In this document: positions 1-64,000 of the stretch, one piece after another | Numbering within the stretch: position 1 is the stretch's first letter | Layout of the letters: the number at the start of each line of letters is the position of its first letter | DNA from: Hephaestia sp. MAHUQ-44 | GTDB lineage: Bacteria; Pseudomonadota; Alphaproteobacteria; Sphingomonadales; Sphingomonadaceae | Length of the DNA: 64,000 nucleotides | Assembly: GCF_023806085.1 (NCBI RefSeq) | Contig: NZ_JAMSLX010000016.1 | Coordinates: 1 to 64,000, forward strand | Direction of reading: 5' to 3' | The notes under the pieces: model-generated | What the model saw: the letters and a program-made list of their open reading frames with translations, nothing else | The model's database searches: none | Told to the model about the DNA's origin: nothing | Made by a program: the position numbers and the translations under genes

Positions 1-140
1 ACGCAGGTCCATCGAATAAGGTCGCGCCATGCTCGCTGGCCTCCATGCCCAGCCAGCATCTTGAATCACATCTATACGCCCTCGTGAATCCCCTATCGAT
101 TCAATCCCACGTCATCCCGCTCTAATACCTCAACGGCAGA

Positions 141-554
141 TTATTTAAAATTCTTCTTTTTTCTTATGATAGATAAAACTTGTGGACTATCTGGGTTTGG
201 AAGGCCCGTTGGAAGAAGCACACCCTTGTCCAATAAGCTCTTCAATATTGCTCCGCGGTGTTTTCCAGTTAGCGCCTTACGCGACACGCCCATCTTCTTT
301 AACAACTCTGCCTTTGTTATTGGAAGATGCTTAGATCTCTCGTGAGCCTTAAGAAGATTACGAGAGACTGGAACGGCACCACCGTTTCTGACAAGCAATA
401 TTTCTTTTTCCTGCCCTCCTTTATTGTTTCGTTTTACAGCTCGAAGTTTGCGACGCCTAGCAGGCTGCTCCTTGGTTGGAAAGTCTCCCCAATCAGACCA
501 GAGCCTGCCAAAACCAATGACTGTGCCGCCGCCGTGATAGCTACCTCTCCCCAT
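141..554 (-). CDS. Hypothetical protein, AT-richer orphan
   Basis: Not recognised as any family. The 137-residue reading starts at the ATG at 554 because a strong purine-rich Shine-Dalgarno (GGAAGGAAGG) precedes it; an upstream in-frame start would add 13 residues. The N-terminus is Gly-rich (MGRGSYHGGGTVIGFGR), the middle is very basic, and residues about 80-125 look helical and could form a small winged-helix-like fold (ITKAELLKKMGVSRKALTG). It ends in a lysine-rich tail. Base composition is clearly lower in GC than the adjoining XrtA genes, which suggests recent acquisition. No signal peptide or membrane segment is seen. It lies just downstream of the amidotransferase gene on the same strand. 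Confidence 0.5.
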   Translation of the reverse strand: MGRGSYHGGGTVIGFGRLWSDWGDFPTKEQPARRRKLRAVKRNNKGGQEKEILLVRNGGAVPVSRNLLKAHERSKHLPITKAELLKKMGVSRKALTGKHRGAILKSLLDKGVLLPTGLPNPDSPQVLSIIRKKKNFK

Positions 555-596
555 AGTCCTTCCTTCCAAATTCAAAATCTCGGAGGCACTCAAACC

Positions 597-2489
597 CTAT
601 CCGAACACCCGCGCCATCGAGCGTTCGAGCATCATCAATTGCCACAACGTCCGCCCGTGCTCGGCCTTGCCGGCTCGGTGCTCCTCGGCGAGGCGCTGGA
701 TCGTGCGCATATCGAACCAGCCGGTGGCGGAGAGCGTCTTTGAGACCGCCAGCCCCTGCGCCTCATCGGCCAGCGCCCCACGGAACCACGCGCTGATCGG
801 GGTCACGAACCCCATCTTGGGGCGATAGAGCACGTTTTGCGGCAGATAGCGTTCCATCGCCTTCTTCATCAGCCATTTGCCCTGCCCGCGCCGCAGCCGC
901 ATCGAGACCGGCAGCGTGGCCGCAAATTCGAGCAGGCGGTAATCGAGCAGCGGCTCGCGCGCCTCAAGGCTGACGGCCATGCTGGTGCGATCACTCTTGG
1001 TCAGGATGTCGCCGGACAGCCAATGCTTGATATCGGCATATTGCGCGCGATCGAGCGCGTCGCGCGCGGGCGCATCGCGCATCGTCGCGATATAGCGTTC
1101 CTCGGCGCGGTGCCCGCCCAGCGCGCGTTTCGCGCCATCGGTGAAGAGCAATGCCCTGAGTGCCGGCGTGGTGACCCCGACGGCGCGGGCATAGGCTTCA
1201 TCGCCATCGTCGGCGAGCGCGAGCAGCGTCGATTTGAACCGCAACGGGCGCGGCGCCCAATCGAGCTTGGGATAAGCGTTGCCGAGCCGCCCAAACACAC
1301 CCGCGCGCAGCCCGGCGGGGAGCAGCCCACGCACACGTTCCTCGGCGTGCTGGAATTTATAGCGGCGATAGCCCGCGAGCGCCTCGTCCGCGCCGTCGCC
1401 CGAGAGCGCCACCGTCACATTCTCGCGCGCGAGTTCGCACACCCGATAGGTGGCAAGCGCCGAGGCATCGGCGAAGGGCTCGTCGAACGCGGTGACGAGG
1501 CGATCGATGATCGAGAAATCGTCGGGCGCAACGATCCGCTCGCGGTGATCGGTCGCGAAGCGGCGCGCGACCTCGGTGGCGAAGCGGCGCTCGTCATGCC
1601 CGGCCTCGTCGAAGCCGATCGTACAGGTCTTGACCGCGCGGCTCGACGCCTCGGCCATCAGCGCGACCACCGCCGAGCTGTCGACCCCGCCCGAGAGGAA
1701 CGCGCCCAGCGGCACATCCGCCACCATCCGCGCGCGCACCGCGGTGCGCATCCGATCCACCAGTTCCTCTTCGAGCGCATTTGCCGAGCCGCGCGCGCGG
1801 TTGGAGAAATCCAGATCCCAATATTGCACCGGCTGCGGCACGGGTTTGCCGCGTTCGACCAGCAGGCAATGCCCGGCGGCGAGCTTCTTCACCCCCGCCA
1901 CGATACAGGCATCGTCGGGGACATAGCCGAACGCCATGAAATCCTCGACCGCGCGGATATCGGGCGTGCGCCGCAGCAGCGGGTGCGCGAGCAGCCCCTT
2001 CAATTCGGACGCGAAGGCCAGCGCACCATCGGCCAGCTCGACATAATATAGCGGCTTCACCCCGAGCCGATCACGCGCGAGAAACAGGCTCTGCGTCGCC
2101 GCATCGTGGAGCGCGAAGGCGAACATGCCGTTCAGGCGCGCGAGCATCCCCGGCCCCCACAGCCGCCAGCCGTGGAGCAGCACCTCGGTATCGCTGTCGG
2201 TGCGGAAGCGTGCGCCCTTGGCCTCAAGCTCGGCGCGGACCTCGTGAAAATTATAGATTTCGCCATTATAGGTGACGGTGATGCGTTCGTCGGCGGTCGC
2301 CATCGGCTGCGCGCCGCCGCCAAGATCGATGATCGACAGTCGCCGATGACCGAAACCGACCCCGGCTGCGGTCCATACGCCGCTGCCGTCGGGGCCGCGA
2401 TGCGCCTGCACCTCGATCATCTTCGCGATGCGCTGCGGATCGACCGGCTTGGGAGTCGCGGGATAGAACAGCCCCGCAATGCCGCACAT
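597..2489 (-). CDS. XrtA-associated amidotransferase (asparagine synthase-like)
   Basis: Glutamine-dependent amidotransferase of the asparagine synthase B type, 630 aa. The ATG at 2489 is chosen because it places the nucleophile Cys at position 2 (MCGIAGLF), as needed for the N-terminal class II glutaminase domain, and AGGGGG lies just upstream; a longer reading would only translate the upstream repeat. The C-terminal synthetase domain has the PP-loop LSGGVDSS. Members of this family are regularly encoded in exosortase A/EPS loci, where they probably amidate a sugar or peptide acceptor rather than make free asparagine. That role is inferred from position as last gene of the XrtA run. A REP-like repeat separates it from the exosortase gene. 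Confidence 0.88.
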   Translation of the reverse strand: MCGIAGLFYPATPKPVDPQRIAKMIEVQAHRGPDGSGVWTAAGVGFGHRRLSIIDLGGGAQPMATADERITVTYNGEIYNFHEVRAELEAKGARFRTDSDTEVLLHGWRLWGPGMLARLNGMFAFALHDAATQSLFLARDRLGVKPLYYVELADGALAFASELKGLLAHPLLRRTPDIRAVEDFMAFGYVPDDACIVAGVKKLAAGHCLLVERGKPVPQPVQYWDLDFSNRARGSANALEEELVDRMRTAVRARMVADVPLGAFLSGGVDSSAVVALMAEASSRAVKTCTIGFDEAGHDERRFATEVARRFATDHRERIVAPDDFSIIDRLVTAFDEPFADASALATYRVCELARENVTVALSGDGADEALAGYRRYKFQHAEERVRGLLPAGLRAGVFGRLGNAYPKLDWAPRPLRFKSTLLALADDGDEAYARAVGVTTPALRALLFTDGAKRALGGHRAEERYIATMRDAPARDALDRAQYADIKHWLSGDILTKSDRTSMAVSLEAREPLLDYRLLEFAATLPVSMRLRRGQGKWLMKKAMERYLPQNVLYRPKMGFVTPISAWFRGALADEAQGLAVSKTLSATGWFDMRTIQRLAEEHRAGKAEHGRTLWQLMMLERSMARVFG

Positions 2490-2504
2490 CAGCGCCCCCT
2501 GAAT

Positions 2505-2590
2505 CCGTTCGTGCTGAGCCTGTCGAAGCACCGTTCTTCTTTCCGCCCCGGCAGAGAAAAACGGCCCTTCGACAAGCTCAGGGCGAACGG
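2505..2590. repeat. REP-like inverted repeat, copy 1
   Basis: Imperfect inverted repeat whose arms begin CCGTTCGTGCTGAGC and end GCTCAGGGCGAACGG, with internal TGTCGAAGCAC / CCCTTCGACA pairing. It sits in the spacer between the exosortase stop and the amidotransferase start, and a second copy with nearly identical arms occurs at 17699-17764. Two copies in unrelated spacers point to a dispersed extragenic palindrome family. Confidence 0.85.
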
Positions 2591-2604
2591 AGGGAGTGCC
2601 GTAC

Positions 2605-4128
2605 TCATGGCGCGATCGTCTTGTCGATCAGCCGATCGAGCGGGCCGAGCGCGTGGGCGAAGCGGGCGATCGCCGCGCGCGGATCGGCGCCGGGCGTCAC
2701 CTCCGCCGACAGATGGATCGCGGCCGCGCGGTGATCGCCGCCCAGCAAACGGACCTTGAGCGTTTCGAGCTTCACGCGATTCGGGCTGGCGGTGACGACA
2801 TCGCCGACCACGTACCACGTCGCGACGATCCGTTCGACCGGGCCGGGATGCGTAATCCGCATCACTGAACCGCCCGCGATCGCCGGCTGATTCTGGACGC
2901 GCACCCATATATCGTCTTCGCGCAGCACGCCGGTGCCGAACGAGATGAGTTCCTTGCCCTCATGCTGATCGGCGAACACCGCGATCGCGATGTCGACCGC
3001 CGCCGTACCATCGGTATAGCGGCCGACGAGAAAGTGATCGGTGCCCGGATAATAAGGCGTCCACGGCGCCTTGGTGGCGATCGGCGCGCGGTGCCAGCCG
3101 GGCACGTCGGGCAGGTCGATCTGATCGGGCAACGCCGCCCGACCGTCGATTGCCGCCGACCACAAGGGAAAAACCGATGCCAGCGCGAGCACCAATGCCG
3201 CGCCGAGGAGCAAACCGATCGGGTGGCGCGGCGGCGCTTGCAGCGTCGCGGGATCGAACCAGCGCGCGCGCGGATCGCGATCGAACCATTTCCAGCCGAT
3301 CGCGAGCACGGCCGCCATCACCAGCCCGAAGAAGATCCAGCCATAGACGATATGATCGTAGCCGGTTGCCTGTTCCACCGAGGTGAGATGCGCGGCGTAG
3401 ATCGTGCCGAACGCGCGCAGCCCATTGGCGAGCACGGGCACCACCAGCGCCATCACCATGAATGCCGCGCGGCGCGCCCATGAGACGTAGCAGACGTTGG
3501 CGACCAGCGTGCCGTAAGCGATCATCGCGATCACGAACTTGGCGCCCGAACACGCCTCGGCAACCTCGAAATAGCCATTGGGGATCGTGATGAGCACGCC
3601 ATCGACCGCCGCCGGCACGCCGAACAGGTGGAGCAGCGGCATGATCATCGCCACCGTCACGTCCTGAAGCGGGCCTTCGAGCGATTCGCCGAACGGCACG
3701 AGGAACACCGCATAAACGAGCGGAAACAGCAGCCCACGCGCAACCGCCGGACCGAGCAAGGTCACCACCGCGCCCTGGAGCATCATCACCAGCCCAAGCT
3801 GGCGCGCGAGCGCGACGCTTGCCGCGTCGCCCATCAGCCAGCCGACGCCGCCCGCGACCACCAATACGAGCCCCGGCCACCACGCTGTTGGCGTGAGCTG
3901 CGCGAGATCGTCGCGGCGCTGCCATGCCAGCCAGGCGAGGACGGGGCCGATGAACAGGCAATGCCCGAAGGTCGTGCTCGTCCACCACAGATGCGTGAGA
4001 TCGGCGACATCGCCGCGAAACAGAAGGAGGATCGCGACCGCAACCGCGCCCAGCGCGATCAGATGCCGCCGCCAGACGCCCAGCGGGCGGACAATCTCGA
4101 CCTCGGGTGATACCGCCACTGCCGTCAT
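2605..4128 (-). CDS. xrtA: Exosortase A fused to EpsI domain
   Basis: Polytopic inner-membrane transpeptidase-like enzyme that, by family, recognises C-terminal PEP-CTERM sorting signals. The 507-aa protein has about eight hydrophobic segments over residues 20-290. The expected catalytic residues are visible: Cys193 in EACSGAKF, Arg238 in NGLRAF and His259 in YDHIVYG. From about residue 300 a periplasmic EpsI-type (DUF3485) domain follows, so exosortase and EpsI are one polypeptide, a common arrangement in XrtA systems. The start ATG overlaps the stop of the upstream glycosyltransferase (ATGA). No PEP-CTERM substrate gene was found in this window, so targets must lie elsewhere. Confidence 0.93.
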   Translation of the reverse strand: MTAVAVSPEVEIVRPLGVWRRHLIALGAVAVAILLLFRGDVADLTHLWWTSTTFGHCLFIGPVLAWLAWQRRDDLAQLTPTAWWPGLVLVVAGGVGWLMGDAASVALARQLGLVMMLQGAVVTLLGPAVARGLLFPLVYAVFLVPFGESLEGPLQDVTVAMIMPLLHLFGVPAAVDGVLITIPNGYFEVAEACSGAKFVIAMIAYGTLVANVCYVSWARRAAFMVMALVVPVLANGLRAFGTIYAAHLTSVEQATGYDHIVYGWIFFGLVMAAVLAIGWKWFDRDPRARWFDPATLQAPPRHPIGLLLGAALVLALASVFPLWSAAIDGRAALPDQIDLPDVPGWHRAPIATKAPWTPYYPGTDHFLVGRYTDGTAAVDIAIAVFADQHEGKELISFGTGVLREDDIWVRVQNQPAIAGGSVMRITHPGPVERIVATWYVVGDVVTASPNRVKLETLKVRLLGGDHRAAAIHLSAEVTPGADPRAAIARFAHALGPLDRLIDKTIAP

Positions 4129-5312
4129 GCCGCATTCCTGCGGGCGTCCAACCCCAGCAACGCATCGAGCGGCGCGAGGCGGGCGGACCAGCCGTAGCGC
4201 TTGATGACGCGCGCGCGCGCCGCAACGCCAAGCACGGCGGCATCGGTGGGATTGTCGAGCAATGACGTTACGGCGTCGGCAATGGTGTCGGCGTTGCGGC
4301 CGATGCGGATCGTGCCGTCATGGTGGATCCCCTCGGCGGCGGCGGCCGAGGCGACCACCGGGCGCGCCATCGCCATCGCCTCGAGCACCTTGTTCTGCAC
4401 CCCGCGCGCGAGCTTGAGCGGCGCGACGGCGACCGATGCCGCCGCGAGCCAGCCCCGAACGTCGGCCACTTCGCCGGTGACGATGACATGCGGGGATGCG
4501 AGCGCGGTCACCGCCGGATCGGGGTTGCGGCCAACGATCGCGAAATTGGCGTCATGCGTTTGGCGGATGCGCGGCAGGATAGCGTCCGCGAACCAGCGCA
4601 CCGCCTCCACGTTCGGCCGGTAATCCATCTGGCCGGTGAAGACGATCAGCGGGCGCGGCGCGTCGGCCGGCTCGAATGCCGCTTCGGGATCGAACCGCAC
4701 AGTATCGATGCCGTTCTCGATCGCAACCACCCTGCCCTTGCCGCCGCCTGCACGGAACAGATCGGCCTCGGCCGCGCTGACGAACAGGCTGGCGTCGGCG
4801 CGCGCCGCAATCTCGCGCTCGAACGCGCCGAGCAGTCGCGCCTCACGCCGCATCATCCATGCCATCGGCACGCTGGCATCGTTGGCATAACCGGCGAATT
4901 TGGCCGAATCCACGTCAACGAAATCCATGATGATACGTTGCGCCTGTGAGGGAAGATATTGTGCCATCTGCCCGGAAAAACAGAAGATCGTATCGATCGG
5001 ATGTGCTGAGAGGATGCCCGAACACGCCTCTGAAACCGCGGAATCGGCGAAGGCGGTGAGCGAGACGGGCCTACCGGTTGCCAGCGCTTCGATCGCGGCG
5101 CGCGCCTGCCCCTTTTGGCGGCGGATAAGCGTGCGGGTCGCGGTCCATTCGCCTAGCGCTTCGCTATGCGCGAGATCGCGATTATCGTCGGTGAAGGCGA
5201 CGAGATGGACCTTTGCCCGGCCCGCGAGGTGCTTGAGGAGATGAAAGCTGCGGATCTTGTCGCCGCGGTCGGGCGGATAAGGCACGCGGTGCGCGAGGAA
5301 GAGGAGTTCCAT
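4125..5312 (-). CDS. XrtA/PEP-CTERM system glycosyltransferase (TIGR03087 type)
   Basis: GT4-like glycosyltransferase, 395 aa, expected in the cytoplasm adding a sugar to the lipid-linked EPS repeat. The start is MELLFLAHRVPYPPDRGDK at 5312, whose ATG overlaps the stop of the FemAB gene (TGATG); longer in-frame readings run backwards through that gene. The N-terminal half has the typical opening of this exosortase-associated family, and the C-terminal half has the GT4 donor-binding features (VFTGQMDYRPNVEAVRWF, and a conserved APLKLARGVQNKVLEAMAM). It is translationally coupled on both sides. The sugar specificity cannot be told from sequence. Confidence 0.9.
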   Translation of the reverse strand: MELLFLAHRVPYPPDRGDKIRSFHLLKHLAGRAKVHLVAFTDDNRDLAHSEALGEWTATRTLIRRQKGQARAAIEALATGRPVSLTAFADSAVSEACSGILSAHPIDTIFCFSGQMAQYLPSQAQRIIMDFVDVDSAKFAGYANDASVPMAWMMRREARLLGAFEREIAARADASLFVSAAEADLFRAGGGKGRVVAIENGIDTVRFDPEAAFEPADAPRPLIVFTGQMDYRPNVEAVRWFADAILPRIRQTHDANFAIVGRNPDPAVTALASPHVIVTGEVADVRGWLAAASVAVAPLKLARGVQNKVLEAMAMARPVVASAAAAEGIHHDGTIRIGRNADTIADAVTSLLDNPTDAAVLGVAARARVIKRYGWSARLAPLDALLGLDARRNAA

Positions 5313-6379
5313 CACCCCAGCCCCTTGGCGATCCACGGCCCCATGAAATTGGCGAGCCACAGCGGCAGTTTCTGCCAGACGCGCACCTGCAAGCGATAGC
5401 GCGGGCTCAGCGGGTTGATCTCGCGCTTCGCCGCGCCGTCGGCGGTGCGCACGGCATAAGCGAGCGGTTCGGGGTCGAACCCCCAATTCTTCTTGAACGC
5501 CGCCGCGCCGGTGCCGATTTTCGAGCGCCCGAAATCGAACCGCGTGCAGCCGCGCGACCGGGCGTGGCACATCAGTGCGTAATACATCGCGTCATTGGCG
5601 CGCAGCCCGCGCGCCTCGAAAGTACCGCCCCCCCAATAGGGATAGACTGTATCGTTGACATAGAAACTGAGGACGCTCGCCACCGCGCGACCTTGATGAC
5701 GGACGGTGAGCACATCGGCGGCATTGCCGAATTGATCGAGCATGGCGCGGAACAAGGCGGCCGGAAAAACCGGTGTGCCGAGGTTGCGCACCGATTCGGC
5801 ATAGACCGCATAATGGGCGCGCGCGGCGGCGGCGTCATTGCCGATCGCGATCTCGAAATCATGCGCGAGCGCCTTGCGGACCTCGGCGCGCTGCTTGCGC
5901 GGGATCGCGGTCAATTGGGCGGCGTCGTCGGCGGCGAGGTCGCGCGCGAAGCCGACATAGGTGGTCTCGTCGACCTGCCAGCCGTCGCCGGGAACCGGGC
6001 CGCCGCGCAGTTCGAGCGTCGGGCAGCGCAATTGCTCGGCGAGCGCCCATGCCGCCCGGCTCAGCGGGCCAAGCGCGGCATCCCCGCCCAGCACGCCGCC
6101 ATCGACCGCAAACCCCGCCGACACCAGCGCCGCGCCGAACAACGGCGATCGGACCGCATTGGTCGGGAGCACGCCCGCGATCGCGCCGGCGGCGGTCTCG
6201 GCGACCAGATAATGCGCGCGCTGGCCGCAGCCGCGCTCGACCGCCCGGCTCCAGCCGGTACAATGAAACGGCGTGCCGCGATGCGCGCGCACGAAATCGT
6301 CGATCCGCGCGCAATCGGCGGTGTCACCGAGATCGGCAATGCGGAGCGCCAGCGGGGGATCAAGCAGGGCCATCGTCAT
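5312..6379 (-). CDS. FemAB-family XrtA/PEP-CTERM-associated protein
   Basis: GNAT-fold FemAB-like protein, 355 aa, of the subfamily found in exosortase/EPS loci. FemAB relatives transfer amino acids from aminoacyl-tRNA to an amino-sugar or peptide acceptor; here the likely acceptor is an EPS precursor, but this is inferred. Visible features are the second acetyltransferase-like domain with DTVYPYWGGGTFEARGLRAN and the conserved FDFGRSKIGTGAAAFKKNWG near the C-terminus. No signal peptide. The start ATG at 6379 overlaps the deacetylase stop; a second ATG six bases downstream is possible. Confidence 0.87.
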   Translation of the reverse strand: MTMALLDPPLALRIADLGDTADCARIDDFVRAHRGTPFHCTGWSRAVERGCGQRAHYLVAETAAGAIAGVLPTNAVRSPLFGAALVSAGFAVDGGVLGGDAALGPLSRAAWALAEQLRCPTLELRGGPVPGDGWQVDETTYVGFARDLAADDAAQLTAIPRKQRAEVRKALAHDFEIAIGNDAAAARAHYAVYAESVRNLGTPVFPAALFRAMLDQFGNAADVLTVRHQGRAVASVLSFYVNDTVYPYWGGGTFEARGLRANDAMYYALMCHARSRGCTRFDFGRSKIGTGAAAFKKNWGFDPEPLAYAVRTADGAAKREINPLSPRYRLQVRVWQKLPLWLANFMGPWIAKGLG

Positions 6380-7224
6380 CCGAGCCGCGCCGCCTCTTGC
6401 ACCGCGACCGCATCGACCCGTCCCCAGGCGTGGTGCGCGATCAGCCCGCGCAGCTTGCCCGCCATCGCACCGAGCCGCGCGTAATGGCGCAGCTTCGATT
6501 TGAGCGGCGCCTCAGCGACGCGCGGCTGGCCGGGATCGATCTCCCACGGGTGGAAATAGAACACAGCCGGGCGTGCGTCCTTGCGATTGACACGGCGTAT
6601 TGCCCAATTAGTGTAAGCACTCGGAAATAGACGGAAAAACCCGCCGCCAGTTGCATAATTGCGGCCGCGGATGCGGGCCGTGGTGACGGGAAGCTCGATC
6701 AGGCCGCTATCGGCGAGCGGGCGGAACGCGAAGCGCGATGCCTCGGGCCAGCCATAATGGTCGTGGACCACCGGCGCAACGCTCGACGAATAGATGTAGC
6801 CCGCCTCGGCTAGCTCGGGATGCGCCCAGGGCGTGCGCGTATCGATCGAGAAGCTCGGCGCGCGATAGCCGGTGACGGCCGTGCCGCCCGCATCCTCGAG
6901 CGCAGCACGGGCGCGAACGAGATCGGCGCGGAAAGTGGCCGCGTCCATCGTGAACACGCGCTGGTGGTCCCAGCCGTGGCTCGCGATTTCGTGGCCGGCA
7001 TCGACAATCCGGCGGATCAGCGCAGGGTAGCGATGCGCCACCCAGCCGAGCGTGAAGAAGGTCGCCTTGACCCCCGTTTCGCCGAACAGCGCGAGCACCG
7101 CATCGGTGTTGCGCTCGACGCGCTGCGGCAGCCGATCCCAATCGGCCTTCGCGATCACCGTTTCGAACGCACCGACCTGGAACCAGTCCTCGACATCGAC
7201 CGACAGGCCGTTGAGCATCGTCAC
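6376..7224 (-). CDS. XrtA system polysaccharide deacetylase
   Basis: NodB-type polysaccharide deacetylase with the DUF3473 C-terminal region typical of PEP-CTERM loci, 282 aa. The opening LSVDVEDWFQV contains the catalytic Asp-Asp pair, SHGWDHQRV supplies the metal-binding His residues, and FYFHPWEIDPGQP marks the C-terminal active-site strand. It would remove N-acetyl groups from the EPS chain. No signal peptide is seen, so it may act on cytoplasmic precursors or be exported otherwise. The start is GTG at 7224 after GAGGGGGG; an ATG two codons later is also possible. It lies 11 bases after the ATPase gene. Confidence 0.9.
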   Translation of the reverse strand: MTMLNGLSVDVEDWFQVGAFETVIAKADWDRLPQRVERNTDAVLALFGETGVKATFFTLGWVAHRYPALIRRIVDAGHEIASHGWDHQRVFTMDAATFRADLVRARAALEDAGGTAVTGYRAPSFSIDTRTPWAHPELAEAGYIYSSSVAPVVHDHYGWPEASRFAFRPLADSGLIELPVTTARIRGRNYATGGGFFRLFPSAYTNWAIRRVNRKDARPAVFYFHPWEIDPGQPRVAEAPLKSKLRHYARLGAMAGKLRGLIAHHAWGRVDAVAVQEAARLG

Positions 7225-7235
7225 ACGCGCCCCCC

Positions 7236-8258
7236 TCAGGCCGCGCTGCTGCCCATCACGGGCTCGCTGCGCTGGCTGTCACCACCCTCGACCCAATCGA
7301 CGAGCAGCGTCAACACGCGGCGGAGCGCGGCATCCTGATCCTCGACGCGCGCTTCGAGCATCGCGATCCGCTGCATCGCCTCGTCGATCGACGGGACGGT
7401 CGCGGCTTTGGCGGCGTCGGCGATCGGTTGCGGCGCGGGATGGTGGACGTCGGCGGCGAGATCGTCGATCACCGCATCGATCACCTCGGCGTCGATCGTC
7501 GCGATCCGGTCCATCGCCGCGAACAGCATGACGCGCCCGGCAAGCTGGTTGACGATCCGCGGCACGCCGCCGGTCGCCTCGTGCATCGCGACGAACGCGT
7601 CGGGCGCGAAATCGGGCTTGCCCTGCCAGCCGACCAGCGCGAGGCGATGCCGCATATAGGGCTCGATCTCCTCGGGCTCCATCGGATCGAGATGGTGGAT
7701 CGCGATCACGCGCTGGCGCAATTGTTCGAGCCGGTCCGACCCGTGGAGGCGATCGCGAAACTCGGGCTGGCCGAGCAGCACGATCTGGAGCAGCGGCTGC
7801 CCGCCCGCCTGGATGTTCGAAAGCATCCTGAGCTCTTCGAGCGAATCGGTGGGCAGCGCCTGCACCTCGTCGACGATCAGCAAAGTACGGCGCCCGTCGC
7901 GGGCGACGGCGTGAAGCCCCTGTTCGATCCGCTTGAGCAGATCGGCCTTGGCAAGGCCCTGCCCCTCGATCCCGAGCCCGTCGGCGACCAGCCGCAGCAG
8001 ATCCTCGGGGTCCATCTGCGTCGAAACCAGCGTGATGACCTTGAGCCGTGTGGGATCGATCGTATCGACGAGATGGCCGACCAGCGTGGTCTTGCCCGCG
8101 CCGATATCGCCGGTGACGACGATGAAGCCCTCGCCCTGCGACAGGCCATAGCCGAGATACGCCATCGCCTTGCGGTGCGTGGCGGTCTCGAACCAGAAGC
8201 GCGGATCGGGTGTCAGCGCGAAAGGCCGGCCGCTCAATCCGTATTGGTCTTCGTACAT
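7236..8258 (-). CDS. XrtA-associated AAA/secretion ATPase (TIGR03015 type)
   Basis: Cytoplasmic ATPase related to the GspA/ExeA AAA family, 340 aa. MYEDQYGLSGRPFALTPDP is the usual N-terminus and AGGAAAG lies at good spacing before the ATG at 8258, so the extra 18 upstream codons are rejected. Walker A is GDIGAGKTT near residue 50, Walker B LLIVDEVQAL near 130, followed by sensor and arginine-finger segments (RQRVIAIHHLDPM). A variable C-terminal region contains a short coiled-coil-like stretch. It presumably energises assembly or export of the EPS machinery; the exact job in this family is not established. Confidence 0.9.
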   Translation of the reverse strand: MYEDQYGLSGRPFALTPDPRFWFETATHRKAMAYLGYGLSQGEGFIVVTGDIGAGKTTLVGHLVDTIDPTRLKVITLVSTQMDPEDLLRLVADGLGIEGQGLAKADLLKRIEQGLHAVARDGRRTLLIVDEVQALPTDSLEELRMLSNIQAGGQPLLQIVLLGQPEFRDRLHGSDRLEQLRQRVIAIHHLDPMEPEEIEPYMRHRLALVGWQGKPDFAPDAFVAMHEATGGVPRIVNQLAGRVMLFAAMDRIATIDAEVIDAVIDDLAADVHHPAPQPIADAAKAATVPSIDEAMQRIAMLEARVEDQDAALRRVLTLLVDWVEGGDSQRSEPVMGSSAA

Positions 8259-8311
8259 CGTCGCTTTCCTGCCTGTGGGGCGCCCGTAATCGTCAGAAGT
8301 GCCGGTCATCA

Positions 8312-9910
8312 TCAGAACTGATAGCGCAGCCCGACCAGCGCCTGGCCGGTCACCTCTGCTTCGGTGGATTTGGTGTCGAACGTGTAGAGGCCGAGCGAAG
8401 CGGTCGCGCCGAGCCGCCCGAAGGTGCGGTAATAGGTGCCCACCGTTCCCGTCGAGATGATGTTCTCCGCGCCGACAAAGCCCGGATCGAACCAGTTGGC
8501 GAACACATTGCCTTCGATCGACGAATTGGCGTCGAGCGCGCGCTGGACGAAGAACTGGCCGTAGACGCTCTGGTCATTGATCCCATAGGTCACCGCGCCG
8601 GTGGGCGTGTTGGGGGCATAGAGCTTGCGGTGGGCATAGCCCGCGCCGAAGCCCATCCGCAGCGGCCCCTTGCTGGCGTAGATCACGCCATCGACGCCGC
8701 GCGCACGATAGCTTGCGGTCGAGATCGACTGGAACACGTCGTTGAGGCAGCCGCCGACTTCCGAACCGCTGGTGCCGAAGGTGCAGCCCGTATAGGCGCC
8801 GCTGAACTGGTCGCGCAGCGTGGTGAAGCTGGTCGGCAACCCGGCAATCCCGTTGCGGAGCTGGCGCCCGAACGTATCGACCTGATCGTAGACCACGACC
8901 CGCAACCCGCTGGTTTCCGACATGGCGTGGCTGAGCGAGCCGAAATAAACCCACGAATCGTAGCGCCGGCCGACATGCGCCTCGAAGGCGGTGCGCGGGC
9001 TGGGCCGCCAGACGACACCGGCGTCCCAATAGATGCCGTCGGTGCGATAGGCGATCCGCTGGGGTGAGGCCGGATCGGTGACGAAGCGGCCCTTGCCGTC
9101 GATCACCGGGTTACCGTCCGCATCGAGCAGCGCGTCTTTCTGGCTGGTCTGGAGTTCTTCATAGCCCACGCCCGCCGTCAGCGCGACGGTCGCCGACACC
9201 GGGACGAGCACGTCGCCGCGAACATATTTGTCCTCATAACGCTGGTCGAGCTGCCCCGCATCCTCGCGTTCGTATCCCGCGCTGACCGTCACCCCCACCG
9301 GCGCGACCGCGCCGGGGCGCACCCCCGCGCTGACCAGCACGCTATGGCTGGTCGAATCGTCATAGGCGTCGAGCCGCGGAACATCGGGTCCAAGCCCGGT
9401 GAAACCCGGCGCGTCGACCTTGACATAGCCGAGCCGGTAGCTCGCGGTCAGATCCACCGGGCCTGCGCGCGTCGCCACGCGGGGGCCGACATAAAAGGCG
9501 TAGACCTGCGTCATATTATCGACCTGCGGCCCGTCAAACCCGGTCGCGGCACCGCGAATATCCGATCGCGCCCGCGTCGCGAGTGCCCCGCCCTCGATCG
9601 TCAGTGCCTGCCCGACACCCACCGCCGCGCGCGCGAGCCCCTGATGGACGTCGCTGTCGCTGGTGTGCTTGTCCCATGAGAAGGAATGTTCGTAACGGTA
9701 GTTGACTTGCGCGGTCGCGTTGTGCGTCGTGATCGCGGCATCGACCCCGGCGGCGACCTGCGAATAGGTCAGCACGTCACCGGTCGTGAAATTGTCGGTC
9801 AGCACCTGGCTGATCTCGATATAGGGGGAGATCTCCTTGTGTTGGGCAAGCGCGGGGGTAGCGGCGCCGAGCAGCGCCAGGGCCCCCGCGAAGCTGGTTG
9901 CGCGGATCAC
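8312..9910 (-). CDS. PEP-CTERM system outer-membrane beta-barrel protein (TIGR03016 type)
   Basis: Outer-membrane protein of the exosortase A locus, 532 aa. The start is GTG at 9910, overlapping the kinase stop (GTGA), with GAGGAG about nine bases upstream; it begins directly with a signal peptide (VIRATSFAGALALLGAATPALAQ). The rest is alternating aromatic/hydrophilic beta-strand sequence ending in LVGLRYQF, the C-terminal Phe signature of barrels inserted by BAM. It is the probable outer-membrane component acting with the Wza-like lipoprotein of this operon. The longer reading back to 10009 lacks a signal peptide at its start and is rejected. Confidence 0.88.
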   Translation of the reverse strand: MIRATSFAGALALLGAATPALAQHKEISPYIEISQVLTDNFTTGDVLTYSQVAAGVDAAITTHNATAQVNYRYEHSFSWDKHTSDSDVHQGLARAAVGVGQALTIEGGALATRARSDIRGAATGFDGPQVDNMTQVYAFYVGPRVATRAGPVDLTASYRLGYVKVDAPGFTGLGPDVPRLDAYDDSTSHSVLVSAGVRPGAVAPVGVTVSAGYEREDAGQLDQRYEDKYVRGDVLVPVSATVALTAGVGYEELQTSQKDALLDADGNPVIDGKGRFVTDPASPQRIAYRTDGIYWDAGVVWRPSPRTAFEAHVGRRYDSWVYFGSLSHAMSETSGLRVVVYDQVDTFGRQLRNGIAGLPTSFTTLRDQFSGAYTGCTFGTSGSEVGGCLNDVFQSISTASYRARGVDGVIYASKGPLRMGFGAGYAHRKLYAPNTPTGAVTYGINDQSVYGQFFVQRALDANSSIEGNVFANWFDPGFVGAENIISTGTVGTYYRTFGRLGATASLGLYTFDTKSTEAEVTGQALVGLRYQF

Positions 9911-10854
9911 TTCGGAATCTCCTCGCCATAAAGGCCGTAATAACTGCCGAAACGCGGGCGGCCGGCGGTGAAGGACACCGCGTTGAGCACCAGATTGACG
10001 TGCTCGCACCCGTCGAGAATCTGGATCGCCTCGCGCAATTCGCTCTCGGCGGTGCGATCGGCGCGCACCACCATCATCACCTGCCCCACCCGGCTCGCGA
10101 ACACCGCGGCGGGCGACGCGGCGAGCGCGGGCGGCGAATCGAAAATCACGATCCGGCGCGGATCGGCCGCGACCAGCGCATCGAGCAGCGCGCCGGCGCG
10201 ATCGCTCGACAGCAATTCGGTGTCGTCATGGCTGCGGGTACCCGCGGCGAGCACGCTCAATTGCGGAATGTCGGTGCGAATGACGCAGGCCTCGATATCG
10301 AGCGCGTCGTCGGCAATCGCATCAAGCAGCCCCGGCGCTTCGGCGATGCCGAGCCGATGGAGCAGATCGGGCTTGGCGCAATCGCCTTCGACCAGCAGCA
10401 CTTCGACATTCTTTTCGGCGGCAATCGAAATTGCGAGGTTGATCGCGCTGAAGGTCTTGCCCTCATCGGGATTGGCCGAACAGACGAGCACCATCCGCGA
10501 TTTGACGTCGCCGGCCTCACCACGCACCGCGCGCGCGGTGAGCAGCACCTGACGCTTGATCTGGCGGAACTCCTCAGCAAGCGCCCCCACCGGCGCACCA
10601 GGCACCAGCAGATGCTTGCTTACCAGCCGATCGCGATCGATCAGCGCGATGCCCGATTGCAGCGGGCGGGGCGCGGGCTGCACCGGTTCGGCCACCGCCA
10701 CGGGTGCGGCAACCACAACCGGCTCGGGCGTAGTGACCGTGACCCGTTCCACCACGCGTGGTGCGGTGCCCCGCAACAGCGCCTGAAAGTCATAGGCCGC
10801 ATCGGCGCGCTCGATGAGCGAACCTCTGAGTCGGCGGGGTGTGGCGTCGTTCAT
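9907..10854 (-). CDS. XrtA-associated tyrosine autokinase (BY-kinase)
   Basis: Bacterial tyrosine kinase of the CpsD/Wzc-cytoplasmic type, 315 aa, that controls EPS chain length and export by autophosphorylation. It has the modified Walker A SANPDEGKT, Walker A' VEVLLVEGDCAKPDL and Walker B IVIFDSPPAL. The short tail has a tyrosine cluster (GSYYGLYGEEIPK), the probable phosphorylation site. The start MNDATPRRL at 10854 follows AGGAGG by five bases, so the longer reading is rejected. The membrane activator is the separate Wzz-like protein encoded immediately upstream, so kinase and adaptor are split as in Gram-positive systems. Confidence 0.9.
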   Translation of the reverse strand: MNDATPRRLRGSLIERADAAYDFQALLRGTAPRVVERVTVTTPEPVVVAAPVAVAEPVQPAPRPLQSGIALIDRDRLVSKHLLVPGAPVGALAEEFRQIKRQVLLTARAVRGEAGDVKSRMVLVCSANPDEGKTFSAINLAISIAAEKNVEVLLVEGDCAKPDLLHRLGIAEAPGLLDAIADDALDIEACVIRTDIPQLSVLAAGTRSHDDTELLSSDRAGALLDALVAADPRRIVIFDSPPALAASPAAVFASRVGQVMMVVRADRTAESELREAIQILDGCEHVNLVLNAVSFTAGRPRFGSYYGLYGEEIPK

Positions 10855-10864
10855 GCGCGCCTCC

Positions 10865-12373
10865 TCACGCTGCCAGCCCGCGCTGGAGGAATTCGACCCC
10901 CAGCAACGCGACATAGGCCACCACCAGCGCGGCGGTGCCCCCCGCGAACAAACGTAGCCTTCTGGCCCGCAGCGCGCGTTCGGCATCGCTCAGCATCAGC
11001 CCGACCGAGCCGATCACCGGCAGCCCGGTTGCGCGTTCGAGACGCGGCGTGGTCGCGAAGGTGGTGGTGAGCTGGCTCAGCCCGAACGCGACGCCAACCC
11101 CGCCGCCCAACCCGACGAGCAGCACTGCGGTGAGCAGCAACACGCGATTGGGCGAGGTCGGCATACTCGGGCTGGTCGGCGGATCGACGACGTTGAACTT
11201 GATCGCGTCGGTCTGTGTCTGCGCCTGGCTGCGCAGCTTGAGATCCTCCCGGTCACCGAGAATTTTGTCATATTGCGTTTTGAGCACGAGATAATCGCGT
11301 TCAAGCTGGGCTTGTTGCGCAGCGACGCCGGGGTCGGCCGCAAGCCGCGTTTGCAGTGTGCTGAGATCGCCCTGAAGCTGCTGCTTGCGCGACAGCAGCG
11401 AGGCGACACTCGATGCCTTTTCGGCCTGCATCGACTGGAGCGACATATAAAGCGGGTTGGGCGATCCGCCGGTCGCGCTCAGCGGTTCGCGCGCGGCGGC
11501 GGCCTGCGCGGTCTTGAGCTGGTTGGTGAGCGCGATCACATCGGGATGCGAATCGGTGAAACCACGCGCGCGCGCATCGGCGAGCTGGCCATTGATCGCG
11601 GCCACCCGCGCCCGCGCCGGACCATAAGTGGTGCCACCCGGCCCCGCGACCGTCGCGGGCGTGCTCGCCATCTGGCCATTGACCGCAGTCAGGCTCGATT
11701 GCGCGGCAGCAAGATCCGAATCGACTTGCGCCAACTGGCTGCGCGCGGCGCTGATCCGGTCCTCGAGCGAGCCCGTGCCCGGCAGCGAACCGAGATATTG
11801 CGCGTTGAAATCGGCGCGCTTCTGATCGGCGGCCTGAAGCTGGCGCTGGCGCTGGACAAGCTGTGCGTCGAGAAAACCCAGCGATTCGGTGGTTTCGGTG
11901 CGGTCGCCGGCCAGATTTTCCTCGACGAAAATGTCGATCAGCTTCTGGACGATGTCATGCGCCAGCTTGGGGCTGGCCGCGGTCGCGGTGATCTCGAACA
12001 GATTGTCCTGCTGCGCGGTCACCTTCACCGCGCTCTTGAGCCCGGCGGCGCGTGCCGCGATATCCTTGTCGTTGGAGGCCGTCGCCGCGAGATCGGTGCC
12101 GCGCACGACCTTTTGAAGATTGACCGACGACGCCAGTGTCTGGCGGATGCGATCGACATCCTTCAACTGATCGGCGGCGGTGATGCCGAGCTTGCCCGGC
12201 AGGATCGAGTTCATCTGCACGAACACGCGTGCCCGCGATTCGTAACTGTTGGGGATCTGCGAGACAGCGAGCCAACCGAGCAGCGCGATCGCCCATGCCG
12301 CCGCCAGCGCGATCCAGCGTCGTTGCCAGACCGCGTGCAGCGCGAGGCGGAGTTCGTCGTAGAGACCGGTCAC
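10865..12373 (-). CDS. XrtA system polysaccharide chain-length determinant (Wzz/GumC-like)
   Basis: Polysaccharide co-polymerase, 502 aa, inner membrane with a large periplasmic coiled-coil region. A transmembrane segment at about residues 18-38 (WIALAAAWAIALLGWLAV) is followed by the Wzz domain (SYESRARVFV), long Ala/Gln-rich helices over residues 170-390, a proline motif (VVDPPTSPSMPTSPNR) and a second membrane segment near residue 410. A further short hydrophobic segment lies near the C-terminus. There is no kinase domain; that function is the next gene. The start is GTG at 12373 with GAGGGG six bases upstream. Confidence 0.9.
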   Translation of the reverse strand: MTGLYDELRLALHAVWQRRWIALAAAWAIALLGWLAVSQIPNSYESRARVFVQMNSILPGKLGITAADQLKDVDRIRQTLASSVNLQKVVRGTDLAATASNDKDIAARAAGLKSAVKVTAQQDNLFEITATAASPKLAHDIVQKLIDIFVEENLAGDRTETTESLGFLDAQLVQRQRQLQAADQKRADFNAQYLGSLPGTGSLEDRISAARSQLAQVDSDLAAAQSSLTAVNGQMASTPATVAGPGGTTYGPARARVAAINGQLADARARGFTDSHPDVIALTNQLKTAQAAAAREPLSATGGSPNPLYMSLQSMQAEKASSVASLLSRKQQLQGDLSTLQTRLAADPGVAAQQAQLERDYLVLKTQYDKILGDREDLKLRSQAQTQTDAIKFNVVDPPTSPSMPTSPNRVLLLTAVLLVGLGGGVGVAFGLSQLTTTFATTPRLERATGLPVIGSVGLMLSDAERALRARRLRLFAGGTAALVVAYVALLGVEFLQRGLAA

Positions 12374-12383
12374 CGCGCGCCCC

Positions 12384-13025
12384 TCAGAACATGCTCTCGG
12401 GGATGATGATCACATCCCCCGGTTCAAGCTGGACGTTGGCACGGGTATCCCCGTTCTTGAGCAGATCGGCGAGCTTGAGCGCATATTCCTTCTGCTTGCC
12501 GGTCGCCCGATCGAAGCGGATCAGCCGCGCGCGATTGCCCGCGGCGAACTCCGACAATCCGCCGACCGCGATCATCGCGTCGAGCAGCGTCATGTTGGCG
12601 CGATAGGGCAGCGCGGCGGGCTTTTCGGTCGCGCCGACGATGCGGATCTGCTGGCTGAAGGTGCCCGAGAAATTCTCGACGATCACCGAGACGATCGGGT
12701 CCTGGATATATTGGCTGAGCGCGATCTTCATGTCGTCGGCGAGCATCGCGGGGGTCTTGCCCACCGCCGGCATGTCGCTGACGAGCGGCGTGGTGATCCG
12801 CCCGTCGGGCCGCACCTGGACCTGCGACGACAGTTCGGGATTGCGCCAGACGAAGATGTTCAACTTGTCTAGCGGGCCGATGATATATTGCTCGCCCGCC
12901 ACCTGTTGCTGCGCGACAAAGGTCGCCGGCGGCAGTTGAGGGCGATCGCTGCCGGCACATCCCGCCAGCGCCAATCCCAGCGCGGCGGGTGCCATGAATG
13001 CCGTTGAATAGCGCGCCAGACCCAT
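12384..13025 (-). CDS. XrtA/PEP-CTERM exopolysaccharide export lipoprotein (Wza-like)
   Basis: Outer-membrane polysaccharide export protein, 213 aa. A lipoprotein signal ends in the lipobox LAGC (Cys23), then a polysaccharide export domain (YIIGPLDKLNIFVWRNPELS) and a SLBB-type beta-grasp domain (IRIVGATEKPAALPYRANMTLLDAMIAVGG). It is much shorter than E. coli Wza, as usual for the exosortase-associated export family. It is the first gene of the ten-gene run. The RBS GGGAGG lies nine bases before the ATG and can pair with an ACCTCC upstream in the leader. Confidence 0.9.
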   Translation of the reverse strand: MGLARYSTAFMAPAALGLALAGCAGSDRPQLPPATFVAQQQVAGEQYIIGPLDKLNIFVWRNPELSSQVQVRPDGRITTPLVSDMPAVGKTPAMLADDMKIALSQYIQDPIVSVIVENFSGTFSQQIRIVGATEKPAALPYRANMTLLDAMIAVGGLSEFAAGNRARLIRFDRATGKQKEYALKLADLLKNGDTRANVQLEPGDVIIIPESMF

Positions 13026-13032
13026 ATTCGTA

Positions 13033-13058
13033 ACCTCCCACGCGGGCCGGCCGGAGGT
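13033..13058 (-). promoter_or_regulatory. Possible RBS-sequestering hairpin before the XrtA operon
   Basis: In the minus-strand transcript, ACCTCC (13058-13053) precedes and is fully complementary to GGAGGT (13038-13033), which is the Shine-Dalgarno of the export-lipoprotein gene, with a 14-base GC-rich loop. Folding would hide the ribosome-binding site of the first gene. This is seen in sequence only; a regulatory effect is inference. Confidence 0.3.
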
Positions 13059-13123
13059 GACGTCGTCTCCAACCGTGCGCCGTGATCAGCCCCGGGCTAT
13101 GCGGTCAAGAGGTGAAGATAGCG

Positions 13124-14362
13124 TTAGGATTGACGGCCGTGGGCCAGCAATTCGGGCGCGGGGGCGTGACTTAAGAACCCCGCCGGGCTCGCGGACGCGC
13201 CATAGGCGCCAGCCAGGAAAATCGCGATGACGTCACCCGTTTCGGCGCGTGGTAGCACGACATGATCGCCAAGCCGGTCGAGCGGCGTACACAGGCAGCC
13301 GACGACAGTAACCTCATCGTCCGCGGCCGCGCCCATGCGGTGCGCGACCGCGATCGGATAGTTGCGGCGCACCACGGTGCCGAAATTACCCGAGGCCGCG
13401 AGTTGGTGGTGAAGCCCGCCATCGACGACCAGAAAGGTCTCGCCGTGGCTGGTTTTGCGATCGATGATCCGCGTCAGATACACCCCCGCCTCGGCCACCA
13501 GCCACCGGCCCAGTTCGATCGCAAACCGGCTGTCGGCGAGGATTGCCGCGCGTGACGCCAGGGCCTCACCCAGCGCCGCCCCGATCGCCTCGACGTCGAG
13601 CGTTTTGTCGCCCGCGAAATGGGGCACGCCGAAACCACCGCCCAGATTGACCAATGGCGGCGCCGCGCCCGCCCCGTCCGCCAGCCTTGCCGCGAGCGCA
13701 AGCGTTGCCGCCTGAGTCTCGATGATCGCCTGCGCATCGAGCGCCTGCGAGCCCGCAAAGATGTGGAAACCGCGCCAATCGGCGCCTGCGTCGATCAGGC
13801 GGCGCACCAGCGCCCCGGCACGGTCGGCATCGATCCCGAACGGCGAGGCGCGCCCGCCCATCCGCATCCCCGATCCGCGCAATTCGAGATCGGGGTTCAC
13901 GCGCACCGCCAGCCGTGGCGTCACCCCCAGCCGATCGGCGATTACCAGCGCACGCGTTGCTTCGCTGTCGGATTCGAGGTTGATCGTCACCTCGGCACGT
14001 ATCGCAGCGGCAAGCTCGGCGTCGGTCTTGCCCGGTCCGGCGAAACTGATCCGCGCCGGGGGCATCAGCCCGTCGATCCGCGCGAGCTCGCCCACCGAGG
14101 CGATGTCGAACCCGTCGACCAACGGCGCGATCGCGGTGAGCAGCGGCGCGAACGGGTTCGCCTTGATCGCATAATGCACGTCGAGCGTCGCGGGCATCGC
14201 CGCGCGCAACCGCGCGATCCGGGCCGCAACCGCCGCCATGTCGTAGACGAACAGCGGTGTCTCACCAGCCTCGGCGATCCATGCCGCCGCGCTGCGCCCG
14301 CCGATCATCAGATCGCCCTGCTGGCCCGCGAAATCGGGCGGGATCGGCCCGATCGGCTTCAT
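13124..14362 (-). CDS. PLP-dependent decarboxylase, exosortase A-associated
   Basis: Fold-type III PLP decarboxylase related to diaminopimelate/ornithine decarboxylases, 412 aa. YAIKANPF carries the PLP-binding Lys near residue 65, FAGPGKTDAEL and NLGGGFGVPHF are family blocks, and VVGCLCTPLDRLGD holds the cysteine of the second active-site half. It belongs to the XrtA accessory module together with the acyl-CoA ligase and carrier protein, which suggests a modified amine or acyl group made on a carrier for the EPS; the substrate is unknown. The start is the ATG at 14362, overlapping the ligase stop (ATGA). The reading to 14434 runs back through the ligase and is rejected. Confidence 0.88.
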   Translation of the reverse strand: MKPIGPIPPDFAGQQGDLMIGGRSAAAWIAEAGETPLFVYDMAAVAARIARLRAAMPATLDVHYAIKANPFAPLLTAIAPLVDGFDIASVGELARIDGLMPPARISFAGPGKTDAELAAAIRAEVTINLESDSEATRALVIADRLGVTPRLAVRVNPDLELRGSGMRMGGRASPFGIDADRAGALVRRLIDAGADWRGFHIFAGSQALDAQAIIETQAATLALAARLADGAGAAPPLVNLGGGFGVPHFAGDKTLDVEAIGAALGEALASRAAILADSRFAIELGRWLVAEAGVYLTRIIDRKTSHGETFLVVDGGLHHQLAASGNFGTVVRRNYPIAVAHRMGAAADDEVTVVGCLCTPLDRLGDHVVLPRAETGDVIAIFLAGAYGASASPAGFLSHAPAPELLAHGRQS

Positions 14363-15870
14363 GGCGCCAAAGCCCCACGCAGCGCTGCGCGATCGAGCTT
14401 GCCGTTGGCGTTGCGCGGCAAGGAATCGCGCCATTCGTAGCGGGTGGGTTGCATGAAACTCGGCAGATCACGCCGCAGCCGCGCGCGCAAGTTTCGTTCT
14501 GCCACCTCGGCGTCACCGGCGGCACGCGCGACGATCACGATTGCCTGACCGAGCCGATCGTCGGCGACGCCAAACGCCGCCGCCTCAGCCACCTCGCCGC
14601 CGCGCAGCACCGCCTCCTCGATCTCGGTCGGGCTGATCCGGTTGCCCGCGCTTTTGATCATCTCATCGTCACGCCCGACGAAGTGGAACAGGCCGTCCAC
14701 CCCCTCGATCACGGTATCACCCGACCAGACGGCGGTCCCGCCTTCGCGCGAAAAAGCGGGCGCGGGACGAAAGCGCTGCGCGGTGCGCTCGGGATCGTTC
14801 CAATAGCCTTGGGCAACCAGCGGCCCGGCATGAACGAGTTCGCCGGCCTCGCCCGGTTTGGCCTGCGTTCCATCGGCAGCCACCGCCATCACCTCGGCAA
14901 AGGGGATCGCTCTGCCCATCGCGTCGGGATGCGCGTCGATCAGCGCCGGATCGAGGAAGGTCGAGCGGAACGCCTCGGTCAGCCCATACATCGCGTAGAG
15001 ATCGGCCCGCGGGAAGCGGGTTCGCAACCCGCGCACCAGTGACCGGGTGAGCGCGCCACCTGAATTTGTCATTCGTTTCAAGTTGGAAGCAGTATTTTCT
15101 GTCCAGTCAATCTCAAGCAATTGGACCCACAGCGGCGGCACGCCGGCGAGCGTGGTGATGGCGAACCGCTCAACCGCCTTCATGACATCGCGCGGCAGCA
15201 GATAATCGAGCGGCACCACCCGCCCGCCCGCCGCCCAACTCGAGAACAATTGATTCTGACCGTAATCGAAACTCAGCGGCAACACGCCAAGCACGCGATC
15301 GTTGGGTGTAAGCTTAAGATAATGCGCGACGCTGATCGCGCCGAGCCATAGATTGGCGTGGCTCAGCATCACCCCCTTGGGGCGCCCGGTGGAGCCCGAG
15401 GTGTAGAGGATCGCGGCGAGCGAATCGGGATCGGCCCCCGATGGGGGCATCGCCTCCCCGCCAGTGGCGACGTCGTCCTCGGGCACGATACGGCAGGCCT
15501 TGGGCACGTCGCCCGCCGCCAGCGTTGCAAGCCGCGCGGGCTGGCTCACCAGCATCGCGGCACCACTATCGGCGAGGATATGCGCGACCTGCGCGCGCTT
15601 GAGCAGCGGGTTGATCGGCACATGGATCAGCCCGGCGCGCGGCGCCGCGAGCGGCAGCACACAGGCGAGCCGCGTCTTGGGAAGCCAGCTTGCGACCCGG
15701 TCACCCGGCCGCAATCGCTGCGCCATCAGCCACGCTGCGGCCGCGCCAACACGGGCCTCGAGTTCGGCATAAGTGAGCGTGCCTGCGCGATCCTCGATCG
15801 CCACGGCATCGGGGCGCCCGCGCGTCGGCAGGTGGTCGATCGGGTGCGGCACGGGATCGGGATCGATCAT
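14359..15870 (-). CDS. Acyl-CoA ligase (AMP-forming), exosortase A-associated
   Basis: ANL-superfamily adenylating enzyme, 503 aa, activating a carboxylate with ATP and transferring it to CoA or a carrier protein. The P-loop motif LYTSGSTGRPKG lies near residue 175, the YGLTE adenine-binding motif near 295, and the C-terminal catalytic Lys is in NANGKLDRAAL. A dedicated acyl carrier protein is encoded divergently 95 bases away, which is a plausible acceptor. It is the first gene of a two-gene minus-strand unit with the PLP decarboxylase. The carboxylate cannot be predicted from the sequence alone. Confidence 0.9.
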   Translation of the reverse strand: MIDPDPVPHPIDHLPTRGRPDAVAIEDRAGTLTYAELEARVGAAAAWLMAQRLRPGDRVASWLPKTRLACVLPLAAPRAGLIHVPINPLLKRAQVAHILADSGAAMLVSQPARLATLAAGDVPKACRIVPEDDVATGGEAMPPSGADPDSLAAILYTSGSTGRPKGVMLSHANLWLGAISVAHYLKLTPNDRVLGVLPLSFDYGQNQLFSSWAAGGRVVPLDYLLPRDVMKAVERFAITTLAGVPPLWVQLLEIDWTENTASNLKRMTNSGGALTRSLVRGLRTRFPRADLYAMYGLTEAFRSTFLDPALIDAHPDAMGRAIPFAEVMAVAADGTQAKPGEAGELVHAGPLVAQGYWNDPERTAQRFRPAPAFSREGGTAVWSGDTVIEGVDGLFHFVGRDDEMIKSAGNRISPTEIEEAVLRGGEVAEAAAFGVADDRLGQAIVIVARAAGDAEVAERNLRARLRRDLPSFMQPTRYEWRDSLPRNANGKLDRAALRGALAP

Positions 15871-15965
15871 GCTTTCCGCCTCTAGCCGGAAACCCGGCGT
15901 GCGCGAAACACTTGTCCCGCCTCCGGTCAGCGATTAATGCGGCGCCGCACCATGGGAGGGGGCGT

Positions 15966-16238
15966 GTGGTTCCAGAAGGTAAGGCTCAGATCGACGTCAT
16001 CATTCGTGCCGTGTTGCGCGACGTATTGGGGATTTCACCCGAGCGTGCAGCGGCATTCGACGATCAGACCCCGCTGTTCGGCGCGCTGCCCGAACTCGAT
16101 TCGATGGCGGTCGCGGGCGTGTTTACCGAATTGGAAGACCGGCTGAATATCCTGATCGAGGATGACGAGGTCGATGGCGAGATGCTCGAAACCTTCGGCG
16201 CGCTCACCAGGTTCGCGGCAAACAAGGCGCTACAATGA
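15966..16238 (+). CDS. Acyl carrier protein, exosortase A-associated
   Basis: Phosphopantetheine carrier protein, 90 aa. The attachment Ser46 lies in PELDSMAVAG, followed by the acidic helix II/III region (TELEDRLNILIEDDEVDGEM). The GTG at 15966 is preferred because GGGAGGGG lies just upstream and the resulting length fits the family; a TTG start at 15912 would add 18 poorly matching residues. It starts a plus-strand unit with the two hydrolases, divergent from the ligase. It likely carries an acyl or aminoacyl unit for decoration of the EPS. Confidence 0.85.
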   Translation: MVPEGKAQIDVIIRAVLRDVLGISPERAAAFDDQTPLFGALPELDSMAVAGVFTELEDRLNILIEDDEVDGEMLETFGALTRFAANKALQ

Positions 16239-16248
16239 CCGAGGCGGT

Positions 16249-16938
16249 GTGATCGACCATTACGATTGGGCCCGCGGGCGCGAAGCGATGCTTCGCTTCG
16301 GCCCCGATACGGGCCCGATCGTCATCCTCGTCCCACCGCTGTTCGAGGAAGCCAATCGTTCCCGCAGCTTCGGCGTGACGATGCTGCGCGCGCTCGCCGA
16401 ACGCGGCATCGCCAGCGTATTGCCCGATCTGCCGGGCCAAGGCGAAAGCGAAATTTCACTCGAACAAATCAGATTTAGCGATTGGAATAATGCTATTTCG
16501 TCGCTCATCACGGCCTTGGGACCGACACGCGTCCATATCGCCGCGATCCGCAGTGGCGGCCTGCTGACCCGAGCCACTCCCGCGCAAAGCCGGTGGCTGT
16601 TCGCGCCGCAGGACGGCGCCGCGCTGGTCCGCGACCTGCTGCGCACCAGGCGCCTTGCCGATGAGGCGCGCGACGACATCGTCCTCGACGCCTCGGACGG
16701 GCTGATCGAGATCGCGGGCAATATCGTGTCGCACGCATTGCTGGGCGACCTGCAGGAGACGATGCCCGATCGGACAGACCGGGCGCGCGTTGTTCGGCTG
16801 GACAGCGATCCGCGCGATGCGAACCGCAAGGTGGCCGGCGCGCCCTTGTGGCGCCGGAGTGAGCCCGGCAATGATTGTACGCTTGCAGAGATGCTTGCGG
16901 GCGATATCGCGGACTGGATCGGAACATGCGGCAGTTGA
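16249..16938 (+). CDS. Alpha/beta hydrolase, exosortase A-associated, ortholog 2 type
   Basis: Alpha/beta hydrolase of the hydr2_PEP type, 229 aa. The family opening IVILVPPLFEEANRSRSFG and the block LPDLPGQGES are visible, and the nucleophile elbow would be AAIRSGGLL (Ser). GTG at 16249 is the likely start because the ATG at 16235 leads into a stop after five codons and GAGG precedes the GTG. The C-terminal part is shorter and more divergent than expected, and the catalytic His is not obvious. Ten bases follow the carrier protein stop. It may release or transfer acyl groups in EPS modification; this is inferred from context only. Confidence 0.75.
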   Translation: MIDHYDWARGREAMLRFGPDTGPIVILVPPLFEEANRSRSFGVTMLRALAERGIASVLPDLPGQGESEISLEQIRFSDWNNAISSLITALGPTRVHIAAIRSGGLLTRATPAQSRWLFAPQDGAALVRDLLRTRRLADEARDDIVLDASDGLIEIAGNIVSHALLGDLQETMPDRTDRARVVRLDSDPRDANRKVAGAPLWRRSEPGNDCTLAEMLAGDIADWIGTCGS

Positions 16939-17711
16939 TCGCCTTCCCCTGTGCGGGCGAGACGCTGGTCGGCACGCTCGACGCGGTGTCGGGGACGACG
17001 GGGCTGCTGATCGTTTCGGGCGGCAACGAGATCCGCATCGGCGCGCACCGGGGCATGGCGTTGCTCGGCGCGCGGCTTGCGGCGGCGGGGACGCCGGTGT
17101 TTCGGTTCGATCGGCGTGGGATCGGCGATTCGAGCGGCGAAAATAAGGGTTATGCCGCCTCGGCGCCCGATATTGCCGCCGCCGTCCGCGCGTTTCGAGA
17201 GGCGGTGCCGCACCTCACCGCGATCGTCGGGTTCGGCAATTGTGACGCCGCGACCGCGCTGGCGCTGTTTGGGCACGATGCAGGGGTTGATCGGCTGATC
17301 CTCGCCAATCCGTGGGTCGTCGAAAGCGACGACGATCTGCCCCCCGCCGCCGCGATACGCGCGCATTATGCCGAGCGGCTGCGCGATCCGCGGGCATGGC
17401 TGCGCGCGTTAAAGGGTGGCGTCAGCGTTGGAAAATTAATCAGTGGCTTGAAGAAGGTTTCAGAAAAATCTTCTCAAGTAGAAAACGCGCTCGCCGATTG
17501 CGTATTCGCTGCATTGTCCCCCGCTACGACGGTGATCCTTGCCACGGGCGACGCCACCGCGATCGCCTTTGCTGACGCTGCGCGCACGCGTGGTTGGACG
17601 GGGGCGACGGTAGAGATCGACACGGGCTCGCACAGTTTCGCGCGGAAGCCGGATGGCGAGGCATTGTATCAGGCAATCGCCAGCGCAATTTTCGACGACC
17701 GTTCGTGCTGA
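16926..17711 (+). CDS. Alpha/beta hydrolase, exosortase A-associated, ortholog 1 type
   Basis: Alpha/beta hydrolase of the hydr1_PEP type, 261 aa. The N-terminal block TGLLIVSGGNEIRIGAHRGMALL and FRFDRRGIGDSSGENKG match the family; the elbow position reads GFGNCDAATAL, so the nucleophile appears to be Cys rather than Ser, which I recall as usual in this subfamily. It overlaps the previous gene by 13 bases. The last residues and the stop codon lie within a REP-like repeat starting at 17699, so the natural C-terminus may have been altered by repeat insertion. Confidence 0.8.
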   Translation: MRQLIAFPCAGETLVGTLDAVSGTTGLLIVSGGNEIRIGAHRGMALLGARLAAAGTPVFRFDRRGIGDSSGENKGYAASAPDIAAAVRAFREAVPHLTAIVGFGNCDAATALALFGHDAGVDRLILANPWVVESDDDLPPAAAIRAHYAERLRDPRAWLRALKGGVSVGKLISGLKKVSEKSSQVENALADCVFAALSPATTVILATGDATAIAFADAARTRGWTGATVEIDTGSHSFARKPDGEALYQAIASAIFDDRSC

Positions 17712-17764
17712 GCTTGTCGAAGCACTGCTAGGAGAACGCCCTTCGACAGGCTCAGGGCGAACGG
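17699..17764. repeat. REP-like inverted repeat, copy 2
   Basis: Same arms as the copy at 2505-2590 (CCGTTCGTGCTGAGC ... GCTCAGGGCGAACGG) with a shorter centre. It lies between two convergent genes, and its left arm contributes the stop codon of the hydrolase. It may act as a bidirectional terminator; no T-tract is obvious. Confidence 0.85.
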
Positions 17765-17785
17765 AAATCGTTCCTCCTGCCCCGC

Positions 17786-18754
17786 TTATTCCGCCGCTTC
17801 GGCGACCTTCTCGAAATCGGCTTCGGCGAGGAATTTCTCGGCGTCGAGCGCGGCCATGCAGCCGGTACCAGCCGCCGTCACCGCCTGACGATAGATTTTG
17901 TCCATCACGTCGCCGCACGCGAACACGCCGGGGATCGAGGTGCGCGTGCTGCCCGGCTCGACCTTGATATAGCTGTCCTTGTCGAGCTCGAGATGGCCGC
18001 GGAACAATTCGGTCGCGGGATGGTGGCCGATCGCAACGAATCCGCCCTCGACATCGAGTGTCGAGAGTTCACCCGTCACCATATCCTTGAGCTCGAGCGC
18101 GACCAGTCCCTCGGGGCTGCCGCCGCCGACGAACCGGTGGACTTCCTTGTTCCACAGCACCTTGATGCCCTTGTGCGCGAACAACCGCTCCTGAAGGATG
18201 CGTTCGGCGCGCAAGCTGTCGCGGCGGTGGATCAGCGTGACGTCGGGCGAATGGTTGGTGAGGTACAATGCCTCCTCGACCGCGGTGTTGCCGCCACCGA
18301 TCACCGCGACCTTCTTGCCGCGGTAGAAGAAGCCGTCGCACGTCGCGCAGGCGGAAACGCCCTTGCCCTTCATCGCCTCTTCGCTGTCGAGCCCGAGCCA
18401 TTTGGCCTGCGCGCCGGTGGCGATGACGAGCACATCGCCTTCGTAGACATCGCCGCTGTCGCCGGTCAGCCGGAACGGCCGCCGCGACAGATCGACATCG
18501 ACGATCGTATCCCAGACGAGATTGGTGCCGACATGCTCGGCCTGTTTCTGCATCTGCTCCATCAGCCAGGGGCCCTGGATGACATCGGCAAAGCCCGGAT
18601 AATTCTCGACATCGGTGGTCGTCATGAGCTGCCCGCCGGGCTGGATGCCCTGAACGAGGATCGGCTTCATCCCCGCGCGCGCGCCGTAGATCGCAGCGGA
18701 AAGCCCGGCGGGGCCGGAGCCGAGGATGAGCATACGGGTCGAATGGGTCGTCAT
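17786..18754 (-). CDS. trxB: Thioredoxin-disulfide reductase
   Basis: NADPH-dependent flavoprotein reducing thioredoxin in the cytoplasm, 322 aa, normal length. The FAD motif GSGPAGLSAAIYGARAG is at the N-terminus, the redox motif CATC (SACATCDGFFYRG) near residue 135-140, the NADPH motif GGGNTAVEEAL follows, and GVFACGDV marks the C-terminal FAD site. The start is MTTHSTRM at 18754; the reading to 18823 adds an arginine-rich leader without family support. It is a single gene, convergent with the hydrolase and divergent from mobA. Confidence 0.96.
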   Translation of the reverse strand: MTTHSTRMLILGSGPAGLSAAIYGARAGMKPILVQGIQPGGQLMTTTDVENYPGFADVIQGPWLMEQMQKQAEHVGTNLVWDTIVDVDLSRRPFRLTGDSGDVYEGDVLVIATGAQAKWLGLDSEEAMKGKGVSACATCDGFFYRGKKVAVIGGGNTAVEEALYLTNHSPDVTLIHRRDSLRAERILQERLFAHKGIKVLWNKEVHRFVGGGSPEGLVALELKDMVTGELSTLDVEGGFVAIGHHPATELFRGHLELDKDSYIKVEPGSTRTSIPGVFACGDVMDKIYRQAVTAAGTGCMAALDAEKFLAEADFEKVAEAAE

Positions 18755-18926
18755 GTCGCGGAATCTGCCTCGTCTGGATCGAGCTCGTCTGGATCGGGGC
18801 GCATCTAGGATCGAAGCGCCCATCGTGGCAACATGGGCTGAACGATCGTGCGTGCAAGATCAGTACGCCCGCGAAAATCTTCGCATGCGCATCGTAACGT
18901 TTGACCGGGCACCGAGGAGGAACAGA

Positions 18927-19472
18927 ATGGCCGACACGATCCTCGGCGCAATCATCGCCGGCGGCGCCGCGCGCCGCTTCGGAAGCGACAAGGCGCTCGC
19001 CGATCTTGGCGGCCGACGGCTGATCGACCACGCCGCCGATGCGCTGTGCGGGGCTGTCGATGCGTTGGTGGTGTGCGGTCGCGAGATGGAGGGGGGGACG
19101 TGCCTTGGCGATCGTCCGCAACCCGGCCTTGGTCCCCTGGGCGGGATCGCGGCGGCGCTCGATCATGCGCATCGCAACGGTTTCGCCTCGGTGCTGACGA
19201 TCGGCTGTGACATGCCGCGCGTTCCCGGCGACCTGATGGCGCGACTGATCGCCACGCTGCCGAGCTATTGCGCCGACGCCCCGATCCTCGGCCATTGGCC
19301 CGCCAGCGCGGCCGACGCGCTGCTCCGCCATATCGGGCCGGTTGGCGAGGCGGCGGGCAAGAACCCGCGGCTGTCGATCCGGGGCTGGGCCGAGGCGGTC
19401 GGGGCGACCCCGATCGCTGCCGCCACGCCGCTCGTCAATATCAACACCCCGGCGGACCTCGCGGCGCTATGA
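18927..19472 (+). CDS. mobA: Molybdenum cofactor guanylyltransferase
   Basis: Attaches GMP to molybdopterin to form the bis-MGD cofactor, 181 aa. The nucleotidyltransferase signature is AIIAGGAARRFGSDKAL at the N-terminus, followed by GLGPLGGIAAAL and the metal-binding IGCDMP. The start at 18927 follows GGAGGAAC; the longer reading covers the trxB promoter region. The stop overlaps the fdhD start (ATGA), so the two are translationally coupled. No molybdoenzyme is encoded in the window. Confidence 0.92.
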   Translation: MADTILGAIIAGGAARRFGSDKALADLGGRRLIDHAADALCGAVDALVVCGREMEGGTCLGDRPQPGLGPLGGIAAALDHAHRNGFASVLTIGCDMPRVPGDLMARLIATLPSYCADAPILGHWPASAADALLRHIGPVGEAAGKNPRLSIRGWAEAVGATPIAAATPLVNINTPADLAAL

Positions 19473-20266
19473 CGTCATCGCGCGTCGAAACGGTGAGCAT
19501 CCTCACCCCCGCAAGCACCCGGCCGGGCACGCGCGACGTCGCGGTCGAGGCGCCGGTCGCGATCGAGGTCAACGGCCTCGGCTATGCGGTGATGATGATG
19601 ACCCCCGCCGCACTCGTCGAGTTCGCGACCGGCTTCATGCTCACCGAGCGCCTCGCCGACCGTGCCGCCGACCTTCGCGACATCGACATTGCCGAGACGC
19701 CCGCGGGGATCATCGTTCGCATCATCCTGGCCGAGCATTGTGCGGGGCGCATCCACGATCGCGTCCGCCACCGCACCAGCGACACCGGTTGCGGGCTGTG
19801 CGGGATCGCGGGGCTCGAACAGGTCATCCGCCCCCTCCCCGCGCCGCCGCCATGCCCCGATGTCACGCCAGCCGCGCTGTTCGCCGCGCTGGCGAGCCTG
19901 CGCGATCATCAGCCGCTCAACCGCGCGACCGGCGCGGTCCATGCCGCCGCGCGGTGCGATACCAGTGGCGTGATCCTCGCCGCATTCGAGGATGTTGGGC
20001 GCCACAACGCGCTCGACAAACTGATCGGGGATGGCGCGCGGTCGAGCGCGGTGGCGGATGGCTTTCTGCTCGTCACATCGCGCATCAGCTTCGAGATGGT
20101 CGACAAGGCATTGGTCGCGCGCGCGCCTTTGCTGGTGGGGATTTCCGCGCCGACGACGCTCGCGATCGATCACGCCCGCGCGCACGACCTCACGCTCGTG
20201 GCGCTCGCGCGCGATGATGCGATGCTGGTGGCGAACGACCCGTTCGGGATCTTCACGCCGGGCTAG
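19469..20266 (+). CDS. fdhD: Formate dehydrogenase accessory sulfurtransferase FdhD
   Basis: Sulfur carrier that sulfurates the Mo-bis-MGD cofactor for formate dehydrogenase, 265 aa. The functional Cys pair is in DTGCGLCGIA near residue 110, with the family blocks FATGFMLTE, GVILAAFEDVGRHNALDKLIG and SFEMVDKAL. It is coupled to mobA, which fits a shared role in maturing a molybdenum enzyme encoded elsewhere. Its 3' end overlaps the convergent halogenase gene by 14 bases. Confidence 0.94.
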   Translation: MTSSRVETVSILTPASTRPGTRDVAVEAPVAIEVNGLGYAVMMMTPAALVEFATGFMLTERLADRAADLRDIDIAETPAGIIVRIILAEHCAGRIHDRVRHRTSDTGCGLCGIAGLEQVIRPLPAPPPCPDVTPAALFAALASLRDHQPLNRATGAVHAAARCDTSGVILAAFEDVGRHNALDKLIGDGARSSAVADGFLLVTSRISFEMVDKALVARAPLLVGISAPTTLAIDHARAHDLTLVALARDDAMLVANDPFGIFTPG

Positions 20267-21767
20267 ATTGCTCGCAATAATCGCGCAGGAAATCGGCGTG
20301 CGAGGGCATCGCCGCAACCGCATCGGCGATGTTGCGCTTGAGGTCGGCGAGCGAGGTCTTGAGCTTGTCGGGGCCGAGCAATTGCCCGACGGCGTGGAAG
20401 CTGCGCGGCGTGATCCCCTGCCCCAGCATCACCTGCACCCACGAATCGACGCGAAACAGATCGTCGGCGCCCTGATAGGCGACCGCGCTTTCGACAAAGA
20501 GCGCGATCCGTTCCTCGAGCGACGCGGGGATCGCCATCTCCCGGCACATTTTCCAGAACGGCGTGTCGTTCCGCTCGGCGAGCTTGTAGTGCAGGATTAT
20601 GAAATCGCGGACGCGCTCGATCTCGGCTTGCGACTGTGCGTTGAAGCGCTCGGCGAGCGCGCTGGTGTCGCCGCCGAAGGGAAATGACTGGATCAGCCGC
20701 GTGATGGCGATCTGCATCAGGTGGATGCTGGTCGATTCGAGCGGCTCGACGAACCCGCCCGCAAGCCCGAGCGCGACGCAATTCTTCTCCCATGCCTTGC
20801 GTCGCCGCCCAGTCGCGTAACGGATCACCCGCGGCTCGGCGAGCATCTCGCCACGGATCGCGCCGACCAGCCGCGTCCGTGCGGCGTCGTCGTCGAGATA
20901 GGCGCTCGAATAGACCAGCCCGTTGCCCATCCGGTGACGAAGCGGGATTTCCCAACGCCAGCCGGCCTCGTGCGCGATGACGCGCGTATAGGGCACGGGC
21001 GCTTCGACGGGCGTCGTCTGCACCGCGATCGCACGATCGGTGGTGAGCCAATGCCCCCAATCCTCAAACCCCACGCCCAGCGTCTGCCCGATCAGCATCG
21101 CGCGGAAACCGGTGCAGTCGATGAAGAAATCGCCCTCGATCCGCATGCCCGATTGCAGCACCAGCGCGGTGAGCATCCCGGTTTCGGGGTCTTGTTCGAT
21201 CGTCGTGATCCGGCCTTCGACGCGGCGGACCCCGGCGGGCTCGGCCTGGCTGCGCAGCAACCGGCCATAAGCGGTGGCGTCGAGATGATAGGCGTAGTTG
21301 ATCCGCGCGCCCTTGCCGGTCGCGAATTTGAGCGCCTTGGCGGCCTGGAGTTCGTAGCAATAATCGCCCAGCTCGCCCGCGACATCCCACGCCCGGCCCT
21401 GCATCCACAGATGATGGAACGGCGCCATCCAGATCGATTTGCCGACCTCGCCGAACGAATGGATGTAGCGATCGCCGGGGCCCGCCCATTCCTCGAACAG
21501 GATGCCGAGCTTGAAGGTCGAGCCGGTCTCACGGACCAGCAGGCGTTCATCGAGGCCGATCAGGCTGTGGAAACCACGCGTGGTGGGAATGGTCGATTCC
21601 CCCACCCCGACGGTGCCGATCTCGTCCGATTCGACCAAGGTGATGTCGAGCAACGGGCCAAGCTGCTGGACCAGCGCGGCGGCGGCGATCCAGCCCGCGG
21701 TGCCGCCACCGGCGATCACCACGCGGGGCCTGGGCGCACCCTGCCGGTCGGCCGCCGTCGCGGTCAT
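20253..21767 (-). CDS. Flavin-dependent tryptophan halogenase family protein
   Basis: FADH2-dependent halogenase, 504 aa. FAD-binding GGGTAGW is at residues 20-26, the conserved VGVGESTIPT follows, the putative catalytic lysine is Lys86 in STFKLG, and the WxWxIP signature reads WRWEIP near residue 270. Together these support an active halogenase rather than a plain monooxygenase. The start ATG at 21767 overlaps the cupin stop. Members of this group sit beside SapC, a JmjC-like cupin and TonB receptors in sphingomonads, caulobacters and xanthomonads; the natural substrate is unknown, so tryptophan is only the family name. It could act on a ligand or peptide linked to the receptor. Confidence 0.88.
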   Translation of the reverse strand: MTATAADRQGAPRPRVVIAGGGTAGWIAAAALVQQLGPLLDITLVESDEIGTVGVGESTIPTTRGFHSLIGLDERLLVRETGSTFKLGILFEEWAGPGDRYIHSFGEVGKSIWMAPFHHLWMQGRAWDVAGELGDYCYELQAAKALKFATGKGARINYAYHLDATAYGRLLRSQAEPAGVRRVEGRITTIEQDPETGMLTALVLQSGMRIEGDFFIDCTGFRAMLIGQTLGVGFEDWGHWLTTDRAIAVQTTPVEAPVPYTRVIAHEAGWRWEIPLRHRMGNGLVYSSAYLDDDAARTRLVGAIRGEMLAEPRVIRYATGRRRKAWEKNCVALGLAGGFVEPLESTSIHLMQIAITRLIQSFPFGGDTSALAERFNAQSQAEIERVRDFIILHYKLAERNDTPFWKMCREMAIPASLEERIALFVESAVAYQGADDLFRVDSWVQVMLGQGITPRSFHAVGQLLGPDKLKTSLADLKRNIADAVAAMPSHADFLRDYCEQSSPA

Positions 21768-22798
21768 CGGTTGAGCCTCTGCAACAGTTTGGCGCGCAGC
21801 CGACGCGCACGCATCGCATCGATCGGCGCGAGATCGCCGCGTGCCTGTGGCGGCAGGTGCGCGCCGGCCTGTCGGGGATCGCCGAACACATAATAATCGA
21901 ACATCGCGCGCCACGCCTGCTTCTCGTGATCGGGCCGGTCGCGCAGGCTCAGCAGGCCGTGCAGCAGCGTCGTCATCGGCGTATCCATGAATGCAGGCAC
22001 CTTGTTCCACCAATAATTGATGAGCACGTTGAACCGGTCGAGCGCCTCGACCTGATGCCACCACAACGCCGGGTAGATCAGCGCATCGCCGGGTTCGAGA
22101 TCGGCGATTTCGGCGGCGGCCAGCGCCTCGGCGAAGCGCGGGAAGCGATCGAGATCGGGGGCACGGGCATCGACCATGCTCACCACTTGCCCGCCCGGAG
22201 TCGGCTCGAGCGGGCCCGGATAGAGGTTCGCCACCTGATCGGGTGGAAACAGCGTGAACCGCCGCCGCCCAACCATTGCACAGGCGATGTTGTTCGACAT
22301 GTCGTAATGCGTCGCCGCCACCGTCCGATTGCCCATCCAGATGCTGACGAGCGGCGGGTGATCGGCGAACATCGGTTCGGCGAGATCGAGCGTGTCGGTG
22401 GCGCCGAGGCCGGGAAAATAGTGATCGAGATCGGTCGAGCCGACGTAGATACTGGGGCCGTCGGGATCGTCGAGACGCGCGACGATCCGTGCGAACACCT
22501 CGCCCAGCGGCATGCGTTCAGCCTCGAAATCGAGCGCGGTCAGATCGTCCTTATAGAAATAGCGGCCCTTGATGTCGGGCCTTCCGGTGAAAACCGTCAG
22601 CGGAAACCCCGCATCGAAGCGCGCGATATACGCCATCGCCGCCTCGGGCGATTCCAGCCCCGCGGCGACCAGCGGCAGCGCGCGCCCGAGCCCGCGAATG
22701 ACGGTCGGGGTTTGCTCGGCTAGCAGCGCCTCGAAATCGACCCGCCCCGCCCCGGCCTCGATCACGCGTGTGCGGCGCAGTGGCGGCGGCTCAGCCAT
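21764..22798 (-). CDS. Cupin-like (JmjC-type) domain protein
   Basis: Cupin_8/JmjC-like protein, 344 aa, probably an Fe(II)/2-oxoglutarate-type hydroxylase. The metal triad is visible: HYD in ATHYDMSNN (near residue 164) and a later His in WWHQVEAL (near residue 238). Other family blocks are SIYVGSTDLDHYFPG, MVGRRRFTLFPP and GDALIYPALWWHQ. It overlaps SapC upstream and the halogenase downstream, so the three are one operon. The substrate is unknown; the association with a halogenase hints at two oxidative modifications of one target. Confidence 0.85.
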   Translation of the reverse strand: MAEPPPLRRTRVIEAGAGRVDFEALLAEQTPTVIRGLGRALPLVAAGLESPEAAMAYIARFDAGFPLTVFTGRPDIKGRYFYKDDLTALDFEAERMPLGEVFARIVARLDDPDGPSIYVGSTDLDHYFPGLGATDTLDLAEPMFADHPPLVSIWMGNRTVAATHYDMSNNIACAMVGRRRFTLFPPDQVANLYPGPLEPTPGGQVVSMVDARAPDLDRFPRFAEALAAAEIADLEPGDALIYPALWWHQVEALDRFNVLINYWWNKVPAFMDTPMTTLLHGLLSLRDRPDHEKQAWRAMFDYYVFGDPRQAGAHLPPQARGDLAPIDAMRARRLRAKLLQRLNR

Positions 22799-23504
22799 GC
22801 CGCCGCTCGTTCTTTAGTTCGATCAGCCGCGCGATATTGCCAAGCGACGACAGCGCCCACATCGCGCAACCCAGGAAACCCGCTCGATGCAGCCGTTCGA
22901 GCGCGGCCCCGTCAAGCGAAGCAAACCGCTCGGCATCGAGTGTGTAATAATCGTTGAGCCGATAGCGATGCGCGTCGTCCAGCGCGATCGTCAGCGCCGC
23001 ATTCTCGATCAGCCCCTCCGCCTCGAACGCCGCGAACATCGGCGCCGACAGATCGAGCCCGGCATAGATCGTCCGCAACACCGCGGCGATATGATCGAGC
23101 AGCGGCGTATTGCCGCCATGATCGTGAAATAGCGCCACCCCCTCGGTGCGGCTGACGCGCGGATCGTCGAGATCGACATGGATCATCGGCCCGGCATCCT
23201 CGCCACCTTGCGCGGGAATCCCGATCGAAAACGGCCCGCGCTGAAGCAAGGCAGGCACGATCCGCGTGCGCCACCGCTGGTCGACCACGAACAGGTTTTC
23301 GTCGCGATCGAGCCCGAGCAGCACCACCGCCTGAAAGGCCTCGTCGGGCCCCTTGCGGAACAGGATCGGGAATTCGCGCTGAAGCTGCTCGAATTCGTTA
23401 GGAAAAACCAATGCCTGATTGATCGCCGTTTCCGCCCCGGCATCGGCCCGAACCAGCTTGAGATCGGCGTGATCGACATTGTTGAGCGAGACGACGTTGG
23501 TCAT
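22791..23504 (-). CDS. SapC family protein
   Basis: SapC-like protein, 237 aa, named after an S-layer-associated protein of Campylobacter but of unsettled function. Typical blocks are ALVFPNEFEQLQREFPILFRK, VVLLGLDRDENLFV and GPFSIG. It has no signal peptide. It is the first gene of the SapC-cupin-halogenase operon and lies just downstream of a TonB-dependent receptor, the usual setting for the family. The Shine-Dalgarno GGGGAGG is unusually far (about 16 bases) from the ATG, with a short inverted repeat ATGGAT/ATCCAT over the start. Confidence 0.85.
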   Translation of the reverse strand: MTNVVSLNNVDHADLKLVRADAGAETAINQALVFPNEFEQLQREFPILFRKGPDEAFQAVVLLGLDRDENLFVVDQRWRTRIVPALLQRGPFSIGIPAQGGEDAGPMIHVDLDDPRVSRTEGVALFHDHGGNTPLLDHIAAVLRTIYAGLDLSAPMFAAFEAEGLIENAALTIALDDAHRYRLNDYYTLDAERFASLDGAALERLHRAGFLGCAMWALSSLGNIARLIELKNERRHG

Positions 23505-23572
23505 GGATAGCGTGATCCATCCTCCCCAAGATGGTGATAGGTCAGCGCGGCTGCGGACTCAAACCGCGCAGG

Positions 23573-23597
23573 AAAAGGCCGCTGCGAGCAGCGGCCT
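23573..23597 (-). terminator. Intrinsic terminator after TonB receptor 1
   Basis: Perfect 10-bp arms AGGCCGCTGC / GCAGCGGCCT; on the minus strand the hairpin is followed by TTTT. It ends the TonB receptor transcript 26 bases past its stop and separates it from the sapC operon, which therefore probably has its own promoter at 23505-23572. Confidence 0.8.
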
Positions 23598-23622
23598 CCC
23601 CCCTTTGCCGAACCTGATCCGA

Positions 23623-26600
23623 TCAGAAGCGGAAGCGTGCCCCCAGGAGGAAACGCCGATCCAGTTCCTGAGCGTACCAGAGCTCGGTGACGTTGCGGGC
23701 ATAGGTCCGCAAACTCTCCTGCGTCAGGTTGATGCCCTCGAACGACACCGCGATCTGCGGCGTGATGTCATAGCTGATGTTGAGATCGAACTGCCCGAAC
23801 GGCTTGGTGAACTCGGGGTTTCTCGATCCCTGACGGTTGATCCCCGACAGGAATTTGTCGCGCCAGTTATAGGCGAGACGTGCCGACAGGCCGTTTTTGT
23901 CGTAGATCAACGTGGCGTTGAACGTATCGCTCAGCCCGACCAGCGCGAACTGATCTTCGGAGGGGCTCGCCCCGAGATTGAACCCGACATCGCCACGCAC
24001 CAGCGTATAAGCTGCGGCGACACCGATGCCGGTATTGCCGAAGAAGTGTTGGCCAGCGATTTCGAACCCGTAAATCTCCGCATCGCGATTGTTGATTGGC
24101 TGCGTTACCTGGAATTGGTACAGCGGATCGCTGGGATCGGCCGAGACATCGAAATTGTTGTTGATGCTCTGGATATAAGCGTCGCTGAGCGTCCGGGTCG
24201 CGGCGTTGTAATGCGCCGGATCGGTATAGGCAGTGACGGCGGCGGCAACCGATCCCAATTGATCGATCAGCGAGGTCATCACGAACAGATTGGCGTCGCT
24301 GGTATCGGCGCCCAGCGTGGTCAGCGCCGCCTTGGCGTCGCCAGATCGGCTGCCCGGCGCCCCCGAACTCGGATCACGCAAGCCGAACAGATCCGAACTG
24401 TGCTGGCCGTTGCCGATGAAATTGTGAACGCGCTTGTCGAAGAAACCGACCGAAATATAGCTGTCGGGTTTGTAATAATATTCGAACGACAGATCGATAT
24501 TGTCCGACGTCAACGGCTTGAGCCGGGCGTTGCCGGTCGAGCCCGACGGCACGCCGCCATTGGCAATCGGCCGCGGCGGGCCGCCCACCGATGTCGAGGT
24601 GAACAGACTGCCGTAATTGGGCCGGGCGATCGTCTTGCTGAACGACAGCCGGCCGATCAGATTACGCGCGATCTCGAGCTGGAAATCCATCGCCGGCAGG
24701 ATGTTGTCGTAACTGCCTGAATCGGTGAGGAAGCTGTTGTCGGGTGAGATCACCACGGTGAAGTCGTTGTCCGACACCCATTTGATTTCGCTCGGCACCG
24801 CGACCAACGAGGTCGAGGTCGATTTGGTGTGCTCATAGCGCACCCCGGCGACGAGGCTGGCATTGCGGCCGGCAATCTCACCCTTCCACGTCACCTGGCC
24901 ATACGCCGCCCAGATCTTCTCCTTGACGCGGTTATCCTCGTTGGTGGTGAGGCCCACGGCGTTACCCACGCCGGCATAATGCGGCGAGAGGATCGAATAG
25001 ATGTCAGCGGCATTGCCGCGATAGGCGATCTGCGATTCGGGGTCCGAACCCGGATTGTAGCGATCGAACTTGCAGACGAGGCAGAAGGCCTCGAGCGCTC
25101 CGGGCGCGAGCTGCTCGACATCGCCGGGGTTTGTGATCCCCCAGTCGCCCAGCGTCTGCTGCGTCGCGACGCGCGTCTGGTGCATGTTCGAATCGCGATA
25201 ATTGCCCCCGAAATCGAACCGGCTGCCGTCGCCCAGATCCCAGCCGAAATCGGCCCGGAGTTCCTTGACCGTCTGCGCCTGGCTCGACGCATAGGTGCGG
25301 CCCATCTGCGAGCCGACATTGCCGAGGGTAAGTCCCCCGCCCGGGCCGAAGGTCACGTCCTGGACGGGGATCTTGCCACTGTAATCGACCGAGTGCGCGC
25401 TAACCACATTGGCGCCGATCCCGACCAGCGTCGAGCTGTTGCCGTTGGCGTTGTCTGGGCGGCTCGAGGCCTTGCTGTAATGGCCGTCGAGGTTGAGCGA
25501 GAAGTTGCTGGTGAAATCGTATTTCGCGTTCAGCCCGTAATCCTGCAACCGCCCCTTCTGCGCGCGGCTTTGCAGTTCCATGCCCTCGTCCTTCACGCCG
25601 TTGAGCGTTTCATGAACATAGACCGCAGTCGCGACTGGCGTGTTGCCGTCGAAATGAACCTCGTCGAACGGACGGCTGAACCAGTTGGACAGGTCCGAGC
25701 GCGTTTCGCGCTGATTGTTCTGCGCATAAAGCGCATCGGCGGTCAGCAACAACGAGTCGCTCGGGCGGAATTGAAGAACGACCTGTCCGTTGATCCGCTC
25801 ACGGCTGCCTTCAGCATAGTGATAGCGGCTGTCATTGGGCACCGCGACCAGTTGATCCGCGTTGCTCGGCGCGCCCTCGATCACCGTCGATCCGTCGCTC
25901 TTGGTGAACCCTCCCGACAGGAAGGTACCGTAGGGCATGATATTCCAGTCGTTCGAGGTCGCGCTGATCGAGGTGAAGTTGCGCTTCTGGTAGCTGCCGA
26001 ACAACGCAACGCCGAAGGTGTTCGATTCGTCGGCCCAGTTGAGCACGCCCGACAGTTCGGGGGTCACCTTCGATCCGCAATCGAGGCAGCCGTTCACGCT
26101 GGTGTCGTACACCGCTTTGGCCCCGATGCTGCCCGAAAGCCCGCTCTGATTGCTATCGAGCGGATGGCGGGTGACGACGTTGATCGTGGCGCCGATCCCG
26201 CCCGAAGGCACCGCGGCCCGTCCCGTCTTGTAGACTTCGAGCGTCCGCACGCCTTCCGACGCAAGATTCGAGAAATCGAACGACCGACTGGACCCTTGCG
26301 CGGAATCGGCATTTTCATCGCCGCCGACTACCGAGACATTGGAGGTCGCGAGCGTGCGGCCGTTGAGTGTGACCAGATTGTAGGTCGGACCGAAACCGCG
26401 CACGGTGACCAGCGCGCCTTCGCCGTTGGTCCGGTTGATCGACACGCCGGTAATGCGCTGGAGCGACTCGGCAAGGTTCGTATCGGGGAATTTGCCGATA
26501 TCCTCGGCCGAAATCGCATCGACAACGCCGGTCGAATTGCGCTTGATCGCGATCGAGCGTTCAAGACTGGCGCGAATGCCGGTAACGACGATGTCGCTGC

Positions 26601-26763
26601 CGGCCGCGTCCTGTTGCGCCGCACTGTCGATCGCCGTGGGTGCGGGATCATCAGCCGGCGCTGCCTGCCCGAAGGCGAGCTGCGGAATGACCAATGATGT
26701 CGCGATTGCCAAAACCGACGCCGTGCGCACCAACGCTGACGACGGACGAGTGCTGCTCAGCAT
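23623..26763 (-). CDS. TonB-dependent receptor (TonB-Xanth-Caul type)
   Basis: Outer-membrane active transporter, 1046 aa. The signal peptide ends at LAFGQAAP, the TonB box region reads SDIVVTGIRASLERS near residue 55, and a plug domain follows (KFPDTNLAESLQRITGVSINRTNGEGALVTVRGFG). The large barrel ends LLGARFRF with a C-terminal Phe. The plug wording matches the family (TIGR01782) used for carbohydrate uptake in Caulobacter and Xanthomonas. A divergent LacI regulator and a 14-bp palindrome 71 bases upstream suggest sugar-controlled expression. GGAGGGGCAGG precedes the ATG. Confidence 0.92.
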   Translation of the reverse strand: MLSSTRPSSALVRTASVLAIATSLVIPQLAFGQAAPADDPAPTAIDSAAQQDAAGSDIVVTGIRASLERSIAIKRNSTGVVDAISAEDIGKFPDTNLAESLQRITGVSINRTNGEGALVTVRGFGPTYNLVTLNGRTLATSNVSVVGGDENADSAQGSSRSFDFSNLASEGVRTLEVYKTGRAAVPSGGIGATINVVTRHPLDSNQSGLSGSIGAKAVYDTSVNGCLDCGSKVTPELSGVLNWADESNTFGVALFGSYQKRNFTSISATSNDWNIMPYGTFLSGGFTKSDGSTVIEGAPSNADQLVAVPNDSRYHYAEGSRERINGQVVLQFRPSDSLLLTADALYAQNNQRETRSDLSNWFSRPFDEVHFDGNTPVATAVYVHETLNGVKDEGMELQSRAQKGRLQDYGLNAKYDFTSNFSLNLDGHYSKASSRPDNANGNSSTLVGIGANVVSAHSVDYSGKIPVQDVTFGPGGGLTLGNVGSQMGRTYASSQAQTVKELRADFGWDLGDGSRFDFGGNYRDSNMHQTRVATQQTLGDWGITNPGDVEQLAPGALEAFCLVCKFDRYNPGSDPESQIAYRGNAADIYSILSPHYAGVGNAVGLTTNEDNRVKEKIWAAYGQVTWKGEIAGRNASLVAGVRYEHTKSTSTSLVAVPSEIKWVSDNDFTVVISPDNSFLTDSGSYDNILPAMDFQLEIARNLIGRLSFSKTIARPNYGSLFTSTSVGGPPRPIANGGVPSGSTGNARLKPLTSDNIDLSFEYYYKPDSYISVGFFDKRVHNFIGNGQHSSDLFGLRDPSSGAPGSRSGDAKAALTTLGADTSDANLFVMTSLIDQLGSVAAAVTAYTDPAHYNAATRTLSDAYIQSINNNFDVSADPSDPLYQFQVTQPINNRDAEIYGFEIAGQHFFGNTGIGVAAAYTLVRGDVGFNLGASPSEDQFALVGLSDTFNATLIYDKNGLSARLAYNWRDKFLSGINRQGSRNPEFTKPFGQFDLNISYDITPQIAVSFEGINLTQESLRTYARNVTELWYAQELDRRFLLGARFRF

Positions 26764-26833
26764 CCTGCCCCTCCTTTTTGCGATCTTGAGATCGCTATCT
26801 CCCGATATTTACGACGCCTCCCTTTGGCGTTGT

Positions 26834-26847
26834 TGGTAGCGTTATCA
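26834..26847. promoter_or_regulatory. Candidate LacI-family operator
   Basis: TGGTAGCGTTATCA fits the symmetric form TGNTANCGNTANCA with the central CG typical of LacI-family operators. It lies 71 bases before the TonB receptor start and 161 before the divergent lacI-type gene, so one site could control both. Assignment to the adjacent regulator is inferred. Confidence 0.6.
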
Positions 26848-27007
26848 TATTGTCCTACGCTGTCAACCGCCAATCATTTCCGCTCGCAAAAAACCGTCGC
26901 GCCCCATCGTCCGCTCCCGGTTTTTCCCACGAAATTCGGTTTCCGTTCGCTGGACGGTCCCCGGATCTTCGGATAAACCCCGCAAAGTATCGTAAACCGC
27001 CGCTGAG

Positions 27008-28051
27008 ATGGGCTGTGCCGGCATGACAATGACAAACGGGCGCCCGACCATGGCGGATGTCGGACGCCTCGCAGGAGTCTCGATCAAAACGGTCTCGCGG
27101 GTGTTCAACGACGAGCCCCATGTCAGCGACAGCATCCGATGCCGGGTGATGGATGCCGCGCGGCGACTCGATTATCACCCCAATGTCATGGCGCAGGCGC
27201 TCGTCCGCCGACGATCGCATCTGATCGGACTGGTGTACGAAAATCCGAGTCCCAGCTACGTCGTCGAGCTTCAGCGCGGTGTCCTCGATCGCCTCAAGGA
27301 CGAGCGCTACCGGCTGGTGGTGATCCCGATTCGCTCGGTCGAGCACAATGCCTCGGAACTCGTTGGCATGTTACGCTCGGCCGCGCTCGACGGCGTCGTA
27401 CTGGCGCCGCCCGCCGCCGATCATCCGCTGATCCTCGATCAACTCAGCCGCGCGGGTATCTCCTGCGCGCGTATCGCGCCGACACGCCTGTTCGACGCGG
27501 CGCCCTCGGTCATCATCGACGATCAGGTCGCCGCGACCGACATCGCCAACCATCTGCTCAGCCTCGGCCATCGCGAGATCGCGATCATCAAGGGCGACCC
27601 GACGCATCCCGCCAGCGACGCGCGGATGGCGGGCTATACGCGCGCATTCGCGGCGGCGGGCGTGACCATCCGGCCCGACTGGATCGAAGCCGGGCAGTTC
27701 ACCTTCGATAGCGGGCTGGAGGCCGGGCGCCGCTTGCTGCGCCATGCGCCCCGCCCCACCGCCATCCTCGCGCAGAACGACGACATGGCGACCGGCGCGC
27801 TGATGGCGGCGCGCGAATTCGGGCTGCGCGTCCCCGGCGATGTCTCGATCGCAGGGTTCGACGATTCCGAAATCTCGCGCATCGCCTGGCCCCCGCTTAC
27901 CACCGTTCGCCAGCCGGTGTTCGACATGGCGGTCGACGCGGCCGACATGCTGATCGCCCAGCTCGAGCGCCGCGCGGTCGATGGCCCGCGCGACCATCGG
28001 CATCAGCTGATCGTCCGCGCCTCCACCGCGCCGCCGTCGGCGCTACCCTAA
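27008..28051 (+). CDS. LacI family transcriptional regulator
   Basis: Sugar-responsive DNA-binding repressor, 347 aa. The N-terminal HTH and hinge are clear (TMADVGRLAGVSIKTVSRVFN ... YHPNVMAQALVRRRSHLIGLV), followed by a periplasmic-binding-protein-like effector domain (DQVAATDIANHLLSLGHREIAII; NDDMATGALMAAREFGLRVPGDVSIAGFDD). In-frame ATGs at 27008, 27023 and 27029 are all possible; none has a good Shine-Dalgarno. It is divergent from the TonB receptor and probably controls it and the SapC-cupin-halogenase operon. The inducer is unknown. Confidence 0.9.
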   Translation: MGCAGMTMTNGRPTMADVGRLAGVSIKTVSRVFNDEPHVSDSIRCRVMDAARRLDYHPNVMAQALVRRRSHLIGLVYENPSPSYVVELQRGVLDRLKDERYRLVVIPIRSVEHNASELVGMLRSAALDGVVLAPPAADHPLILDQLSRAGISCARIAPTRLFDAAPSVIIDDQVAATDIANHLLSLGHREIAIIKGDPTHPASDARMAGYTRAFAAAGVTIRPDWIEAGQFTFDSGLEAGRRLLRHAPRPTAILAQNDDMATGALMAAREFGLRVPGDVSIAGFDDSEISRIAWPPLTTVRQPVFDMAVDAADMLIAQLERRAVDGPRDHRHQLIVRASTAPPSALP

Positions 28052-28099
28052 CGGCTGCGCGCGCGACGATCAGGCGTGATCGGCTGAATTCTCGCGCGG

Positions 28100-28135
28100 G
28101 TGCGTCGGGGGATGTCGGCGCATCCCCCGACGCAC
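28100..28135. terminator. Hairpin between convergent genes
   Basis: Perfect 15-bp inverted repeat (GTGCGTCGGGGGATG / CATCCCCCGACGCAC) with a six-base loop, between the lacI-type gene and the convergent glycosidase gene. No T-tract, so termination would be weak or factor-assisted; it may serve both strands. Confidence 0.65.
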
Positions 28136-28137
28136 GG

Positions 28138-29718
28138 TCACGCCTTGCGCAGCCGGAGCGCGATATAGGGCCTGTCGGGCAACGCGATGTTCGGCCGGGC
28201 GGGATCGTGGACATTATAGTCGTCGCGCTGTTCCATCCGGAACACGCCTTCGACGGGGGTAATGGTCATGTTCCACGTGTCGATGATGTCGGCGCGATAG
28301 GCGCCGTGCGGATCGCCCTTGCGCCCCGGCAGGATCACGGGCCATTCGGCCGGCGTCTGGGTGCCGAAATATTTGAGGTAATAATCGAACGGCTTGCCGG
28401 CGATGTGATAATTCCACCACGGCTGGATCGGGTCGATCCCCGGCACCGGCCCGTCCTCCATGATCTGCTTGAGGAACGCGAGCCGCGGCGCGCTGGTGCC
28501 CTTGAGCACCCCGCCCTGCCCCAGCCAGGAGAAATCGGCGTCGCGGTTGGGATCGAAGGTCTCGCTATGGCCCACATAGGTGCCGCCGAGCAGCCCCCAC
28601 CAGAAGCGTTCGACCATCTCTTCACCGCTGAGCCAGCCCCACCGCTTGGTCGAATTGCCCTCATAGACGACCTCGTCGAACACCACCGGCTTGAGCGTCA
28701 TCGCACGGTGCAATTCGGCGCGCAGATCGTCGAGCACCGCCGCGCCGTTCTGGACGCTAGCGTGGGTGATCCACGGCTTGCGGTGATCGTAATAGGTGTT
28801 GATCTGATGGATCGACCGCAGGCGATCGTGTGGATCGGCGGCGACCAATATCTCGAACAGATGGTCCCAATCGGCCATCGTCTTGGTCTTGATGGCATCA
28901 TATTCGTTGGCCATCGCCCACCACACATGGCGATAGGCGCCGAACCGGGCGGCGACATAGCGGACGTAACGCTCGTCATCGGCGCGCGCCATGTCGTTAT
29001 AGCCGCGCACCTCATCATAGGGATGAAACAGAATGATGTCGGCCTCGATCCCGAGCGCACCGAGGCGCAGGATACGATCCTCATAGCGACGAAAATAATC
29101 GGGATCGAAGCGCGTCGGGTCCCAATCCTTCGGCCCGTCGCCCGTGCGTGCGAACGGATTGGTCGCAACCGACGGCACGTTGGGCGTAATCAGCATCCGC
29201 ATCTTGTTGAAAGGGGCAGCGCGCAGCGTCTTGAGCGTTTCGGTACATTTGGCGTCCGACTGGAGCGCCCATGAATAGCAGGTCGTGCCGATCTGGCGGT
29301 ACGGCGTGCCATCGGCATAAGTGAAGTGATAGCCGTCGGCGCTCACCCGTACCGGGCCGTGATTTCCCTTGGCGGGCGCGACGCAATCGAAGCTGCCTGA
29401 CTGGCCATCGATCGCCCTGACGTTGCTGGTGCTGCGCCATGTCCAGCGACCGATCTCGGGCGGGCTGAAGCGGACGCGATAGACGCCCTTGCCGTCATAG
29501 AAACCGGGGACCCGAATTTGTTGGCCCGCCCGTTCGAACACCGCGGCCAGCGTCACATCGTCGAACGGATTGCCGCTGTCGGGACCGTTGAAGACCAGTT
29601 CGTGGACGCCCCAGCGCTCGGTGGCCTTGGTTGTTTGGCCCAGCGCCGGCGCGGAAGCTGCCGCAGCGGCACCGATGACGACTCCGCTTTTCAGCATGTC
29701 ACGCCGTGAAACGGTCAA
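28138..29718 (-). CDS. DUF5060-domain glycoside hydrolase, Tat-exported
   Basis: Probable secreted or periplasmic glycosidase, 526 aa. A Tat signal (SRRDMLKSGVVIGAAAAA) precedes a DUF5060 beta-sandwich at about residues 35-115 (VHELVFNGPDSGNPFDDV), then a TIM-barrel domain. Candidate catalytic acids are Glu in WWAMANEYDA and Glu in PVVFDEVVYEG. The start is TTG at 29718 with GGAGAG six bases upstream; no in-frame ATG gives a complete Tat signal. It follows a TonB receptor gene and a terminator, so it may be expressed at a lower level. The pectate lyase and DUF4038 enzyme nearby suggest a pectic side-chain substrate. Confidence 0.8.
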   Translation of the reverse strand: MTVSRRDMLKSGVVIGAAAAASAPALGQTTKATERWGVHELVFNGPDSGNPFDDVTLAAVFERAGQQIRVPGFYDGKGVYRVRFSPPEIGRWTWRSTSNVRAIDGQSGSFDCVAPAKGNHGPVRVSADGYHFTYADGTPYRQIGTTCYSWALQSDAKCTETLKTLRAAPFNKMRMLITPNVPSVATNPFARTGDGPKDWDPTRFDPDYFRRYEDRILRLGALGIEADIILFHPYDEVRGYNDMARADDERYVRYVAARFGAYRHVWWAMANEYDAIKTKTMADWDHLFEILVAADPHDRLRSIHQINTYYDHRKPWITHASVQNGAAVLDDLRAELHRAMTLKPVVFDEVVYEGNSTKRWGWLSGEEMVERFWWGLLGGTYVGHSETFDPNRDADFSWLGQGGVLKGTSAPRLAFLKQIMEDGPVPGIDPIQPWWNYHIAGKPFDYYLKYFGTQTPAEWPVILPGRKGDPHGAYRADIIDTWNMTITPVEGVFRMEQRDDYNVHDPARPNIALPDRPYIALRLRKA

Positions 29719-29800
29719 AACGCACTCTCCATGGCAATGTTCGATTGGCGGCGGTGCATCTCTTGCTTGTGAAAATAGCGCCTGCGCCGCGCGTTACATA

Positions 29801-29832
29801 AAAAAACGGGGGTGGCGCGGTACGCCACCCCC
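29801..29832 (-). terminator. Intrinsic terminator after TonB receptor 2
   Basis: Ten-bp arms GGGGGTGGCG / CGCCACCCCC with a five-base loop; on the minus strand the stem runs into a G and then a T-tract. It lies between the receptor stop and the DUF5060 gene, so read-through may set the ratio of the two. Confidence 0.8.
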
Positions 29833-29845
29833 AGGCTTGCGAGGA

Positions 29846-32800
29846 TCAGAACTTGACGCGGACACCGGTGTAGAAGCGGCGGCCGATCACGTCGTATACG
29901 GCGTTCGCGTTACCCGGCAGGCCACCCCAGATCGGGGGCCGCTTGGTGTCGAACATGTTCTTCACACCGATGTAGAATTCGAAATTCTCCATGCCCGTGA
30001 AGCGAGCCTGCATATCGGTGTAAATTTTCGACTTGATGGTGAAGTATTTCGCATCGGGCACCGAGCCATCCGCCAGACGGTAGAGCGTCTGGAAGTTCTC
30101 ATAATCCAGCACCTGCGAGCTGATATATTCGTTGTTGAGCGTGAAGCCGAAGGTCTCGTTCGCCCAGTTCAGCCCGACCGTGATCGGATCACGCGGCACG
30201 CCCAGTTCACCCATGGTATTATCCTTGGGGTCGCCAGTGAGGGGACGGTAGCCGTTCTTGAGCAGATGTGTCCACGCCGCCGAGATCCCGGCCTGGCCGC
30301 CAAACAGATCGTGGCTGTAGCTGAGCGTGAAGTCGAGACCGCGCGTATACGAACCACCGCTGTTGATCAGGCCACGCACGACCTGCTCGACCGAACCGAT
30401 GCTGTACGCCCCCGAGGCAACCGAACGCCGCGTGACGAACTGGCAGAAATCGGCGAAGCCGCCCCCGTAGCATTTGTTCAGTACGGTGGCCGCCGAGACA
30501 CGGCTGATCGCGTCTTCGAGTTTGATGTCGAAATAGTCAGCCGTGAACGTCAGGTTCCGCAAGGCATGGATCGACCGCGGGTTGACCACCGCCCCCAGCG
30601 TCAGCGTCTTGCCCTTTTCCTCGCGGATGTTCGGATTGGCGGCTGTGACACCGCCCACACCCGAGAGATCCGCCTGGGTAAGCGTGAACGCCCCATTGGC
30701 CTGAATGTTCGCCAGCACCCCGGGCACTGCGCGGCAATTGTCTGCCGTTGCGCCCGGCGTGGTCAGCGTAACCCCCTGACAAGGATCGGTGATCGTGACG
30801 ATGCCGGCAGCTGGCGCCGCGAACAATTCGCCGATATTGGGTGCGCGGACGGCATGGGCGTAGACCGCACGGAAACGGATATCCTCGATCGGTGCCCATT
30901 CGGCACCAACGTTCCACGCATAGAAGGTCCCGACGGTCGAATAATCCGACATTCGGCCGGCGCCGCGCAGCGTCAGGTTGCGGAAGAACGGCGTATCGCT
31001 CAGCACGGGCACGACGATTTCGCCGTACGCTTCCTTGACGTTGAAGCTGCCCGCGGTGTCGGTCATCTGGACGTAACCGTTGCGCGCCGCATTGGTCAGC
31101 GGATCGAAGATGTCACGGCTGGACTCGCGGCGATATTCGCCGCCGACCGCCACCTGAACCGGGCCGGCCGGCAGGTTGAACAGCGAGCCGGTGAGGTTGA
31201 CCGCGGCGACCTGCATATCCTGCTTCGAATGACGGCTCATGTTGACCTGGAGATAATCGACCATCTCCGGCGTCAGCGTGTTCATACCGTAGACGTTGAT
31301 CGGCACGCAGCCGCGCCCGCGCGCTTCGGCGCTGGCGCACACCGCATCGGTCGTGCTGCCGTTCTGGTTGAAATCGTAGATGTCGGTGATGACCTGCAGG
31401 CCCTCGGCCAGATTATACAGGTTGGCGAGCCCCGACATCGACTGGTTCTGCTTGGTGAAGCCGTATTGGTAATAAGCGTCGAGTTGCCAGCTGCTGCCCA
31501 GATCGACACTTGTCCCCAGTACGGCCCGGAAATTGTCACGCTCCGTCGGGATCGTCCGCGTGCCGAACGCCGTGGTGCGCGTGAGGAAGCTCAGATCCCG
31601 ATAACCATCGCCGGTGCGATCGGTCGCGGCGGCAAATACAGCAGCCGGAACGAACGGGTTGGCGACCCGAGTGGTTGCACCGCCACCGCCGGGAACGAGC
31701 ACGTCGAATTCGATCGGATAGAAGCCCTTGGTGCCGGTGAACGCGCCGAGAGCGCTATCGGTGCGCATCGGCGACGCTTCCATCCGCCCCTTGGTGAGGA
31801 CGTTGGTGTAGGTGACTTCACCGAAGACATTGACCTTGTCGGTCACGTCATAATTGGTGCGAGCAGCGAAGGTCAGACGTTCCGACGGGGCAGCGAGCAA
31901 GCCGTATTCGGCACGGTTCCAGCCGTCCGTCGCTGCGTTATAGGCGCGGAAAGTGCCGTCCGATTCGATGATGCGGTTGGTCTGCGAACCGATCACAAAG
32001 ATACCGCCCGGCCCGACGTTCGACGGGTTGTAGAACGGCGTGAACAAATTCTCGGCAGCAGTCTGGTTGGCAGCGCTATTGCCTGCGACGCGCTGTGTCG
32101 TGCCAAGGCTCGTGTAATCGTAGCGCGAGAAGGAGCGCGAGGAATGCGTAACCTCGCCCTCGTTGACGTAACCGCCGTAAACCATGAAATTGCCGCGACC
32201 ATCACCGAAGTTCGATCCGAAGGTGGCGTTGGCCGAGAACTGGCGATCGTCACCGCGCTCGGAAATGCCCGCCTGCGTGTTGATCTGAAGCCCTTCGAAC
32301 TTCTTCTTGTAGATGAAATTGACCACGCCGGCGACGGCATCCGACCCGTACACGGCCGAGGCGCCGCCCGTGAGAACGTCAACGCGCTCGATGAATGGCG
32401 TCGGGATCATCGACAGATCGACCTGCGCCGTACCGGGAACGCCCGCCACCGAGCGGCGGCCGTCGATCAGCACGAGGGTACGATCAGGGCCGAGGTTGCG
32501 CAGGTTGACCGTCGCAAGGCCGGGATTGGTGCTCGCGCCGGTCGTGGTACGGCTCAGGCTCGCGGCACCGATGGCCGGGTTCTGCTGGAGCGCATCCTGC
32601 ACGTTGATCGTACCGGTGTTTTCCAGCGCTTCGCTCGACAGGACCTGCAACGGGCTCGGCGACGTCAGCGTGGGCGATGCAATGCGGCTGCCCGTGACGA
32701 CGATGGTGCCGGTGCTGTCATCCTGCGCCGTATCGCCGGCGGGCGTCACGATCGATTCCTGCGCGTACGCGGCGGTTGCGAACAGGGTCATGCCGCTGAC

Positions 32801-32866
32801 GCCCGCGAGAAAAGCTCCCCGCAAGCCGATCGAGACCAGCGAGCGTGTCGTCTTCGCGTATTTCAT
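29846..32866 (-). CDS. TonB-dependent receptor, pectin-locus type
   Basis: Outer-membrane transporter, 1006 aa. The signal peptide is MKYAKTTRSLVSIGLRGAF... ending at TAAYAQES, then a TonB-box-like GTIVVTGSRI, a plug domain (ENTGTINVQDALQQNPAIG; TLVLIDGRRSVAGVPGTAQVD) and a barrel ending in RRFYTGVRVKF. The start at ATG 32866 gives a proper signal peptide and follows GAGG; the GTG eight codons upstream is rejected. The sequence is of the TonB receptor subfamily common in Sphingomonadales and Xanthomonadales. With adjacent pectinolytic genes it likely imports pectic oligosaccharides; this is context inference. Confidence 0.9.
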   Translation of the reverse strand: MKYAKTTRSLVSIGLRGAFLAGVSGMTLFATAAYAQESIVTPAGDTAQDDSTGTIVVTGSRIASPTLTSPSPLQVLSSEALENTGTINVQDALQQNPAIGAASLSRTTTGASTNPGLATVNLRNLGPDRTLVLIDGRRSVAGVPGTAQVDLSMIPTPFIERVDVLTGGASAVYGSDAVAGVVNFIYKKKFEGLQINTQAGISERGDDRQFSANATFGSNFGDGRGNFMVYGGYVNEGEVTHSSRSFSRYDYTSLGTTQRVAGNSAANQTAAENLFTPFYNPSNVGPGGIFVIGSQTNRIIESDGTFRAYNAATDGWNRAEYGLLAAPSERLTFAARTNYDVTDKVNVFGEVTYTNVLTKGRMEASPMRTDSALGAFTGTKGFYPIEFDVLVPGGGGATTRVANPFVPAAVFAAATDRTGDGYRDLSFLTRTTAFGTRTIPTERDNFRAVLGTSVDLGSSWQLDAYYQYGFTKQNQSMSGLANLYNLAEGLQVITDIYDFNQNGSTTDAVCASAEARGRGCVPINVYGMNTLTPEMVDYLQVNMSRHSKQDMQVAAVNLTGSLFNLPAGPVQVAVGGEYRRESSRDIFDPLTNAARNGYVQMTDTAGSFNVKEAYGEIVVPVLSDTPFFRNLTLRGAGRMSDYSTVGTFYAWNVGAEWAPIEDIRFRAVYAHAVRAPNIGELFAAPAAGIVTITDPCQGVTLTTPGATADNCRAVPGVLANIQANGAFTLTQADLSGVGGVTAANPNIREEKGKTLTLGAVVNPRSIHALRNLTFTADYFDIKLEDAISRVSAATVLNKCYGGGFADFCQFVTRRSVASGAYSIGSVEQVVRGLINSGGSYTRGLDFTLSYSHDLFGGQAGISAAWTHLLKNGYRPLTGDPKDNTMGELGVPRDPITVGLNWANETFGFTLNNEYISSQVLDYENFQTLYRLADGSVPDAKYFTIKSKIYTDMQARFTGMENFEFYIGVKNMFDTKRPPIWGGLPGNANAVYDVIGRRFYTGVRVKF

Positions 32867-32899
32867 AACCTCAACTCCCCTAAAAAACACTTGAAAATC

Positions 32900-32918
32900 A
32901 ATAAAATGACATTTAATT
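32900..32918. promoter_or_regulatory. KdgR-like operator candidate
   Basis: AATAAAATGACATTTAATT agrees at 17 of 19 positions with the enterobacterial KdgR consensus as I recall it (AATRAAAYRYYRTTTYATT). It lies 34 bases before the TonB receptor start, where a repressor would block transcription. No IclR-family regulator is encoded in the window, so the binding protein is unknown. Confidence 0.4.
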
Positions 32919-33300
32919 CGAGATCAATTCATCGAAGGCTCGACTCATGAATCCGGAGCAAGGCGGCATCGCCACTTCGGTGGCGACAGGCGCAACCACC
33001 GCCCACCGCGGCCGATCGCGCGCGCATCGAAGTTCGGCAAAGCAGTTAAAATTGACGCGCGCAGCGCCAGAACAGGGCGCCACCTGAGCCGCAGATGGAG
33101 TGGGCCTGACGGTAGCGGCCCCTCGTCGTCACCAGCACGCGCCCCGGAGGGTATGGAGAGCGCCCCCAGATCAGCGCCAGCCCGCACGCGACACATAATC
33201 ACACGTGCCGTCCGCCCACCTTCCCCGCAATGGATGCCATGTTCAGCCATCCAAACCCCTCCTCGTGCCTGGATAGCTGGCGCGATCGCAGAGCACAAAT

Positions 33301-33317
33301 AATAATCCTATTATATT
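33301..33317. promoter_or_regulatory. AT-rich near-palindrome, copy 1
   Basis: AATAATCCTATTATATT shares 15 of 17 bases with the site at 34922-34938. It lies about 240 bases upstream of the pectate lyase start. Candidate operator shared by both plus-strand pectinolytic genes. Confidence 0.4.
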
Positions 33318-33559
33318 GTATATCTTCCGCTTTATTGCCGGAATTTGGCATGGAATTTCCTCGAAAACGGGCTGCCAAAAGGCGTTTCCTCGACCACACA
33401 CACAAAGGACGACTCAGAATAATTGATTTATTTTCAGTGCGTTATGGAAATATCCGCAAAGAGCAAACCGCCTGCCGTTGCAACAATGTCACAGACATGC
33501 TCATTATGCCAATCAGTGGTCTGATAACTACACCCGTCGATTCAGGATGAGGAAGCCCC

Positions 33560-34918
33560 ATGCGCCCCTTGCTGAGCGTCCCGACAGCCTTGCTGGCCGC
33601 GATCGCCCTGCCCGCCCAGGCCCAGCAGCTCGCCTTCCCCGGCGCCGAGGGTGCAGGGCGTTTTTCGGAAGGCGGACGCGGTGGGCGGGTGATCGCGGTC
33701 ACCAATCTGAACGATGCAGGGCCAGGCAGTTTGCGCGCCGCGATCGAGGCAGACGGGCCGCGCACGATCGTGTTTCGCGTCTCGGGCACGATCGCGCTCA
33801 AATCGGAATTGCTGCTGACACAAGGCCGGGTGACGATCGCTGGGCAGACCGCCCCTGGCGACGGCATCACGCTCAAGGACCACAGTTTCAACATCGCCGC
33901 CGATGATGTAATCGTCCGCTACATCCGCGCGCGACTGGGCGGCGCCTCGGGCACGCAGCAGGATGCGCTGACGGTCACCACAGGGCGCCGGATCATCATC
34001 GATCACGTTTCGGCGAGTTGGTCGGTCGACGAGACGCTATCGAGTTCGTCGCATTATGACACGCCCGGTGAGGGCGTTTGGGATCTGAGTGTGCAATGGT
34101 CGATCATTGCCAATTCGCTGCGCCGATCAAACCACGACAAGGGCGAACACGGTTATGGCAGCCTGATCCGTGCCGCACGCGGCGCGCGGATGAGCTATCA
34201 CCACAATCTATGGGCCAACCATCTCGATCGAATGCCGCGGCCAGGCAATTACTCGCTGCCGAGCGAGGACGACATCGGCGGCATGCTCGATTTCCGATCA
34301 AACGTTTTCTACAATTGGGGCAAGGAACGCGCCGGCTATAATTACGACGTCTCGACGCACATCCAGTATAATTTCATCGACAACAGCTACATCGCCGGCC
34401 CCGACAGCAAAGGCGCGATCGCGTTCGAGGAGAAGAACCAGCTCGCCCGTGCCTTTTATGCCGGCAACAGCATGAACGGCACGGTCCCGACCGATCAGCG
34501 CACGCTCGTGACCGGACATATTCCGGTCGGCTATTGGCTCGACGCGCCGCTCGACGTCGGCCCAGTTGTCGCCGATCCCGCCCCACAAGCCTATGAACGC
34601 GTGCTTGCCCGTGCCGGCGCCTCACGCGTCCGCGACGCGATCGACAAAAAGATCGTCGAGGGCGTGCGCACCCGCACCGGACGGATCATCGACAATGAGA
34701 CGCAGGACGGGGGCTGGCCGGTGCTCACATCACACCCCGCGCCCGTGGATAGCGATAATGACGGCATGCCCGACGCCTGGGAGCGCGCGCGCGGGCTCGA
34801 TCCGGTTCGCGCCGACGGCGCGGCAGATCGCGACCGCGACGGCTGGAGCAACCTCGAAGAATATCTGAGCGAATTGGCTGGCGACCCGAAACCCGCATCG
34901 CCGCCCGAAGTCGATTGA
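33560..34918 (+). CDS. Secreted pectate lyase-like protein
   Basis: Polysaccharide lyase-like right-handed beta-helix protein, 452 aa, exported by a signal peptide (LLAAIALPAQAQQ). Family blocks are FPGAEGAGRFSEGGRGGRVIAV, the GPGSLRAAI strand opening, VTIAGQTAPGDGITL and IIDHVSASWSVDE, which are typical of PL1-type pectate lyases of environmental bacteria. Near the C-terminus DSDNDGMPDAWE and DRDRDGWSNLEEY are calcium-binding thrombospondin-3-like repeats. GAGGAAG precedes the ATG. It would cleave polygalacturonan or rhamnogalacturonan backbones outside the cytoplasm, providing oligomers for the receptor. Confidence 0.88.
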   Translation: MRPLLSVPTALLAAIALPAQAQQLAFPGAEGAGRFSEGGRGGRVIAVTNLNDAGPGSLRAAIEADGPRTIVFRVSGTIALKSELLLTQGRVTIAGQTAPGDGITLKDHSFNIAADDVIVRYIRARLGGASGTQQDALTVTTGRRIIIDHVSASWSVDETLSSSSHYDTPGEGVWDLSVQWSIIANSLRRSNHDKGEHGYGSLIRAARGARMSYHHNLWANHLDRMPRPGNYSLPSEDDIGGMLDFRSNVFYNWGKERAGYNYDVSTHIQYNFIDNSYIAGPDSKGAIAFEEKNQLARAFYAGNSMNGTVPTDQRTLVTGHIPVGYWLDAPLDVGPVVADPAPQAYERVLARAGASRVRDAIDKKIVEGVRTRTGRIIDNETQDGGWPVLTSHPAPVDSDNDGMPDAWERARGLDPVRADGAADRDRDGWSNLEEYLSELAGDPKPASPPEVD

Positions 34919-34921
34919 CGA

Positions 34922-34938
34922 AATAATACTATTATATA
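34922..34938. promoter_or_regulatory. AT-rich palindrome, copy 2
   Basis: AATAATACTATTATATA contains the perfect odd-centred palindrome ATAATA-C-TATTAT. It lies in the 69-base spacer between the pectate lyase stop and the DUF4038 gene, 50 bases before its start, in an otherwise GC-rich neighbourhood. It is related to copy 1 at 33301. Confidence 0.45.
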
Positions 34939-34987
34939 CCAAATTGCCGCAACGGTGATGCACCGCTTTTGGGGAGGATTCATCAAA

Positions 34988-36382
34988 ATGAGAGCAGGTT
35001 TGACTCTATTGTCCGTACTGGCGGCCCTCGCAGTAACGCCGGTGATGGCGCAGACGAGCACGCCGCCGCTCACCGTTTCCGACAACGGTCGTTATGTCGA
35101 AGCTGGCGGCAAGCCCTTCTTCTGGCTCGGAGATACCGGCTGGCTCCTGCTCGGCAAGCTCAACCGCGAAGAGACCGAGGCCTATTTCGCCAAGCGCGCG
35201 AGCCAAGGTTACAATGTCATCCAGGTGATGGTGCTGCACCGGCCCGAAATGACGAACCCGATTGCCGGCCCCGCGCTGATCGACGGCGATGTCGCGCAAC
35301 CCCGCGTCACCCCCGGCAACGATCCGGCCAAGCCCGGCGAATATGATTATTGGGACCATCTCGACTGGGTGATCGATCGTGCCGCTGCACACGGCCTCTA
35401 CCTCGCACTGGTCCCCGCCTGGGGAACCTTTGCCGAGATGCGCATCCTCAACGTCGATACCGCGCCGGTATATGGACGCTTCATCGCCGAGCGCTACAAG
35501 GACAAGCCCAATATCGTCTGGTTGAACGGCGGCGACACCCATGGCGACATGGCTACCGTGACGTGGCAAACGCTCGGCAAGACGATCAAGGCGATCGATC
35601 CCAACCATTTGATGACGTTCCATCCGTTCGGCCGCACCGATTCTTCCTGGACGTTCCACAACGCGACCTGGCTCGATTTCAACATGTTCCAATCGGGGCA
35701 CCAGAGCTACGAACAGGATACAACGCGTGGAGCCTATGGCGAGGACAATTGGGAATATATTCTCAACGATTGGGCCCGTAGGCCCGCACGCCCGGTGATC
35801 GACGGCGAACCATCGTATGAGAATATCCCCCACGGTCTCGATTTCGTCCCCGAGCCATTGTGGAAAGCACCCGACGTCCGCCGCTACGCCTGGTGGTCGG
35901 TGATGGCGGGCGCGTTCGGCCACACCTATGGCGAGAACAGCGTGATGCAGTTTCACGTGCCGGGGGCGAAATCGGCTTATTGGGCATCGACCCCGTGGCA
36001 AGAGGCCGTCGACTCACCGGGCGCGCTGCAGATGCAGCACCTCAAGACGCTGATCCTCTCGCGACCCTCCTATCTCGATCGGGTCGCCGATCAGTCGCTG
36101 ATCATCGACAATGGTACCCGGTACGAGCGCGTTGCGGCGACGCGCGGCGCCGGTTTCGCGATCGCCTATAGCTACACCGGCAAGCCGTTCCGCGTGCAGA
36201 TGGGCAAGATCAGCGGCAAGCGCGTGCGCGCCGCCTGGTTCGACCCGCGTACCGGCGAGACACAACCGATCGGTACCTTCGCCAATCGCGGCACGCGATT
36301 GTTCACCCCGCCCGGTACGCCCGCGCCGGGCAATGACTGGGCACTCGTCCTCGACGACGCGGCAACCCCGTCCGCACCCTGA
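34988..36382 (+). CDS. DUF4038/GH140-type glycoside hydrolase
   Basis: Exported glycosidase, 464 aa, related to GH140 apiosidases that cleave apiose in rhamnogalacturonan II. The signal peptide is MRAGLTLLSVLAALAVTPVMAQ; the DUF4038 opening is KPFFWLGDTGWLLLGKLNREE. Candidate catalytic residues are Asp in LNGGDTHGD and Glu in PVIDGEPSYEN, matching the Asp/Glu pair of the family. A C-terminal beta-sandwich region follows (PFRVQMGKISGKRVRAAWFDPRTGE). The ATG at 34988 is preferred over 34955 because GGGGAGGA is ten bases upstream and the signal peptide then starts correctly. It forms a unit with the pectate lyase. Confidence 0.85.
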   Translation: MRAGLTLLSVLAALAVTPVMAQTSTPPLTVSDNGRYVEAGGKPFFWLGDTGWLLLGKLNREETEAYFAKRASQGYNVIQVMVLHRPEMTNPIAGPALIDGDVAQPRVTPGNDPAKPGEYDYWDHLDWVIDRAAAHGLYLALVPAWGTFAEMRILNVDTAPVYGRFIAERYKDKPNIVWLNGGDTHGDMATVTWQTLGKTIKAIDPNHLMTFHPFGRTDSSWTFHNATWLDFNMFQSGHQSYEQDTTRGAYGEDNWEYILNDWARRPARPVIDGEPSYENIPHGLDFVPEPLWKAPDVRRYAWWSVMAGAFGHTYGENSVMQFHVPGAKSAYWASTPWQEAVDSPGALQMQHLKTLILSRPSYLDRVADQSLIIDNGTRYERVAATRGAGFAIAYSYTGKPFRVQMGKISGKRVRAAWFDPRTGETQPIGTFANRGTRLFTPPGTPAPGNDWALVLDDAATPSAP

Positions 36383-36400
36383 TCGCCTGATATGATTGCC

Positions 36401-36437
36401 ACTGGGGGCGGCGCCGGTTTGTGGCGTCGCCCCCAGT
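36401..36437. terminator. Hairpin between convergent glycosidase and catalase genes
   Basis: Fifteen-bp arms (ACTGGGGGCGGCGCC and its complement, one mismatch) with a seven-base loop, centred between the two convergent stops. Likely a bidirectional terminator. Confidence 0.7.
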
Positions 36438-36457
36438 TGCGCAAAGATCGGTTCGGC

Positions 36458-37957
36458 TTACGCCTCGCCCATACCTTCGGCGGGCTCAGGCGCCGTACCG
36501 CTACGCACCTGCTCTTCGATCCGTCGCCCGACATCGGCGTCGATACTCTTCCAGTAATCGAAGGCGCGGCCCAGCACCGGCTCGCGCACGCCGCCGAGCA
36601 GGCTGCCCGCCACCTGATCGACCAGCGCGGCACGCTGCGCATCGTTGAATATCTCGCGCACGAGAATGCCCGCCTGCCCGAAATCGTCGTCGTTGCTGCG
36701 CAGCGTATAGGCACTGCGCACCATGTCGCCGTCCGCTTCCCAGCCCTCGGGCATCGGACCGGTATCGTCGGCCCAGCTACGGTCGCCGCTGTTGGGCGCA
36801 TAGACCGGCGCCGCGCCGCTATGCTCATACGCCATCTGGCCGTCGAACATATAGGTGTTCACCGGCACCTTGGGTCGGTTGACCGGAAGCTGGTGAAAGT
36901 TGGTGCCGATGCGGTTGCGCTGCGCGTCGGCATAAGCGAACGCACGGCCAAGCAGCATCTTGTCCGGCGACAGGCCGATGCCGGGCACGGTATTCCCCGG
37001 CGAGAAGGCCGCTTGCTCGATCTGCGCGAAGAAATTCTCCGGGTTGCGGTTGAGCGTCATCGTCCCGACCGGAATCAGCGGATAATCCTTGTGCGACCAT
37101 GTCTTGGTCAGGTCGAACGGGTTGATCCGATAGGTCTTGGCCTCGGCATAGGGCATCACCTGCACCGACACGTCCCACACCGGATGCTCGCCGCGTTTGA
37201 TCGCATCGAACAGGTCGCGGCGATGGAAATCGGCATCGCTGCCCGCCATCGCGGCCGCCTCGGCATTGCTGAAGAATTCCATGCCCTGACGGGTATGGAA
37301 ATGATATTTGACCCAGAATTTCGCGCCCTTGGCGTTGACCCACATATAGGTGTGCGAGCCATAGCCGTTCATGTGTCGCCAGGTACGCGGCAAGCCGCGC
37401 TCGCCCATCAAATAGGTCACCTGATGCGCGGTCTCGGGGTTGTTGGTCCAGAAATCCCACTGCATGTGGTTGTCGCGCAGGCCCGAGTCCGGGAGCCGTT
37501 TCTGGCTGCGGATGAAGTGCGGGAATTTCATCGGATCGCGGATGAAGAAGATCGGCGTATTGTTGCCGACCAGATCGTAATTACCCTCGTCGGTGTAGAA
37601 CTTCAGGCTGAAGCCGCGCACGTCGCGCCACGTATCCGGGCTGCCCATCTCACCAGCGACGGTCGAGAAACGGGCGAGCATGTCGGTCTTGGTGCCCTTC
37701 TGGAACAGCGCCGCCCTGGTATAGGCCGACACGTCCTCGGTCACGTCGAGCACGCCGAACGCGCCCGCGCCCTTGGCGTGCGGCTGACGCTCAGGCACCT
37801 TTTCGCGGTTGAAATGCGCCATCTGCTCAAGGAAGTGGACGTCGTGCAGCACGATCGGGCCGTCGGCACCGATCGTCAACGAATTGCGATCGCTCGGGGC
37901 CGGCGCGCCGGCGCCAGTGGTGGACCCGACAGCCTGTTTGGTGCGCGTGTCTGACAT
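36458..37957 (-). CDS. Catalase (monofunctional, haem)
   Basis: Decomposes hydrogen peroxide, 499 aa, small-subunit length. The distal His is in [15 protein letters not shown], the distal Asn region is [14 protein letters not shown], and the proximal haem-ligand Tyr is in [14 protein letters not shown]. The residues before the active-site His (RQPH) differ from the more usual RVVH. The start [10 protein letters not shown] at 37957 follows AAGGAG; the 30-codon extension is rejected. It is divergent from the urea transporter, with a 19-bp palindrome between them that may bind an oxidative-stress or LysR-type regulator. Confidence 0.94.
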
Positions 37958-38031
37958 AGCGGTCTCCTTGCATCTGATGGCCGATAATCGGCGTCGCTGA
38001 ATGGCATCCCGGATGCTGGCCGCAACCCGAG

Positions 38032-38050
38032 TAATTGGCAACGCCAATTA
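38032..38050. promoter_or_regulatory. 19-bp perfect palindrome in the catalase promoter region
   Basis: TAATTGGCAACGCCAATTA has perfect 8-bp arms around AAC, 75 bases upstream of the catalase start and 124 upstream of the urea transporter start. Candidate operator for one or both genes; the regulator is unknown. Confidence 0.5.
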
Positions 38051-38173
38051 ATTCACCCACACTGTTCGGAAATGCCACTTAACAACCGTGGGACGCGCCC
38101 TGTGCCTCGCAGATAGGCGTGTTTTCCACGCGCCACAGGCTATAGGCAGGACAATGCCACCGGGGGAGTTACG

Positions 38174-39163
38174 ATGATGGCCGTCCGCTTCGCGTCGACC
38201 GGTCTCGCCATCGAGGGCGAGACTTGGCCGCACCACGTGCTGCACTTTCTCGACACCGTGCTGCGCGGGATCGGGCAGGTGATGTTGCAGAACAACGCTT
38301 ATGCCGGGCTGCTTTTCCTGATCGGGATTTTCTATAACTCGCCATTGTTCGGGGCTGCGGTTCTGCTCGGCGCGGCGGTGAGCACCGCCACCGCGATGCT
38401 GCTGGGCGTGGATCGCGATGCAGTCCGCGCGGGGCTTTTCGGCTTCAACGGCGGGCTGGTGGCGATCGCGCTGCTCTATTTCCTGCAACCCGGTGTCATC
38501 ACCTGGGGCTGCGTGATCTTTGCCGCGGCCTGCGCAACGATCGTTACCGCCGCGATGCGGACGCTGATGCAGGTCTGGAAGGTGCCGGCGCTCACCGCCC
38601 CGTTCGTCTTCACCTCATGGTGCTTCTTTCTCGCAACCGCGCGCTTCGGCCGCCTCGAATCGACGCATCTGTTGCCGACCGCGGGGCTTCCCAAGGCGGT
38701 CGCGGTCGAAGGCGTCGTCACGCTGTCGACGGTGACCGACGGGCTGTTCAACGGCATCGCGCAGGTATTTTTTCAGGGCAATGTCGTCACCGGCATCACG
38801 TTCACCGCCGGGCTGCTCGTCGCCTCGCGATTGGCCGGCGTGCTGGCGTTGGCGGGGTCGCTGACCGGGCTCCTCGTCGCCTGGGGGATGGGCGCCGCCG
38901 AGCCCGCGATCCGATCGGGCGCGTTCGGCTTCAACAGCGTGCTCGTCGCGATCGCCCTGGGGGGCGTGTTCTTCGTGCGCGACCGGGTGTCGGTCGCCTA
39001 TGCCCTGCTCGCGACGATCGCCACCGCGATCGTGTTCGCCGCGGTATCGGCCGCGCTGGAGCCGCTCGGCATCCCCGCGCTCACCCTCCCCTTCGTACTC
39101 GTCACCTGGCTGTTCCTGTTCGCGAGCCCGGTCTTTCCCGCGCTTCGGCGGTGCGAGGATTAG
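38174..39163 (+). CDS. Urea transporter (UT family)
   Basis: Inner-membrane urea channel, 329 aa, with about ten hydrophobic segments in two homologous halves. Each half carries the UT signature: VPALTAPFVFTSW and IPALTLPFVLVTW, and the repeated GLFGFNGGLVAIAL / GAFGFNSVLVAIAL. GGGGGAG lies six bases before the ATG. No urease genes are nearby, so either urease is encoded elsewhere or another small amide is carried. Confidence 0.9.
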   Translation: MMAVRFASTGLAIEGETWPHHVLHFLDTVLRGIGQVMLQNNAYAGLLFLIGIFYNSPLFGAAVLLGAAVSTATAMLLGVDRDAVRAGLFGFNGGLVAIALLYFLQPGVITWGCVIFAAACATIVTAAMRTLMQVWKVPALTAPFVFTSWCFFLATARFGRLESTHLLPTAGLPKAVAVEGVVTLSTVTDGLFNGIAQVFFQGNVVTGITFTAGLLVASRLAGVLALAGSLTGLLVAWGMGAAEPAIRSGAFGFNSVLVAIALGGVFFVRDRVSVAYALLATIATAIVFAAVSAALEPLGIPALTLPFVLVTWLFLFASPVFPALRRCED

Positions 39164-39211
39164 TAGCTGTTCAGAGGCGGTACCGGCCCTCTCCTCGTTA
39201 ATCGAACACCC

Positions 39212-39586
39212 CTAACCCCGCTCGTCGGGCGACGCGGGGGCTTCCCTGTCGCTTGGGACATTCGTCGAACCGTCGATCCGGTCGCGATACAGCGCCGCGC
39301 GGGCGAGCAGCATCAACGTGATCGGCGTCGTCAGCGTCACGAAGATCGCGATCAGGATTTCGTGGATCATCGGCCGCGAATGGAGCGTCGAAAAGCTGAT
39401 CATCGAGGCCACGAGGATACACGCGGTTCCCAGCGTCGTGCCGAGCGTGGGCGGATGGATACGATCATAGAAATTGCCCAGCCTCAGCAGCCCGAGCGCC
39501 CCGACCAGCGTTATCGACGCGCCAAGAAAGACGAAGAAGCCCACCAGAATGGTGGCCCACAGCGGCAGATCCGGCGCCTGGATCAT
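39212..39586 (-). CDS. phaG: Cation/H+ antiporter subunit G
   Basis: MnhG/PhaG membrane subunit of a Mrp-type antiporter, 124 aa, with three hydrophobic helices and the family block [22 protein letters not shown]. It is the last gene of the six-gene operon, its start overlapping the phaF stop. The C-terminal tail is charged and variable. Confidence 0.92.
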
Positions 39587-39864
39587 TCGATCACCTCACC
39601 GCGCATCAGGAACTTGGCGAGCGCCACCGTGCCGGTGAAGCCGAGCAACGCGATCACCAGCGCGCCTTCGAAAAAGAGCGTGCGGCCGGTCTGGATGCCG
39701 TAGGTGAGAAAGAGCAGCATCCCGGCGATGTAGAGGCTGTCCATCCCCAGCACCCGATCCTGAGCGCGCGGGCCGCGCAGGATGCGGAAGGCCGCACAGC
39801 CCATCGCCAGCGCCAGGATGACCTGCGCGCTGGTGATGACGAGGGCGAGCACGAGCGTCGTCAT
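39583..39864 (-). CDS. phaF: Cation/H+ antiporter subunit F
   Basis: MnhF/PhaF subunit, 93 aa, three transmembrane helices with [19 protein letters not shown], the typical conserved loop. Start and stop overlap the flanking operon genes by four bases each. Confidence 0.92.
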
Positions 39865-40343
39865 ACGAAGATTTCCATCAACAGCCGTTCATAGCGATCG
39901 CTGATCAGCGCGATCCATTCGTCTTCATCGACCAGGTCGAGCACATGGATCAGCACCACATGGCGCCGCGCGTCATGCTGCACCCACAAGGTACCCGGCG
40001 TCGCGGTGATGATGATCGCGAGCACCGCCAGCGCATAGGGGCTGCGCAGCTCGGTCGGGAATTCGATGAAGCCCGATCGCTGCGCCGGCGGCCGGAACAG
40101 CACGATCCGGGCAACCGCGATGTTCGAGCGCACGATATCGGCCACGACAAGGCCGAACAGCTTGACGATCGCCGGGCCAAACCGGATCCGCACCGGTTCG
40201 GGCTTGAGCACCAGCATCACCCGCGACACGATCAGCGCGACCACCGCCCCCAGCAGCATGTGCCCCGGCGAGAAGCCAGTCAGCAGCACCCACATCACGA
40301 ACAGCGTGGCCGCGAGCAGCGGATAGGGAACGACGCGCCTCAC
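39861..40343 (-). CDS. phaE: Cation/H+ antiporter subunit E
   Basis: MnhE/PhaE subunit, 160 aa, with two hydrophobic segments at the N-terminus and the conserved block [37 protein letters not shown] followed by TPGTLWV. The start is GTG overlapping the phaD stop (GTGA). Confidence 0.92.
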
Positions 40344-41962
40344 GACCCCACCTCGCCGGCGCGCGGGGCGTGGCGCACCGCATCGATATAGGCCGAGCGA
40401 TCGGCGAGCGCGACGGCGGTCGTTTCCATATAGAGGAAGATCGGCCCCGCGCAGACCATCAGCGCAAGGCAGGTCGCGAGCAGCAACCCGATCGGCGCAA
40501 CCTCGATCACGCTCAGGCGCGGCGGACTATCCTCGGCCGGAGTCCACAGCAGGTCGATCCCCGCACGGGTCAGCCCGATCAGCGTGGCGAGCCCTGAACA
40601 GATGATCAGCGCGATCAGCACCCAACTCGTCGGCGCGATCGCCATGGGTCGGAACAGCGCATCGATGATCGCGAATTTGGCGATGAACCCCGACAAGGGC
40701 GGCATCCCGGCAAGCAGCAACGTACAGAAGATGAAACCACCGCCGAGGATCGCGATCGTCCCCGGAATGACGATCCCGGTCTCATCCTCTTCCTCTTCGA
40801 GCGCGCCGGTATATTCGTCGTCGAACACCGGTTCGAGGATACCGGAGGCCTTGTCTTCCTCCTCCACATTGCGCCCCACGGGCTCGATGATGAGGTACAG
40901 CGCCCCCACCGCCAGCGTCGAACTGACGAGATAGAACAACAAGGCCGCTGTCACCGCTTGGCCGCCGATGCCGATCGCGGCCAGCAAGGTCCCCGACGAC
41001 ACCAGCACGTAATGACCCGCGATCCGCGAGAGTTTGCGCGCCGAGAGAATGCCGATCGTGCCGTATACCATCGTCGCGAACCCGGCCCAGACCAGCCAGG
41101 CGTCGGCAAAGCCCGCCGCCCCGCCCGATGCGTCACCGAACCACAAGGAGATGAGCCGCAGGACGACATAGATGCCGACCTTGGTCATGATCGCGAACAG
41201 CGCCGCCACCGGTGGGGCCGCCGCCGCATAGGTTCGCGACAGCCAGAAGCTGAGCGGCCAGATGCCCGATTTGACGAGGAAGGCCGTGCCCAGGATCGCG
41301 GCGCCGCTTTGCAGCAGGGCGAGGTCTTCGGACGGCACCTCGGCGATGCGTCCGGCGAGATCGGCCATGTTGAGCGTGCCGGTCGCGGCATAGATCATCG
41401 CAACGCCGATCAGGAACAGCAGCGAGGTTGCGATATTGATGACGATGTAATGCAGGCTGGCGCTGGTGCGCTCGGTGCCCGAGCCGTGGAGGATGAGGCC
41501 GTAGGACGCCGCCAGCAGCACCTCGAAGAACACGAACAGGTTGAAGATGTCACCGGTCAGGAACGCGCCGTTGATCCCCGCCAACAGCAGCAGGAACAGC
41601 ACATGGAAGCGCGGCCCCGACCGATCCCATCGCGCCATCGCATAGAATAACGACGTGAAGCCGAGCACGCTGGTGAGCAGCAGCATCAGCGCCGACAGCC
41701 GATCGGCGACCAGCACGATCCCGAACGGCGCCGGCCAGTTGCCAAGCAAATAGGCGCGCGGCGCCGAGGCTGCGTCCAGCCCGAAACCATCGGTCACCAG
41801 CCACAGCAGCAGGATTGCGATTCCGACGAGCCCGGCCGCCGTACCAAGGCTGAGCACGCGCTTGAGCGTGCGCTGCCGCTCGTCGAACGCGAGCAGCAAA
41901 CCGCTCACCCCCAGGGGCAGCAGGATCGGCGCGACGATCAGATGGTGCATCCAGCCGCTCAC
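40340..41962 (-). CDS. phaD: Cation/H+ antiporter subunit D
   Basis: NuoN/MrpD-like proton-translocating subunit, 540 aa, about 14 helices. Conserved blocks include LFVFFEVLLAASYGLILHG, FLVKSGIWPLSFWLSRTYAAAAPPVAALFAIMTKVGIYV and AGMPPLSGFIAKFAI. The start is the GTG at 41962, overlapping the phaC stop, because the longer reading to 42379 runs through phaC and phaA. An acidic insertion (DDEYTGALEEEEDETG) lies between helices near residue 395. Confidence 0.92.
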   Translation of the reverse strand: MSGWMHHLIVAPILLPLGVSGLLLAFDERQRTLKRVLSLGTAAGLVGIAILLLWLVTDGFGLDAASAPRAYLLGNWPAPFGIVLVADRLSALMLLLTSVLGFTSLFYAMARWDRSGPRFHVLFLLLLAGINGAFLTGDIFNLFVFFEVLLAASYGLILHGSGTERTSASLHYIVINIATSLLFLIGVAMIYAATGTLNMADLAGRIAEVPSEDLALLQSGAAILGTAFLVKSGIWPLSFWLSRTYAAAAPPVAALFAIMTKVGIYVVLRLISLWFGDASGGAAGFADAWLVWAGFATMVYGTIGILSARKLSRIAGHYVLVSSGTLLAAIGIGGQAVTAALLFYLVSSTLAVGALYLIIEPVGRNVEEEDKASGILEPVFDDEYTGALEEEEDETGIVIPGTIAILGGGFIFCTLLLAGMPPLSGFIAKFAIIDALFRPMAIAPTSWVLIALIICSGLATLIGLTRAGIDLLWTPAEDSPPRLSVIEVAPIGLLLATCLALMVCAGPIFLYMETTAVALADRSAYIDAVRHAPRAGEVGS

Positions 41963-42300
41963 GGTTCGCCCTCTTCGCCATCTACATGGTCGGTGCCGGT
42001 GAGCCCGCGCGAGGCCAGCAGGACGACGAGCAGCAGCGCGGTGGTCGCAAACGAAATGACGATCGCGGTGAGCACCAGCGCCTGCGGGACGGGGTCTGCG
42101 TAGGACGCCGCATCGGCAAGCCCCTTGCCCACCACCGGCGGCGCATCGGTACGCAGCCGCCCGGCCGCGAGGATGAACAGATTGACCGCATAGGACAGCA
42201 GCGCGAGCCCCAGGATGACCTGGAAGGTGCGCGGGCGGAACAGCAACCACAGCCCCGACGCCGTCAGCGCGCCGATGGCGAGGGCAAGCACGATCTCCAT
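41959..42300 (-). CDS. phaC: Cation/H+ antiporter subunit C
   Basis: NuoK/MrpC-like subunit, 113 aa, three helices, with FQVILGLALLSYAVNLFILAAG and the conserved DPVPQALVLTAIVISFATTALLL. Its ATG overlaps the phaA stop. The tail is acidic. Confidence 0.93.
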   Translation of the reverse strand: MEIVLALAIGALTASGLWLLFRPRTFQVILGLALLSYAVNLFILAAGRLRTDAPPVVGKGLADAASYADPVPQALVLTAIVISFATTALLLVVLLASRGLTGTDHVDGEEGEP

Positions 42301-45215
42301 CAGCCGGCCCCCTCGCCGCCATCATGCACTGGCTTCGGCGCGCGCGGCGAACGGATTGACTGGTGCGCAATGGCGACAAGGATCAGCGCGGTCGTCCCGA
42401 CCACCACCGCGAACACCCCGATATCGAACAGCAACGCGCTCGCCACCGGCATCTCGCCGATGACCGGCAGGTCGAGATAACGAAAGTGGCTCGAAAGGAA
42501 CGGGTAGCCGAACAGCCACGCTGCCATCCCGGTCGCGGTGGCACAGAGCAGCCCGACGCTGATCCAGCGAACCGGCCGCACCGTGAGGCGCATTTCGACC
42601 GAGCGCGTCCCGCTCGCCATATAGAGCACGATGATCGCGATCGAGGCGGTGATTCCGGCCGCGAAGCCCCCGCCCGGAAGGTCGTGCCCACGCACGAGAA
42701 AATACAGCGCACACGTCAGGATCACCGGGAAAAGCCACTCCATCAGGACGCGCGGAACGAGCAAATAATGCCGCACGGTATCCCCGCGATCGCGATCTTC
42801 GCGGGCATCATCGAAGGCATTCTGCTGGCGTTGTTGCTCGGGTATCTCGATGCTTTCGGCCGCCGGGCGAAATCGCCGCAGGAGCGTGAACACCGTCAGC
42901 GCCACGATCGCGAGCACGGTGATCTCGCCATAGGTGTCGAAGGCGCGGAAATCGACGAGGATGACGTTGACGACATTGGTCCCCCCGCCCCCCGAATAAG
43001 CGTGCTCGACGAAATAATGCGACAGGCCGCGCGGCGCGTCGCGCGTCATCATCGCATAGGCGATCGCGGCGATGCCGCCGCCGCCCGCCAACGCAAGCAG
43101 CAGGTCGCCGCTGCGTCGGAAATAGACCCGGAACGGCTTGCGCGCGTCGGGCCACCGCTCGGGCAGGCGCTTGGGCAGCCACCGCAGCCCGAGCAGCAGC
43201 AGGACCAGCGTGACGATCTCCACCAGCAATTGGGTCAGCGCCAGATCGGGCGCCGACAGCCACATGAAGCTGATGCACGTCACCAGGCCGCACACCCCGA
43301 CCAGCACCAGCGCCGCCAGCCGGTGAAACTTGGCCTGCCACGCCGCCGCGACCGCGCACCCGGCGGCGAGCAGCCACAACACCGCGAACCCCGGATCGAT
43401 CAGCGTTTCGGGGCGCGGCCCGCGGCTATAGCCGAGGTTGAGGAACGGCAGCACCCCCGCGACGACGACGGTGACGATCACCAGCCGCAACTGGACCTGC
43501 AACCGCCGGGTGCCGATCCAGCGGTGGAGGACGCGCGCGCCGTCGATGATTGCGGCCAGCACGATCTCGAAGGTGCGCCGTCCCTTGACATAGCCGATGA
43601 TCGGCGAACGCGAAAAATTGTTCAGCCGCCCGCCAAACAGCACATAAAGGCCGGTCCCGGCGATCAGCGCGGTGGCGCTCATCAGCATCGGCAGGTTGAA
43701 TCCATGCCAGATCGCAAGGCTGTACGCCGGCGTCGCCGCCCCCAATACCGACCGGACGGCAATGGCGAGGAACGGACCGATCGTGAGCGTGGGGATGATG
43801 CCGACGAGCAGGCACATCAGCACCAGTATCTCGATCGGCAGGCGCATCCAGCGCGGTGCCTCATGCGGCGCGCGCGGCAGATCGACCGGCGGCGGCCCGA
43901 GGAAGGTCTGGTGGATGAAGCGCACCGAATAAAGCACACTGAACGCGCTCGCCACCGTCGCGAGGACGGGCAGAACGCGATCGAGCAAGGTACCGCTGTG
44001 CGCCTGAAGCGCCTCGGCGAGGAACATCTCCTTCGACAGGAAACCGTTGAGCAGCGGCACGCCCGCCATCGCCGCGGCGGCGACCATCGCCAGCGTGGCG
44101 GTGATCGGCATGAACCGCGCCAGGCCGCTCAGCTTGCGCAGATCGCGCGTGCCGGTTTCGTGGTCGATGATCCCTGCGGCCATGAACAACGAGGCCTTGA
44201 ATGTCGCGTGGTTGATCGTGTGGAAGATCGCCGCCACCGCCGCCAGCGGACTGCCGAGCCCGAGCAGCAGCGTGATGAGCCCGAGGTGACTGATCGTCGA
44301 ATAGGCCAGCAGCCCTTTCAAATCCTGCTGAAAGATCGCCGCCCATGCCCCGATCAGCAAGGTGATGAGGCCGGTGGTGGTGACGATCAGATACCAGCTC
44401 TCGGTGCCGGCCAGCACCGGCCAGAGCAGGATCAGCACGAACACGCCTGCCTTCACCATCGTCGCCGAATGAAGATAGGCCGAAACCGGGGTCGGCGCGG
44501 CCATCGCGTGCGGCAGCCAGAAGTGAAACGGGAATTGCGCGCTCTTGGTGAAGCAGCCGATCAGGATCAGGACGAGCGCGGGCAAATAGAGATCGTGGCC
44601 GCGGATCAGATCGCCTGCCGCCAGCACCCGATCGACGTCGTAATTGCCGACGATGTGCCCGAGCAACAGGAACCCGACGAGCAGGCACACGCCCCCGAAC
44701 GCGGTGACGACCAGCGCCATCCGCGCGCCATCCCGCGCGCTCTGGTTATGATGCCAATAGCCGATCAGCAGGAACGAGAAGAGGCTGGTCAATTCCCAGA
44801 AAAAGGCGATCTGGATGAGGTTGCCCGAGAGCACCATGCCAAGCATCGAGCCCATGAACGCGAGCAGAAACGCGAAAAAGCGCGGCACCGGATCGTTCGC
44901 GGACATATAATAGCGCGCGTACAGGACGACCAACGCACCGATCCCGAGGACGAGGATCGAGAACAGCCACGAAAAGCCGCTGAGCCGCAGCGTCAGATCG
45001 AGCCCGAGCGTCGGCAGCCAGGAAATGACGAGGCGGATGTTGCCACCATCGGCCAGCGCCGGATACAGGCTCGCCATGCCGACAAGCCCCCCCAGCGTGA
45101 CGATGCCGGCCAGCATCGCCGCTCTGTTCTGCCCCCGCGTGGGCAGAAACGCCGCGCCCAGACTGCCCACAAAGGGGAGCGCGAGGATGATCAGCAGCAA
45201 TCGCGCGTCCGTCAT
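42300..45215 (-). CDS. phaA: Cation/H+ antiporter subunit A with fused B domain
   Basis: Large NuoL/MrpA-like subunit, 971 aa, with MnhB-type helices fused at the C-terminus, the group-2 Mrp (Pha) arrangement. Proton-translocation blocks include LLIGYWHHNQSARDGARMALVVTAFGG, KSAQFPFHFWLPHAMAAPTPVSAYLHSATMVKAGV and INHATFKASLFMAAG; the C-terminal MnhB part is GHDLPGGGFAAGITASIAIIV. It is the first gene of phaACDEFG. In Sinorhizobium the Pha system is a K+/H+ antiporter needed for pH adaptation; ion choice here is inferred from this layout. Confidence 0.93.
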   Translation of the reverse strand: MTDARLLLIILALPFVGSLGAAFLPTRGQNRAAMLAGIVTLGGLVGMASLYPALADGGNIRLVISWLPTLGLDLTLRLSGFSWLFSILVLGIGALVVLYARYYMSANDPVPRFFAFLLAFMGSMLGMVLSGNLIQIAFFWELTSLFSFLLIGYWHHNQSARDGARMALVVTAFGGVCLLVGFLLLGHIVGNYDVDRVLAAGDLIRGHDLYLPALVLILIGCFTKSAQFPFHFWLPHAMAAPTPVSAYLHSATMVKAGVFVLILLWPVLAGTESWYLIVTTTGLITLLIGAWAAIFQQDLKGLLAYSTISHLGLITLLLGLGSPLAAVAAIFHTINHATFKASLFMAAGIIDHETGTRDLRKLSGLARFMPITATLAMVAAAAMAGVPLLNGFLSKEMFLAEALQAHSGTLLDRVLPVLATVASAFSVLYSVRFIHQTFLGPPPVDLPRAPHEAPRWMRLPIEILVLMCLLVGIIPTLTIGPFLAIAVRSVLGAATPAYSLAIWHGFNLPMLMSATALIAGTGLYVLFGGRLNNFSRSPIIGYVKGRRTFEIVLAAIIDGARVLHRWIGTRRLQVQLRLVIVTVVVAGVLPFLNLGYSRGPRPETLIDPGFAVLWLLAAGCAVAAAWQAKFHRLAALVLVGVCGLVTCISFMWLSAPDLALTQLLVEIVTLVLLLLGLRWLPKRLPERWPDARKPFRVYFRRSGDLLLALAGGGGIAAIAYAMMTRDAPRGLSHYFVEHAYSGGGGTNVVNVILVDFRAFDTYGEITVLAIVALTVFTLLRRFRPAAESIEIPEQQRQQNAFDDAREDRDRGDTVRHYLLVPRVLMEWLFPVILTCALYFLVRGHDLPGGGFAAGITASIAIIVLYMASGTRSVEMRLTVRPVRWISVGLLCATATGMAAWLFGYPFLSSHFRYLDLPVIGEMPVASALLFDIGVFAVVVGTTALILVAIAHQSIRSPRAPKPVHDGGEGAG

Positions 45216-45350
45216 GGGCGGGTGCGTGTTTCCTTTTTACGTCGAATGCGTTCGCGGGAAGCTCGCCCTTCTATGATAGAAATTGGTCCGGGCGGGCAAG
45301 GGCCTAATGCCGATAATTGTCCTTTTGGTCCCCGGCAGGGTGCAATCGCC

Positions 45351-46241
45351 TCAGCCCTTTTCATCCCGTCGACGCACGATCAGCAGATCACCTTCCAGCG
45401 CCTCAACCAGTCGTTTGGCAGTACTGCCGATCAGCGCGTCGAACACCGCGCCACGGCCATGGCTGCCGATCACCGTCAGATCCATGTGCTGGTCCTCGAC
45501 AAAATCGTCGAGCAACACCTCGGGAGAACCATGTTCGATCTCGACGCTGACACGGCTTCTGAGTGCCGGATCGATCCTTTCATCGCCCAGCACGCGGGCG
45601 GCGACTTCCTGTTCCATCGCCTGCAATTCCTTCGTGAAATCGCGATCGGTGACAAAACCAGCAAAGGGAATGTCATAGGCGTGGAACAGCGTCAGGCGGC
45701 TATCGGGAAACATCGCTGCGGTTTTGAGCAACGCCTGGAACGAGGCTTCTGAAAAATCGGTCGCGACGGTGATATTGCGATACGGCCGCGCGCCGCGATC
45801 CTGCACCATCAGCACCGGCGACGAGGCACCCCGGACCAGCCGGGTGATGGTGCTGCCCAGCAGCATCCGCTCGACCGATTCTTCACGCGCGGCACCGGTC
45901 ACGATCAGGTCGCATTCTTCCCGCACGGCGATAGCCGCCAGTCTCTCGGCGGGCTCGCCCTCTTCGAGGACGACCCGCATCGTCTCGATCGCATCGGGGA
46001 GATCGCGCCTGATGCGCCACCGCATCCGTTCGAGCGGATCATGAATTTTGCGCCACCGGCGCCGCGACCGATCGAGATAATATTGCGGGGTATTCGCCGG
46101 ATCGACGATGTGCGCGGCAACCAGTTCCACATTCCATTCGCGCGCGAGTTGGCTGGCGCGATCGAGCGCACGATCGCATCGGCTGGTAAGGTCGGTCGCA
46201 AGCAGGATCCGACGGGGCTTCGCGATCGGCGTTGCAGTCAA
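45351..46241 (-). CDS. Tandem universal stress protein
   Basis: Two UspA domains in one 296-aa chain (about residues 8-148 and 153-292). The first has RILLATDLTSRCDRALDRA and a weak nucleotide motif (TGAAREESVERMLLGST); the second has NITVATDFSEASFQALL and the full ATP-binding motif GSHGRGAVFDALIGSTAKR. The start is TTG at 46241 with GAGG about seven bases upstream; no suitable ATG lies near. It is a single gene in the same direction as the antiporter operon. Confidence 0.9.
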   Translation of the reverse strand: MTATPIAKPRRILLATDLTSRCDRALDRASQLAREWNVELVAAHIVDPANTPQYYLDRSRRRWRKIHDPLERMRWRIRRDLPDAIETMRVVLEEGEPAERLAAIAVREECDLIVTGAAREESVERMLLGSTITRLVRGASSPVLMVQDRGARPYRNITVATDFSEASFQALLKTAAMFPDSRLTLFHAYDIPFAGFVTDRDFTKELQAMEQEVAARVLGDERIDPALRSRVSVEIEHGSPEVLLDDFVEDQHMDLTVIGSHGRGAVFDALIGSTAKRLVEALEGDLLIVRRRDEKG

Positions 46242-46399
46242 AAAAGCGCCTCACTGATGATGGGCCTGATGCCGCCAACATTGCCATCGTCCCCTTCATA
46301 AACAAGCGGAAATTCGCATTTTGTGGGCAGGGAGCATCTCCTACAACAACGGGATCGGGTAAGACGCGAGGGCCGCCGCGCGATCGGGATGTGCGCCAG

Positions 46400-46830
46400 G
46401 TGTTTAGTCCCGGCATCGGGTGGATCGGATTGATGATGATCGGTCTGGGTCTGAAGTCCAGATTTCTGCGATGTATCCGTAAGCGTGAGATCATTGAAGG
46501 TTTTGAGCCTGCGGCCCAAATATTAGGCGGCGATAAAGTCAGCGGGGTGCGTTCGCAGTTGCTGGTGGCTTTTATAATGGAAGCGTTTGACGATCGCGTC
46601 TTGGATAGTGCGGTTCATCCGCTCGACCTGCCCATTGATCCATGGATGGTTCGGCTTGGTGAGCCGATGCTCGATATGGTTTGCCTCGCAGATCATGTCG
46701 AAGCGCATCTGTCGGGAGAAGGCGGTGTTCCGGTTGCGTGGCTGATCGACGAACCGGATGCCGTGATCGGTGAGGATCGTGTCAGATGCGGGATCGTGGG
46801 CTGCAGGGCATCGAGGCAGTCATCAAGCGG
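46400..46830 (-). pseudogene. IS481-type transposase remnant
   Basis: Decayed DDE integrase-core transposase on minus. Readable fragments are ILTDHGIRFVDQPRNR and NTAFSRQMRFDMICEANHIE, then HRLTKPNHPWINGQVERMNR, which contains the conserved region of the third catalytic acid. An in-frame TAA stands at 46525-46523, then GRRLKTF resumes, and at least two frameshifts are needed to recover EIWTSDPDR and the family's terminal MPGLNT near 46400. The N-terminal half is missing or unrecognisable beyond about 46790. The remnant lies next to tRNA-Met, and no intact terminal repeats were identified. Confidence 0.85.
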
Positions 46831-47028
46831 AGCAGGGTGCGTCGCCGGAATGCCACCCCATCGCTTTCTCCGTTTCGGTCAAGACAGCCAAGCACACAAA
46901 TTATAGTTTACCCTGTTTAAATCAGCAGCTTAGCCTGCGAACAGGATATATTTTTACAAAAAACCAAGTTTCCTGTGAAAACCCGCCCCCGGAGGGGAGT
47001 GTATTTTGTAAATGAAATCAGTCGGATA

Positions 47029-47105
47029 TGGTAGCGGAGGAGGGACTTGAACCCCCGACACGCGGATTATGATTCCGCTGCTCTAACCAGCTGAGCTACT
47101 CCGCC
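47029..47105 (-). tRNA. tRNA-Met (anticodon CAT)
   Basis: A 77-base cloverleaf with encoded CCA. Acceptor GGCGGAG pairs with CTCCGCT, the D arm has GCTCAGCTGGTTAGAGC, the anticodon stem is GCGGA/TCCGC with loop ATCATAA, and the T arm has GGGGGTTCAAGTCCCTC. The base-paired acceptor and the GG start suggest elongator Met rather than initiator; a lysidine tRNA-Ile with the same anticodon is less likely. No integrase is adjacent. Confidence 0.92.
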
Positions 47106-47147
47106 CCGGCCGTGAGGCGCGGGCTATAGAAAGCGACCGCCGGCCGG

Positions 47148-47660
47148 TCAAGCGAACATGTGACGGGAGAGCATTTCCCACGGGCCACCGTGATACCACC
47201 ACGCCGCAAACCCGGCGATCGTGATCCGTCGTGGACGGAAATCGATGGTCAATTGGGCCAACAGGCGCCGTGCCTCGGCCGTCTGAACCTTGTTCTGCAC
47301 GGTGACGTGCGGCCGCCAGCCGGTGCTATCCTGCGGTGTCAGCAATCCGGCAAACGCATCGGCCAGCCCGGTACGGATCGTGGCCAGACCGGGGGACTCG
47401 ATTCCGTATGCAACGCCCCCACCCAGCGAATAAGGCACGCCCAGTTGCGCCTCCGGAGCCTGCTGCCCGCGCGTCTCCGCCTGCAACCGGTGTTTGAGTT
47501 CAGGCGCGATCGACGGCGGCAAATGATGAAATAACGTCAGATGTGCGGAAACTTGGTTGTGCGCGACCGGAAAATGGGCGCGGCGTTGACGCTCGAACCA
47601 CGCCGCATCCTCGCTGCCGAACAGCGCCGTCACCACAATCGGTGCCGGCGCGCCGTTCAA
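47148..47660 (-). CDS. 2'-5' RNA ligase/2H phosphoesterase family protein
   Basis: Small cytoplasmic 2H phosphoesterase, 170 aa, with two HxT motifs: HLTLFHH near residue 37 and HVTVQNK near residue 123. Family members act on cyclic phosphates in RNA or nucleotides; the true substrate is unknown. The start is taken as TTG at 47660, overlapping the kup stop (TTGA) with AGGTAGAG just upstream; no ATG exists in the conserved N-terminal region, and the longer reading runs antiparallel to nothing useful but inside kup. Confidence 0.78.
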
Positions 47661-49597
47661 ATCTCTACCTGGCTGCCGAGTTCGACCACGCGGTTGGTCG
47701 GCAGGCGGAAGAATTCCATCGCGCTTTCGGCGTTGCGCAGCATCCACGCGAACAGCTTTTCGCGCCACAGCATCATCCCCGGCCGTTCGGCGGGTAGCAA
47801 CGTCTGGCGGGCAAGGAAAAAGCTGGTGTCCATCATCCTGAATTCGCCGCCGCAATGATCCGCACGCGCCAGCGCGGCCGGCACGTCGGCTTCCTGCATG
47901 AAGCCATAGCGGACGATCAGGCGGTGAAACCCCTGCCCCATCGCCTCGGTCTCGATCCGCTCGGCATCGCCGACAAAGGGTTCATCGGCGATCTTGACCG
48001 TCAACAACACGACGCGCTCGTGAAGCACCTTGTTGTGCTTGAGATTGTTGAGCAGCGCATGGGGCACGCCGTCGGCGCTCGATGTCATGAACACCGCAGT
48101 TCCAGGCACGCGCGTCGCGGCGTTGGCGGCGGACTGGATGAACACCTTGATCGGCATCGACGCCGCACGCAGCCGCGCGATCATCAACTGGCGCCCCTTG
48201 GCCCAGGTGGTCAGCACAGTGAAGACGAGGAACCCGATCAGCAGCGGGAACCAGCCACCCGACGGCACCTTGGTGAGGTTGGCCGCAAAATAGACGCCGT
48301 CGACGAGGAAAAACACCCCGAGCAGCGGAATCGCGAAATAGGCCGGCCACTTCCACAACCGGAACAGCACTACCCCCAACAGGCAGGTATCGATCAGCAT
48401 CGCGCCGGTCACCGCGATGCCATAAGCCGAGGTCAGGTTGGATGAGGTCTGGAAGAACAGCACCAGCAGGACGACCATCGCCATCAACAGCCAGTTGATC
48501 AGCGGGATATAGATCTGCCCTGCGGTCGACGCACTGGTATGCTCGATACGCAGGCGCGGGATGAAGCCGAGCTGGATCGCCTGCTGCGTCACCGAGAACG
48601 CACCTGAGATCACCGCCTGGCTGGCAATGATCGCGGCGGCGGTCGCAAGGAACACCAGCGGCAGTTGCAGGCTCTCGGGCGCGAGCATGTAGAACGGGCT
48701 TTCGAGCGCGGTCACTCCGTCGCGAAACAGCAACGCTCCCTGCCCCATATAATTGCAGATCAGCGCCGGCAGTACGAACACCAGCCATGAGACCCGGATC
48801 GGGTTGCGCCCGAAATGCCCCATATCGGCATAGAGCGCCTCGGCGCCGGTTACCGCGAGCACCACCGAGCCGAGCGCCAGGAACGCCCGCACACTGTCCG
48901 ACAGGAAGAAGCGTACCGCATAGGTGGGCGAGAAGGCCCACAGGATACCCGGCGTCTGGACGATGCTGATGATCCCCAGCACCGCGATCACCGCGAAATA
49001 GCACAGCATGACCGGGCCGAAGAAGGCGCCAACCCGCGCAGTGCCGCTGCGCTGGATCGCGAACAGGAAAACGAGGATGACGATCGCGATCGGCAGCACG
49101 AGCCCGCCGAACGCAGGCGCCGCCACCGCCAGCCCCTCGACCGCGCTCAGCACCGACACCGCGGGGGTAATCATGCTGTCGCCGTAGAATAGCGCGGTCG
49201 CGAATACACCGAGCAGCACGATCCCGCTCGTCCAGCGCTTGGTCTTGGTTCGCCCCGATACCAGCGCGAGCAGCGCCAGGCTGCCGCCTTCGCCCTTGTT
49301 GTCGGCGCGCATGATGATCGAGACGTATTTGAGCGTCACGACGATCATCATCGACCAGAACATCAGGCTGACGACGCCCATGATGTGCGCCGCATCGAGC
49401 GTCAGCGGGTGGTGCCCGGCGAAGGTTTCGCGAAACGCATAGAGCGGGCTGGTGCCGATATCGCCGAACACGACGCCGACCGCGCCCGCGGCGAGTTTGA
49501 GCAAGCCTTGCTGGCGACGATGACCGTGGCCAGCCTCAGCCGCAAGAACGCCGTCGGGCACCGCGGGGGACGCCCCGCTGTCGTCGCTGCTCGTCAC
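47657..49597 (-). CDS. kup: Low-affinity K+ transporter Kup
   Basis: Potassium/proton symporter in the inner membrane, 646 aa, about 12 helices followed by a roughly 130-residue cytoplasmic domain. [20 protein letters not shown] is the Kup opening; [11 protein letters not shown] and [19 protein letters not shown] are further signature blocks. The start is GTG at 49597 with a poor Shine-Dalgarno. The 2H phosphoesterase gene is translationally coupled downstream. Confidence 0.94.
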
Positions 49598-49837
49598 TGG
49601 AGAATGCTTCGTGCCCGATTGCCGAGGAGGTGATCCGGAGCCGGATCGTATGCCTTGCCCCTGTTCATCGGCGGCGCCTCTAGCATGAGCCCCTCCGCTT
49701 GCGCAAATACAACGAAACCCGGGTAGTTTTGCCCTGCACGACGCGATTTCTCAACGACGCCCCGGAGGCTGCACGCCGTACAGAACACACTCTTCCCCCT
49801 CCCTGCCGCGCGGTGGGTGTCGGGGCAAGCCCGGAGA

Positions 49838-50314
49838 TCAGCCCGCACCGCCAAGCAACGCATCGGCCGCGCTGCGCGTCGGCACGGTGCGCAACACGAA
49901 GCGCGAGCTGATCGTGGTAACGCCAGGCAGCCGCCCGAGTCGCTCGCGGTGGAGGCGTTCGTAATCGTCGAGATCGCGGCAGACGACCTTGAGCCGGTAA
50001 TCCTGCGCGCCTGACACCAACGCGCATTCGACCACGCCGTCGATCGCACCGACCGCCGCCTCGAACCGCGCCAGTTCCTCCTCGGCCTGCGTGCCCAGCG
50101 TAATGTCGACCAACGCGGTGATGTGAAAGCCCAGTTGCCGCGCGCCAAGCCCGGCGGCATAGCCCGCGATCATTCCCGCCGCTTCGAGCGCCTGGATACG
50201 CCGCGTGACCGCCGATTGCGACAGACCGACCGCAGCCGCGACACTGCTCACCGCCATCCGCGCGTCGGCGGCCAGCAGCTTGAGGATTCGACGGTCGATT
50301 GGATCGCCTTGCAT
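49838..50314 (-). CDS. Lrp/AsnC family transcriptional regulator
   Basis: Feast/famine regulator, 158 aa. The N-terminal HTH covers residues 5-50 (DRRILKLLAADARMAVSSVA; SQSAVTRRIQALEAAGMI) and the RAM ligand domain follows (ITALVDITLG; VVECALVSGAQDYRLKVV). It is divergent from alanine dehydrogenase across a spacer with two palindromes, the standard arrangement for a regulator of ald responding to alanine or leucine. Confidence 0.9.
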   Translation of the reverse strand: MQGDPIDRRILKLLAADARMAVSSVAAAVGLSQSAVTRRIQALEAAGMIAGYAAGLGARQLGFHITALVDITLGTQAEEELARFEAAVGAIDGVVECALVSGAQDYRLKVVCRDLDDYERLHRERLGRLPGVTTISSRFVLRTVPTRSAADALLGGAG

Positions 50315-50329
50315 GATTTTCTTCAGATA

Positions 50330-50375
50330 GCATGGATCGACTGGAATTCCATGCGCAGGCTTGTTACAAAGTAAC
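50330..50375. promoter_or_regulatory. Two palindromes in the lrp-ald spacer
   Basis: GCATGGA (50330-50336) and TCCATGC (50348-50354) form an inverted repeat with an 11-base centre, and GTTACAAAGTAAC (50363-50375) is a perfect odd-centred palindrome. Both lie near the start of the Lrp-type gene, 188-233 bases upstream of ald. Probable regulator-binding sites; which protein binds is inferred. Confidence 0.45.
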
Positions 50376-50562
50376 CGTCTTTGCAGAGATTCTTACTTCG
50401 CAAGGCGCTATTCCTTACGCTACGAGAACGCCCACCCGATCGCCGCCTTCCTTCGAAGGCTGCGGCCTAGGGTGGTGAGGCTCCGGCGATGGAGCGGCAC
50501 GTTTTCCAACGATGCGTGCCAAACTGACCCCCGACAACCCGGGACGACAGGAGAAAGTTGCG

Positions 50563-51672
50563 ATGCGGATCGGCGTTCCGAAGGAAATCAAGAATCAGGA
50601 ATACCGGGTTGGGCTTACCCCGCCTTCGGTTGCCGAACTGGTCGATGCGGGTCATGAAGTGATCGTCGAGACCGGCGCGGGCGCAGCGATCGATTTCGAC
50701 GACCGCGATTACGGCGACGCCGGCGCGACCATCGTCGCCAACGCCGGCGCGGTATTTGCGAACGCGGAAATGATCGTCAAGGTCAAGGAGCCGCAGCCGC
50801 AGGAGATCGCGCTGCTCGAGCCGCACCACGTCCTGTTCACCTATCTCCACCTCGCCGCCGACAAGCGCCAGACCGAAGGGCTGATCGCCTCGGGCGCGAC
50901 ATGCATCGCGTATGAAACCGTCACCTCGCGCCGCGGCGGGCTGCCGCTGCTCAAGCCGATGTCGGAAGTCGCCGGTCGCATGTCGGTGCAGGTCGGCGCG
51001 CATTATCTCGAAAAGGAACCCGGCGGACGCGGTGTGCTGCTCGGTGGGGTGCCGGGCGTGGCCCCGGCGCGCGTCGCGATCCTCGGCGGCGGCACCGCGG
51101 GCATCAACGCCGCGCAGATCGCGGTCGGGATGCGTGCCGACGTCACCGTCTACGACATCGACAACGATCGCCTCGCCGAACTCGACATGTTCTTCTCCAG
51201 CCAGATCAAGACCGCTTATGCCAGCAGCGCAGCGATCGCGACGGCGGTCGAAAAGGCACATCTGGTGATCGGCGCGGTGCTCGTCCCCGGCGCGGCCGCC
51301 CCCAAGCTGGTGACGCGCGAGATGGTGCGCCGCATGAAGCGTGGCAGCGTGCTCGTCGATATCGCGATCGATCAGGGGGGCTGCTTCGAAACCAGCCGCC
51401 CGACCACGCATGACGACCCGGTGTTCGAGATCGATGGCGTAATCCATTATTGCGTCGGCAACATGCCCGGCGCGCTGGCGCGGACCTCCACCTTCGCGCT
51501 CAACAATGCGACCGTGCCGTTTGTGCGCAAGCTCGCTGATCGGGGCGCCGACACCGCGATGAAGGCCGATCCGCACCTCGCCAACGGCCTCAATGTCTCG
51601 GGTGGCAAGATCCGCCATCCCGCGGTTGCCGAGGCGCTGGATATGCCATGGGAAGCGTGGGTTCCGGCCTGA
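50563..51672 (+). CDS. ald: Alanine dehydrogenase
   Basis: NAD-dependent oxidative deamination of L-alanine to pyruvate and ammonia, 369 aa, standard length. [20 protein letters not shown] is the family opening, with catalytic Lys in the LVFTYLHLA region block ([14 protein letters not shown]) and NAD-binding [18 protein letters not shown] near residue 170. The ATG at 50563 follows AGGAG; the 17-codon extension is rejected. Controlled presumably by the divergent Lrp-type gene. Confidence 0.95.
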
Positions 51673-51678
51673 TCGCCT

Positions 51679-52071
51679 TCAGCCGGGGTAACGTTCATAC
51701 CCCGGCAGCGAGTCGAGCCCCGCCAGCCATCGGGGTGCGTCGGCAAGTTGCACGCGGCACGTCGGCGCATCGGCATCGGGATCGTCGAAGGTCGCCGATT
51801 GCACATCGACCTGCCCCGGAAAGATGGTTTCGCTGCGATAGAACAACCCGGTGCCGCACGCCGGGCAGAATTGCCGCTGCACATCGCCCGATGAATTGTA
51901 GCTCGCTACCTCGCCGGTCACGGTGAGCTTGTCGTCATCGACCACCGCCCAGCCGACCAGCGGGGCGCCTGCTGCACGTTGACAGTCCCGGCACGTGCAC
52001 ACCGCATGGCGCACCGGATCGCCCCGAAGGACATAACGCACCTTGCCGCAATGGCATCCGCCTTCGATCAT
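51679..52071 (-). CDS. GFA/CENP-V-like zinc-binding protein
   Basis: Glutathione-dependent formaldehyde-activating-like fold, 130 aa. The zinc ligands are visible as CHCGKVRY (Cys6, Cys8), CTCRDCQRAAG and CPACGTGLFYR. Many members of this family do not act on formaldehyde, so the role is open. It is convergent with ald and divergent from the helicase gene by 40 bases. Confidence 0.88.
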   Translation of the reverse strand: MIEGGCHCGKVRYVLRGDPVRHAVCTCRDCQRAAGAPLVGWAVVDDDKLTVTGEVASYNSSGDVQRQFCPACGTGLFYRSETIFPGQVDVQSATFDDPDADAPTCRVQLADAPRWLAGLDSLPGYERYPG

Positions 52072-52111
52072 GTGCTTGCTCCTCTCGCCGTCGTTCCCTA
52101 CCTGTTCGCGT

Positions 52112-54427
52112 ATGAGTCTTCCTGTGCCCCAGAGTGCGACAACGCCCGCCGACCCTCCCTATCTGTCCGGCCTCAACGCGCCCCAACGCGACGCGGTGCT
52201 GACCACCGAGGGGCCGGTGCTCGTCCTCGCAGGCGCGGGCACGGGCAAGACGGCGTGCCTGACCGCACGGCTCGCGCACCTGCTTTATACGCGCAAGGCA
52301 TGGCCGTCGGAAATCCTCGCGGTCACCTTCACCAATAAGGCCGCGCGCGAGATGAAAGAGCGCGTCGGTCGACTCGTCGGCGACGCGGTGGAGGGGATGC
52401 CGTGGCTCGGCACGTTCCATGCGATCGGCGCCAAGATGCTGCGCCGCCACGCCGAACTTGTCGGGCTGCAATCCAATTTCACCATCCTCGACACCGATGA
52501 CCAGCTTCGTCTGCTCAAGCAACTCATCGTCGCCGCCGATCTCGACGAAAAGCGCTGGCCCGCGCGCAGCCTCGCCGGGCTGATCGATCAGTGGAAGAAC
52601 AAGGGGCTGACCCCACGCGATATCGATGCTGGCGAAAGCGAACGCTATGCGCAGGGCCGTGGCGGCGAGCTGTACGCGCAATATCAGGCTCGGCTCAAAG
52701 CGCTCAACGCCTGTGATTTCGGCGATCTTCTGCTCCACATGCTCGTCATCCTGAAGACCCATCGCGACGTGCTCGACGCCTATCAGGCGCGCTTCAAATA
52801 CATCATGGTCGACGAATATCAGGATACCAACGCGGTCCAGTATCTCTGGCTGCGGCTGCTCGCACAGGCCCATAAGAACATCGCCTGCGTCGGCGACGAC
52901 GATCAGTCGATCTATTCGTGGCGCGGCGCGCAGGTGGAGAATATCCTCAAGTTCGAGAAAGATTTCCCCGGTGCGGCGATCATCAAACTCGAACAGAATT
53001 ATCGCTCGACCCCGCACATCCTTGGCGCGGCCAGCGGGGTCATCGCGCAGAATAGCGGCCGTCTCGGCAAGACCTTGTGGACCGAACTCGACGCTGGCGA
53101 GAAGGTACGCGTGCTCGGCGTGTGGGACGGCCCCGAAGAGGCCCGCCGCGTCGGTCAGGAGATCGAGGCCGCACAGCGTGACGGCACCCGGCTCGATGAC
53201 GTCGCGATCCTCGTGCGCGCGCAGCACCAGACCCGCGAATTCGAGGACCGCTTCATCGCGACCGGCATGCCCTATCGCATCGTCGGCGGCTTCCGCTTCT
53301 ACGAACGCGCCGAAATCCGCGACGCGCTCGCCTATCTGCGGCTGGTCCACCAACCCGCCGACGACCTCGCCTTCGAGCGCATCGTCAACGTCCCCAAGCG
53401 CGGGCTCGGCGACAAGGCAATCGCGCGAATCCACCAGCTCGCCCGCGCCGATGGCGTACCGCTTTCGGTCGCCGCCGCGCGCATCCTCGATACCGACGAA
53501 TTGACCCCGCAGGCCCGCCGCAGCCTCGGCCTTTTCGTCGGCGACATCGCGCGCTGGCGCGACATGGGCCTCCCCCACCCCGAGCTTGCCCGCCAGATTC
53601 TCGACGAATCGGGCTACACTGCAATGCTCCAGGCCGACAAAAGCGTCGAGGCCGCGGGCCGGCTGGAAAACCTCACCGAACTCATCCGCGCGATGGAGGA
53701 ATATGAGACGCTCGGCGCATTCCTCGAACACGTCAGCCTCGTCATGGATAACGACGCGACCGCCGACGAGGCGCGGATCACGATCATGACGATCCACGCT
53801 GCCAAGGGGCTCGAATTCGATACCGTATTCCTCGTCGGCTGGGAGGAAGGGCTGTTCCCCTCGCAGCGCGCGCTCGACGAGGGCGGTCTCGCGTCCCTCG
53901 AGGAGGAACGCCGCCTCGCCTATGTCGCGATCACCCGCGCGCGGCGCCGCGCGACCATCCTCCACGCCGCCAACCGCCGCATCTACGGCCAATGGACCTC
54001 GAGCATCCCCAGCCGCTTCGTCGGCGAGTTGCCGCCTGAACATGCCGAGCACGAAAGCACGATGTCGGGCGGCGAAAGCCTGTGGCGCGCCAATTGGTCC
54101 GAACGCGCCGATCCGTTCGCCGATGTCGGTCGCGGCACCGGTCGCGGCCCGGGCTGGCAGCGCGCGGCGGGCAATCTGGGGACAAAGCCGGGCGGTGAAT
54201 GGACCAGCCGCACCTTCACCCGCGAGCCCACCCGCATCGTCGAGGCACGCGCCTCGGCGGTCAGCCTCGGCAACAAGGGCCGCGACGATCTGGCGGTCGG
54301 GATGCGCGTGTTCCACCAGAAATTCGGCTATGGCGAGATCGCCGAAATCGAAGGCAACAAGCTCGAAATCGATTTCGAGCAGGCCGGGCGCAAACGCGTG
54401 ATGGACAGCTTCGTCAGTCTGGGGTGA
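52112..54427 (+). CDS. UvrD/PcrA-family DNA helicase
   Basis: Superfamily 1A 3'-5' helicase, 771 aa. Motif I is AGAGTGKTACLTARLA, motif II VDEYQDTN, motif III DDDQSIYSWRGA, motif IV QNYRSTPHIL, motif V TIHAAKGLEFDTVFLVGWEEG and motif VI VAITRARRRA. A Gly/Arg-rich linker (about residues 670-710) leads to a C-terminal Tudor-like module (VFHQKFGYGEIAEIEGNKLEIDF), as in PcrA/UvrD, where it contacts partner proteins. The start at 52112 is chosen because longer readings cover the divergent GFA gene. Roles would be nucleotide excision and mismatch repair. A large inverted repeat follows the stop. Confidence 0.92.
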   Translation: MSLPVPQSATTPADPPYLSGLNAPQRDAVLTTEGPVLVLAGAGTGKTACLTARLAHLLYTRKAWPSEILAVTFTNKAAREMKERVGRLVGDAVEGMPWLGTFHAIGAKMLRRHAELVGLQSNFTILDTDDQLRLLKQLIVAADLDEKRWPARSLAGLIDQWKNKGLTPRDIDAGESERYAQGRGGELYAQYQARLKALNACDFGDLLLHMLVILKTHRDVLDAYQARFKYIMVDEYQDTNAVQYLWLRLLAQAHKNIACVGDDDQSIYSWRGAQVENILKFEKDFPGAAIIKLEQNYRSTPHILGAASGVIAQNSGRLGKTLWTELDAGEKVRVLGVWDGPEEARRVGQEIEAAQRDGTRLDDVAILVRAQHQTREFEDRFIATGMPYRIVGGFRFYERAEIRDALAYLRLVHQPADDLAFERIVNVPKRGLGDKAIARIHQLARADGVPLSVAAARILDTDELTPQARRSLGLFVGDIARWRDMGLPHPELARQILDESGYTAMLQADKSVEAAGRLENLTELIRAMEEYETLGAFLEHVSLVMDNDATADEARITIMTIHAAKGLEFDTVFLVGWEEGLFPSQRALDEGGLASLEEERRLAYVAITRARRRATILHAANRRIYGQWTSSIPSRFVGELPPEHAEHESTMSGGESLWRANWSERADPFADVGRGTGRGPGWQRAAGNLGTKPGGEWTSRTFTREPTRIVEARASAVSLGNKGRDDLAVGMRVFHQKFGYGEIAEIEGNKLEIDFEQAGRKRVMDSFVSLG

Positions 54428-54437
54428 GATTTTACCG

Positions 54438-54533
54438 GCGGAGGCGGCACCGGCCCGCTCCCCCACCCCGCCTCCCATTCAGTATGCTGCCGTTGGGAGG
54501 CGGGGTGGGGGAGCGGGCCGGTGCCGCCTCCGC
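54438..54533. repeat. Perfect 40-bp inverted repeat after the helicase gene
   Basis: Arms at 54438-54477 and 54494-54533 are exact reverse complements (left arm begins GCGGAGGCGGCACCGGCCCG), with a 16-base loop. It starts ten bases after the helicase stop and ends 18 bases before the convergent response-regulator stop. Such a long GC-rich hairpin may act as a bidirectional terminator; the perfect arms also fit a mobile palindromic element. Confidence 0.92.
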
Positions 54534-54550
54534 AATAATGGAACCCACCT

Positions 54551-55192
54551 CTACGCGGCGCGCCCCCGCAACGCTGCAAAATCGTCCTCCACGCCAGCGG
54601 AAAAGGCGACATACAGCACTTCGGACAGGCTGCCCGCGTCGAGCTTTTCCATGATATTGGCGCGATAGACTTCGACCGTCCTCGGGCTGATCCCGAGATC
54701 GAGCGCGATCGACTTGTTCTGTTTTCCCGCCGCCAGCCCCTTCAAGACATCGAGTTCGCGCGGCGACAGCGAGGCGAGCCGCTCACGCGCGCGGTTGAAG
54801 CGCGGATCGGGCTGCTCCTGCTGCTCGAGTGATGCCAGCGCATCTTCGACCGCCCCGATCAAGGCCGAGGATTCGATCGGCTTTTCGAGGAAATTGGCCG
54901 CGCCAGCGCGTAACGCCCGCACTGCGGTTGCCACATCGCCATGCCCGGTAAGAATGATCGTCGCGATCGGCAATGCGCTCGCCTTGAGCGCATCGTGCAC
55001 ATCGAGCCCCGAAAGACCGGGCATTCGCATGTCGAGCAGCGCGCACGCCGGCCCGAACGCCGCCGCCCCCTCGAGAAAGGAAGCCCCGTCCGGCCATGGA
55101 TGAACATCGTACTGCGCCGTGCGCAGCATCATGCCGACGGCGTCGCGAATTGCCGGGTCGTCGTCGATGACGTGGACCGTCCGTGCTTGCAT
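54551..55192 (-). CDS. FixJ-like response regulator
   Basis: Two-component response regulator, 213 aa. The receiver has the acidic pair in VIDDDP, phospho-acceptor Asp54 (LLDMRMPG), and conserved Thr and Lys (ILTGHGD, FLEKPI); a LuxR-type HTH occupies about residues 145-205 (LSPRELDVLKGLAAGKQNKS; SPRTVEVYRANIMEKL). The start ATG at 55192 follows GGAG and lies inside the 3' end of the kinase gene, overlapping by 64 bases, so the pair is translationally linked. Targets are unknown; the curli operon lies divergently beyond the kinase. Confidence 0.9.
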   Translation of the reverse strand: MQARTVHVIDDDPAIRDAVGMMLRTAQYDVHPWPDGASFLEGAAAFGPACALLDMRMPGLSGLDVHDALKASALPIATIILTGHGDVATAVRALRAGAANFLEKPIESSALIGAVEDALASLEQQEQPDPRFNRARERLASLSPRELDVLKGLAAGKQNKSIALDLGISPRTVEVYRANIMEKLDAGSLSEVLYVAFSAGVEDDFAALRGRAA

Positions 55193-57117
55193 GGCATTTC
55201 TCCGCGCTCCGCGCGCCGCAGGGTGAAATGAAGCTCGGTGCCGCTGCCGATCCGGGTGCTTGCCCAGATCCGCCCGCCATGCACCTCGACGATCGTCCGA
55301 CAAATCGGCAGCCCGACACCCAGACCATTGGCCTTGGTACTGAAAAAAGTGTCGAACAGATGCACCTGTTCATCGGGTGAGAGACCCCGCCCGGTATCCG
55401 ACACAATGATCTCGGCGGTATCGTCATCGCGCGCGACCGCGCTCACCACCACCTTGCGCACCGGCGCGCCGCACACCGCATCGACGGCATTGCGCAGCAG
55501 GTTGAGCACCACCTGCTGGACCTGGATCTTGTCGACCAGCACTGCCCCCAGCCCCGGCTCGATCGACAGGTCGATCATTTTCGTCAGCCGTGGATCGCCC
55601 ATGCAGGCAAGGCTTTTGGCTTCGGCAAGCAGCCCGGCGAGATCCTCCTGCACGAATTCGATGTCGCGACGCGCCAGCATCTCGCGGGTGCGGCGGATGA
55701 TCGTGGCCGCGCGCAAAGCCTGGCTCGACGCACCAGCCAGCGCCTTGTCGAGATCGCTCGCACTGTCGGGCTGCTGCTTGCGCATCAGGTTGCGTGCCGC
55801 GCCGATATAGCTTTCGACCGCCGCCAGCGGCTGGTTGAGTTCATGCGCGAGCGTTGCGGCCATCGTTCCCATCGCGCTCACCCGCGACATATGGAGGATC
55901 TGCGCCTGGAGCGCCGCCAGCCGCGCGCGCGTCGCCGCCTCGCTGCTGAGATCACGGATGAAGCCGGTGAATTGAACATTCTCCCCCACCGCCGCCCGTC
56001 CGACCGTGATCTGGATCGGAAACACCGTCCCATCGACGCGGCGTCCGATACCATATTGCGATCCTATCTCGGCGAGCGCGCTGAACCGGAGCGCGTGCTC
56101 CTGTGTTTCGCCCGCGACCGATTTGAGCAACATCGAGGCATCACACCCCATGATGTCGGCCTCGGCATAACCGAACAGCGATTGCGCGACGCCGCTCACC
56201 GAAACGATCGTGCCCGCGTTGTCGGTAATGATCGTCGCTTCGGGCACGGTGGCAAGGATCGAACGCAACTGGCGTTCGCGAAGTTCGAGTTCTTCGGCGG
56301 CGCGTGCCTCGTCGGTCACATCCTCCATCACCAGCCCGAATCCGCGCAGGCCGCCATCATCGTCTAACAAGGCCGTCAGCGTGATATCGGCGATGAAGAT
56401 GCTTCCGTCCCTGCGTCGCCGGACATCGCGCGATCGGAACCGGCCCGATCGGCTCGCCGCCGCCAGCACGTGCTTCGCCTTGCCGGCGAGACGATCTGCA
56501 CTGGTGTAAACCAGATCGAAGCTCTGACCGATCGCCTCGCGGGCGGACCAGCCGGTGATTCGCTGAGCGCTTGGGCTCCACAGGGTGATCGTGCCATCGG
56601 CGTCGAGGAAATAGATCGCGTGATTCGCGGCAGCGTCGATCAGCAACGTCAGTTCGTCGATCATGACGCGCGCGTCGGCGGCCTGTTTGGTGGCCTGCCT
56701 GGTCGCCAGTTGCTGATCGGCAATCGCCTTGTCACGCCAGGCGAGGATCTGCCGCGTCAATACGACGATCCCCACCGAGACGATACCGAAGACCACCAGC
56801 CCCGGAATGTTAGCGCCATCCGTTTTGAACGACGAGACAAAGATCGTTCCGGCGATCGCGCCCAGAACAGCTGCGAAAATCGCCGCGCGGGTACCACGAA
56901 ACGCAGCAACGGCAAGGATTACCGGAAGGTAGAGCGTGTAGGGAACATGCGGATCGAGCCACGGCCCCAGCGCAATGCGGAGCAATGTCACGAGCAAAAT
57001 CGCGACGACAGACCACGCATATCTATCGACCACCAAGCGCAGCGCTACCATACCACTGCGATCGATCCGATCTGCAATACTCAAGCCGCCCCTGTACACG
57101 GCCTTTACTTGCGGCAT
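55129..57117 (-). CDS. FixL-like PAS sensor histidine kinase
   Basis: Membrane histidine kinase, 662 aa. Four hydrophobic helices (about 33-122) form a DUF4118-like anchor, followed by two PAS domains (about 155-270 and 283-395), a HisKA domain with phospho-acceptor His425 in LAHELNQPLAA, and an HATPase domain (VVLNLLRNAVDAV, DTGRGL, GLGVGLPICR). PAS2 resembles the FixL haem PAS (SLFGYAEADIMGCDASML ... GIGRRVDGTVFP), with His341 as a possible haem ligand, though the alignment needs small gaps. ATG at 57117 after AGGGG is preferred to TTG at 57123. It is paired with the overlapping FixJ-like gene. Confidence 0.88.
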   Translation of the reverse strand: MPQVKAVYRGGLSIADRIDRSGMVALRLVVDRYAWSVVAILLVTLLRIALGPWLDPHVPYTLYLPVILAVAAFRGTRAAIFAAVLGAIAGTIFVSSFKTDGANIPGLVVFGIVSVGIVVLTRQILAWRDKAIADQQLATRQATKQAADARVMIDELTLLIDAAANHAIYFLDADGTITLWSPSAQRITGWSAREAIGQSFDLVYTSADRLAGKAKHVLAAASRSGRFRSRDVRRRRDGSIFIADITLTALLDDDGGLRGFGLVMEDVTDEARAAEELELRERQLRSILATVPEATIITDNAGTIVSVSGVAQSLFGYAEADIMGCDASMLLKSVAGETQEHALRFSALAEIGSQYGIGRRVDGTVFPIQITVGRAAVGENVQFTGFIRDLSSEAATRARLAALQAQILHMSRVSAMGTMAATLAHELNQPLAAVESYIGAARNLMRKQQPDSASDLDKALAGASSQALRAATIIRRTREMLARRDIEFVQEDLAGLLAEAKSLACMGDPRLTKMIDLSIEPGLGAVLVDKIQVQQVVLNLLRNAVDAVCGAPVRKVVVSAVARDDDTAEIIVSDTGRGLSPDEQVHLFDTFFSTKANGLGVGLPICRTIVEVHGGRIWASTRIGSGTELHFTLRRAERGEMPCKHGRSTSSTTTRQFATPSA

Positions 57118-57467
57118 CGCCAATCCCCTGTTGTATGCGACACCCGCGACGCCTTACGTGACGCGCCGCTCATTGAGCACACCTTACGGCGATCTAGGGA
57201 TCATTACCATCCGTGACTTTACGGATAGGCGCCTTCGACTTTCGGCCATAGGATTTGCACGGAAAAGACATCCGGAGCGTCGTTTGCAGGGACGGCGCAC
57301 TCGTGGCCCGGCGCACGTGCCGGTTCGTAGGGGCAAAACCGGATATCCGGTCGCAACTGAATATCCGGTCGCGTCGGCATTGGCCGCCGGCGCGAGACGG
57401 CTGGCGTCGTTCGTTCGCAATTCGGCGCTGCACGATGACTGCACACGGCGGCGGTAACGGAGGGCTC
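57118..57467. promoter_or_regulatory. Divergent spacer between sensor kinase and csgF
   Basis: About 350 bases without a convincing gene. It holds the inverted repeat ATCCGT-gacttt-ACGGAT (57209-57226), the perfect 14-bp palindrome ACCGGATATCCGGT (57338-57351), and two direct copies of ATATCCGGTCGC 18 bases apart (57343 and 57361). These are good candidates for operators of the curli operon or the kinase pair. Confidence 0.5.
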
Positions 57468-57941
57468 ATGCGTATCTCGTTCAAGTCGATTGGCATTCCG
57501 GCCACCATCGCGGTGCTTCTCGGTGTCGCGATCGCCGAGCCGAGCCACGGGCAGGACATCGTCTACCAGCCGATCAACCCCAGCTTCGGGGGCAATCCCT
57601 TCAATTCCGCGCATCTGCTCGGCGTCGCCACCGCGCAGAACAAATATAAGGATCCCAATGCGACCTCGTCACAGGATCCGGCATCGCAATTTCTCCGCAC
57701 CTTGCAGAGCCGGCTGCTGTCGTCGCTCGCGACCCAGATCACCGACGTCATCTTCGGAGAGAATGCGCAGGACAGCGGCGTCATCCAGTTCGGCGATCAG
57801 GTGATTTCATTCGTTCGCGGGGTCGATTCGGTCACGCTGACGATCACCAACAACGCCGACGGATCGGTGACCGAGATCATCGTGCCGCTGTTGCAGGACA
57901 GCTCCGACGAGGGCGGGGTACTCGCTGGCCTCGGCCAATGA
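57468..57941 (+). CDS. csgF: Curli production assembly protein CsgF
   Basis: Secreted curli assembly factor, 157 aa, which in E. coli plugs the CsgG pore from outside and links it to the nucleator CsgB. After the signal peptide (ending EPSHG) the mature N-terminus DIVYQPINPSFGGNPFNSAH is the hallmark CsgG-binding peptide, followed by LLGVATAQNKYKDP. The start at 57468 has GGAGGG; the longer reading to 57255 is rejected. The stop overlaps csgG (ATGA). Confidence 0.93.
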   Translation: MRISFKSIGIPATIAVLLGVAIAEPSHGQDIVYQPINPSFGGNPFNSAHLLGVATAQNKYKDPNATSSQDPASQFLRTLQSRLLSSLATQITDVIFGENAQDSGVIQFGDQVISFVRGVDSVTLTITNNADGSVTEIIVPLLQDSSDEGGVLAGLGQ

Positions 57942-59218
57942 GTACCGCATCGGCCCGGCGCACCGCGCTCGCGGTGCTTGGCAGCGCGCTCGTGCTCACC
58001 GGCTGCGCGGCCAACAATCCATCGAGCTGGTCGAAGGCGCAGCCCACCAAGCGCACGCCGATGACAGTCAAGCTCGAACAGCTCCCCCTGCCGGGGGATC
58101 GGATCGCGGTCGCGGTCTACAATTTCGCGGACCAGACCGGGCAGTTCAAACCGACCGAAGGCGTCCAGACGCTGTCGCGCGCGGTGACGCAGGGGGCGAC
58201 CTCGATCCTCGTCAAGGCGCTCCAGGAAACGGGCAATCACGGCTGGTTCACGGTGATCGAACGCGAGCGGCTCGACAATCTGCTACGCGAGCGCGCCGTG
58301 ATCCGCGAGATGCGCGCCGCCTATCTCGGCGAGAAGACACTCAACCGGCAGGCGCTCCCGCCCCTGCTGTTCGCAGGCATCCTGCTCGAAGGCGGGATCA
58401 TCGGCTATGACAGCAACACCAAGTCGGGCGGGCTCGGCGCGCGTTTTCTGGGTATCGGCGGCAGCACGCAATATCGCGAAGATACCGTCACGGTCTATCT
58501 GCGCGCGGTAAGCGTCAAGACCGGCGAGGTGCTGTCGACCATCAGCGTGCGCAAATCAATCGCGTCGATCGGGCTCGATACCAACACCTTCCGTTATGTC
58601 GCGTTCAAGGATCTGCTCGAACTCGAGGCGGGGGTCGCATATAACGAACCCGACGCGCTCGCCTTGCAGCAAGCGATCGAAGCCGCGGTCTATGGCATGG
58701 TCATCGAAGGCGCGAGCACCGACCTGTGGTGCATCGCGACCACGCCGGAGGGCGGAGAAGCACTGCTGCGATCCTATTTCGCGCAGCGCGACAATATCGA
58801 TGAGGCCGCCGTGCTGCTGGCGCACCGTGCCGATGGCAGCACGATCACCGGCGCCTGCCCGCAGCGTTCCGCACTGCAACCGGCAGCGCGCGTCGCACAG
58901 CGCCCGATCGGTGCGGCGCTGGCCGCGGGAACGATGCCTGCCGGCGTATCACGCGCGACGCCGGCATACCGCATGCAATCTTCGCTCCGCAGCGCAGGCG
59001 CCACCACGGCGCCGGTGCGCGGGGCATCCCCATCGGTCGGGGTTTGGCCGTCGGGAGGCGTGGTGGCAGCCGCACCTACCCCGACGCGCCAGACGTCACC
59101 GGGTGGCGCCTCCGCGCCACCATCAACATCCGGTGGCCAGCGTACGCCGGTAGCTGGCGCGAGCCCCTCGGCAGAGCCCGGCACATCGGCAAAACAGCGC
59201 ATACCAGCAGGAGGATGA
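57938..59218 (+). CDS. csgG: Curli secretion channel CsgG with long C-terminal tail
   Basis: Outer-membrane lipoprotein forming the nonameric curlin export pore, 426 aa. The lipobox is LTGC (Cys23); the CsgG core covers residues about 30-280 (DRIAVAVYNFADQTGQFKP, GWFTVIERERLDNLLRER, VIEGASTDLW). E. coli CsgG is 277 residues in total and ends shortly after the DLW position, so about 145 residues here are extra. This tail is rich in Ala, Pro, Gly, Ser and Thr, appears disordered, and would lie in the periplasm. Translationally coupled to csgF. Confidence 0.92.
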   Translation: MSTASARRTALAVLGSALVLTGCAANNPSSWSKAQPTKRTPMTVKLEQLPLPGDRIAVAVYNFADQTGQFKPTEGVQTLSRAVTQGATSILVKALQETGNHGWFTVIERERLDNLLRERAVIREMRAAYLGEKTLNRQALPPLLFAGILLEGGIIGYDSNTKSGGLGARFLGIGGSTQYREDTVTVYLRAVSVKTGEVLSTISVRKSIASIGLDTNTFRYVAFKDLLELEAGVAYNEPDALALQQAIEAAVYGMVIEGASTDLWCIATTPEGGEALLRSYFAQRDNIDEAAVLLAHRADGSTITGACPQRSALQPAARVAQRPIGAALAAGTMPAGVSRATPAYRMQSSLRSAGATTAPVRGASPSVGVWPSGGVVAAAPTPTRQTSPGGASAPPSTSGGQRTPVAGASPSAEPGTSAKQRIPAGG

Positions 59219-59553
59219 TAGCCGAACCGGCTCCGACCGGTTGCAAAGATCAGGTCCACCGACACCCCGATTTGGCATCTTGATGCCGGTGGGCCCGGAA
59301 CGGTGAGGCTACGGGAGCCTCGCCAATCGTGAGCTACGCTCACCCCAGGATGGTGCGCCATCTTCGAGTGTTGCGCAAGGCGCGGTGACACATCCCGCTT
59401 CCCCGCCCGTGTGTCACCAACCCGCGCCCGCGAATTGTTGCTCCCGTCGTCAGTCAGGAGGCCGGTCCCGGCTGACGCGCGATCTCCGGCACTACGGGCG
59501 GCCAGTGTCGCCAGCGGGGGCGATGTCCGTACCCGCAACTAGGGAGAGTAAAG
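59219..59553 (+). promoter_or_regulatory. Leader before the large curlin gene
   Basis: A 335-base gap within the operon, without a convincing reading frame. It contains GAGGCT-acgg-AGCCTC-like pairing near 59308 and a 9-bp inverted repeat GGTGACACA (59384-59392) / TGTGTCACC (59410-59418). The length suggests a separate promoter and a long 5' untranslated region for the curlin gene. Confidence 0.45.
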
Positions 59554-60903
59554 ATGAAGAAGATGCTCATGGGCGCGGCATCGGTGATCGCCTTGTCGAT
59601 CGCCGTGCCTGCATTCGCCCAATCGACCAGCACGGTGAACCAGTCGAACACCGGCAACGGCGCGGTTGTCGACCAGACCGGCTCGATTTCGGGCGGTGAC
59701 TCGCTCGTCAATCAGAGCGGCGCCAACAACACCGCTGACGTGACGCAGGCCGACGACGGCTCGGGTTCCACGCCGCAGAACGTGTCCGATGTCGAACAGA
59801 CGGGCGACAATAATTCGGCGACCGTCAATCAGGACACCAGCACGTTCGCGATCCAATCACGCTCGTATATCGAGCAATCGGGCGACAATAACACCGCCGA
59901 CGTCACCCAGCTCGATGATTGGCAATCGTCCGACGTCATCCAGTCGAGCGACGGCAATTCGGCAACGGTGGTTCAAGGCGACGCGACCGCCGCGCTGACC
60001 GACGACAGTTATGGCAACACCAGCATGATCAACCAGGGCGGCGATGGCGGCCATGTCGCCGAAGTCACCCAGATCGGCCAGGGCAACGATTCGGATGTCA
60101 CGCAAACCGGCCTCAACGGTGAAGCCTATGTCACCCAAAGCGGCGACGACAATACGTCCTACATCCTTCAGGATGGCGAAAGCGTGGTCGCCACCGTCGA
60201 TCAATCGGGCAACGACAATAACAGCCTGATCGATCAGACCTCCCCCGGCGGCATTCGCCCGATCGATTCGTCGGCCTATGTCAGCCAGGCGGGCGACGAC
60301 AATTCGTCCGAAATCTATCAGCGCGCCAATGACGGCTATGCCGAAGTCATACAGAACGGCACCGACAGCACGGCGATGGTGTTGAACTACGGCAATCGCT
60401 CCGATGCCTATGTTCATCAGCTCGCGGGTGACGATAACAGCGCCACGATCGAGCAGCGCGCCGAGGATAGCGATGCGTTGATCGAACAGACCGGCGATCG
60501 CAACACCGCCAGCATCAACCAGCGCGAAGACAGCCCGCCGACCGAGAATTTCTCGGCGCAGATCTGGCAGTCCGGCAATGACGGCCAGTCGACGATCGAC
60601 CAGGATGGCGACAACAACTGGGCACAGAATGCGCAGACCGGCGATTTCGACGTATCGACGATCACCCAGACCGGCTCGGGCAGCTATGCCGGGGCGGGCC
60701 AATATGGCGACAACGATACCTCGACCATCACCCAGGCCGGCAGCGCGCAATATGCGCTGGTGCTCCAATATGGCGACAACAACAACTCGATGGTGGATCA
60801 GAGCGGCAACAACAATTCCGCTTACGTCACCCAGTGGACCGACGGGAACAGCTCGTGGGTGACCCAATCGGGGTCGGGTAACACCGCGACCGTCGCCCAA
60901 TAG
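59554..60903 (+). CDS. Large curlin-repeat amyloid subunit
   Basis: Secreted amyloid protein, 449 aa, with signal peptide MKKMLMGAASVIALSIAVPAFAQ. The mature part is almost entirely curlin-like repeats of the form (V/I)xQxGxxNxxxVxQ, roughly 18-20 units, e.g. YIEQSGDNNTADVTQ and YVTQSGDDNTSYILQ. Most known CsgA proteins have five repeats and about 150 residues, so this is about three times larger. It is strongly acidic (many Asp, few Lys/Arg), with Asp-rich turns. It is probably the main fibre subunit, secreted through CsgG. GGGAGAG precedes the ATG, and a strong terminator follows. Confidence 0.9.
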   Translation: MKKMLMGAASVIALSIAVPAFAQSTSTVNQSNTGNGAVVDQTGSISGGDSLVNQSGANNTADVTQADDGSGSTPQNVSDVEQTGDNNSATVNQDTSTFAIQSRSYIEQSGDNNTADVTQLDDWQSSDVIQSSDGNSATVVQGDATAALTDDSYGNTSMINQGGDGGHVAEVTQIGQGNDSDVTQTGLNGEAYVTQSGDDNTSYILQDGESVVATVDQSGNDNNSLIDQTSPGGIRPIDSSAYVSQAGDDNSSEIYQRANDGYAEVIQNGTDSTAMVLNYGNRSDAYVHQLAGDDNSATIEQRAEDSDALIEQTGDRNTASINQREDSPPTENFSAQIWQSGNDGQSTIDQDGDNNWAQNAQTGDFDVSTITQTGSGSYAGAGQYGDNDTSTITQAGSAQYALVLQYGDNNNSMVDQSGNNNSAYVTQWTDGNSSWVTQSGSGNTATVAQ

Positions 60904-60908
60904 CCCCC

Positions 60909-60950
60909 TGAGGGTCCGGGGCTCCCCTCGCCCCCGGACCCTCATTTTTT
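60909..60950 (+). terminator. Intrinsic terminator between curlin genes
   Basis: Thirteen-bp perfect arms (TGAGGGTCCGGGG / CCCCGGACCCTCA) with a ten-base loop and six T residues directly after. It lies five bases past the large curlin stop and just before the csgB-like gene, so it should reduce downstream transcription and favour the major subunit. Confidence 0.9.
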
Positions 60951-60965
60951 ACAGGAGGCCGTGCC

Positions 60966-61415
60966 ATGAAATATTGCTGCGCGCTTGCCGCGCTGATGCT
61001 GCCGATCGCCGCGTCCACGGCCCGGCCCGCCGCTGCGCAATCGGTCTCCATCGATCAGACCGGCAACGCCAACATTGCCGACAGCATCCAGGACAGCCCC
61101 GACCAGCGGCTGCTGGCAGCGATGAACGGCGACCCGAGCGGCGCCAATATCGCCATCATCAGCCAATCGGGCGTCGCGAACACGGCCTCGATCGAGCAGG
61201 TCGCGGCGAGCGGCGCCGCCAACGAGCTGACGCTAATTCAGGACGGCAACGACAATATCGCGGCCTTGTCGCAACAAGGCGCGGGCAACCATCTCGATGT
61301 GCGCCAATCGGGCGACATCAATGATGCAGCAATCACGCAATCGGGCTATGATCTGGGGCTCGTGATCAACCAGAGCGGCGGCGCCGCGATCGCCGTCACC
61401 CAGACGGGCTTCTGA
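60966..61415 (+). CDS. csgB: CsgB-like minor curlin
   Basis: Secreted curlin-repeat protein, 149 aa, the usual size of CsgA/CsgB. The signal peptide ends at RPAAAQ, followed by about five repeats (SIDQTGNANIADSIQ, IISQSGVANTASIEQ, LTLIQDGNDNIAALSQ, LDVRQSGDINDAAITQ, LVINQSGGAAIAVTQ). It lies after the large curlin and a terminator; a nucleator role is inferred from size and lower expected expression. ACAGGAGG is upstream. Confidence 0.85.
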   Translation: MKYCCALAALMLPIAASTARPAAAQSVSIDQTGNANIADSIQDSPDQRLLAAMNGDPSGANIAIISQSGVANTASIEQVAASGAANELTLIQDGNDNIAALSQQGAGNHLDVRQSGDINDAAITQSGYDLGLVINQSGGAAIAVTQTGF

Positions 61416-61417
61416 CG

Positions 61418-61972
61418 ATGCCGATGCCGGTCCCGATCATTCGCTTGTCGCTGGCGACAGCGCTGGCGACGAGCGCGCCCGCAGCGGCGCAGCAACCCAT
61501 CGATCCGGCGCAGCAGCGCATCGACCCCTCACCCAACGCCGACCTCCAGACCGACCAGGATCGCACCATCGCGGTGCGGCAGATCCCGCAGGAAAGCACG
61601 ACGCCGGCACGCCGCAACGCGGTCGAGCAGGTCGGCCAGGCCAAGAGCCCGCCCGCCGAGGTCGCACAACTGCCGGGCGACGCCGAGGCCCTGTCGACGG
61701 CAGCCGCGCCAGAATCCGAACTCGAACAGGCGACGCCCCGCTCTCCGCGCGCCGACCTCTATGCCGAGGTGGCCGCGGTGTGGGAGGTCATCCGCCGGCG
61801 CGGGCAGCAACCCACCCCCGAATTGATCGCGCGCGAGATCGGGCCCGACATGCTGGCGCGGTTCCTCAATACCTTTCCCGGCTCCGAAGGCATTTTCGGC
61901 ATCGATTCGGACCGGCTTCCGCTCAAGCCCCCGCCGGATCTGCCCGCCCCCGCCCCCGAGACCGGGGACTGA
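61418..61972 (+). CDS. Unrecognised secreted protein of the curli operon
   Basis: I do not recognise this 184-aa protein. It has an N-terminal signal-like segment (LSLATALATSAPAAAQQ), a polar, Gln/Pro/Ala-rich linker over residues 26-110, a compact helical stretch at about 110-160 (ADLYAEVAAVWEVIRRRGQQ; PTPELIAREIGPDMLARFLN), and a proline-rich end (LPLKPPPDLPAPAPE). No curlin repeats and no cysteines are seen. It starts two bases after the csgB-like stop and ends one base before csgH, so it is co-transcribed with curli genes and probably acts in the periplasm on curlin export, perhaps filling the place of CsgE. That function is a guess from position. Confidence 0.7.
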   Translation: MPMPVPIIRLSLATALATSAPAAAQQPIDPAQQRIDPSPNADLQTDQDRTIAVRQIPQESTTPARRNAVEQVGQAKSPPAEVAQLPGDAEALSTAAAPESELEQATPRSPRADLYAEVAAVWEVIRRRGQQPTPELIAREIGPDMLARFLNTFPGSEGIFGIDSDRLPLKPPPDLPAPAPETGD

Positions 61973-61973
61973 C

Positions 61974-62348
61974 ATGCGGCCGGTCGCGGTTCTGGTCTGG
62001 CTTGCGGCACTGGGCGTCGCCTCGGCATCCATCGGCGCATCGGCACAGGAACGAACCATGGCAGCACCATCGAACCGCGCGGTCGACATGACCGTCACAC
62101 GCGACAACAATATGGTCGTCGTCAACGTGGTCGGCCGCAGCGAGACACCCAAATCGGTCAGCTTCACGATCGATGTCGAGGGCGCCTCGACGACACGCAA
62201 CCTCGCCCGCGGCACGATCGGCCCCGATTCAAAAACGCTGTCGGTGGTGCGTTTCGCGGACATCGCACCGTGGCGGGTCACGCTCGACGTCGACGAACAA
62301 GGCGCCGATCATTACACGCTGCACGTCTCCGACAAGACGCTCGACTGA
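61974..62348 (+). CDS. csgH: Curli chaperone CsgH
   Basis: Periplasmic inhibitor of premature amyloid formation, 124 aa, the alphaproteobacterial counterpart of CsgC. A signal peptide (ending GASAQ) precedes a beta-rich Ig-like domain (NMVVVNVVGRSETPKSVSFTIDVEG; WRVTLDVDEQGADHYTLHV). Size, signal and location fit CsgH as described in Rhodopseudomonas-type curli systems. Last gene of the operon. A weak hairpin CCGGGC/GCCCGG at 62356-62376 may end the transcript. Confidence 0.8.
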   Translation: MRPVAVLVWLAALGVASASIGASAQERTMAAPSNRAVDMTVTRDNNMVVVNVVGRSETPKSVSFTIDVEGASTTRNLARGTIGPDSKTLSVVRFADIAPWRVTLDVDEQGADHYTLHVSDKTLD

Positions 62349-62614
62349 CGCCTTTCCGGGCCGATTTCCAGCCCGGACAGGCCTCGTTCGCGCCGCGCCG
62401 ATTGCGCGAGCCCGTAACCGGATGAACGCGTTACGCCCCATGTCAAGATCAACAATCTCTTAGACCGGCCCTGTTATCGTCAGGTTGGTTTCTGCGTCGC
62501 GAACGATTACGGCGAGCCGGTCAAGGTGCGGGACACCCCCAATGTTCGCGCCTGATCGACCAAGGTGGCGCCATTCAGGCACCTCCATATTTCTTGCTAC
62601 CGGACTCTCGCCTC

Positions 62615-63430
62615 ATGAACATGCATCGTCGCCCGCCCACTGTCATTCCCGAGCATGCCGCCTTTTCGACGGTCGCGGTGCGGCGGGTCCATCATTGGAA
62701 CGATCATCTGTTCAGCTTCTCGATCGAGCGGCCCGCAAGCTTCCGTTTCCGCTCGGGCGAGTTCGTGATGCTCGGGCTGCCCGGCGCCGAGCGCCCGTTG
62801 ATGCGCGCCTATTCGATCGCGAGCCCGTCCTACGCCGATGAGCTCGACTTCCTGTCGATCAAGGTGCCCGATGGACCGCTGACCTCGAAACTCCAGCAGA
62901 TCGAGCCCGACGATCAGGTCTATCTCGCGCGCAAACCCACCGGCACGCTGGTGAGCGAGGCGTTGCTGCCGGGGCAGCGGCTGTTCCTGTTCGCCACCGG
63001 CACCGGCCTCGCCCCATTTCTGAGCATCGTCCGCGATCCCGACATTTACGACGCGTTCGGACAAATCATTCTGGTCCATTGCGGTCGCCGGGTCGATGAC
63101 CTCGCCTATCGCGACGTCCTCGAAGCACAACTCGCGGGCGATCCGCTGGTCAGCGATCAGGCACTGCTCCAGTTCCATTACATCCCCACCGTGACGCGCG
63201 ATGCCTTCCACACCACCGGACGCATCCAGGGGCTGATCGACCAGGGCCGGCTGTTCGCCGCGCCGGTCAGCGGGCCGCAAGTGCTCGATCCCGCCAACGA
63301 TCGCGTGATGCTGTGCGGCAGCACCGACATGATTCGGGATCTTTCCGGCCGCCTCGATGGCCTCGGCTTCACCGAGGGATCGAACGCGCGGCCGGGCGAG
63401 TATGTCGTGGAACGCGCCTTCGTCGGGTAG
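62615..63430 (+). CDS. fpr: Ferredoxin--NADP+ reductase
   Basis: FAD-dependent reductase moving electrons between NADPH and ferredoxin or flavodoxin, 271 aa. The FAD-binding RxYS block is LMRAYSIASPSY near residue 68, NADP-binding FATGTGLAPFLSIVRD near residue 125, and the chain ends YVVERAFVG as in bacterial class II Fpr enzymes. ATGs at 62615 and 62621 are both possible; neither has a strong Shine-Dalgarno. It stands alone after the curli operon. Confidence 0.93.
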   Translation: MNMHRRPPTVIPEHAAFSTVAVRRVHHWNDHLFSFSIERPASFRFRSGEFVMLGLPGAERPLMRAYSIASPSYADELDFLSIKVPDGPLTSKLQQIEPDDQVYLARKPTGTLVSEALLPGQRLFLFATGTGLAPFLSIVRDPDIYDAFGQIILVHCGRRVDDLAYRDVLEAQLAGDPLVSDQALLQFHYIPTVTRDAFHTTGRIQGLIDQGRLFAAPVSGPQVLDPANDRVMLCGSTDMIRDLSGRLDGLGFTEGSNARPGEYVVERAFVG

Positions 63431-63494
63431 CGCCGGCCGCCCCGGTCGATCGGGAGCGGCTGGACACGCCATTGGGTTGCGCTATGAAACTCAC

Positions 63495-64000
63495 ATGAGC
63501 CTTCCGCCCATCCTCCGCTCGCTGCGGTTGCCGGTCATCGGCGCGCCGCTGTTCATCATCTCGGTGCCCGATCTGGTCATCGCGCAGTGCAAGGCGGGGA
63601 TCGTGGGATCGTTTCCCGCGCTCAATGCCCGGCCGCAAGCCCTGCTCGACGAATGGCTGCATCGGATCACCGAGGAACTCGCAATATGGAACCGGGCGCA
63701 TCCCGAGCGCCCGGCGGCACCGTTCGCGGTCAACCAGATCGTCCACCGCTCGAACGACCGGCTCGAGGCCGATCTGCAAACCTGCGCCAAATGGCAGGTA
63801 CCGATCGTCATCACCTCGCTCGGCGCGCGGGAGGATCTCAACCATGCGGTGCATGGCTGGGGCGGCATCACCCTCCACGACGTGATCGACGATCGCTATG
63901 CGCGCAAGGCGATCGAGAAAGGGGCCGACGGGCTGATCGCGGTCGCCGCGGGCGCGGGTGGCCATGCCGGACGCCTCTCGCCCTTCGCACTCATCCAGGA
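63495..64000 (+). CDS. Nitronate monooxygenase-like protein (partial)
   Basis: N-terminal 168 residues of an FMN-dependent nitronate monooxygenase/2-nitropropane dioxygenase family enzyme; the gene runs off the window. Family features are the opening LRLPVIGAPLFIIS, GIVGSFPALNAR and the GGHAGRLSP segment with the active-site His. Such enzymes oxidise toxic alkyl nitronates, though some family members have other roles. It starts 64 bases after fpr, perhaps in one transcript. Confidence 0.87.
   Translation, partial: MSLPPILRSLRLPVIGAPLFIISVPDLVIAQCKAGIVGSFPALNARPQALLDEWLHRITEELAIWNRAHPERPAAPFAVNQIVHRSNDRLEADLQTCAKWQVPIVITSLGAREDLNHAVHGWGGITLHDVIDDRYARKAIEKGADGLIAVAAGAGGHAGRLSPFALIQ

Follow-up and report, generated by a model that had tools for sequence, protein, structure and literature searches.

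A conserved, unannotated gene of sphingomonad curli operons as a candidate accessory of curlin export

In this study, we asked what part is played by a gene without family assignment, here called X, that is wedged between a csgB-like curlin gene and a csgH-like gene in Hephaestia sp. MAHUQ-44. The gene belongs to a compact curli-like operon at positions 57468-62348 of the window, i.e. the whole 64,000-nucleotide stretch of DNA that was analysed, in which csgF, csgG, two curlin genes, X and the csgH-like gene follow each other on the plus strand. csgF (157 aa, 57468-57941; Pfam PF10614, E 4.7e-32) overlaps by four bases with csgG (426 aa, 57938-59218; PF03783, E 2.2e-57), which encodes the outer-membrane curli channel. 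This CsgG aligns with the solved E. coli CsgG at E 2e-53, is the sole PF03783 match of the genome and bears a C-terminal extension rich in proline and alanine. The major curlin A (449 aa, 59554-60903; 15 PF07012 stretches, E 2.4e-43) and the minor, csgB-like curlin B (149 aa, 60966-61415; three stretches, E 1.4e-11) precede X (184 aa, 61418-61972), which has homologues at the same position elsewhere, and the csgH-like gene (124 aa, 61974-62348) closes the set. The components of a curli (type VIII) system, CsgG, CsgF and curlin-repeat subunits (PF07012, two genes), are all present. Both the contiguity of the six genes and the tight spacing of X, with gaps of two bases before and one base after it, were found as the preliminary description had them.

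The last gene is assigned as csgH-like only, not as CsgH. Its product matches NCBIfam NF041112 with 24.4 bits, below the cut-off of 35, and a profile search of the PDB by sequence returned no CsgH or CsgC match (best E 0.034). A CsgC/CsgH fold is nevertheless predicted: the model has seven strands, 77 of its 124 residues reach a pLDDT of 90 or more, and Foldseek places CsgH (2n59, E 4.3e-5) and CsgC (2xsk, E 7.1e-5) at ranks one and two in the PDB. According to a passage of PMC4838910, the definition of CsgH includes two cysteines distant in sequence; the window protein is free of cysteine, and two are present in each of its Erythrobacter relatives L094 and L095.

Upstream, on the minus strand and divergent from csgF, lie a PAS sensor histidine kinase (55129-57123; Pfam PAS, HisKA and HATPase_c) and, adjoining the operon with it, a FixJ-like response regulator (54551-55303), so labelled from reading its receiver and LuxR-type helix-turn-helix parts; a homologue of the kinase or the regulator adjoins 11 of 13 X1-type operons, X1 being the type of X found in the window. 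Between the two curlin genes, a GC-rich hairpin on the plus strand (60910-60943) is followed by TTTTTT (60945-60950), and the RNA fold of 60900-60965 reaches -33.8 kcal/mol (z -3.55). A long hairpin recurs at this place in 13/13 X1-type loci with differing arm sequences, a count that carries no shuffle control. In a consensus scan, promoter-like sites numbered three where shuffled sequence gave 1.0 on average (sd 1.1), and terminator-like sites numbered three where it gave 3.4; the inter-curlin hairpin is absent from the terminator list, and the scan may disallow such a loop.

The X protein itself resembles no family in the databases searched. Against Pfam, neither the window protein nor any of the 12 X1 proteins found a family at E up to 1, NCBIfam returned a single match to X at E 0.99, and six proteins of the second type, X2, gave weak matches only in both collections. 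Membership of any Pfam or NCBIfam family was rejected on this basis, as were identities with CsgE and with a curlin, since PF10627 and PF07012 repeats are both missing from the window protein and the 12 X1 proteins. PDB searches reached E 0.84 and 0.2 at best by sequence and E 4.1 by fold, while a second fold search peaked at Z 4.9. Several of the fold matches at Z up to 4.9 are helix-turn-helix or winged-helix domains, which we discount because common helical arrangements can give such matches and because X looks exported. Among the papers listed by literature searches, none deals with this protein; X is undescribed, and curli without CsgE in Alphaproteobacteria are already known.

From an AlphaFold2 model and inspection by eye, the window X, of type X1, is read as a likely export signal (residues ~1-25, by eye), a disordered half, a helical core and a proline-rich tail. 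X is probably exported by the Sec route, as judged by eye and from simple patterns, of which a loose AxA pattern is missing in 5/15 X1 sequences and a loose lipoprotein pattern occurs in 6/15 X1 proteins, the window X not among them. The core (residues 110-160, 61745-61897, plus strand), which contains RGQQPTPELIAREIGP, is predicted to form four helices, with AlphaFold2 pLDDT block means of 84-93 over residues 111-160. Compared with Hephaestia caeni, it shows a dN of 0.037 against a dS of 0.614 (dN/dS 0.06), and the ratio is 0.27 for the whole of X and 0.37 for csgH. Purifying selection acts on X1, and divergence is rapid in the N-terminal half.

Among 51 genomes of Sphingomonadales, a gene occupies the X position in 46 of 52 csgF loci, a reading that left out the loci of G249 (partial csgF) and G206 (weak csgF) and an Indioceanicola plasmid stretch; a Sphingobium plasmid curli operon runs across the start of its record. 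These genes fall into at least two sequence types, X1 as in the window and X2 in most others. X1 follows a curlin gene in 15/15 loci and precedes a csgH match in 14/15. X2 was found in 35 of 46 csgF-positive genomes, one of them holding a remnant (G394), against 0 of 350 csgF-negative genomes in one draw (Fisher 8e-41), counts that are non-independent since the genomes are related. The X2 profile was run over 396 genomes of the order with six candidates scored per genome and the X1 profile over 397 genomes of the family with eight, so that genes of either type may have been missed, few candidates being scored per genome; the species-wide X1 scan required one of two conserved patterns. Outside the order, where curli loci only were searched, the X2 profile matched a curlin-like reading frame and an unrelated exported protein at E 0.008 and 0.01, both taken as chance. 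In hhalign, X1 and X2 align with a probability of 20% over 22 columns confined to the motif stretch described below, X2 and Xd with 94.3% (E 1e-7) over 177 columns, and the X2 profile scores the window X at E about 0.003, a value that curlin reading frames equal or better. Its conserved position, its link to curli, its constraint and its lack of annotation support the view, put forward in the preliminary description, of X as a strong candidate for a previously undescribed component of curli.

A feature that may point to a function is a V-x-Q motif, followed by a hydrophobic residue and repeated within the disordered half of X. In the window X it occurs as VRQI (residues 53-56, 61574-61585), VEQV (residues 69-72, 61622-61633) and VAQL (residues 82-85, 61661-61672), all on the plus strand, and Q55 of the first and Q84 of the third are invariant in 12/12 X1 proteins, being the sole invariants between residues 21 and 97. 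The pattern [VIL]xQ[VIL] was observed 27 times against 4.8 expected in X1 and 67 times against 13.9 in X2, while CsgH gave 5 against 7.5; the sequences counted are related and hence non-independent. The X2 count overstates the number of docking sites, because some motifs (LAQLS, NQLGG) sit in helix-like stretches, and 4/28 X2 proteins are motif-free after residue 20. Some relatives of X carry AVPQLG or AVPQVG.

According to a section of PMC6957492, E. coli CsgA binds to CsgG through a docking tag that comprises Val3, Gln5 and Tyr6 (V-x-Q-Y). Both this tag (N22/N6, GVVPQY) and the X motif read hydrophobic-x-Gln-hydrophobic, and the Val3 pocket is conserved: its residues I121, L172, L236 and W237 recur unchanged in the window CsgG, and 57/57 CsgGs from X-bearing lineages have I/V, L/M, L and W there, whereas the further contact positions T31, G32 and D238 are G, D and C in the window, a mapping which assumes that PMC6957492 numbers the mature protein (offset 15, inferred). 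CsgA differs in having one copy of the tag at its mature N-terminus, where X has several, mostly internal, and no curlin repeats. In its form the motif matches E. coli CsgA and roughly half of the minor curlins rather than the main cargo: the larger, major-type curlins of these operons begin V-x-Q, yet a hydrophobic residue comes next in only 10/120 cases, and it is missing from both window curlins (VNQS, IDQT).

The likeliest of the readings considered, though one that falls short of being probable, is that X is a dedicated accessory of sphingomonad curli which would bind CsgG from the periplasm at several sites at once. The Sec route would carry X out, and its repeated motifs would mimic the docking tag of the curlins; imitating that tag, X would consequently be placed at the periplasmic rim of CsgG, whose nine identical crevices would permit multivalent docking. 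The helical core may then control how curlins enter the channel, so that a different protein would perform a task akin to that of CsgE, the E. coli periplasmic adaptor of CsgG. X and CsgE would share their proposed site and are both curli-encoded accessories, but X has no sequence match to CsgE, X1 is predicted to combine a long disordered region with a small helical core, and X sits with the curlin genes instead of csgFG. CsgF, too, is a curli accessory with a flexible C-terminal part and binds CsgG, as stated in part of PMC6957492, yet no similarity to X was found and a separate CsgF is present. The amyloid-inhibiting chaperones CsgH and CsgC are comparable as small accessories, CsgH adjoining X in most operons read; CsgH is all-beta, however, while helices are predicted for the X1 core, and X2 is kept where csgH was not found.

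The same motifs could alternatively mark X as a substrate of CsgG, with V-x-Q as its own secretion tag and the cell surface as its destination, where it would serve CsgB and CsgF as an anchor or as a partner in nucleation. X is encoded straight after the last curlin gene, its disordered chain could thread the pore, and the motif form opens about half of the csgB-like curlins, in which a hydrophobic residue follows the Gln in 25/49 first motifs and in 97/737 later ones. We nevertheless consider this unlikely, as a single N-terminal tag would be enough for secretion, yet 14/15 X1 proteins have two to four motifs, mostly internal and within residues 23-96; the core is moreover predicted to be folded and helical, and the loose lipoprotein pattern seen in part of the X1 proteins, though not in the window, would suit a tether.

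Curlin strands also end in V-x-Q, and by eye their spacing is 11 residues. X could accordingly be a periplasmic amyloid inhibitor in the manner of CsgC and CsgH, its V-x-Q segments mimicking curlin strands and capping unfolded curlins, and the weak matches of the X2 profile to curlin reading frames (from about E 1e-4 upwards) and the six X2-bearing genomes in which csgH was not found, while four control genomes with known csgH matched, agree with it. In the motifs of X, however, the Gln is followed by a hydrophobic residue in 36/57 cases in X1 and 76/150 in X2, against only 795/5604 in later curlin strands, X1 motifs are spaced by 13-16 residues in 9/20 cases and by 20-30 in another 9/20, and most X operons read already contain a csgH match. 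This reading seems to us rather unlikely, slightly more so than secretion of X through CsgG.

It should be noted that CsgE, which belongs to the enterobacterial form of curli, has no PF10627 match anywhere in the genome of the window (rated 100% complete, 46 contigs), with the E. coli control matching; a gene first noted as missing from the operon was not found in the genome either, and a CsgE gene elsewhere combined with an unconserved X was not what we found. This absence is no special feature of the locus, as had been supposed, but general in the class. CsgE was above the cut-off in 0/51 csgF-positive genomes of Sphingomonadales, six of which gave weak matches (E 0.175 to 0.92), and at E<=0.1 it was not found in six other alphaproteobacterial genomes, two further sphingomonads and six plasmid records, a set in which several curli operons lack X. 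Dueholm et al. (PMC3521004) had already reported CsgE as missing from Alphaproteobacteria, and the authors who named csgH stated there in 2012 that alternative proteins must take over the roles of missing Csg proteins. The absence of CsgE was consequently dropped as an argument for X. A direct replacement of CsgE by X, which would cap CsgG at its periplasmic mouth and would have arisen through the loss of CsgE, would fit with the probable export of X and with the finding that CsgE was detected in none of the X genomes searched for it. We regard it as improbable, since CsgE likewise went undetected in genomes that lack X (G843, G930, G1093 and G814) and in the Azospirillum and Aureimonas records, for which the search covered the plasmids only, and X lacks a Pfam CsgE match; loss of CsgE hence does not in itself require X. 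A passenger frame with no part in curli, as the fast-diverging N-terminal half of X might suggest, is very hard to reconcile with the purifying selection on its core, its constant position, its co-occurrence with csgF and the invariant Q55 and Q84.

With X as a docking accessory of CsgG, a broader and more doubtful extension is that X1, X2 and other cores, different in sequence, share one docking scheme and form an undescribed class of fast-evolving periplasmic factors, which would gate curlin export by substrate mimicry at the nine crevices of CsgG in a lineage without CsgE. If X works as a docking accessory, the substrate site of CsgG would be open to a regulator and not to cargo alone, and short peptides derived from X may block curli export. 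For the delivery of curlins to CsgG without CsgE in Alphaproteobacteria, X provides a concrete and conserved candidate in one order.

The curli-like operon was found in the window where the preliminary description had placed it, comprising csgF, csgG, genes for a 449-residue major curlin and a 149-residue csgB-like curlin, a 184-residue gene of no Pfam or NCBIfam family (here X; 61418–61972, plus strand) and a csgH-like gene (61974–62348, plus strand). The tight packing claimed for X also holds, with gaps of 2 bases on its 5' side and 1 base on its 3' side. The CsgG of this operon (57938–59218) carries a Pro/Ala-rich C-terminal extension of about 140 residues past the part aligned to E. coli CsgG. 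The last protein of the operon scores 24.4 bits against an NCBIfam cut-off of 35 and contains no cysteine, whereas two distant cysteines, kept in Erythrobacter relatives, are a defining trait of CsgH-like proteins in the excerpt of PMC4838910 consulted. Despite this, solved CsgH and CsgC were the top two PDB matches of its AlphaFold2 model (mean pLDDT 80.2), and by this predicted fold it is therefore named csgH-like. The claimed lack of csgE could be upheld, since PF10627 had no match in the window's genome and the E. coli positive control was detected. The same profile exceeded its cut-off in none of 51 csgF-positive genomes (six sub-cut-off matches, E 0.175 to 0.92) and, in another 14 genomes and records, had no match at E ≤0.1. 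The absence of csgE is real, and it is already known, having been reported for Alphaproteobacteria in the consulted part of Dueholm et al. 2012 (PMC3521004).

Searches for csgF were positive in 7 of 151 genomes of the genus and 46 of 396 of the order Sphingomonadales, which overlap in two genomes and give 51 genomes with 52 loci, genome G473 having two operons; 50 loci, window included, were read, leaving out those of G249 and G206. The position of X proved conserved, as 46 of the 52 loci have a gene directly after the last curlin: the window type X1 in 5, the commonest other type X2 in 35 (profile E < 1e-20) and six others assigned by eye from position and motif (G142, G036, G366, G470, G408, G520). 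Not counted, besides the two unread loci, were G013, where the contig end cuts the locus, the atypical operon of G334, G054 from another family of the order, and G394. In G394, csgF and X2 are fused, and csgG and curlin matches are absent from the 16 kb read; its 212-residue reading frame (locus L082, 5286–5921), with a CsgF start and the C-terminal part of X2 at its end, looks like the remnant of an operon deletion. A species-wide scan with the X1 alignment and two conserved patterns (one genome per species, 84,980 species) returned 11 loci, every one sphingomonad (Hephaestia caeni, Sphingopyxis, Erythrobacter, Sphingomonas) and three in genomes included above. Adding the window, G473 and two other genomes brings the X1 loci to 15, all with a curlin gene directly before X1 and 14 with a csgH match after it, the exception being the short locus L104.

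The occurrence of X goes with curli. X2 matched 35 of the 396 order genomes, the G394 remnant among them, all within the 46 csgF-positive ones; both draws held the same genomes as far as the listings could be compared. Within the family, 3 of 397 genomes had an X1 match, each time adjoining a curlin; among 61 relatives, X1 matched 2. Outside the order, X was absent by profile from five class-level csgF loci and from the Azospirillum, Aureimonas and Rhizobium plasmid curli loci, and two matches (E 0.008 and 0.01) are regarded as chance; in Aureimonas a curlin-like gene occupies the slot before csgH. Six genomes have X2 without a csgH match (G423, G301, G466, G398, G370, G317; loci L046–L050, L056) and form one clade in the first CsgG tree (support 100/98). 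The csgH profile detected all four control genomes with known csgH and also found no match in G142, G470, G408 and G520. In a Sphingobium related to G470 and G408 the csgH place is taken by a small gene (P0006); divergent csgH genes may therefore escape the profile. On the Sphingobium plasmid AP027335 (60 kb; L132 22–3234 and L118) a curli-like operon annotated solely as hypothetical proteins runs across the start of the record; it includes a divergent X (P0005), then a small gene where csgH would lie, plus another curlin-like gene. A protein such as X was not found described in the literature searched, which excluded most subscription journals and supplements, and the consulted parts of two curli operon surveys (PMC3521004, PMC10192328) do not mention a gene at its position.

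The type of X tracks the lineage of the operon. The corrected CsgG tree (65 rows) places the 13 X1 rows on one side of a branch with support 98/91, and this side joins three rows of a further group, X3 (96/97), near which the program flags long branches. Genome G473 has an operon from each lineage. By hhalign, X2 aligned with another group, Xd, at 94.3% over 177 columns, and X1 with X2 at 20% over 22 columns, all within the motif stretch, which establishes no link. X is a constrained protein, with dN 0.207 and dS 0.775 against Hephaestia caeni (50-residue core 0.037 and 0.614; csgH 0.24 and 0.642), and for X three Sphingomonas pairs gave the same picture. In an AlphaFold2 model built with 12 X1 sequences (mean pLDDT 64.0, pTM 0.37), residues 1–109 are unstructured and helices are predicted at 110–127, 134–141, 143–152 and 156–160 (block mean pLDDT 84–93 over 111–160); PDB fold searches with this model returned no clearly matching solved structure.

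A PAS histidine kinase and a FixJ-like response regulator (54551–57123, minus strand) adjoin csgF divergently. In 11 of the 13 X1 operons whose flanks were long enough, homologues of one or both lie alongside, the two Erythrobacter loci being without; beside X2 operons, whose downstream flanks are shorter, none was seen except one weak regulator match. The pair is a candidate for taking over the regulatory job of CsgD. Homologues of one or both are present close to the G843 curli locus (L111) as well. LuxR-type helix-turn-helix regulators, recognized by eye downstream of sphingomonad curli genes at L051, L055, L048, L069 and L079, are possibly another CsgD-like arrangement. The gap separating the major from the minor curlin gene holds a strong GC hairpin with a T-run (60910–60950), detected by RNA folding with a shuffle control, run on the window alone; long GC-rich hairpins with differing arms occur there in 13 of 13 X1 loci. 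The hairpin could keep csgB, X and csgH at a lower expression level than the major curlin, perhaps setting subunit ratios.

The motif [VIL]xQ[VIL] is enriched in X, with 27 copies observed against 4.8 expected from shuffles in 15 X1 proteins (maximum of 1000 shuffles 14) and 67 against 13.9 in 28 X2 proteins (maximum 28), compared with 5 against 7.5 in 39 CsgH domains. Part of the X2 sites (LAQLS, NQLGG) fall in helix-like stretches and may therefore not serve for docking. Across 12 X1 proteins, no residue between positions 21 and 97 other than Q55 (VRQI, 53–56) and Q84 (VAQL, 82–85) is invariant. The Rhizobium plasmid locus L121 encodes, between csgH and csgF (4951–5556), a hypothetical protein with AYVAQIP near its likely mature start, the same motif form, followed by curlin-like repeats. 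According to the consulted part of PMC6957492, the nine crevices of CsgG bind Val3, Gln5 and Tyr6 of mature CsgA (VVPQYG), and the Congo red phenotype is lost in V3D and Q5A and reduced in Y6A; the excerpt of PMC7217966 names the same residues. Hydrophobic-x-Gln-hydrophobic is common to this tag and X, some relatives of which read AVPQLG or AVPQVG. A hydrophobic residue follows Gln in 36 of 57 cases in X1, 76 of 150 in X2 and 795 of 5604 in amyloid strands of all curlins. In csgB-like curlins (<260 residues) from such operons it does so in 25 of 49 first motifs and 97 of 737 later ones. Against a reading as tag mimicry count the first motifs of larger curlins, with just 10 of 120, and both window curlins, in which it is missing. 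A simple pattern served to locate the N-termini of the 191 curlins, and some mature ends are therefore wrong. On the CsgG side, the Val3 pocket of the window protein (I148, L199, L263, W264; by alignment, mature E. coli numbering assumed) is identical to that of E. coli and reads I/V, L/M, L, W in all 57 CsgGs of X-bearing lineages, whereas its first and third positions vary in the 8 CsgGs without X. The positions of E. coli T31, G32 and D238 are not conserved.

X may cap curlins, or it may be a strict replacement of CsgE. It is also possible that X is itself secreted; however, its several internal motif copies fit a secretion tag less well than a ligand that binds a nine-fold ring multivalently. 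Judging from sequence, we think that X would be exported and dock through multiple tags on the crevices at the periplasmic side of CsgG, where its core may control curlin entry.
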